A stretch of DNA of 24,867 nt, taken from a virus. Below, piece by piece: positions 1 to 24,867 of the stretch. Numbering within the stretch: the first letter of the stretch is position 1; the number at the start of each line of letters is the position of its first letter. The notes under the pieces are model-generated. The model was given only the letters and a program-made list of their open reading frames with translations. It was not told the DNA's origin and ran no database searches. Made by a program: the position numbers and the translations under genes. The DNA lies in IMG/VR virus record IMGVR_UViG_3300030385_002115, positions 1-24,867 of that record, one strand, 5' to 3'.

Positions 1-9
1 AATATCCAT
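1..9 (-). CDS. Start of the next structural gene (first three codons only)
   Basis: An ATG at 9-7 on the minus strand is preceded by AGGAGAATAAACA, a good ribosome binding site, immediately after the stop of the upstream gene. Only Met-Asp-Ile is inside the window, so no product can be named. From its place after terminase, portal and a structural protein, a scaffold or capsid gene would be usual; that is inference from gene order alone. Confidence 0.4.
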
Positions 10-12
10 TGT

Positions 13-564
13 TTATTCTCCTGTTAATTTTCGACCTAGATTTAATAATAATTCGTTTGGTGTTGAAATCAAAGCATTAATTCCGCCACCAACAGCATCT
101 TGCATATATTGTTGGAATTCCAAATCTGAAGTAGATCCAGCTCCTTGTGGTCTCATCTTTGGGGCGAGTTGATATGACAGTGCTTGTAATTCTTCAGGAG
201 TCAGCCTGTCTGCTTCAGATTTGTCTAACATTCCCGACTCTATAGCCAATCTCTTCAAATCTCCACCAAAATCTGGTCCACGACCCATAAGATCTTTCTG
301 GTATTGTCTGAACTCCATGTCTGAAGTGGCGCCAGAGCCTGTTGGTCTCATTTCTGGAGCCACTTTATATGACAGTGCTTCTAATTCTTCCTGTGTCATA
401 GAGCCAGATGGAAGATTTCCTCTTCCTGTTGCTTGTCCGTAAGTTGGGTTTGTCTGCATTTGTGTTAAAATTTCACGAGGATCTTTGCCTTCTGCTGCTG
501 CATCTGCAAACATTGACAGAGCTCTCGTATATCTATCTTGGAACATTCCTTCATAATCAGCCAT
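13..564 (-). CDS. Putative virion structural or ejection protein with internal tandem repeat
   Basis: A 183-residue protein encoded directly downstream of the portal gene, overlapping its end by 8 bases. The start is supported by AAAGGAG seven bases before ATG. It holds two similar 39-residue modules (residues 56-94 and 121-159; 24 of 39 positions identical), each containing an EEL-ALSY segment, AP-MRP and a G-G-TSD motif. Motifs of the MRP-G-G-TSD kind are, from memory, found in minor structural and DNA-ejection proteins of marine podoviruses. The N-terminal 50 residues and the last 20 lie outside the repeats. There is no membrane segment or signal peptide. Position in the late operon supports a virion or assembly role; the exact role is unknown. 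Confidence 0.75.
   Translation of the reverse strand: MADYEGMFQDRYTRALSMFADAAAEGKDPREILTQMQTNPTYGQATGRGNLPSGSMTQEELEALSYKVAPEMRPTGSGATSDMEFRQYQKDLMGRGPDFGGDLKRLAIESGMLDKSEADRLTPEELQALSYQLAPKMRPQGAGSTSDLEFQQYMQDAVGGGINALISTPNELLLNLGRKLTGE
88..204 (-). repeat. Second copy of the 39-residue module in the structural protein
   Basis: This stretch encodes residues 121-159 and matches residues 56-94 of the same protein at 24 of 39 positions without a gap. The conserved core is ALSY, AP-MRP, G-G-TSD-EF and Q-Y. Confidence 0.8.
283..399 (-). repeat. First copy of the 39-residue module in the structural protein
   Basis: This stretch encodes residues 56-94, the partner of the copy at 88-204. The two copies are separated by 26 residues that are not repeated. 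Confidence 0.8.
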
Positions 565-2995
565 CTTTCATCTCCTTTATTGCAATGTCGGCTTGTGCTT
601 TACGATTGGCGATCTCTATATCGGCTTGAAGTTTCACCATTCTTGATTGTAAATCGGCTTGGGTCTTGGCAATATCTTTTTGGATATCGATTTTTGCTTT
701 CGCTTGGTCTATCTCAATATCAGATTTTGCTTTGATTTGGTCTGCTTGAATTTCAGCTTTGGTTCTTGCCATAACAGACTCAGCTTCTATTTTCGCAAGT
801 TGCTGTGCCATGTTCATTGGATTATTTGCACCACCACCAAGTTTATCTAATCCTCCGATTGGTTGCATTTTAGGAGATTTTTGGACAACTTGTGCTGCTC
901 TCTCTGATATGAGATTATTAAGTTCTGGTGATATATTATCAAACTTAAATCTTGGATCTCGAATGTTTGGCATTGGTGGGAACTCAACACCTGTTGCAGT
1001 TTGCATTCTTAATCTGTAAAGCATGGCTACATGTTCACCAATATGGGCAATCATCATAGGACCAATGGCTTTTTGCGCAACAGGATTTCCTCCTAAACTT
1101 GGATCTTGTAAAAATTGCATATGCACTGCAATATGAGCTTCATGGTTCTGGTCCACAAATGCTTTGATTGGTTTCCCAAGCAATACAGAAACATTTTCAT
1201 CAACAGGATCCATGTTGGGAGCTTCGTCTGGCTTCTTAAGAATTTCATCTATATCAGAAACTCGAATCGCTTCGTACATTCTTTTGTATGCTTCGTACAT
1301 ATCATGAAGTTGCGGAGCTGATTGTGCAAGTTGTAGTATTGCTTGAGCTTGTGCAATGCGTTGTGTTGAACTAAAGATACTTGGATCACTAACAGGAATA
1401 ACATCAATTCGTTCATTAAAATCTTTTGCATAAATAGTTTGGCTTGTTCCTGATAAAGCGAAATTCATTTCTTCAGGCATTGTCACTGCATTGATGTGCA
1501 TGATTAATTTAAACTCTTGGGATTGTGCATAATGCAATCTTTTATGAATAGCTGAGAATATTTTAGATCCTTGCTCTAACATAGCAATGGTTGTGCCCAC
1601 TGGAGCATTTGGATTTGTTTCGCCAACATTTAAATCTGCAACAGAGGCATATCTTCTTCCTGCATCAACAACGAATCCTAACAGATTGAAAAGAGTTCCT
1701 GATGGTTCTTTGAAAGGTAATGGCATGATTGCTTTGCCAATATCATCAACAGCTGCATCAAGGTCAACATATTCTCCAGGACTGATATCAAGTTCTCCTC
1801 CAGGAACACGACCTTTTAATTTGAAACCACCTTGCATATTTGCAAATGCTGCGGAATCTAAGAGTGCTCTTAAAGATCCAGTTGCTGCTTTCCCTAGACC
1901 ACCAATCAAGTGATAAAGACCAAAACCATAGAATCCTAGACCAGGAAGGAATTTATATTCAACAAACCAATTAAGTTTCTTTTGGTTTTCATCTTCTTCT
2001 AACCAATTGCGTCTGATAGAAACAATCTTCTGACTTTCATGGTCTATTGTAATCACATAAGGCAAAGCGACTGCGTCAGGATCTTCTTTGTTAACATTAT
2101 CGATGTTATCCCAAATAACATTCGTGTGCATTTCTAAAAGAGTCATCACCTCATCATTGCCTTCAGATTCGGAAGGATTGATTCCTTCAATATCATAGAC
2201 AACATTTTCGTTTGGTTCGCCAGATGCTGCAAATCTTTCGCTTGGTAAATAATAACCAGCTTGAACGAATTTGTTGTATTCGTTTCTTGGCATTTCTATT
2301 ACATGGGTGTATCTTGGTGAAGTTAGAAGATCGGTGCTTTCAGGAGCGACAACGAAATTTTCTGCTTTAACAAAGCGACTTGTAATTCTTTTTAAAGACG
2401 GATCAAACCAAACCTTTTTAAAAGTTTGCCCAATCAGTGGAAGGTGGAAAAGCATTTGGTCAACATCTGGAAAGTATTCTGGCATCTCCTCAAGAAGTTG
2501 ATAATTCATATAATCTTTTACACGGATTGCTTGCTCTCGGACTTCATCATCACCATCACCAATAGAAACTGTTTTGACTGGACCACCAGCAGGAAATAAC
2601 TCGGCAATGGCTCTTGCCTGGAATTGCGTTGCTGCTTCCGCAATCATTGGGTGCACCACTTGACTTAATCCTTTGGTTGCTCTCTGGTCATCAGAATCCA
2701 TCATCCCACCATCAGCATCTAAAGTCTTAAGACCATCTTTGTATCTTTCTTCCCAAGTGGAGCGAGCTTGACGATCTGTTTCGTAATAGTTTAAAAGAAG
2801 TGTTGCTTGTTTATTTATTTCATCTTCTTCTATAACTTCTGCCAGATTGGCATCAAATTCGGTTGTTGGTTCTATGATATCTTCTGGTTCGCCAATAAGA
2901 ACTGTGCCATCACCAACATCTTCAACTTCAAGATCGTCTGGTGGTGATCCTTCAGAGAATGGGATAATCTTATCGCTCTTTTTTAATTTTGCCAT
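557..2995 (-). CDS. Portal protein (head-tail connector), P22/podovirus type
   Basis: An 812-residue protein. The portal ring occupies one capsid vertex, takes DNA in from the terminase and joins the tail. The evidence is its length (podovirus portals of this kind are about 700-800 residues), its place directly after the large terminase gene, and a recognisable portal-like stretch near residues 110-145 (KGLSQVVHPMI, then FQARAIAELFPAGGPVKT). The N-terminus is acidic. The last 75 residues or so are an Ala/Lys/Gln/Asp-rich heptad-like stretch (repeated AKI/ADI and QAD), a probable long helix like the barrel of P22-type portals. The start ATG lies 6 bases after the terminase stop; the ribosome binding site is modest (GGATAGAGACGC). 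The gene belongs to the late minus-strand operon. Confidence 0.88.
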   Translation of the reverse strand: MAKLKKSDKIIPFSEGSPPDDLEVEDVGDGTVLIGEPEDIIEPTTEFDANLAEVIEEDEINKQATLLLNYYETDRQARSTWEERYKDGLKTLDADGGMMDSDDQRATKGLSQVVHPMIAEAATQFQARAIAELFPAGGPVKTVSIGDGDDEVREQAIRVKDYMNYQLLEEMPEYFPDVDQMLFHLPLIGQTFKKVWFDPSLKRITSRFVKAENFVVAPESTDLLTSPRYTHVIEMPRNEYNKFVQAGYYLPSERFAASGEPNENVVYDIEGINPSESEGNDEVMTLLEMHTNVIWDNIDNVNKEDPDAVALPYVITIDHESQKIVSIRRNWLEEDENQKKLNWFVEYKFLPGLGFYGFGLYHLIGGLGKAATGSLRALLDSAAFANMQGGFKLKGRVPGGELDISPGEYVDLDAAVDDIGKAIMPLPFKEPSGTLFNLLGFVVDAGRRYASVADLNVGETNPNAPVGTTIAMLEQGSKIFSAIHKRLHYAQSQEFKLIMHINAVTMPEEMNFALSGTSQTIYAKDFNERIDVIPVSDPSIFSSTQRIAQAQAILQLAQSAPQLHDMYEAYKRMYEAIRVSDIDEILKKPDEAPNMDPVDENVSVLLGKPIKAFVDQNHEAHIAVHMQFLQDPSLGGNPVAQKAIGPMMIAHIGEHVAMLYRLRMQTATGVEFPPMPNIRDPRFKFDNISPELNNLISERAAQVVQKSPKMQPIGGLDKLGGGANNPMNMAQQLAKIEAESVMARTKAEIQADQIKAKSDIEIDQAKAKIDIQKDIAKTQADLQSRMVKLQADIEIANRKAQADIAIKEMKDG

Positions 2996-3001
2996 GCGTC
3001 T

Positions 3002-4507
3002 CTATCCATATATCGGCATTCTTGGTTCTGGTTCGATGACATCATCTTCAAAATCCTCCGAGTGTGAAATAAACCATTGCTTCCTTAATCGCAACCATGC
3101 TTGTGTACATGTATCTACTATATCGTCATTCTCTCCTGCTGGAAAGGCAGAACATATATTTATTAAATCTTTCGCCCATTTTTTGTCTGCAGGATACCAG
3201 ATTCTTCCATCTTCTAAAAGAGCAGAAGCAGCATGTGCTCTTGCTTCTTTATCTCTATCTGGAGAGTAAGCAAGCACAGGAACTCCAGCCATCCTCAAGT
3301 CTTGCAAGAGAGACTGACCAGAAGCTTTCTTTTCAATCAGAACTGCGTCTGGTTCATAAAGATTATAAGCATCCTGTGCTTCTCTTCTTAAATCAGGATA
3401 ACTGACTCTATCAAACCAGCAATCAAGAACCAAAGCATTCCATTGATTGTTCTGTTGGAAAACTCCCCAAGTTGTTCTGGCAGAATAACTGCTTTTCTCT
3501 TTGGTTGAATAGGCAGTGTCCCAGGATTGTATAACATATTCTATCTCTGGAAGTTCTGCTTTCTCCCAAGGTCTCCACCATGCTTCTCGTAAGATTGTCC
3601 CACCTTTGGGCATTGGTCTTTGTTGAAGCTGTCCTGCTGCTGCATAGCTGCCCAGAGATTGTTCTAGATCACTCAAAGTCTTTTCATCAATTCTATCTGG
3701 CCAAAGAAGTTCTCCTTCCTTTGTCCTTGGATCTTCAAACCCAATTCTAGAATAAGAAACAGAAGGATGCTCCTCCTCATATCTTGCAGGAAGACATAAG
3801 TGATCCCAATCATTGCTATTGGATAATATGTGTCCTGTTAAATCAACTTCATGCACTCTTTGCATAATAATGATAAATGCTCCCGTCTTTGGATCATTAA
3901 GTCTTGTTTGCATAGCTTGGTCCCACCAATCAAGAACTCCTTCTCTTACAGTTGAAGATTCTGCTTCGCGAACATTGTGAGGATCATCAATCACAATTAT
4001 ATCTCCACCTTCTCCAGTCAATGCCCCATCTACAGAAGTTGCTATTCGCATTCCTGTTTTATTGTTCTCAAATCTTTGTTTTTGGTTCTGGTCTGATGTT
4101 AACTTGAAGGTGTCGCCAAAATGTTCTTGGTACCAACGACTATCTATCAATCTTCTACACTTAACAGAATCTCTGATAGAAAGAGAACCAGCATAAGATG
4201 CAAACAAGAATCTTTTTGCAGGATCATTGGTCCATGCCCATGCAGGAAGAGCCACTGCAGCAGTAATTGATTTCATGTGCCTTGGTGGGATGTTAATTAT
4301 CAGTCTTTTAATATCGCCTTTAACTACTGCTTGCAAATGCTCGCAAATTGCATCGATGTGCCAGTTATCATAGAAGTGTCTTCCAGGTTCAATGGTTTCC
4401 CAGGAGCTCTTGATAAACTCCTTCAGACTCCTCCGACTCTTCTCTGCTCTTATCTGGTTCAATGTAAGCATGTTCAAGTGCTCGTTCAATTGTGGTGAGA
4501 TCGTCAT
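3002..4507 (-). CDS. terL: Terminase large subunit (packaging ATPase and nuclease)
   Basis: A 501-residue packaging motor protein that cuts concatemeric DNA and pumps it through the portal. Visible features are a Walker A-like loop PPRHMKS (residues 74-80), a Walker B strand ending in IDDPH (173-177), the conserved SYAAAGQLQQRP segment (287-298) before the nuclease domain, and RNase H-like nuclease acidic residues in SWDTA (D330), VLIEKKASG (E392) and NDDIVD (D461/D462). The length is normal for the family. The start ATG is preceded by AAGGATAAGC, a good site, even though it lies 119 bases inside the upstream small terminase gene. The portal gene follows closely. Confidence in the assignment is high. 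Confidence 0.96.
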   Translation of the reverse strand: MTISPQLNEHLNMLTLNQIRAEKSRRSLKEFIKSSWETIEPGRHFYDNWHIDAICEHLQAVVKGDIKRLIINIPPRHMKSITAAVALPAWAWTNDPAKRFLFASYAGSLSIRDSVKCRRLIDSRWYQEHFGDTFKLTSDQNQKQRFENNKTGMRIATSVDGALTGEGGDIIVIDDPHNVREAESSTVREGVLDWWDQAMQTRLNDPKTGAFIIIMQRVHEVDLTGHILSNSNDWDHLCLPARYEEEHPSVSYSRIGFEDPRTKEGELLWPDRIDEKTLSDLEQSLGSYAAAGQLQQRPMPKGGTILREAWWRPWEKAELPEIEYVIQSWDTAYSTKEKSSYSARTTWGVFQQNNQWNALVLDCWFDRVSYPDLRREAQDAYNLYEPDAVLIEKKASGQSLLQDLRMAGVPVLAYSPDRDKEARAHAASALLEDGRIWYPADKKWAKDLINICSAFPAGENDDIVDTCTQAWLRLRKQWFISHSEDFEDDVIEPEPRMPIYG

Positions 4508-4946
4508 TGCTTATCCTTGTTATATCTATTATCTTCTTTTCTTCAACAGTTGCATTAACTTCAATCGACTTTAAATCAGGAACACATTTAGCAAGAAGTG
4601 TTCTTGCAGCCATGACTCGTAATTCAGGATCTGCGGAAACTTTGCCAAGAGTCTGGACTTCTCCAGCTTCTGTTCTAGAGTAAACAGGAAATATCTCTTT
4701 GCCAGACATAACAGAAGCAAGAAAGCCTGCAGGATCTGCTTGACCCATTATCCAATGAATTAGTGCCTTGTGGTTCCATTTGTATCTTCCCTTTCTGGGA
4801 GGTTGTTCTGATCCTAATGGCTCAACCGACTTAAACTTCCCATCAAACTTGTTCCTTGGACCATTATTGATTGGTCTTTGGACTTGTAATATCTCTTCTG
4901 GGTTCTTTCTCGGTCTTCCTCTTTTCTTTTTCTTTTTTTCTTCCAT
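4389..4946 (-). CDS. terS: Probable terminase small subunit
   Basis: A 185-residue protein encoded directly before terL and overlapping it by 119 bases. The small subunit recognises phage DNA and starts packaging. The N-terminus is a run of lysines followed by GRPRKNP, an AT-hook-like DNA-binding element. A central part (residues about 55-125) includes KWNHKALIHWIMGQADPAGF and a predicted helical stretch, and the C-terminus is acidic (EESEESE). Family recognition rests mainly on gene order and DNA-binding character, since small terminases diverge quickly. The ribosome binding site TTTAGGAG lies about 10 bases before ATG and sits in a small inverted repeat. A different DNA-binding protein is possible but less likely. 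Confidence 0.75.
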   Translation of the reverse strand: MEEKKKKKRGRPRKNPEEILQVQRPINNGPRNKFDGKFKSVEPLGSEQPPRKGRYKWNHKALIHWIMGQADPAGFLASVMSGKEIFPVYSRTEAGEVQTLGKVSADPELRVMAARTLLAKCVPDLKSIEVNATVEEKKIIDITRISNDDLTTIERALEHAYIEPDKSREESEESEGVYQELLGNH

Positions 4947-4956
4947 CGTTTTCTCT

Positions 4957-4968
4957 CTCCTAAAGGAG
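4957..4968 (-). promoter_or_regulatory. Ribosome binding site of terS inside a small inverted repeat
   Basis: On the minus strand the leader reads CTCC-TTTA-GGAG, so the GGAG of the ribosome binding site can pair with an upstream CTCC across a 4-base loop. A 4-bp stem is weak. Any effect on translation is inference. Confidence 0.3.
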
Positions 4969-5044
4969 TAGTTTTCTTTGATTAATAAAATAATAACTTA
5001 TTTAATAAATTAAAAGAGAAAATTAGATAAATGGGAAGGAACCA

Positions 5045-5218
5045 ATGCCTAAATATACAGGAAACAAACCTAACTTAGATTATACATTTTATAAGAGAAA
5101 TATAGAGAGAACTCAATCTTACCCAGAGAAAGTTCTCTCTTCATCAAAAAAAAGGGAGATTAATTTTGACTCCAGAAAGAGTAAAACTAATCTCCTCAAA
5201 AAGAAACAATTAAATTAG
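5045..5218 (+). CDS. Possible small basic protein, 57 residues, on the strand opposite its neighbours
   Basis: An ATG at 5045 preceded by GGAAGGAACCA opens a 57-codon frame, MPKYTGNKPN to LLKKKQLN, ending in TAG at 5216-5218. The product is very basic (many Lys and Arg) with no membrane segment. A promoter-like TTGATT, 17 bases, TTTAAT lies upstream (about 4978-5006), but the whole region is AT-rich, so this is weak. The frame reads against the genes on both sides, ends tail-to-tail over the stop of the 125-residue gene, and covers the terminator hairpin of the leftward operon. It may be real (for example a small regulator) or a chance frame with a good ribosome binding site. No function is proposed. 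Confidence 0.4.
   Translation: MPKYTGNKPNLDYTFYKRNIERTQSYPEKVLSSSKKREINFDSRKSKTNLLKKKQLN
5104..5140. repeat. Perfect 10-bp inverted repeat with 17-base spacer
   Basis: The arms AGAGAGAACT (5104-5113) and AGTTCTCTCT (5131-5140) are exact reverse complements. No T-run follows on either strand, so it is not a typical terminator. It lies between the early leftward terminator and the terminase operon and could be an operator or a hairpin in the terminase leader. Confidence 0.5.
5146..5195 (-). terminator. Rho-independent terminator of the small leftward operon
   Basis: On the minus strand a long stem (arms about 5179-5195 and 5155-5172, nearly perfect, with one mismatch and one bulge, loop TTTCTG) is followed by eight T residues (5153-5146). 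It lies just after the stop of the 125-residue gene, so it should end the transcript from the promoter at 6368-6396 and separate the small operon from the terminase operon. Confidence 0.85.
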
Positions 5219-5592
5219 AAATTATAGTCGTAAAACTTAATTGGCTCTTTATTTAATGAGAATCTAAGACATCCATCATAGAAACAACCATCCTTGCGTT
5301 TCCAAATTGCAAAAACAGGATTTTTCTCGTTGCTTTTGTAGAACCACTTCTGTTCTTCTTGATTACTAACATGTCCAGAGAATCCTCCAGGATGGAAATC
5401 TGCTTTCCAATTTGGATTCTTTTCTGCATCCATTTCTCTGACTAAAATTTTATTTTTGGTTCTAACTTCCACAATTTCATGAGGATCTATATCTGACCAA
5501 AGAACTCTATTCGCATAATATTTCCCATCATAGCTTTTTTGTCCAGAAATAAGACCCAATTCAATTAATTCTTCTTTAATACTTTTGGTCAT
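5215..5592 (-). CDS. Conserved-looking phage protein of unknown function, 125 residues
   Basis: The last gene of the small leftward operon; its terminator follows within 20 bases. The protein has a distinctive C-terminal half: REMDAEKNPNWKADFHPGGF (residues about 52-71), then GHVSNQEEQKW, and it ends in KFYDYNF. From memory, proteins with this W-x-x-x-FHPGGF and terminal FYDYNF pattern recur as uncharacterised proteins in diverse phages; no activity is known to me. There is no membrane segment or signal peptide. The start overlaps the previous stop by one base (TAATG), so translation is probably coupled. Confidence 0.8.
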   Translation of the reverse strand: MTKSIKEELIELGLISGQKSYDGKYYANRVLWSDIDPHEIVEVRTKNKILVREMDAEKNPNWKADFHPGGFSGHVSNQEEQKWFYKSNEKNPVFAIWKRKDGCFYDGCLRFSLNKEPIKFYDYNF

Positions 5593-5870
5593 TATGCTTC
5601 CCCTTCATAAATTTCTTTTAATATTTGAAAAGTATAAATACCTTTTTTTATTTTACATAAATCTGCTACTATATTATTGTTTTCACCTACTACATAACAA
5701 CCCATTTCATTCTTAATTATGAAGTAACCATTATCATGTAAAGTATGTAAATACTCTTTCGCTTTTTTAGTAGGCAAAGCAAACCATCTTTTATATTTGC
5801 TTTCATTTTGTTTTACTAACTTAAATTTTTGAATACCATCTGCGCTAGTGTGATTTATTATTATTGACAT
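5592..5870 (-). CDS. Hypothetical protein, 92 residues
   Basis: Not recognised. The protein is soluble, mixed alpha and beta by appearance, with a Lys/Tyr-rich middle (KYKRWFALPTKKAKEYL) and a hydrophobic central strand region (YFIIKNEMGCYVVG). The ribosome binding site GGGGAGATAGATA precedes ATG; the upstream gene ends 3 bases before, and the downstream gene overlaps by one base. It is the third of four genes in the small leftward operon, probably expressed early because it sits just behind the divergent promoter region. Confidence 0.75.
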   Translation of the reverse strand: MSIIINHTSADGIQKFKLVKQNESKYKRWFALPTKKAKEYLHTLHDNGYFIIKNEMGCYVVGENNNIVADLCKIKKGIYTFQILKEIYEGEA

Positions 5871-5873
5871 TAT

Positions 5874-6173
5874 CTATCTCCCCATTATTTTGATTGTATA
5901 ATTTTCAGTAATATTTGTATTTGCTTGGATAAATTGGCGAGTAAGTTTTGCACGAACTTTTTTCATATCCAAAACTTTTCTTTGCACCCAAGAAACATGA
6001 AGTGTGTGCTTATCAACTTTGTATTGTGTAATGCTATTTTGTTCTGCACGACGAATCAAAGTTTCTTTCAACACAGCCTTTTTTTCTTGAAGTTTCTTGA
6101 TTTCAGTTTCAATGGAAATGTACTCGTTTGCAACAAGGTCATTTTCATTTATTTTTACAGCTTCTTTTGACAT
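5874..6173 (-). CDS. Hypothetical coiled-coil protein, 99 residues
   Basis: Not recognised at family level. Residues about 18-45 form a likely coiled coil (ETEIKKLQEKKAVLKETLI), followed by a short beta-like segment (YKVDKHTLHVSWVQRK) and a C-terminal helix. It has the general form of small early phage proteins that bind host factors or nucleic acid, but no specific relation can be claimed. The leader CTGAGAAAGGAATAAATT before ATG matches the extended ribosome binding site used throughout the window. Confidence 0.72.
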   Translation of the reverse strand: MSKEAVKINENDLVANEYISIETEIKKLQEKKAVLKETLIRRAEQNSITQYKVDKHTLHVSWVQRKVLDMKKVRAKLTRQFIQANTNITENYTIKIMGR

Positions 6174-6176
6174 AAT

Positions 6177-6338
6177 TTATTCCTTTCTCAGTTTTAAAAT
6201 CTTTCTAACTCTTACAAGCACGAAAGAATATAAGTCAGCGAATTCTTTGCATGGATGAGATTTAATCAAATCTTTTTCCATTTCTTGCAATTCGCAAGTT
6301 GGTTTTTTTCTTAAATTTTCTATAATTGTATCTTTCAT
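6177..6338 (-). CDS. Small protein, 53 residues, first gene of the leftward operon
   Basis: The ATG at 6338 is preceded by CTGAGAAAGGAATAAAAA, the same leader as other genes here, and sits about 30 bases downstream of a near-consensus promoter. The product, from MKDTIIENLRKK to KILKLRKE, has 53 residues, is charged and probably all-helical, with two cysteines (C15, C30). The stop is followed directly by the start of the 99-residue gene. Context, leader and promoter make it a likely real gene; its function is unknown. Confidence 0.75.
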   Translation of the reverse strand: MKDTIIENLRKKPTCELQEMEKDLIKSHPCKEFADLYSFVLVRVRKILKLRKE

Positions 6339-6367
6339 TTTTTATTCCTTTCTCAGTTTATATAAGT

Positions 6368-6396
6368 ATCATACGCCAATAAAAAACAGAAGTAAA
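6368..6396 (-). promoter_or_regulatory. Sigma70-like promoter for the small leftward operon
   Basis: On the minus strand, TTTACT (6396-6391), a 17-base spacer and TATGAT (6373-6368) form a near-consensus promoter about 30 bases before the first ATG at 6338. The TTTACT box recurs at the other proposed promoters of the window. Confidence 0.8.
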
Positions 6397-6397
6397 C

Positions 6398-6506
6398 AAA
6401 AAAGTTACCAAACTTGTAAAAAAGTTACCACATTTTTTAGACTCCAGTAACCAGCCCAGATCCTTGGTTAATAACCAATTGAACAAGACCGAAACCATCG
6501 TTACCA
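6398..6506. other. Divergent control region with GTTAC repeats (possible operator or origin)
   Basis: The gene-free stretch 6339-6631 separates leftward and rightward genes. It holds a 13-bp direct repeat (AAAAAAGTTACCA at 6398-6410 and 6418-6430, period 20 bp), a third GTTACCA at 6500-6506, the inverted form GTAACCA at 6447-6453 and a palindrome at 6464-6478. An alternating TA run (about 6557-6566) lies further right. Repeats spaced by two helical turns next to divergent promoters suggest repressor sites or initiator iterons. The sequence does not decide between them. Confidence 0.5.
6464..6478. repeat. Perfect palindrome TTGGTTA-A-TAACCAA
   Basis: The seven-base arms are exact reverse complements around one central base, within the divergent control region. 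The element is of a size usual for a dimeric DNA-binding protein and lies roughly midway between the leftward and rightward promoters. Confidence 0.65.
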
Positions 6507-6571
6507 CGAAACCGCAGTTTTAGAAAAAAGTTTTTGTGTTGCTGAAATTCTCCCTATATATATATTATTCT

Positions 6572-6599
6572 TTTACTTTTGTTAAAATTAAGGTAATAT
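6572..6599 (+). promoter_or_regulatory. Promoter of the rightward early/replication operon
   Basis: TTTACT (6572-6577), a 16-base spacer and TAATAT (6594-6599) precede the first rightward gene, whose ATG is at 6632. The box is the same as at the opposing promoter 6368-6396, and GAGAAAGGAA follows in the leader. Confidence 0.65.
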
Positions 6600-6631
6600 A
6601 AATAAATCTTGAGAAAGGAAATACTTAAATA

Positions 6632-6802
6632 ATGTCATGGACAACTACAACAGGTTCTTCCCATACAAGTTCTTCAGAGCAACCATTAATCAATGTTATC
6701 TGTCCAACTTGTAAAGTGCATGGAATGATACCAGATAACAAAATATTAGAAATATATTGTGAGAATTGCAAGACTCTTATTTATAGAAGAAGGAGGGGAT
6801 AA
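6632..6802 (+). CDS. Small zinc-ribbon-like protein, 56 residues
   Basis: The first gene of the rightward block. The start ATG follows GAGAAAGGAA with a longish spacer. After a Ser/Thr-rich N-terminus, residues 24-27 are CPTC and residues 43-46 CENC, two CxxC pairs 15 residues apart, typical of a structural zinc knuckle, followed by a basic tail YRRRRG. The stop overlaps the next ATG by one base (TAATG), so the two are co-translated. Small zinc-ribbon proteins in early phage operons often bind nucleic acid or host transcription proteins, but that is a guess here. Confidence 0.75.
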   Translation: MSWTTTTGSSHTSSSEQPLINVICPTCKVHGMIPDNKILEIYCENCKTLIYRRRRG

Positions 6803-7188
6803 TGCCAAATGTATATATAGTCCAAAGACCAAAGATGAATAAGTTTGGATGGGTGCCTGATTTAACAGATGCATCTAGGTATGGAAAATTAATCCCAATA
6901 TTTGAAGACAATGACAATCCCCAATTTCTTCCAGGACCATCAATCCAGAAAGCAAGAAGAATATTAAAGAGCTTCGGACCAGAGGATTATATCCTTTGGC
7001 CAGGAGGAGGAGACCCAACAGCTGTTATGATTGTTTCAATGATAGCTGGAGAAGTTTCCCCAATAGTGAATGTTCTCAGATGGGAACGCAATGTCGAGCA
7101 AGGGACAAGGGATCGCCGAGTTGGTTGGTATATGCCTTTGACTTTGGAATTGAGAAAGGAATCAAGTTATGGAAATAAATCCGCTTGA
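6802..7188 (+). CDS. Hypothetical protein, 128 residues
   Basis: Function not recognised. The opening MPNVYIVQRPK and the segment GPEDYILWPGGGDPTAVMIVSMI resemble, from memory, an uncharacterised protein found near the replication genes of marine phages; the middle of the protein has a hydrophobic strand followed by a Gly-rich turn and helix. The last third contains LRWERNVEQGTRDRRVGWYMPL. The ribosome binding site AGGAGGGG precedes the start, which overlaps the previous stop by one base. The end overlaps the next gene by 20 bases. Confidence 0.8.
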   Translation: MPNVYIVQRPKMNKFGWVPDLTDASRYGKLIPIFEDNDNPQFLPGPSIQKARRILKSFGPEDYILWPGGGDPTAVMIVSMIAGEVSPIVNVLRWERNVEQGTRDRRVGWYMPLTLELRKESSYGNKSA

Positions 7189-7759
7189 CGATGTGGCACC
7201 TTCATCAAATGAATTAGGTGCAGTAAGTGGGTTGGCAGAAAGACAAAAAAATCTAGAAGATGAGATTTCAAATCTAGAAGCTAAACTCAAACAAGCGAAA
7301 AAGAATCTCAGAACAATATCTGAGCAAGACCTCCCATTACTCATGCAGAGTTTAAATATAAAGGAGTTCAAGCTCAATGACGGCACTCGTGTATCGGTGA
7401 ATGAGATCGTCTCTGGTTCTATTCCTTCGCAAGGAGCAATAGACAAAGCAAAAGGAGATATTAGAGATGAGCTCAAACTTCGTCAGCAACGATGTTTTGA
7501 ATATCTGCGTAAGAATAAAGCAGAAGCATTAATTCGAAATGTTGTTGAGGTTCAGTTTCAATCTGGTGATGATAAAAAGTTCATCTCTTTCATTAAAGAG
7601 GTGGCAGAGAAAGATTATCTCTATTCATCAAAAGCTGGAGTCCATCCACAAAGTTTAAATGCGTGGTTAAAAGAACAAATTTCTGAAGGGAAAAATGTTC
7701 CTTTTGAAGACTTCAGATTATTCACTGGCAATCGTGCCAAAATTGAGAGGAGTACATAA
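7169..7759 (+). CDS. Early phage protein with N-terminal coiled coil, 196 residues
   Basis: Residues about 20-55 form a strong coiled coil (LAERQKNLEDEISNLEAKLK). The rest is an alpha/beta domain with NIKEFKLNDGTRVSVNEIVSG (63-83), probably beta strands, and a helical C-terminus containing VHPQSLNAWLKEQ. The start ATG at 7169 follows GAATTGAGAAAGGAATCAAGTT. It is directly followed by the putative ssDNA-binding protein gene, a pairing that suggests a replication or recombination accessory, but no activity is recognised. The spacing to the next start is one base. Confidence 0.75.
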   Translation: MEINPLDDVAPSSNELGAVSGLAERQKNLEDEISNLEAKLKQAKKNLRTISEQDLPLLMQSLNIKEFKLNDGTRVSVNEIVSGSIPSQGAIDKAKGDIRDELKLRQQRCFEYLRKNKAEALIRNVVEVQFQSGDDKKFISFIKEVAEKDYLYSSKAGVHPQSLNAWLKEQISEGKNVPFEDFRLFTGNRAKIERST

Positions 7760-7760
7760 C

Positions 7761-8561
7761 ATGCCTAATGAAGTGGCGAATAAGAAAGAAAACTCTGTAG
7801 CAAAGTTTGACCCAGCAATCCTAGTTGAAGATGCAGGAGTTGGTCAAGAATCTATGGATCGTGAAGACTATATGATACCAAGACTACAAATCCTACAATC
7901 TCTATCCCCACAAGTTAATACAAGGGATGGTGCCCATATTGAAGGTGCAGAAGCTGGTTTCATATTGAATACAGTAACAAGAGAAGCATATGATGGTGAA
8001 AAAGGAATTGTTGTTATTCCTATTAATTATCGTCGTGCCTATATAGAGTGGAAACCTAGAGGTGCTGGTGGTGGCTTAATAAGAGACCATGGCAGTGATA
8101 GTTCTATTCTTCAAGATTGCACTCGTAATGAAGAAACATTTAGAGATCTAACTAAAGACGGGAATGAAATTGTAACAACGGCAGAATATTATTGTTATGT
8201 TGTTGATGTACATACAGGAATATTCAATCAAGCATTAATTGCAATGTCTTCTTCCCAGCTGAAAAAAGCTCGTCGTTGGAACTCTATGATTGCCCAACTG
8301 CAAATTGAAAATCCAAAAGGTGGACTTTTTAATCCTGCTTGTTTCTGGAATGCTTATAAGTTGACAACGATCCCAGAAGAAAATGATAAAGGAAGCTGGT
8401 TCGGTTGGCAGATCGACCAAATGTTTGATTCGAGTTCAGGAGGAATTATTAAGAATATTCTGAATGGACAAGACATCTATCTTGCTGCAAGAGCATTCAG
8501 AGAACAGATCAAAGAAGGTGGTGTGAATGTCTCCCCAGAAAGAGAAAACACAGACTTTTAA
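7761..8561 (+). CDS. Putative single-stranded DNA-binding protein
   Basis: A 266-residue protein. The start ATG at 7761 is chosen over an upstream in-frame ATG at 7695 because GAGAGGAGT lies 7-8 bases before it and the preceding gene ends at 7759. The protein resembles, from memory, a phage family often annotated as DNA-binding: residues 28-58 contain GQESM-REDY-IPRLQILQSLSPQVN, followed by GF-LNTVTRE-YDGEKGIVVIPI, later WNSMIAQLQ, and a final region with KGSWFGWQID. It lacks zinc motifs and membrane segments and ends in a short acidic tail, typical of ssDNA-binding proteins. A terminator directly follows, as expected for a protein needed in large amounts. The family match is not verified. 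Confidence 0.65.
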   Translation: MPNEVANKKENSVAKFDPAILVEDAGVGQESMDREDYMIPRLQILQSLSPQVNTRDGAHIEGAEAGFILNTVTREAYDGEKGIVVIPINYRRAYIEWKPRGAGGGLIRDHGSDSSILQDCTRNEETFRDLTKDGNEIVTTAEYYCYVVDVHTGIFNQALIAMSSSQLKKARRWNSMIAQLQIENPKGGLFNPACFWNAYKLTTIPEENDKGSWFGWQIDQMFDSSSGGIIKNILNGQDIYLAARAFREQIKEGGVNVSPERENTDF

Positions 8562-8568
8562 TAGTGTG

Positions 8569-8599
8569 AAGTGGGTGGTGTAACAACTGCCCACTTTTT
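8569..8599 (+). terminator. Rho-independent terminator after the ssDNA-binding protein gene
   Basis: An 11-bp stem with two G-U pairs (8569-8579 with 8586-8596, loop GTAACA) runs directly into five T residues (8595-8599). It starts 8 bases after the stop codon. Partial read-through probably feeds the primase gene, whose leader (AGAAAGGCAAGAGG) begins at once. Confidence 0.82.
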
Positions 8600-8613
8600 A
8601 GAAAGGCAAGAGG

Positions 8614-10146
8614 ATGGATGTCGTAAAAAGATTTATGTCTTTGTTTGATGGTTATAAAAAGGCATATGGACAATATAGAACAGTAACAAAAGGCTCTGAT
8701 GGGAAACTTTCAGGAAGAGCATTAACAATTTCAGAACCAGTTTCTGTTAAGAATTTTGAAGACCATCTTATAGGTGATGGCTCAATACTCGGCATTATTA
8801 TGCTTAAAGAAAACAACACATGTAGTTTTGGTTGTATTGATATAGATATTCGTGGTATAGTTAAGTTAAATGAACCACTAGAAGAATTAGAAAAAAGAGT
8901 GCAATCTATGCCACTGGTCATGTGTAGAAGTAAAAGTGGTGGTGCCCATCTTTATTTATTTACAGATCCACCAATTAAAGCAACCCAAATGGTAAGCAAG
9001 TTAAATGAATTTGCAGCTCAATTAGGTTATGGTGGTGTAGAAATATTCCCTAAACAAGTACAAAGAGCCAATGAAAGAGACAGAGGCAACTGGATTAATT
9101 TGTGTTATCATGGTGGCGAGAAGTCTGAAAGATATGCAATTAGAGAAGGCAAAAAATTAAATTTAAAAGAATTTATAGAATTTGCAGAACAAAAGACATG
9201 CACAATAGAAGATTTAGAATCCTATCAACCTGAATTAACAGAAATGTTTAAAGATGGTCCACCATGTTTGCAACACTTATCAACAATGGGATTTCCTGAG
9301 GGAACAAGGAATATCTCTCTTTTCAACATCGGTGTTTATTATAGGAAAAAGAATCCAGATGATTGGCAGGAAGATGTCATGCGTCATAATTATGAATATG
9401 TTAAACCATCTTTGTCTTCAACAGAAGTCAATGGCATAATAAAAGGTGTCGCTAAAAAAGATTATATTTATACTTGTAAACAATCACCCATCTGTAATTA
9501 CTGTGAAAAATCTAAATGTTTGAAAAGACCATTCGGTATAGGAGGTGGAGGTGGTACAGGACAAACGATAGAGATAGATGCCATCACTAAGTATGAGACA
9601 GAGAACAAACAGTCTGTAAGGTGGTATATAGAAATTGGTGGGGAAAGAATTGAAGTTACAACAGAGCAACTTCTAGACCAAAGAAGATTGCAAAGGATGT
9701 GTGTAGAGAGATTAAACAAGTGCCCAAGCACTATGCCAGCACCAAGATGGGAGTCAAGAGTAAATGAGTTATTAGAGGTGGTTGAAGTTATCCATGATCC
9801 AGATGATGCATCTCCAAAAGGTCAATTTGAAAAATTACTTGATACTTTCTTAACTGGCAAAGTCCAAGCAAGACATCGTGATGAAATAATGAATGGAAAG
9901 CCATGGCACAATGTAGAAGAAGAAAGAGTCTATTTTCGTTCGGAAGATTTATTCGTGTACTTAGATACAAGACGATATAAATATTCCTCTCAGCACCAAA
10001 TCTGGTCTTGGTTGAGAGAAGGAGGAGCAGAGAGAAAAACATTTCGTATAAAAGGAAAACCTGTGAAGGTATGGTCTGTTTCTGCACCAGAGTTCTTTGA
10101 AGAGGAGGATCTGGAAATACCATCAACAGTTAAGGAGGAGTTCTGA
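8614..10146 (+). CDS. Archaeo-eukaryotic-type primase (AEP) with C-terminal zinc motif
   Basis: A 510-residue protein that probably makes primers for phage replication. Catalytic motifs are FGCIDIDIR with D76 and D78 (motif I, metal binding), KSGGAHLYLF with H112 (motif II), VEIFPKQ (142-148) and GNWINLCY (158-165, motif III region). This set matches the AEP primases of phages and TOTE-like systems. A second domain (about 229-310) has the RNISLFNIGVYY segment, LSSTEVNGIIKG and four cysteines (C288, C294, C297, C302) that could bind zinc, as in primase C-terminal domains. The C-terminal 190 residues are less clear. No helicase motor is fused; an SF1 helicase follows immediately. Confidence 0.88.
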   Translation: MDVVKRFMSLFDGYKKAYGQYRTVTKGSDGKLSGRALTISEPVSVKNFEDHLIGDGSILGIIMLKENNTCSFGCIDIDIRGIVKLNEPLEELEKRVQSMPLVMCRSKSGGAHLYLFTDPPIKATQMVSKLNEFAAQLGYGGVEIFPKQVQRANERDRGNWINLCYHGGEKSERYAIREGKKLNLKEFIEFAEQKTCTIEDLESYQPELTEMFKDGPPCLQHLSTMGFPEGTRNISLFNIGVYYRKKNPDDWQEDVMRHNYEYVKPSLSSTEVNGIIKGVAKKDYIYTCKQSPICNYCEKSKCLKRPFGIGGGGGTGQTIEIDAITKYETENKQSVRWYIEIGGERIEVTTEQLLDQRRLQRMCVERLNKCPSTMPAPRWESRVNELLEVVEVIHDPDDASPKGQFEKLLDTFLTGKVQARHRDEIMNGKPWHNVEEERVYFRSEDLFVYLDTRRYKYSSQHQIWSWLREGGAERKTFRIKGKPVKVWSVSAPEFFEEEDLEIPSTVKEEF

Positions 10147-10147
10147 C

Positions 10148-11602
10148 ATGGACAGAGTGAATATAATTCTTGGTCCTCCAGGAACTGGCAAAACAACAAC
10201 ACTTTTAAATATAGTCGACAAAGCACTTGTTGAAGGCACTGACCCAGAAAGAATTGCCTTTCTAGCATTCACAAGGAAAGCAGCCAATGAAGCAATAGAA
10301 AGAGCCATAGGTCGTTTTGGTTTTGATGTTGATAGATTGCCTTATTTTAGAACCATGCACTCATTAGCATTTAAAGAGTTAGGTCTGCGCAGAGATGAAG
10401 TTATGACAACATCGCATTATAAAAAACTTGGCAAAGCAATGGGGATTAGTTTCAAAGGAATTTATGATGAAGTAACCCATTTGCCGATTGGTGACAGCTT
10501 AGGAGACAAATGTGCTCGTGTTGATGCTTTAGCTCGTATGAGCATGCGACCATTAGAAAAGCAATATGAGTTACTAAACATAGATGATTTGAATTATCAT
10601 GCAGTCAAGCAATACAGAAAAGCATTGACAATTTACAAACAAGAACTTGGTTTATTTGATTTTACAGACATGCTAGAAAAATATGAAGGATCTTTACCAA
10701 TAGATATTTGCATTTTTGATGAAGCACAGGATCTTTCTTCTTTGCAATATAAGATGGCGATCCGATTATCAAAGAAAGCAAAAAAAGTTTACATTGCTGG
10801 TGATGATGACCAAGCGATATTTGGCTGGGCAGGTGCAGATGTTTCAAAGTTTCTTTCATTAAAAGGAAACAAGATTGTTTTGCCAAGATCCTATCGTATA
10901 CCAAAATCTGTTCACTTCTTAGCATCATCAGTTCTGTACAGAATAAAGAATCGTTACAGTAAGGATTGGAAACCTAAATTAGAAAGAGGGAGTGTTGAAT
11001 GGTTAGCCAATGAGCAAGAAGCAAAACTTGATGGAGAGTGGTTAATGCTTGCTCGTTCAAAATATTTATTAATAAGATTAAAACAAGTTGCTAGACAGCA
11101 GGGTCGTGGTTATTATATGTTTGGTCGTAATTCCTTAGAGACCGATGTTACTCGTGCAATTCTGTCTTGGGAAAGTTTAAGAAAAGGAAATGAATTATCT
11201 ACCACAGAAGCGAAAAATCTTTTAGAATTTTTGCCAATTGAACATAAATTAAAGACAAAAAAAGTTTACTCTATAGCTGATATTGGTTTACCAGAAGATG
11301 CATTAAAAAGAGATTGGATGTCAGTTTTAAAATTAATTCCACCAGACGAAAGAGAGTACATAAGGTCATGTTTGAGGAATGGAGAAAAATTGACAGATAA
11401 ACCAAAAATAATAATTAGTACAATCCATCAAGTAAAAGGAGGTGAAGCAGAAAATGTTCTACTACTCACAGATGTAGGAACAAAGTCTTGGGAGAACATG
11501 CACAAAGATGAAGAATTAAGAGTCTGGTATGTAGCTTTAACAAGAACGAAAAATAAACTTTTTCTTGTTAGACCCAATTCTTTAAAATATGTAGATTTTT
11601 AA
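10148..11602 (+). CDS. Superfamily 1 (UvrD/Rep-like) DNA helicase
   Basis: The start ATG at 10148 is chosen because AAGGAGGAG lies just before it and the primase ends at 10146; an upstream in-frame ATG at 10097 would only add residues inside primase. The 484 residues carry Walker A GPPGTGKT (9-16), motif Ia FLAFTRKAANEA (38-49), a Q-like TMHSLAF (69-75), Walker B FDEAQD (190-195), motif III GDDDQAIFGWAGA (218-230), motif IV region VLPRSYR, motif V TIHQVKGGEAENV and motif VI VALTRTK. This is the complete set of an SF1A helicase, which moves 3' to 5' on DNA. It is shorter than UvrD (about 720), so accessory subdomains are reduced. It is probably the replicative or recombination helicase of this phage. 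Confidence 0.93.
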   Translation: MDRVNIILGPPGTGKTTTLLNIVDKALVEGTDPERIAFLAFTRKAANEAIERAIGRFGFDVDRLPYFRTMHSLAFKELGLRRDEVMTTSHYKKLGKAMGISFKGIYDEVTHLPIGDSLGDKCARVDALARMSMRPLEKQYELLNIDDLNYHAVKQYRKALTIYKQELGLFDFTDMLEKYEGSLPIDICIFDEAQDLSSLQYKMAIRLSKKAKKVYIAGDDDQAIFGWAGADVSKFLSLKGNKIVLPRSYRIPKSVHFLASSVLYRIKNRYSKDWKPKLERGSVEWLANEQEAKLDGEWLMLARSKYLLIRLKQVARQQGRGYYMFGRNSLETDVTRAILSWESLRKGNELSTTEAKNLLEFLPIEHKLKTKKVYSIADIGLPEDALKRDWMSVLKLIPPDEREYIRSCLRNGEKLTDKPKIIISTIHQVKGGEAENVLLLTDVGTKSWENMHKDEELRVWYVALTRTKNKLFLVRPNSLKYVDF

Positions 11603-11618
11603 ATTATTTCTTTTTTAC

Positions 11619-11647
11619 TTTACTTTTAAAGTTATAAGAGAGATAAA
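11619..11647 (+). promoter_or_regulatory. Promoter-like sequence before the 64-residue gene
   Basis: TTTACT (11619-11624), 17 bases, GATAAA (11642-11647), in an 83-bp gap after the helicase. The gap ends in the shared leader TTTAGAAAGGAATAAAA before ATG at 11686. The -35 box matches the other promoters of the window; the -10 box is imperfect. Confidence 0.5.
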
Positions 11648-11685
11648 AGAAATTAATATTAATAATAATTTAGAAAGGAATAAAA

Positions 11686-11880
11686 ATGAATAGTTTAGAA
11701 AATAAATATAAAAGAATAAATGAGATCCAGAAAGAAGCTGCAGTACAAGAGCTTTCGCAAAGTGGTTTTGATGAATTCTTTTTAAGGAAAAATCCAAATT
11801 TCGTTAAAAGATTATGGAATGACTTTATAGTTCCTAATAGAAAAAATGCGAAAAAATTAGCTAAGCAATTAAAAAAATAA
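11686..11880 (+). CDS. Small basic helical protein, 64 residues
   Basis: Not recognised. It has an N-terminal helix (MNSLENKYKRINEIQKEAAV), a middle segment SGFDEFFLRKNPNFVKRLW and a Lys-rich tail (NRKNAKKLAKQLKK). It is preceded by the shared leader and its own promoter-like sequence, and followed by a hairpin, so it may be a separate small transcription unit. The basic tail would suit nucleic-acid binding; no family is claimed. Confidence 0.7.
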   Translation: MNSLENKYKRINEIQKEAAVQELSQSGFDEFFLRKNPNFVKRLWNDFIVPNRKNAKKLAKQLKK

Positions 11881-11884
11881 TAAG

Positions 11885-11899
11885 GGAGAGGAACTCTCC
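11885..11899 (+). terminator. Weak terminator-like hairpin
   Basis: GGAGAG (11885-11890), a GAA loop and CTCTCC (11894-11899) form a compact hairpin directly after the 64-residue gene. The following bases TTCATTGTATT are only partly T-rich, so termination is likely to be incomplete. Confidence 0.4.
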
Positions 11900-11929
11900 T
11901 TCATTGTATTAATATTTAGAAAGGAATAA

Positions 11930-12475
11930 ATGATGCATGTATTCAAATTCATATTAGGTCGCTACAAAGGACAAGGCTCTTCAGCGATCGCTTATAATAA
12001 CAAATCAAGCGCAAAAGATGGTGTTAATGGAATCATCGTTGAGGGCATTCAAGATCTTTTTGAGAATCGTATAATTAGGACAGAGGACATGGTGGACATG
12101 TATAATGCTTACTCCATGTCTACAGTTAAAAGATTCTCTGATCGTTTAGCAGGCTCAACAAGATTGATTAATCTACTTAATGGTCTTGCTGGCAATAGTA
12201 TTCTTGAAGTTAGAAGAAGTCCAGAACATCCTGGTTCAAAAGTAAACAAACACATAGAATCGAGAGGAAGAAAATCAAAATTTGATAATAAAAGAATTCT
12301 TCTTAAATCTGAAGAGACTCACAATCCCAGAAGAAAAGGAAGTCATGGATTTACATCTTATCAAATAATTTTAGAAAATCCTGGATTAACTTATGAAAAA
12401 TTTATAGAGTTAGGAGGAAGACGACAAGATCTTGCATGGGATGTTGAGATGAAAAGATTTAAGGTGCAACGATGA
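11930..12475 (+). CDS. Protein of unknown function with a C-terminal module shared with the peptidase-like gene
   Basis: A 181-residue protein whose start (ATG 11930 or the next ATG at 11933) follows TTTAGAAAGGAATAA. Residues 132-179 form a module beginning NPRRKGSHG, with NPG-TYE-FI and ending in GGRRQDLAWD. The same module, identical at 25 of 48 positions, ends the cysteine-peptidase-like protein at 19478-20248. The N-terminal 130 residues are not recognised; residues 90-125 are basic (RRSPEHPG, SRGRKSKF). The next gene overlaps its stop by 4 bases (ATGA). From memory, this module occurs at the C-termini of various phage proteins; its role is unknown. The fold is not evident from sequence alone. 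Confidence 0.75.
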   Translation: MMHVFKFILGRYKGQGSSAIAYNNKSSAKDGVNGIIVEGIQDLFENRIIRTEDMVDMYNAYSMSTVKRFSDRLAGSTRLINLLNGLAGNSILEVRRSPEHPGSKVNKHIESRGRKSKFDNKRILLKSEETHNPRRKGSHGFTSYQIILENPGLTYEKFIELGGRRQDLAWDVEMKRFKVQR

Positions 12476-13431
12476 AAATTTATGGAGCAGGGATGGCAGG
12501 TCTTTTAACTGGACATATGCTGAGGAGATTTAATCCTGAGATATGTGAAGAGAAAGAAAAACTGCCACACAACCATGAAGCATTATTAAGATTTCGCTCT
12601 AATGATGTTTCAACTGCTGCAGGAATCCCTTTCAAAAAGGTGAAGGTGCACAAGGCAATTAAATATGGAAATAAAATAGAAACCATTCCAAATTTATTTT
12701 ATTCAAATTTATATTCTGGCAAAGTCATCGGAGCATATTTGGATCGTTCAATTACTAATCTGGAACCAGTCAATAGATATATTGCACCATCAAATTTTAT
12801 AGATCTTATGGCACAAGGTTTAAACATTGAGTATGGGAAATCATTAAATCATATGAGATGCTTAGAAGCTAATGGTGGAGAAGAAATTCATTTCACTAAA
12901 CATTCAGACCCATTCCCGATAATTTCTACTATACCGATGCCAATTATTATGAAAATTGTAGGATGGAAAAATATACCAGAATTCAAATACAAAACAATTT
13001 GGTCGCAGAAAACTATAATCAAGAAACCAGAGGTGATGATAAATCAGACAATATACTATCCAGATCCCTTTGTAGACTTTTATAGAATTTCAATTACCAA
13101 TAATATTGTTACGACAGAATATATAAAAGAGCCACGCAATTCTGGTCCAGATATTATGGGAGCATTGCGTGATGATTTTGGCATAGAAGCTAAAGAACTT
13201 TCATCAATCATTACATCTGAAATGAAATATGGAAAACTCTTACCAATAGATGAAAAGATAAGGAAGGAATTTATTTTATATTTAACTCAAAAATATAATA
13301 TTTTCTCAATCGGAAGATTTGCTACATGGAGGCAAATTCTACTTGATGATATTGTTAAAGATATTAAGATAGTAGAAGGACTGCTTGGCGACTCTTATAA
13401 AACTAAATTACAATCTGAGAAAGGAGAGTAA
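12472..13431 (+). CDS. FAD/NAD(P)-binding oxidoreductase-like protein
   Basis: A 319-residue protein. The N-terminus MKIYGAGMAGLLTGHMLRRF is a dinucleotide-binding Rossmann motif (GxGxxG at residues 5-10). A second feature typical of the flavin-dependent oxidoreductase family is near the C-terminus: IFSIGRFATWRQ, resembling the segment that closes the FAD-binding domain. The middle contains IISTIPMPIIMKIVGW and TIYYPDPFVDFYR. From memory, similar proteins occur in phage genomes and are annotated as FAD-dependent or amine oxidoreductases. Its substrate is unknown. The gene overlaps the previous one by 4 bases and lies two genes before thyX, itself a flavoenzyme, so a link to nucleotide metabolism is possible but unproven. 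It is shorter than most amine oxidases. Confidence 0.72.
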   Translation: MKIYGAGMAGLLTGHMLRRFNPEICEEKEKLPHNHEALLRFRSNDVSTAAGIPFKKVKVHKAIKYGNKIETIPNLFYSNLYSGKVIGAYLDRSITNLEPVNRYIAPSNFIDLMAQGLNIEYGKSLNHMRCLEANGGEEIHFTKHSDPFPIISTIPMPIIMKIVGWKNIPEFKYKTIWSQKTIIKKPEVMINQTIYYPDPFVDFYRISITNNIVTTEYIKEPRNSGPDIMGALRDDFGIEAKELSSIITSEMKYGKLLPIDEKIRKEFILYLTQKYNIFSIGRFATWRQILLDDIVKDIKIVEGLLGDSYKTKLQSEKGE

Positions 13432-13432
13432 G

Positions 13433-13876
13433 ATGGGACACATGGGACAAATCCTATTAGCACTTATAATTTTCGGAATTATATTTGCTTTGATTAGCTG
13501 CTCTAATCCTTACATAATTGAGATTCCTGAATGGTACACATCTCCTCCAACATTGGAGAAGAATACAATCTCTTCGGGATTTGGCAAATCAAAGCATAAA
13601 CAGATGGCTCTTGATATGGCGATAATGGCAGCAAAAAGATCAGCAGCAGATAGCATCGCTAGTAATATCAAAGGTCGTTCAAAATATTACTTGTCAGAAG
13701 GAACTTCACAAGGAACGGAAATTGCTATGATTGAAACAATTAATATGAGGATTGAGAATTATACAAGACTTAAGACAGAGATAAAAGAAACAATTTATGG
13801 ATATGAAGCATATGTTCTTTTGTCTTTCCCGCAGCAATTCAATAATGAAATATTTTCAGAGATAGAAAGGAATTAA
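13433..13876 (+). CDS. LPP20-like lipoprotein
   Basis: A 147-residue protein. The start at 13433 follows GAGAAAGGAGAGTAAG; an upstream in-frame ATG lies inside the previous gene. The N-terminus is a hydrophobic stretch ending in the lipobox L20-I-S-C23, so signal peptidase II would cleave before C23 and a lipid would be attached. The mature part begins SNPYIIEIPEWYTSPP and continues with SSGFGKSKHKQMALDMAIMAAKRSAADSIA. A PxWY segment followed by a helix rich in Ala is typical of the LPP20 family of bacterial outer-membrane lipoproteins. Phage lipoproteins often block superinfection or serve in lysis; this gene is in a nucleotide-metabolism operon, not with lysis genes. Family assignment is by pattern, not search. 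Confidence 0.75.
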   Translation: MGHMGQILLALIIFGIIFALISCSNPYIIEIPEWYTSPPTLEKNTISSGFGKSKHKQMALDMAIMAAKRSAADSIASNIKGRSKYYLSEGTSQGTEIAMIETINMRIENYTRLKTEIKETIYGYEAYVLLSFPQQFNNEIFSEIERN

Positions 13877-13878
13877 TC

Positions 13879-14559
13879 ATGAAAGTTAAATTAATAAACT
13901 ATACAGATGATGCGAAAAATCTTTTGCTATTCACAAAGAACACAAGATTGATGAATATAGAAAATTCTTATGATGCTATTGCCAAATGGCCAGAGAACAA
14001 AAAACAAGGAGAATTAGATTACATGTTAAAGACTATAAAATCTTCTTGGGAATTTGTTGATTATACTTTTGATATAAGAGATGTGACAAGAGCATTCACC
14101 CATCAGTTTGTAAGGACTCGTAAAGCAAGTTATGCACAACAGTCCCAAAGGACAGTTAAGATGGATCTTTTTAGTTACCATACAACAGATGCAATATTAG
14201 AAAACCCAGAAGCGAAAGAAGTTTATGATGAGACGATGCAACACATTCATGCAGGTTATCAGAAATTGTTAAAAATGGGTATTAATGCAGAAGATGCTCG
14301 TGGTGTTCTGCCAACAAACATTCATACCAATATTGTAGCAAAATTCAATCTTAGAACTTTACATGAGATGGCTAAATCAAGATTGAGTCCAAGAGCACAA
14401 GGTGAATATCAAGAGGTGTTCAAACTTATGGTAAAAGAAGTTGTCGCTGTCCATGGTTGGGCAGAGCCATTTCTAACACCAACAGAATGGGCAGCACCAT
14501 CTATGGCGAAACCACTAAATGAAAGGAAAGAGAGCAATGCAAAGAATAATTCTGTGTGA
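13879..14559 (+). CDS. thyX: Flavin-dependent thymidylate synthase ThyX
   Basis: A 226-residue enzyme that makes dTMP from dUMP using FAD, NADPH and methylene-tetrahydrofolate, securing thymidine for phage DNA. The signature RHR-x7-S-x-R appears as RTR-KASYAQQ-S-Q-R (79-91), with Thr replacing the usual His. The second conserved region, FNLRTLHEMAKSR--SPRAQGEYQ, matches the family's NxREL-HF and AQxEIR segment. The length is usual for ThyX. The start follows AGAAAGGAATTAATC. It lies just after the lipoprotein gene and overlaps the downstream HAD gene by 23 bases. The host must supply folate and flavin. Confidence 0.93.
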   Translation: MKVKLINYTDDAKNLLLFTKNTRLMNIENSYDAIAKWPENKKQGELDYMLKTIKSSWEFVDYTFDIRDVTRAFTHQFVRTRKASYAQQSQRTVKMDLFSYHTTDAILENPEAKEVYDETMQHIHAGYQKLLKMGINAEDARGVLPTNIHTNIVAKFNLRTLHEMAKSRLSPRAQGEYQEVFKLMVKEVVAVHGWAEPFLTPTEWAAPSMAKPLNERKESNAKNNSV

Positions 14560-14977
14560 TATAGATGGCACTCTTGCTAATGTAGTTCACCGAATCCACC
14601 TTGTAACTGGTGAGGAAAAGAATTGGGATGAATTTAATTCTTTATGTCAAAGCGATCGTGTAAAAGAAAATATTGCTAATATCCTAAGACAATTTGTCGG
14701 AGACCATGAAACAACAATAGCAATAGTAACAGCTCGAGAAAACAAGTGGAGAAAAGAAACAGAAGAATGGCTTCATTTGAATGATATACCTTATGATGAT
14801 TTGCATATGAGACCGATTGGTGATAAAAGATCGGATGCTATTATTAAAGAGGAAATATTCAAGAAAAATTATGGCAAGGAAAATGTTTGGTTTGTTCTTG
14901 AAGATCGCTCAAAAGTTGTTAAAATGTGGAGAAAATTAGGATTGACTTGTCTACAAGTAGCAGAAGGAGATTTTTAA
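14537..14977 (+). CDS. HAD-family phosphatase, polynucleotide-kinase-phosphatase type
   Basis: A 146-residue protein. The start ATG at 14537 is preferred over 14519 because GAAAGGAAAGAG lies before it. Motif I is CDIDGTLAN (residues 7-15, nucleophile D8 and D10), motif II IVTAREN, motif III/IV includes MRPIGDKRSDAIIKEEI and FVLEDRSKVV. The DKRSD-x-x-KEE pattern resembles the 3'-phosphatase domain of T4 polynucleotide kinase and phage deoxynucleotidases. No kinase domain is attached. The role could be DNA or RNA end repair or dephosphorylation of nucleotides; being next to thyX favours nucleotide metabolism, while the motif favours end repair. The end overlaps the next ATG by one base. Confidence 0.82.
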   Translation: MQRIILCDIDGTLANVVHRIHLVTGEEKNWDEFNSLCQSDRVKENIANILRQFVGDHETTIAIVTARENKWRKETEEWLHLNDIPYDDLHMRPIGDKRSDAIIKEEIFKKNYGKENVWFVLEDRSKVVKMWRKLGLTCLQVAEGDF

Positions 14978-15189
14978 TGGAACAGCCAAAATTAAGAATC
15001 GTTCATAATAATCTTGAGTTTGAGAGAGTTCCTGTTGCGAGGATATTAGATGCAGTACCAACAATGCTTGACAAATTTGAAAAGTTTTTAGAAGAGGTGC
15101 AAGAACTTGCATTAAAAACAAAAGAACTTGAAAAGAAATTAAAGATTGTTGGTGAGGAGATAGATGATGCCATCAAACCTACAGAATAA
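14977..15189 (+). CDS. Small coiled-coil protein, 70 residues
   Basis: The start at 14977 is preferred because AGAAGGAGATTTTTA precedes it and the stop of the HAD gene overlaps it (TAATG); a longer frame from 14926 lies inside that gene. The residues from about 28 to 65 form a charged helix, LDKFEKFLEEVQELALKTKE and following, likely a coiled coil. No family is recognised. The C-terminus overlaps the next gene by 26 bases. Confidence 0.72.
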   Translation: MEQPKLRIVHNNLEFERVPVARILDAVPTMLDKFEKFLEEVQELALKTKELEKKLKIVGEEIDDAIKPTE

Positions 15190-15454
15190 AATGCAGAATG
15201 CACTTAACACTGCTAAAGAACGAGGTGAACAATATGGACATTCTTATCTTACTCATGGAGAGGTGATGAAAGTATTGTTTCCCGAAGGCATCAATCTGAA
15301 AACAAAAAAAGATTTTAATCGCTATGGAGCATTGAATCTAATTGTTACAAAATTAATTCGATATTGCAATAGCTGGGACAAACCACACCAAGACTCAATT
15401 CACGATCTAGGAGTTTATGCATTTATATTGGAGACAGTTGATGATAGTAATTGA
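15164..15454 (+). CDS. Hypothetical protein, 96 residues, similar to DUF6378-type phage proteins
   Basis: The start ATG at 15164 (or 15167) follows GGTGAGGAGATAG. The protein is predicted all-helical. The pattern HGEVMKVLFP, then NLIVTKLIRYCNSWDKPHQD and SIHDLGVYAFIL, resembles a group of small phage proteins (DUF6378, from memory) related in pattern to all-alpha NTP pyrophosphatases; the conserved D-x-x-x-Y-A-x-x-L end is visible. This is a tentative recognition. Location between a HAD phosphatase and the polymerase block fits a nucleotide-pool role but does not prove it. It overlaps the next gene by 14 bases. Confidence 0.6.
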   Translation: MMPSNLQNKMQNALNTAKERGEQYGHSYLTHGEVMKVLFPEGINLKTKKDFNRYGALNLIVTKLIRYCNSWDKPHQDSIHDLGVYAFILETVDDSN

Positions 15455-15980
15455 TCTTGAGACCACAGGACTACTTATGCCAGAGGCATCAAATATTGAA
15501 GAGCAACCTTATATCATAGAAGTTGGTGCAATCAAATTAGATAAAGATTTAAAGAAGATCGATGAATTAGATTTCCTTGTTAATCCTGGAATTCCATTAA
15601 CACCTTTAATAACAAAGATAACAAAGATAACAGATGGTGATTTAAAAGACAAGCCACCATTTGTAAGTTATTTTGATAAACTTGCTGAATTCTTTTTAGG
15701 AGAGAGCACATTGGTTGCTCACAATTTGCCATTTGATAAAGGAATATTGAAGTACAATTTAGATAGAATTGATAAGACTACGAATTTCCCATGGCCAAAG
15801 AATAACTTATGCACCATAGAAGTTGGTCAGCAGATCTGGGGAAAGAAAAGGAAACTATCAGACCTATATAAAGAAATTACAGGAAAAGAACATAAAGGTG
15901 CCCACCGAGCTCTTGTAGATGTTGAGGCAACAGTTGAAGTTCTTAGATGGTACAAAGAGAATGGACACTTAGATGATTAA
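15441..15980 (+). CDS. DnaQ-like 3'-5' exonuclease (proofreading)
   Basis: A 179-residue protein. The start MIVIDLETTG at 15441 is used, since family members begin at this strand; an upstream in-frame ATG at 15417 is embedded in the previous gene. It carries the DEDDh set: D5 and E7 in IDLETTGL (Exo I), VAHNLPFDKGI with the Exo II aspartate, and HRALVDVEAT with His and Asp (Exo III). Such exonucleases remove misincorporated bases. It overlaps the family C polymerase gene by 8 bases, and the polymerase's own PHP domain looks inactive, so this is very likely the proofreading partner, as epsilon is for alpha in E. coli. Confidence 0.92.
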   Translation: MIVIDLETTGLLMPEASNIEEQPYIIEVGAIKLDKDLKKIDELDFLVNPGIPLTPLITKITKITDGDLKDKPPFVSYFDKLAEFFLGESTLVAHNLPFDKGILKYNLDRIDKTTNFPWPKNNLCTIEVGQQIWGKKRKLSDLYKEITGKEHKGAHRALVDVEATVEVLRWYKENGHLDD

Positions 15981-18756
15981 TCTAAAGATCAGGACAGAGT
16001 ATTCTTTTCGTCGTGCTTATGGAACATTAGAGAAAATAATAGAAACTTGCAATACTGAAAGAATTGCTATAACTGATGATGGAACATGGGGACATGTACC
16101 ACTCTCCAAATTATGCAAAAATCCAATATATGGAGTTGAGATAGCATTTGTTGAAGATGCAAAAGAAAGAAGCAAACAACCAACCAATTATGTAACTTTC
16201 CTTGCTAAAAATAATAGTGGTCTTAAAGAAATTTATAATCTTACTTCTCTGGCTACAACCAAAGAACACTTCTATTATTTCCCAAGATTAGATTACACCC
16301 ATCTTTTTGATATAAGTGAAAATGTTTTCATACTTTCTGGTTCTAATCCAAACTGGGGATTATTACCAAAAAATAAAAATGTATTTGCAGAAATAAATCC
16401 TATGAGTACAAAAAAAGTTTTAGATCTAAAATTCCCATTAGTAGCAACAAGTGATAATTTCTATCCCAGAATTACAGACAGAAAAGTTTATGAAGTTCTT
16501 GTTGGCAGAAATCATCAAGCAAGAACCAAGCCAATGCACATCCTTGATGAGTGGGAATACAAGAGTGCTATTCCATGGGCACCACAGGAAGCTATTGATA
16601 ATACACATTTAATTTCTAAAGATTGCAATGCTTCTCTTACACAAGCAAATATGGTTAAATTTGAGAAAACTAAATCTCTTCTTGAACTGTGTAAAGAAGG
16701 TGCAAAAAAATTGAATATTAATTTATCTGATGTAAAATACAAAGAGAGATTACAATATGAATTAGGACTCATTGATGAGAAGAAATTTGAGGATTATTTT
16801 TTCGTTATTGCAGACATGGTTAATTATGCAAAACAACACATGTTTGTTGGTCCAGCAAGAGGAAGTAGTGCAGGATCTTTAGTCTGTTATTTGTTAGGAA
16901 TTACAGATGTGGATCCATTAAAACATAATTTATTATTTGAAAGGTTTATAGATGTTAACAGAGCTGATTTACCAGACATTGATATTGATTTCCAAGACAA
17001 TCGTAGAGAATTGGTTTTTACTTATTTAAAAGAGAAATATGGATATGACAAAGTTGCAAGACTTGGAACCATAAGTCGTTATAAAGCAAAAAGCACAATT
17101 GGAGAAGTTGCCAAAGCATTGAATATTCCCCAATGGGAAGTCAATGATTTAAAAGGAGCAATAATTGAAAGAAGTGGTGGAGATGCTCGTGCAGCATTTT
17201 GCATTTTAGATACTTTCAATGATCTTGATATTGGTAAGAAGATTCTTAAGAAATATCCGCAAATGAAACTTGCTTCTGATATGGAATTCCATGCAAGACA
17301 TCATGGTGTTCATGCTGCTGCGATAGTTGTTACAGAAAAGCCAATAAGAGATTATTGCTCTTTTAATGAGCAAACAGGAGCACTACAAGTAGATAAATAT
17401 GATGCAGAGAGTTTAAATCTTTTAAAAATAGATGCACTTGGTCTTAGAACTTTATCAGTGTTACAAGATGTTCTTGACCAAGTCAAATGGAGCAGACAGA
17501 AATTGGTTGAATTCCCATTAACTAATGAGAAAGCATTCTCAGTTTTAAATGATGAGAAATATTCTGGAATTTTCCAATTTGAAGGTTATGCTCTGCAATC
17601 TTTAACCAGACAGATGAAAGTTCATAATTTCGAAGACATAGCTGCATTAACAGCATTAGGTCGTCCAGGACCATTGGTTTCAGGAGGAACAACCCAATAT
17701 ATAAGAAGACACACAGGAGCAGCACCAATAGAATATTTGCACCCAATGGTTAAAGGCATAACAGAAATTACACATGGAATTGTTGTTTATCAAGAACAAG
17801 TTATGGAAATTGGTAGACATGTAGGAAAATTATCTTGGGAAGATATATCACAATTGCGTAGAGCGATGAGCAAGTCTTTGGGGCAAGAATTCTTTGATAA
17901 GTATTGGGAGCGATTTAAAATTGGAGCAGAAGAGAATGGCATTGAGGAATCTGAAGCTAGGAGGATATGGGATAAAATCAACACAATGGGATCTTGGGCA
18001 TTCAATAGGTCTCATGCTATTAGTTATGCTCTTCTTTCTTATTGGTGCTGTGTTCTTAAGTCTCATTTTCCTCTGGAGTTTGCTGCTGCTTGTTTGCGCA
18101 ATGTTAGAGATGAAGACCAAGGAATAAGACTCTTAAGAGAACTTGTTAAAGAAGATTTTGAATATAAGCCATTTGATAAATTCCAATCTACAGAAAATTG
18201 GACTGTTAAAGATAATAAATTGATAGGAGGAATAACAAATATAAAAGGCATTGGTGGGAAAGTTGCTGAAGATATAATAAAAAGAAGAGAGCAAGGTATC
18301 CCATTCACACCAAGACAAGAAAAACTCTTGAATGAAGGTGTCACTCCTTATGATGATATTTTTGAATGCGAGAGAAGATTTGGACATATAAAGAAAGAAC
18401 CCCATAAACATGGTATTGCTTCAAAGATAACAGACATTGGGGAGCTGGATGCAGATCGTCCAGGAACTTTTGTATTTTTTGGTAAGTTAACAGAAAAGAA
18501 TTTAAGAGACATGAATGAAACAATCAATTTAGCCAAGAGAGGTGGTCGTAGAGTAGAGACTCACAATCTTTGGCTTAATATTACCTTTGAAGATGACACA
18601 GGACCAATAATAAGCACTATTGATAGATTCAAATATCCGAAACTTGGTAAGCCAGTGGTTGAAGAAGGAAGAGTTGGTGATTGGTATTTAATCAAAGGAA
18701 ATGTGAAGCAAGGATTCCGAAAAGTATATGTGGAAAGATTGCGAAAATTAACATAG
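15973..18756 (+). CDS. dnaE: Family C DNA polymerase (DnaE-like, DNA polymerase III alpha)
   Basis: A 927-residue replicative DNA polymerase. The palm signature PDIDIDF at 334-340 gives D335 and D337; the third aspartate is D487 in KIDALGLRTL, with spacing close to that in E. coli DnaE. The nucleotide-binding segment ARGSSAGSLVCYLLGIT lies about 295-312. Fingers motifs include GRPGPLVSGG and HGIVVYQEQVMEI. A helix-hairpin-helix (NIKGIGGKVAEDI) and an OB-like C-terminal part follow. It is shorter than E. coli DnaE (1160): the PHP domain is reduced and the C-terminal tau-binding end is missing. The N-terminal LKIRTEYSF lacks the HxH metal ligands of active PHP domains. No sliding clamp or clamp loader is in the window. 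Confidence 0.95.
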   Translation: MINLKIRTEYSFRRAYGTLEKIIETCNTERIAITDDGTWGHVPLSKLCKNPIYGVEIAFVEDAKERSKQPTNYVTFLAKNNSGLKEIYNLTSLATTKEHFYYFPRLDYTHLFDISENVFILSGSNPNWGLLPKNKNVFAEINPMSTKKVLDLKFPLVATSDNFYPRITDRKVYEVLVGRNHQARTKPMHILDEWEYKSAIPWAPQEAIDNTHLISKDCNASLTQANMVKFEKTKSLLELCKEGAKKLNINLSDVKYKERLQYELGLIDEKKFEDYFFVIADMVNYAKQHMFVGPARGSSAGSLVCYLLGITDVDPLKHNLLFERFIDVNRADLPDIDIDFQDNRRELVFTYLKEKYGYDKVARLGTISRYKAKSTIGEVAKALNIPQWEVNDLKGAIIERSGGDARAAFCILDTFNDLDIGKKILKKYPQMKLASDMEFHARHHGVHAAAIVVTEKPIRDYCSFNEQTGALQVDKYDAESLNLLKIDALGLRTLSVLQDVLDQVKWSRQKLVEFPLTNEKAFSVLNDEKYSGIFQFEGYALQSLTRQMKVHNFEDIAALTALGRPGPLVSGGTTQYIRRHTGAAPIEYLHPMVKGITEITHGIVVYQEQVMEIGRHVGKLSWEDISQLRRAMSKSLGQEFFDKYWERFKIGAEENGIEESEARRIWDKINTMGSWAFNRSHAISYALLSYWCCVLKSHFPLEFAAACLRNVRDEDQGIRLLRELVKEDFEYKPFDKFQSTENWTVKDNKLIGGITNIKGIGGKVAEDIIKRREQGIPFTPRQEKLLNEGVTPYDDIFECERRFGHIKKEPHKHGIASKITDIGELDADRPGTFVFFGKLTEKNLRDMNETINLAKRGGRRVETHNLWLNITFEDDTGPIISTIDRFKYPKLGKPVVEEGRVGDWYLIKGNVKQGFRKVYVERLRKLT

Positions 18757-18768
18757 TTAAAAAAAGAC

Positions 18769-18791
18769 TTTACTTAACTGCTCAAATAAGA
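18769..18791 (+). repeat. 23-bp direct repeat, copy 1 (promoter-like)
   Basis: This copy begins TTTACTTAACTGCTC and ends CAAATAAGA; it is identical to 19418-19440. It supplies a TTTACT -35 box before the 75-residue gene, but the expected -10 position reads GAGACT, so the -10 is poor or differently spaced (for example within 18794-18806). Confidence 0.85.
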
Positions 18792-18827
18792 GAGACTATT
18801 TATATTAACTTAGAAAGGAATAAAATA

Positions 18828-19055
18828 ATGAAAAATACTACTGTTAATCTAAATGACCTTGAGGTTAAATTTATAATTGATGCTTTTATTAATAAAGGTG
18901 TTAATCCTTATAATGTTAAACCTGAAGTTCTTAAAAGTCTTAATGATAAAAATCTTATTTTGACTTTAAATTCTGAAGCTCCTGAAAAAATGCTCTTTGA
19001 AGTAACTGCTGAAGGTGCTCAAGTTATAACTTATATCCAAAAAAGGTTAAACTAA
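18828..19055 (+). CDS. Hypothetical protein, 75 residues, atypical codon use
   Basis: The start at 18828 follows the shared leader TTAGAAAGGAATAAAA; a longer frame extends back into the polymerase gene and is not favoured. The product is unrecognised, probably alpha/beta, with the C-terminal part FEVTAEGAQVITYIQKRL resembling the end of a winged-helix domain, without firm support. Codon use differs from the neighbours: all five Thr are ACT, all four Ala GCT, all three Pro CCT, whereas the polymerase gene next door prefers A-ending codons. The end overlaps the next start by one base (TAATG). Confidence 0.72.
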   Translation: MKNTTVNLNDLEVKFIIDAFINKGVNPYNVKPEVLKSLNDKNLILTLNSEAPEKMLFEVTAEGAQVITYIQKRLN

Positions 19056-19414
19056 TGAAAAATCTTATATTTATAGTTAGTAATAATAGTATAAAAAATG
19101 AATTAACTGATATTCGTGAAAGTCTTGGGGTGACTACTATCTCTGATGTAGTCCTTGAGTTGTGTAATGATTTTTGGTTAAATCCTTATAATAATGATAC
19201 TTTAATGAGTAATGCTGAAGTTAATTTTAAAACTGTTAATGCTTACCATGGTGGTAAATGGCTTTGTGCTAAAGGTAATAAATCTGATAAGCCGTTTTCT
19301 GTTTATTTGAATAAAAAAGTTTGTAATAATTTTAGTAAAATTTCTAAAAAAGTTGGCTTGAAAACTGGTATGTTATTAAGTTATTTAATTGATAGCTATT
19401 ATTTAGAAAGATAA
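19055..19414 (+). CDS. Possible double ribbon-helix-helix protein, 119 residues
   Basis: A strand-helix-helix pattern occurs twice: residues 3-41 (IFIVSN, then LTDIRESLG and SDVVLELCNDFW) and residues 81-118 (FSVYLNKKV, then FSKISKKVGLKTGMLLSYLI). This is the arrangement of ribbon-helix-helix DNA-binding proteins, which often act as repressors. The prediction rests on pattern only. Like its partner gene, it uses ACT for all six threonines and GCT for all three alanines. The pair lies between two copies of a 23-bp repeat that contains promoter elements, so it may control those promoters. Confidence 0.6.
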   Translation: MKNLIFIVSNNSIKNELTDIRESLGVTTISDVVLELCNDFWLNPYNNDTLMSNAEVNFKTVNAYHGGKWLCAKGNKSDKPFSVYLNKKVCNNFSKISKKVGLKTGMLLSYLIDSYYLER

Positions 19415-19417
19415 TTG

Positions 19418-19446
19418 TTTACTTAACTGCTCAAATAAGATACAAT
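19418..19446 (+). promoter_or_regulatory. Promoter formed on 23-bp direct repeat copy 2
   Basis: TTTACT (19418-19423), a 17-base spacer and TACAAT (19441-19446) form a good sigma70-like promoter. Positions 19418-19440 exactly repeat 18769-18791, 649 bp apart. The shared leader TTAGAAAGGAATAAAA follows (19461-19476) before ATG at 19478. Confidence 0.8.
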
Positions 19447-19477
19447 ATAAGTATAACTATTTAGAAAGGAATAAAAA

Positions 19478-20248
19478 ATGACAAAAAATAATAAACCAGA
19501 AGGATTGGCTCTTCCAGAAGGAGCAAGAAGTGGACCAAATTGTGGAGTGACAGCTATGGCTATTGCTGCCAACATCTCTTTTGATTCTGCTTGGGATCTT
19601 TTGAAAAGAGTCCATAGAGACAGGAGAGGTGGACATCTGTCTAATATCAAAACAAATAATAATATGTTTTCTAAAAAAACTAAATTCACTGGTGCTACTC
19701 ATGATGCAGAAAGAGAACTAGCATACAAACTAATAGGTCTTAAAACCACAAAACTTAATTGGAAAGATAAATATGCAATTGCAAAAAAGAATGGTAATTT
19801 CGTATTGACTCTTAAAAACTTTGTAGAGTGGGGAACAGCAAAAGGCAAAACTTACATTGTTACAACTACTGGCCATGTTCAAGTTGTAAAAGATGACTGG
19901 GTAATTGACCAAGGTGGTGCTAAATCAATTGAGGAATACCATGGTAAAGCAAAACACATCACTAGTGTCCATGAAGTAACTTGTATGAGGAAAGCAGCAA
20001 AAAACCATAAATACGAAAACAAAGTTTTCTACGCAAAATATTTGAATCTGAAGAATCCTAGAAGAGCAGGAACATTGGGATATCACTCTATGGAAATTAT
20101 CCTTAAAAATCCTGGTCGTAATTATGAGTTCTATATTAAACAAGGTGGCAGATCTAATGACTTGGCTTGGGATATTAAAAAAGGTAATGTTGTTGTAAAA
20201 GAAAAAGGCACAGGAAATGGTGGATATTTTAAAAGGGGAGAAATATAA
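19478..20248 (+). CDS. Cysteine-peptidase-like protein with C-terminal NPRR module
   Basis: A 256-residue protein. Residues 18-40 read SGPNCGVTAMAIAA-ISFDSAW, resembling the start of C39/papain-like domains, where Cys (C22) is the nucleophile on a helix. A later GHVQVVKDDWVIDQ (132-145) supplies a candidate His133 and Asp144 in the family's order Cys-His-Asp. Residues 193-240 are a module also present at the end of the 181-residue protein at 11930-12475 (25 of 48 identical). The function could be cleavage of a phage or host protein, but activity is not certain, since such domains can be inactive. It has its own promoter and leader. There is no signal peptide, so it acts inside the cell or in the virion. 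Confidence 0.65.
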   Translation: MTKNNKPEGLALPEGARSGPNCGVTAMAIAANISFDSAWDLLKRVHRDRRGGHLSNIKTNNNMFSKKTKFTGATHDAERELAYKLIGLKTTKLNWKDKYAIAKKNGNFVLTLKNFVEWGTAKGKTYIVTTTGHVQVVKDDWVIDQGGAKSIEEYHGKAKHITSVHEVTCMRKAAKNHKYENKVFYAKYLNLKNPRRAGTLGYHSMEIILKNPGRNYEFYIKQGGRSNDLAWDIKKGNVVVKEKGTGNGGYFKRGEI

Positions 20249-20991
20249 TGGATATTAAATTTGAATGGGATGGAGATATGGAAAAGGACATATTTATTTC
20301 TTGTAAAAGTTTGGTCAATACTAATGGCGGATATTTCAAATCCGCCAACCAAGCAAATTATTATCAGAAGGATTTTGGTAACACTTGGAATAAATGTGAT
20401 GATGGTCCTTTTGAATTTTTAAAAAAGAGCCAATATGAAGGTTGTTATTATTACAGCCCAACTGCAACTCTTAATGCTAGAGAGTGGGGAAGTAATTCCA
20501 GAAGAAAAGGTTGGACTTTCATAGTTGACGAAAATGGCATTGTAGCAATGTATCAATTAGGTTTTGAATATGGTAAAGGATCTGAACGTGGTTGGTCTGG
20601 TGTTGATGAAAGTAAAGTGAAATCACTCTTTACAAGAAAAGACTCCAAATCTAAAATCGCTGTTCTTGAAAAAGGACAGAAAGAGATCCAGAATAAGATA
20701 GATGGATTTAACAATGCAAAAATTAATAGAGAGTATGTTGGTAATGCTGGAGATAAAAAATGTGAGTTTGAAGGAGTTATTAATTTCGTGACATCCTATG
20801 AAACTCCATATGGCATTCAATACATTACAACTTTTAGAAATGAGGATGATAACACAATAAAATACAAAGGAAGACATCTCGGAGAAAGAAATTGTAAAAT
20901 TTCATTAATTGCTAATATTAAAAAACATGAAATATATAAAGATGAAAAGCAAACAATAATAGAAAGACCAAGAAATATAGAATGCAAATAG
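20248..20991 (+). CDS. Hypothetical protein with probable C-terminal OB-fold
   Basis: A 247-residue protein whose start overlaps the previous stop by one base, after GGGGAGAAATATA. The C-terminal 80 residues (about 164-246) have alternating strands: KKCEFEGVINFVTSY, YGIQYITTFRNED, then ISLIANIKKHEIYKDEKQTI. The KKHE-YK-EKQT pattern is typical of OB-fold nucleic-acid-binding domains in phage proteins. The N-terminal part has aromatic-rich segments (YYYSPTATLNAREWGSNSR and GWTFIVDENGIV), not recognised. A short helix separates the two parts (about 137-155). It lies directly before an SNF2-like helicase and nuclease, so a role in recombination or replication is plausible. Confidence 0.65.
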   Translation: MDIKFEWDGDMEKDIFISCKSLVNTNGGYFKSANQANYYQKDFGNTWNKCDDGPFEFLKKSQYEGCYYYSPTATLNAREWGSNSRRKGWTFIVDENGIVAMYQLGFEYGKGSERGWSGVDESKVKSLFTRKDSKSKIAVLEKGQKEIQNKIDGFNNAKINREYVGNAGDKKCEFEGVINFVTSYETPYGIQYITTFRNEDDNTIKYKGRHLGERNCKISLIANIKKHEIYKDEKQTIIERPRNIECK

Positions 20992-22658
20992 TAGCTAAAG
21001 GCAGACAGTGTATTGCTAGAGTTAAATTAGATTCTAGTAATACACAATTATTAAGTGGTCTTCCAGGATTCCATCGCTGGATAAGTCGTGATATGTTATT
21101 CTCCCCAACAGGTGCAAATATTAATTATATAGCAAGGCACTGGCCAGATGCTAAATGGAATGATGAAGCCACAATTTTTCTTGATGATTATATAAAGACT
21201 CTAGAGCAAGCAACGAAAAATAGGGATTTTGTTAGTCCTGAAAAGGATGATTTCATGTTTGAGACAAAACCTTTTGAACACCAAAGAAAAGCATTTTATA
21301 TGAGTCGGGATAAAGATAATTTTGCATTGCTAATGGAACAAGGAACTGGAAAGACAAAAATTATAATTGATAATGCTGCATATCTCTATGGCAAAGGAAA
21401 GATTAATTGCTTGGTTGTTATAGCACCTAATGGTGTTCACAGAAATTGGCTAAATAATGAAATACCAGCTCACATGCCTCATTGGTGTCCTGTCGAATCT
21501 ATTTATTATTATTCAGGTATGAATAAATCCCATACTAAAAAATTTAATGAATTAATATCTAAACAAGAAATATTAAAAGTTTTTTCTTTTAATGTTGAAG
21601 CATTTGTCTCAAAAACAGCAATGAGATTTCTAGAGATCATCCTTTTGTCTCACGATTGTCTTTTAGTTGTTGATGAAAGTTCTAGAATTAAAACTCCTGG
21701 AACCCATAGAACAAAAGTGATAACCAAACTTGGCAAACTTGCTAAGTACAAAAGGATATTAACAGGAACACCTGTTACAAAAGGTGCAGAAGATGTTTAT
21801 GCTCAATTCAAATTCTTGGATCCTTATATTCTTGGTTATGATAGTTTTTACACTTTCCGAGCAAGATATTGCATTATGCGTGAATATGATAATCGCAAAT
21901 GGATTGTTGGTTATCGCAATGTTGATGAATTAACAAACAGCATCAAAGGTCATTCTTTCAGAGTTCTAAAAAAAGATTGTTTAGATTTGCCAGAAAAAAT
22001 ATATCAGAGAGCATATGTAGAATTATCAAAAGAGCAAAGGCAAATTTACAATTCTATTAAAAATGAATATGTTGCGAGTCTGGGTGATGATGAAATAAGT
22101 GTACCAGAAACTATAACCAGAATTTTAAGACTTCAACAAGTTGCATGTGGATGGTTCCCATCAGAAGATGGGGTGAAACCAATCAACAAAACAAATTTGC
22201 GTTTAAAGGCACTTTTAGACATAATTAGTGAAATAGACGCAAAAATCATCATTTGGGCTCGGTTCAGAGCCGATATAATGGCCATAGGAGAGGCATTAGG
22301 AGACTCTGCTGTTGCATACTATGGGGATATATCCAATGATGATCGAGTAATTGCTGTGGATAGATTCCAGAAAGATTCTAAAATTCGTTACTTCATAGGA
22401 CAACCACAGAGTGGAGGGATGGGATTAACACTGACTGCAGCTGAGTATGCAATATATTATTCTAACAGTTTTGATCTTGAAACAAGATTACAATCGGAAG
22501 ATCGTTGTCATAGGATCGGAACGAAAAAGAATATCACCTATATAGATATGGAAGCATCAAAAACTGTTGATGGGCAAATCATAAAAGCATTAAGAAATAA
22601 AAAGTCTGTAGCAGATGTTGTTAATGAAGATCCAAAATCTATATTTCTGGAGATTTAA
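20982..22658 (+). CDS. SNF2/SF2-type helicase
   Basis: A 558-residue ATP-dependent DNA translocase. After an N-terminal region of about 95 residues come FEHQRKAFY, Walker A MEQGTGKTK (118-126), motif Ia VIAPNGVHRNW, Walker B VVDESSRIK (DESS instead of DEAH), motif III LTGTPVTKGAED, and in the second lobe WARFRADI, YYGDIS, GGMGLTLTAAEYAIYYSN and motif VI QSEDRCHRIGTKK. The motif VI wording and QAR-like helix are typical of the SNF2 family. The start overlaps the previous gene by 10 bases and has a poor ribosome binding site, so translation is probably coupled. Phage SNF2 proteins are often next to a VRR-NUC nuclease, as here. Confidence 0.93.
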   Translation: MQIVAKGRQCIARVKLDSSNTQLLSGLPGFHRWISRDMLFSPTGANINYIARHWPDAKWNDEATIFLDDYIKTLEQATKNRDFVSPEKDDFMFETKPFEHQRKAFYMSRDKDNFALLMEQGTGKTKIIIDNAAYLYGKGKINCLVVIAPNGVHRNWLNNEIPAHMPHWCPVESIYYYSGMNKSHTKKFNELISKQEILKVFSFNVEAFVSKTAMRFLEIILLSHDCLLVVDESSRIKTPGTHRTKVITKLGKLAKYKRILTGTPVTKGAEDVYAQFKFLDPYILGYDSFYTFRARYCIMREYDNRKWIVGYRNVDELTNSIKGHSFRVLKKDCLDLPEKIYQRAYVELSKEQRQIYNSIKNEYVASLGDDEISVPETITRILRLQQVACGWFPSEDGVKPINKTNLRLKALLDIISEIDAKIIIWARFRADIMAIGEALGDSAVAYYGDISNDDRVIAVDRFQKDSKIRYFIGQPQSGGMGLTLTAAEYAIYYSNSFDLETRLQSEDRCHRIGTKKNITYIDMEASKTVDGQIIKALRNKKSVADVVNEDPKSIFLEI

Positions 22659-22659
22659 A

Positions 22660-23067
22660 ATGAGTGAGAAAGCATTATGGAGTTTACTACGAGAGAATTT
22701 ACCATTGCGAATGTTTAGAGTTGAAAACAGAGTTAGCATAGGAATGCCAGATGTTCATTTCGTTTGTGGTGGTGTTTGTGGCTGGTTTGAAATGAAATAT
22801 ACTAAAGACTGGAAAGAAGGAAGACAAGTTTCAATTGGTCTTAAAAAACATCAGCACTTGTGGCTGAAAGATTATATTGACCATGGTGGATTGTGTTGGA
22901 TAATTGTAAGAGTGGGAAGAAATTGGTTGCTATTGTTTAATGGTGGTGAAGATTTAGTGAAAAGCATGAAATCGGAAGAATTAATTAAGAGATCTATTTG
23001 GTATCACAAAGGAAGACTGAAAAGAGAGAACTGGAAATCATTAGAGGAGGTAATGAAAAATGGATGA
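22660..23067 (+). CDS. VRR-NUC-like PD-(D/E)xK nuclease
   Basis: A 135-residue protein. The start at 22660 lies just after the helicase stop, behind TGGAGATTTAAA; a longer frame from 22615 is inside the helicase. The nuclease motif is visible: RVSIGMPDVHFVCGG, with D in GMPD, and WFEMKY with the E-x-K pair, then KHQHLWLKDYIDHGG with the usual Q/H helix. This matches VRR-NUC domains, which act on branched DNA such as Holliday junctions. The C-terminal region is charged and unassigned. Together with the SNF2-type helicase it probably forms a recombination or end-processing unit. Confidence 0.87.
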   Translation: MSEKALWSLLRENLPLRMFRVENRVSIGMPDVHFVCGGVCGWFEMKYTKDWKEGRQVSIGLKKHQHLWLKDYIDHGGLCWIIVRVGRNWLLLFNGGEDLVKSMKSEELIKRSIWYHKGRLKRENWKSLEEVMKNG

Positions 23068-23248
23068 ATACACTTATCTTAAGAAAATAGGAATAGTAGT
23101 AGAAAGAAAGGATTTTATTAAAAATGATGAAACTAATTATGATGAATTTGCTCATAAATTTCTTAGTCAGCTGTACAATAATCTTCGGAGAAATAGAACT
23201 AGGTTTCTCCAACGAGATCTTTTCAAAACAAATATTACGATGCAATGA
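23060..23248 (+). CDS. Small charged protein, 62 residues, overlapping a secreted protein gene
   Basis: The start ATG at 23060 follows GAGGAGGTAATGAAAA and overlaps the end of the nuclease gene by 8 bases, a usual coupling in this operon. The product is charged (MDEYTYLKKIG, later NDETNYDEFAHKFLSQLY and RRNRTRF). It overlaps the next frame by 125 bases, so at most one, or both, are real. Its ribosome binding site is better than that of the overlapping gene. No family is recognised. Confidence 0.5.
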   Translation: MDEYTYLKKIGIVVERKDFIKNDETNYDEFAHKFLSQLYNNLRRNRTRFLQRDLFKTNITMQ

Positions 23249-23567
23249 AGATTGCGAATTAACGCAATTAACTTGGGAGCAGAACTATGGCAAAACAAAT
23301 GTTAAAAAAGGTCTATTTCAAGATAGCACGATGCATTATTGTTCATCCAAAGATTCGTGGGATCCTATTATTCGTTGGTGGAATATTGGTGGCCAGTATC
23401 ATATGTTTGCTCAACAATTGTTGAAAGGACAATGTTTCCAGATATCTGAAATGCAAGATTATATTGCTGTGGAATTAGTTAAAGACAAAGGCAAATTAAA
23501 AGTTTATAGAGCTGAATGGATTTATAACCAACCACAAGAGATTTATGTGTTACAGATTATTGAGTAA
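23124..23567 (+). CDS. Probable secreted or periplasmic cysteine-containing protein, 147 residues
   Basis: The N-terminus MMKLIMMNLLINFLVSCTII is hydrophobic and resembles a signal peptide; cleavage near residues 22-23 is likely, or a lipid could attach at C17, though the lipobox (L-V-S-C) is only 17 residues in. The mature part contains C40, C44, C73 and C103 (about), enough for disulfides, and a Trp-rich stretch DSWDPIIRWWNIGGQYHMF. Start choice is uncertain: 23124 has AAAGGA 10-11 bases upstream; ATGs at 23127 and 23139 are alternatives. It is the last rightward gene and ends 18 bases beyond the stop of the opposite virion gene. No family is recognised; lysis or envelope roles are possible. 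Confidence 0.6.
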   Translation: MMKLIMMNLLINFLVSCTIIFGEIELGFSNEIFSKQILRCNEDCELTQLTWEQNYGKTNVKKGLFQDSTMHYCSSKDSWDPIIRWWNIGGQYHMFAQQLLKGQCFQISEMQDYIAVELVKDKGKLKVYRAEWIYNQPQEIYVLQIIE

Positions 23568-24867
23568 TTTCTGTGTTGCAGATGAAGAGAGACCTGTTAT
23601 TATTTTATTCAAAGAAGGTGGTAAAGAAGATTGGTCATCAATAGGACCAACATTAAATTCTATTTCCTCTCCTTCTGTCTCTACTAATGGATCTTCTTCT
23701 AATTCTTCTTCCCCAACAGCACTTCTAACTCCTGATGCAACAGGAATAGATCCAAACAATGGATCATCAAACCTTAATAGAAATTGCTTTGTCGCTTCTA
23801 ACATTTTCGATCTTTCGCCAATTTCTTGCAATCCTTCTCTTGTTTCTCTTATGAGAGGAACTGCTCGTGTCCAGCTTAATATTCCCATATTTGAAAAAGC
23901 AGATAATAATGTAAATGCTGTTCCTGAAGGATTTGTATTTATTTCAGCTGCAAGTGTAGGCATAACATCCTTCCTAAAAGATTTAATCTTCAATATTTCT
24001 TCAGGAGAAAATAACTCATCTACAATAAATTTATTCTTAACAAATATGTTGTTATAATTGTCTACAATATTTTTTCTTGTTATCGCACCAGTTCTATTAG
24101 TAAATGCTTTAATCAAAATTGCATCTTTCATCAATGCTTTAACTTCAACCATTTGCTCTTCGGGAATTAATTTGTTTAGTTTCTCTAAAACGATTTTCAT
24201 TTCACTTCTGCTATTAAATTTCGCATGACCAAAAAGAGCTTCAACAACATCCTTTGGAGAATATTGAGGATTAGTTAATTTTTGTAAAATAAGATTTGCT
24301 TTTTTCTCTGGTGCTGTCTTCGCCCAGCTCTTACCAGAAAGACCCATATACTTTGCATACATTCCTGTTGATTGCTGTAAAGACTTTAAAATTTCTTCAC
24401 TACCAGAAATGAAACCAGAATCAATTCCTTTGTAAATTTCACCATCAAGATTTCTTTTTACTATCTGAATTATTTGTCTTTCTCTTCCAGGACCAGCATT
24501 ATCAGCCAACACATTTAATTGTTTTTGTAATGACCAGAGATCATTAACATTCTGTTGTCCTCTTTTCGTTACAAACTTTCCTGTTTTTGCTAATTTTTCC
24601 ATTCTTTTCAAAACATTAGAAAGATTCGGCAACATGGTCAAAGTATCTGCATCAACTTCACTTTTAATAAGAGCAATTAAATCTTTACCAAGATTTTTAG
24701 AATATGGTACATTTAAGACTGTATCATCTAATTCTTTAACAAGAGTGTATCCACCTTTTGACTGTGTTTTTAAACCTTCAGCAACATCACTTACAATTGT
24801 TTGAACTCTTTCTCCAACAGCCATGCCCACATCATCAGCTTGAGATATTAAAGGATCTCCACTTCCC
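23550..24867 (-). CDS. C-terminal part of a large virion (internal/ejection) protein, cut by the window edge
   Basis: The frame is open to the window's right end with no stop, so the protein continues outside; the GTG at 24830 is not a convincing start, since the twelve preceding codons are open too. About 438 residues are visible. They are mostly helical with no catalytic motif that I recognise: LDDTVLNVPYSKNLGKDLI, RGQQNVNDLWSLQKQL, SGKSWAKTAPEKKANLILQK and, near the end, an acidic stretch (VGEEELEEDPLVETEGEE). A large helical protein on the structural strand near the end of the module fits an internal virion or DNA-ejection protein of a podovirus, but tail or other virion proteins remain possible. 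Its end overlaps the convergent rightward gene by 18 bases. Confidence 0.7.
   Translation of the reverse strand, partial: GSGDPLISQADDVGMAVGERVQTIVSDVAEGLKTQSKGGYTLVKELDDTVLNVPYSKNLGKDLIALIKSEVDADTLTMLPNLSNVLKRMEKLAKTGKFVTKRGQQNVNDLWSLQKQLNVLADNAGPGRERQIIQIVKRNLDGEIYKGIDSGFISGSEEILKSLQQSTGMYAKYMGLSGKSWAKTAPEKKANLILQKLTNPQYSPKDVVEALFGHAKFNSRSEMKIVLEKLNKLIPEEQMVEVKALMKDAILIKAFTNRTGAITRKNIVDNYNNIFVKNKFIVDELFSPEEILKIKSFRKDVMPTLAAEINTNPSGTAFTLLSAFSNMGILSWTRAVPLIRETREGLQEIGERSKMLEATKQFLLRFDDPLFGSIPVASGVRSAVGEEELEEDPLVETEGEEIEFNVGPIDDQSSLPPSLNKIITGLSSSATQKLLNNL

Follow-up and report, generated by a model that had tools for sequence, protein, structure and literature searches.

A predicted winged-helix module shared by a C39-like cysteine hydrolase candidate and a second phage protein, and clamp-motif tails in relatives of the enzyme

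The DNA analyzed here (the window) is the whole of a 24,867-base stretch from an IMG/VR virus record, and it contains two genes whose products end in the same module: one encodes a protein with a C39/papain-like front (hereafter the enzyme) and the other a second carrier of the module (the partner protein; Table 1). Scanning of the window proteins revealed that the neighbors of the two module genes include a primase, a UvrD-like helicase, ThyX and a PNKP-like phosphatase, as well as a DnaQ-like exonuclease, a DnaE-type polymerase III alpha and an SNF2-type helicase. In a 55-kb relative, both module proteins are present and their order is conserved, with identities of about 60% and 52% to those of the window, and contigs of the window clade (e.g., G001, G003, G005, G006 and G007) each carried the enzyme and exactly one other module protein. 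Directly after the partner gene lies a gene for a 319-aa protein (12472–13431; start MKIYGAGMAGLL) that resembles a flavin-dependent oxidoreductase and is conserved in one relative (L001); a search of this protein against Pfam found no real match. The end of the enzyme gene overlaps by one base with a gene for a 247-aa protein without an assigned function (20248–20991), whose C-terminal part matches phrog_2319 and phrog_3628.

Table 1 Coordinates of the module genes, their predicted features and the neighboring polymerase gene in the window.
Feature	Position	Strand	Basis or remark
Partner protein, 181 aa: N-terminal strand-helix part, YN...FxDR helical region (phrog_4730), basic linker, winged-helix module	11930..12475	+	
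RGRKSKF, AT-hook-like, in basic linker (residues 112–118)	12263..12283	+	Read from translation; region aligned
Predicted winged helix of partner protein (residues 122–180)	12293..12469	+	AlphaFold2, pLDDT mostly >90; shared module 12323–12466
DnaE-type DNA polymerase III alpha	15973..18756	+	PF07733, E = 1.3e-70, and synteny; upstream of the C39-like gene in the window clade
Enzyme, 256 aa: C39/papain-like front (residues 1–170) and winged-helix module	19478..20248	+	
Cys22, predicted nucleophile, first residue of first helix	19541..19543	+	Invariant in 30/30 non-redundant members
His133, predicted catalytic base	19874..19876	+	Invariant in 30/30
Asp144, predicted third catalytic residue	19907..19909	+	Invariant in 30/30
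Predicted winged helix of enzyme (residues 182–242)	20021..20203	+	AlphaFold2; hhalign 99.9% to the module of other carriers; shared module 20054–20197

Ungapped comparison of residues 132–179 of the partner protein with residues 193–240 of the enzyme gave 25 identical positions of 48, exactly as an earlier sequence-only reading of this DNA had claimed, and the pair had a Smith–Waterman score of 149, whereas the highest of 2,000 shuffles reached 67. Profiles of the module built separately from the C39-type carriers (6 rows) and from the other carriers (43 rows) aligned over 50 columns (hhalign 99.9%, E = 1.7e-34); the module is one true domain family. Positions N1, R3, G9, G31, G32, D36 and D40 were invariant in the 43 rows, and the motif NPRR...YE...GGRxxDLxWD is peculiar to this phage family.

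Pattern searches revealed that the module is widespread among viral sequences. In IMG/VR, 74 stretches matched a DNA pattern for GGRxxDLAWD and at least 119 matched a longer and looser one, and in more than 100 IMG/VR contigs the module stands alone, in tandem (as in L111) or fused to several fronts. After near-copies had been merged, at least 59 distinct module proteins were counted, one of which (L102) is a chance match. The module was C-terminal in nearly all of the carriers listed, and about ten of these were small proteins with the module, a short front and little else. The fronts, whose tabulation had been proposed as a check, include the C39-like domain, the YN...FxDR region of phrog_4730 and proteins whose weak helix-turn-helix matches fall under the Pfam cut-offs. 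The module was far commoner without the enzyme than with it. Among the matches listed, 37 of 135 module loci held an ORF of the C39-like kind, including loci in which the enzyme itself bears the module. More distant enzyme relatives (WCGPYxxA...H...D) were seen in L013, L017, L029, L033, L047, L113 and L138, where the module is located on another protein. One further module-bearing ORF (L022:170–1321, minus strand) has at its N terminus a pyrimidine-dimer glycosylase domain that resembles T4 endonuclease V (PF03013, E = 4.2e-15; phrog_1183, E = 3e-42). The module may be genuinely fused to a DNA-repair enzyme here, or a single open frame may span two genes; the middle stretch of the ORF is non-coding-like with a plausible internal start within.

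The longer pattern matched only once in 84,980 prokaryote genomes, and this match (L102) reads as a ThiC-like protein and was rejected as chance; a profile search of 198 genomes of the same phylum yielded only a weak 18-residue match, in the genome of L102 itself. The module appears confined to phages at the sensitivity of an exact pattern, which would miss diverged cellular relatives. It had no relevant match in Pfam or NCBIfam. tblastn searches with the partner protein against INPHARED phages, and with the module against INPHARED phages and PLSDB plasmids, gave no match, the module search being the weaker negative because its query was a hand-edited consensus; a search for related loci with the single sequence P0002 confirmed none.

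AlphaFold2 predicted the module, with high confidence in the partner protein, as a strand, three helices and a strand, and the structures predicted for both proteins, a second proposed check, have the winged-helix order of three helices with flanking strands. A second look with VIA was used because Foldseek alone matched nothing to the predicted models at E ≤ 0.001. Structural matches were to the winged helices of MetAP2 (Z 7.3), PriA (Z 6.8) and the RNA polymerase III 39-kDa subunit, all within Z 6.5–7.3, a range in which the common arrangement alone may be shared. The roughly 45 residues that precede the module are basic (mean charge +5.6 over the family), whereas the module carries almost no charge (mean +0.9). 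The module is predicted to be a small winged helix that follows this basic linker. The earlier proposal of a targeting or DNA-binding domain gains from this predicted fold, from the basic linker and from the exchange for a clamp motif in relatives of the enzyme (see below); DNA binding itself is what we infer from them.

The partner protein, which had been called unrecognised, proved to match phrog_4730 (unknown function) over residues 50–129 (E = 6.9e-6). It probably binds DNA through the shared module, and it would then be a DNA-binding protein without enzymatic activity that uses the anchor of the enzyme. Since the two co-occur in the window clade, a direct partnership is possible, with the module bringing the enzyme and the partner protein to one place. 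The module might instead be a winged helix that docks on proteins or peptides and gathers the hydrolase and other phage proteins at a common partner, such as the phage polymerase or host RNA polymerase, a reading that we regard as unlikely and nevertheless as the best of the alternatives. Winged helices can bind proteins, the module lacks a marked charge, and its last helix contains invariant acidic residues (D167 and D171 of the partner protein); moreover, a weaker structural match is the peptide-binding winged helix of TbiB1 with its leader peptide (Z 4.2), and the alternative tail of enzyme relatives, QLxLF, is itself a protein-docking motif. However, the best structural matches include PriA, a DNA helicase, the linker before the module is strongly basic, and the occurrence of the module as small basic stand-alone proteins suits a nucleic-acid binder better than a tag.

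Analysis of the enzyme front agreed with the previous suggestion of a peptidase-like domain in predicted fold, topology and invariant Cys/His/Asp, and C22, H133 and D144 were found where the sequence-only reading had placed them. In the predicted model, residues 1–170 resembled double-glycine peptidases most closely (6mpz; Z 10.2, rmsd 3.1 over 120 residues), followed by staphopain (Z 9.5), Josephin (Z 9.1) and phytochelatin synthase (Z 8.1), and Cys starts the first helix with His and Asp on neighboring strands, the papain-like order. Cys22, Gly23, Tyr126, His133, Asp144 and Gln145 were invariant in 30 non-redundant members of the enzyme family. Papain-like enzymes have a canonical oxyanion Gln about six residues before the Cys; in the window protein this position is occupied by Ala, and only 12 of the 30 members have Gln there. 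The front matched phrog_3754 (unknown function; E = 1.3e-8), and searches of Pfam (E up to 5, including PF03412) and of PDB sequences matched it to no known peptidase family or solved structure; in INPHARED, only distant relatives were found, in Sphingomonas and Roseobacter phages. Because of the missing sequence match and the non-conserved oxyanion Gln, we call the front C39-like in its predicted fold, and not a member of C39.

Enzymes of papain-like fold in which Cys/His/Asp are intact mostly cleave peptide or isopeptide bonds. It is improbable, more so than docking, that the front is a papain-fold enzyme whose substrates are modified DNA bases or small molecules rather than proteins (an amidase, acyltransferase or transglutaminase-like enzyme). 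Phytochelatin synthase, a non-protease relative, is among the matches and the variable oxyanion position would fit; however, the closest folds are peptidases, and among the scanned window proteins no base-modification gene was recognised except ThyX, which makes ordinary thymidylate.

To survey the C termini of enzyme relatives, members were collected with an active-site pattern that is independent of the tail (GxNCGVTA; 66 IMG/VR stretches), which together with the earlier loci gave 28 complete non-redundant members. Seven of these end in the module, 13 in an exact C-terminal QL[ATMNS]LF that follows a variable linker, eight in neither, and none in both. No Q[LI]xL[FL] end occurred among 7,002 control ORFs (≥80 aa) of the same loci. 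QLxLF is an experimentally established bacterial beta sliding-clamp-binding motif (PMC11139829), and transposases mostly carry the clamp motif at the C terminus (PMC4549789). At the C terminus of the window protein, a clamp motif (Q-aliphatic-x-[L/M]-[F/L]) is absent. Internal GLPLF in L097, L167 and L168 and QLTFDF in L113 were considered as clamp motifs and rejected as outside the published consensus. Many clamp-tailed enzymes share a further short conserved motif, [TS]LFPxLF, about 15–20 residues ahead of the QLxLF end; it was seen in the tails of L089, L098, L163, L170, L173, L174, L178 and L188.

The tail types largely follow phage lineages, and the clamp tail needs two changes on the front-domain tree. 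Every module-type locus contained a DnaE-type polymerase like that of the window, next to or near the enzyme gene, and none was seen in the clamp-type loci within their stretches, which are mostly 4–13 kb; this association of tail and genome spans a few broad lineages, not many independent events. Tethering is not universal, because 8 of the 28 members have neither tail; both are likewise missing from members found in cultured Sphingomonas and Roseobacter phages. These tailless members, the tracking of lineages and the joining of the module to many different fronts would fit a further explanation, in which module and QLxLF tails alike would be mobile add-ons without a common purpose and the enzyme is an early host-takeover or counter-defense protein whose location on DNA is incidental. 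We consider this very unlikely, however, since both add-ons point to DNA or the replisome and never co-occur, and QLxLF is an exact match to a known motif with zero background. Least probable of all is that the module is a substrate tag whose invariant Gly-Gly (in GGR) is a double-glycine site cut by the enzyme in module proteins such as the partner protein: the nearest folds of the front are double-glycine peptidases, the GG is invariant and enzyme and partner co-occur in the window clade, but the GG is predicted to lie between two helices of a folded domain, is equally invariant where the enzyme family was not detected (16 of 20 records) and has none of the hydrophobic spacing known from double-glycine leaders, and the clamp-tailed relatives carry no module.

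The shared domain, predicted folds, invariant Cys/His/Asp, alternative tails and replication-gene context were all computed, and it is from these that we infer catalysis, DNA binding, clamp binding and a substrate. The reading that we favor, tentatively, is that the enzyme is a C39-like cysteine hydrolase of papain fold, most probably a protease, which is held on DNA through its winged helix and in relatives through the clamp motif. In the simplest account, the enzyme would have to sit on replicating DNA: in some phages it would be tethered through the host sliding clamp by the QLxLF tail, and in phages that bring their own polymerase through the winged helix. There it may cut proteins that obstruct the replication machinery or are part of it, such as proteins that are crosslinked or firmly bound, or host factors of replication or defense; sequence does not tell apart roadblock clearing, inactivation of host replication or defense proteins, and processing of phage proteins. 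More speculatively still, at least two phage lineages may possess a replication-coupled papain-like protease, borne by the clamp or by the winged helix, that clears or disables proteins at the fork as a convergent counterpart of FAM111A and SPRTN. Two phage protein families that lacked an assigned function thus receive a role that can be tested, and the module adds a winged-helix domain, confined to phages, that Pfam and NCBIfam do not contain. If true, the proposal bears on how phages handle protein roadblocks and take over host replication. To our knowledge, no clamp-tethered protease is known in bacteria or phages, and neither a protease with a QLxLF motif nor a clamp-tethered one was found in the open-access papers searched.

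Among known systems, the front of the enzyme is similar to C39/double-glycine peptidases (ComA, PCAT1; PF03412), staphopain and Josephin in predicted fold and Cys-His-Asp order. Unlike C39 peptidases, the window protein is a soluble protein of 256 aa without a Pfam match, oxyanion Gln or ABC transporter fusion, and its family instead carries a winged helix or a clamp motif. The module shares its predicted fold with the winged-helix domains of PriA, the MetAP2 insert and the RNA polymerase III 39-kDa subunit (at the Z values given above), whereas its sequence matches none of the Pfam or NCBIfam models and bears a phage-specific motif. phrog_3754 and phrog_4730 both lack an assigned function, and the stretches matched to them end before the module. 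QLxLF is common to beta-clamp-binding proteins (Pol II, Pol IV and transposases) and 13 of the 28 enzyme relatives, in contrast to the window protein, which lacks it. In eukaryotes, FAM111A clears protein obstacles at forks, for which its protease domain, clamp binding and DNA binding are all needed (PMC7067828). The proposed design would be analogous to that of FAM111A and SPRTN, a protease with a clamp motif and/or a DNA-binding domain; FAM111A is trypsin-like and SPRTN a metalloprotease, folds unrelated to the papain-like phage model, and the analogy would be one of design only.
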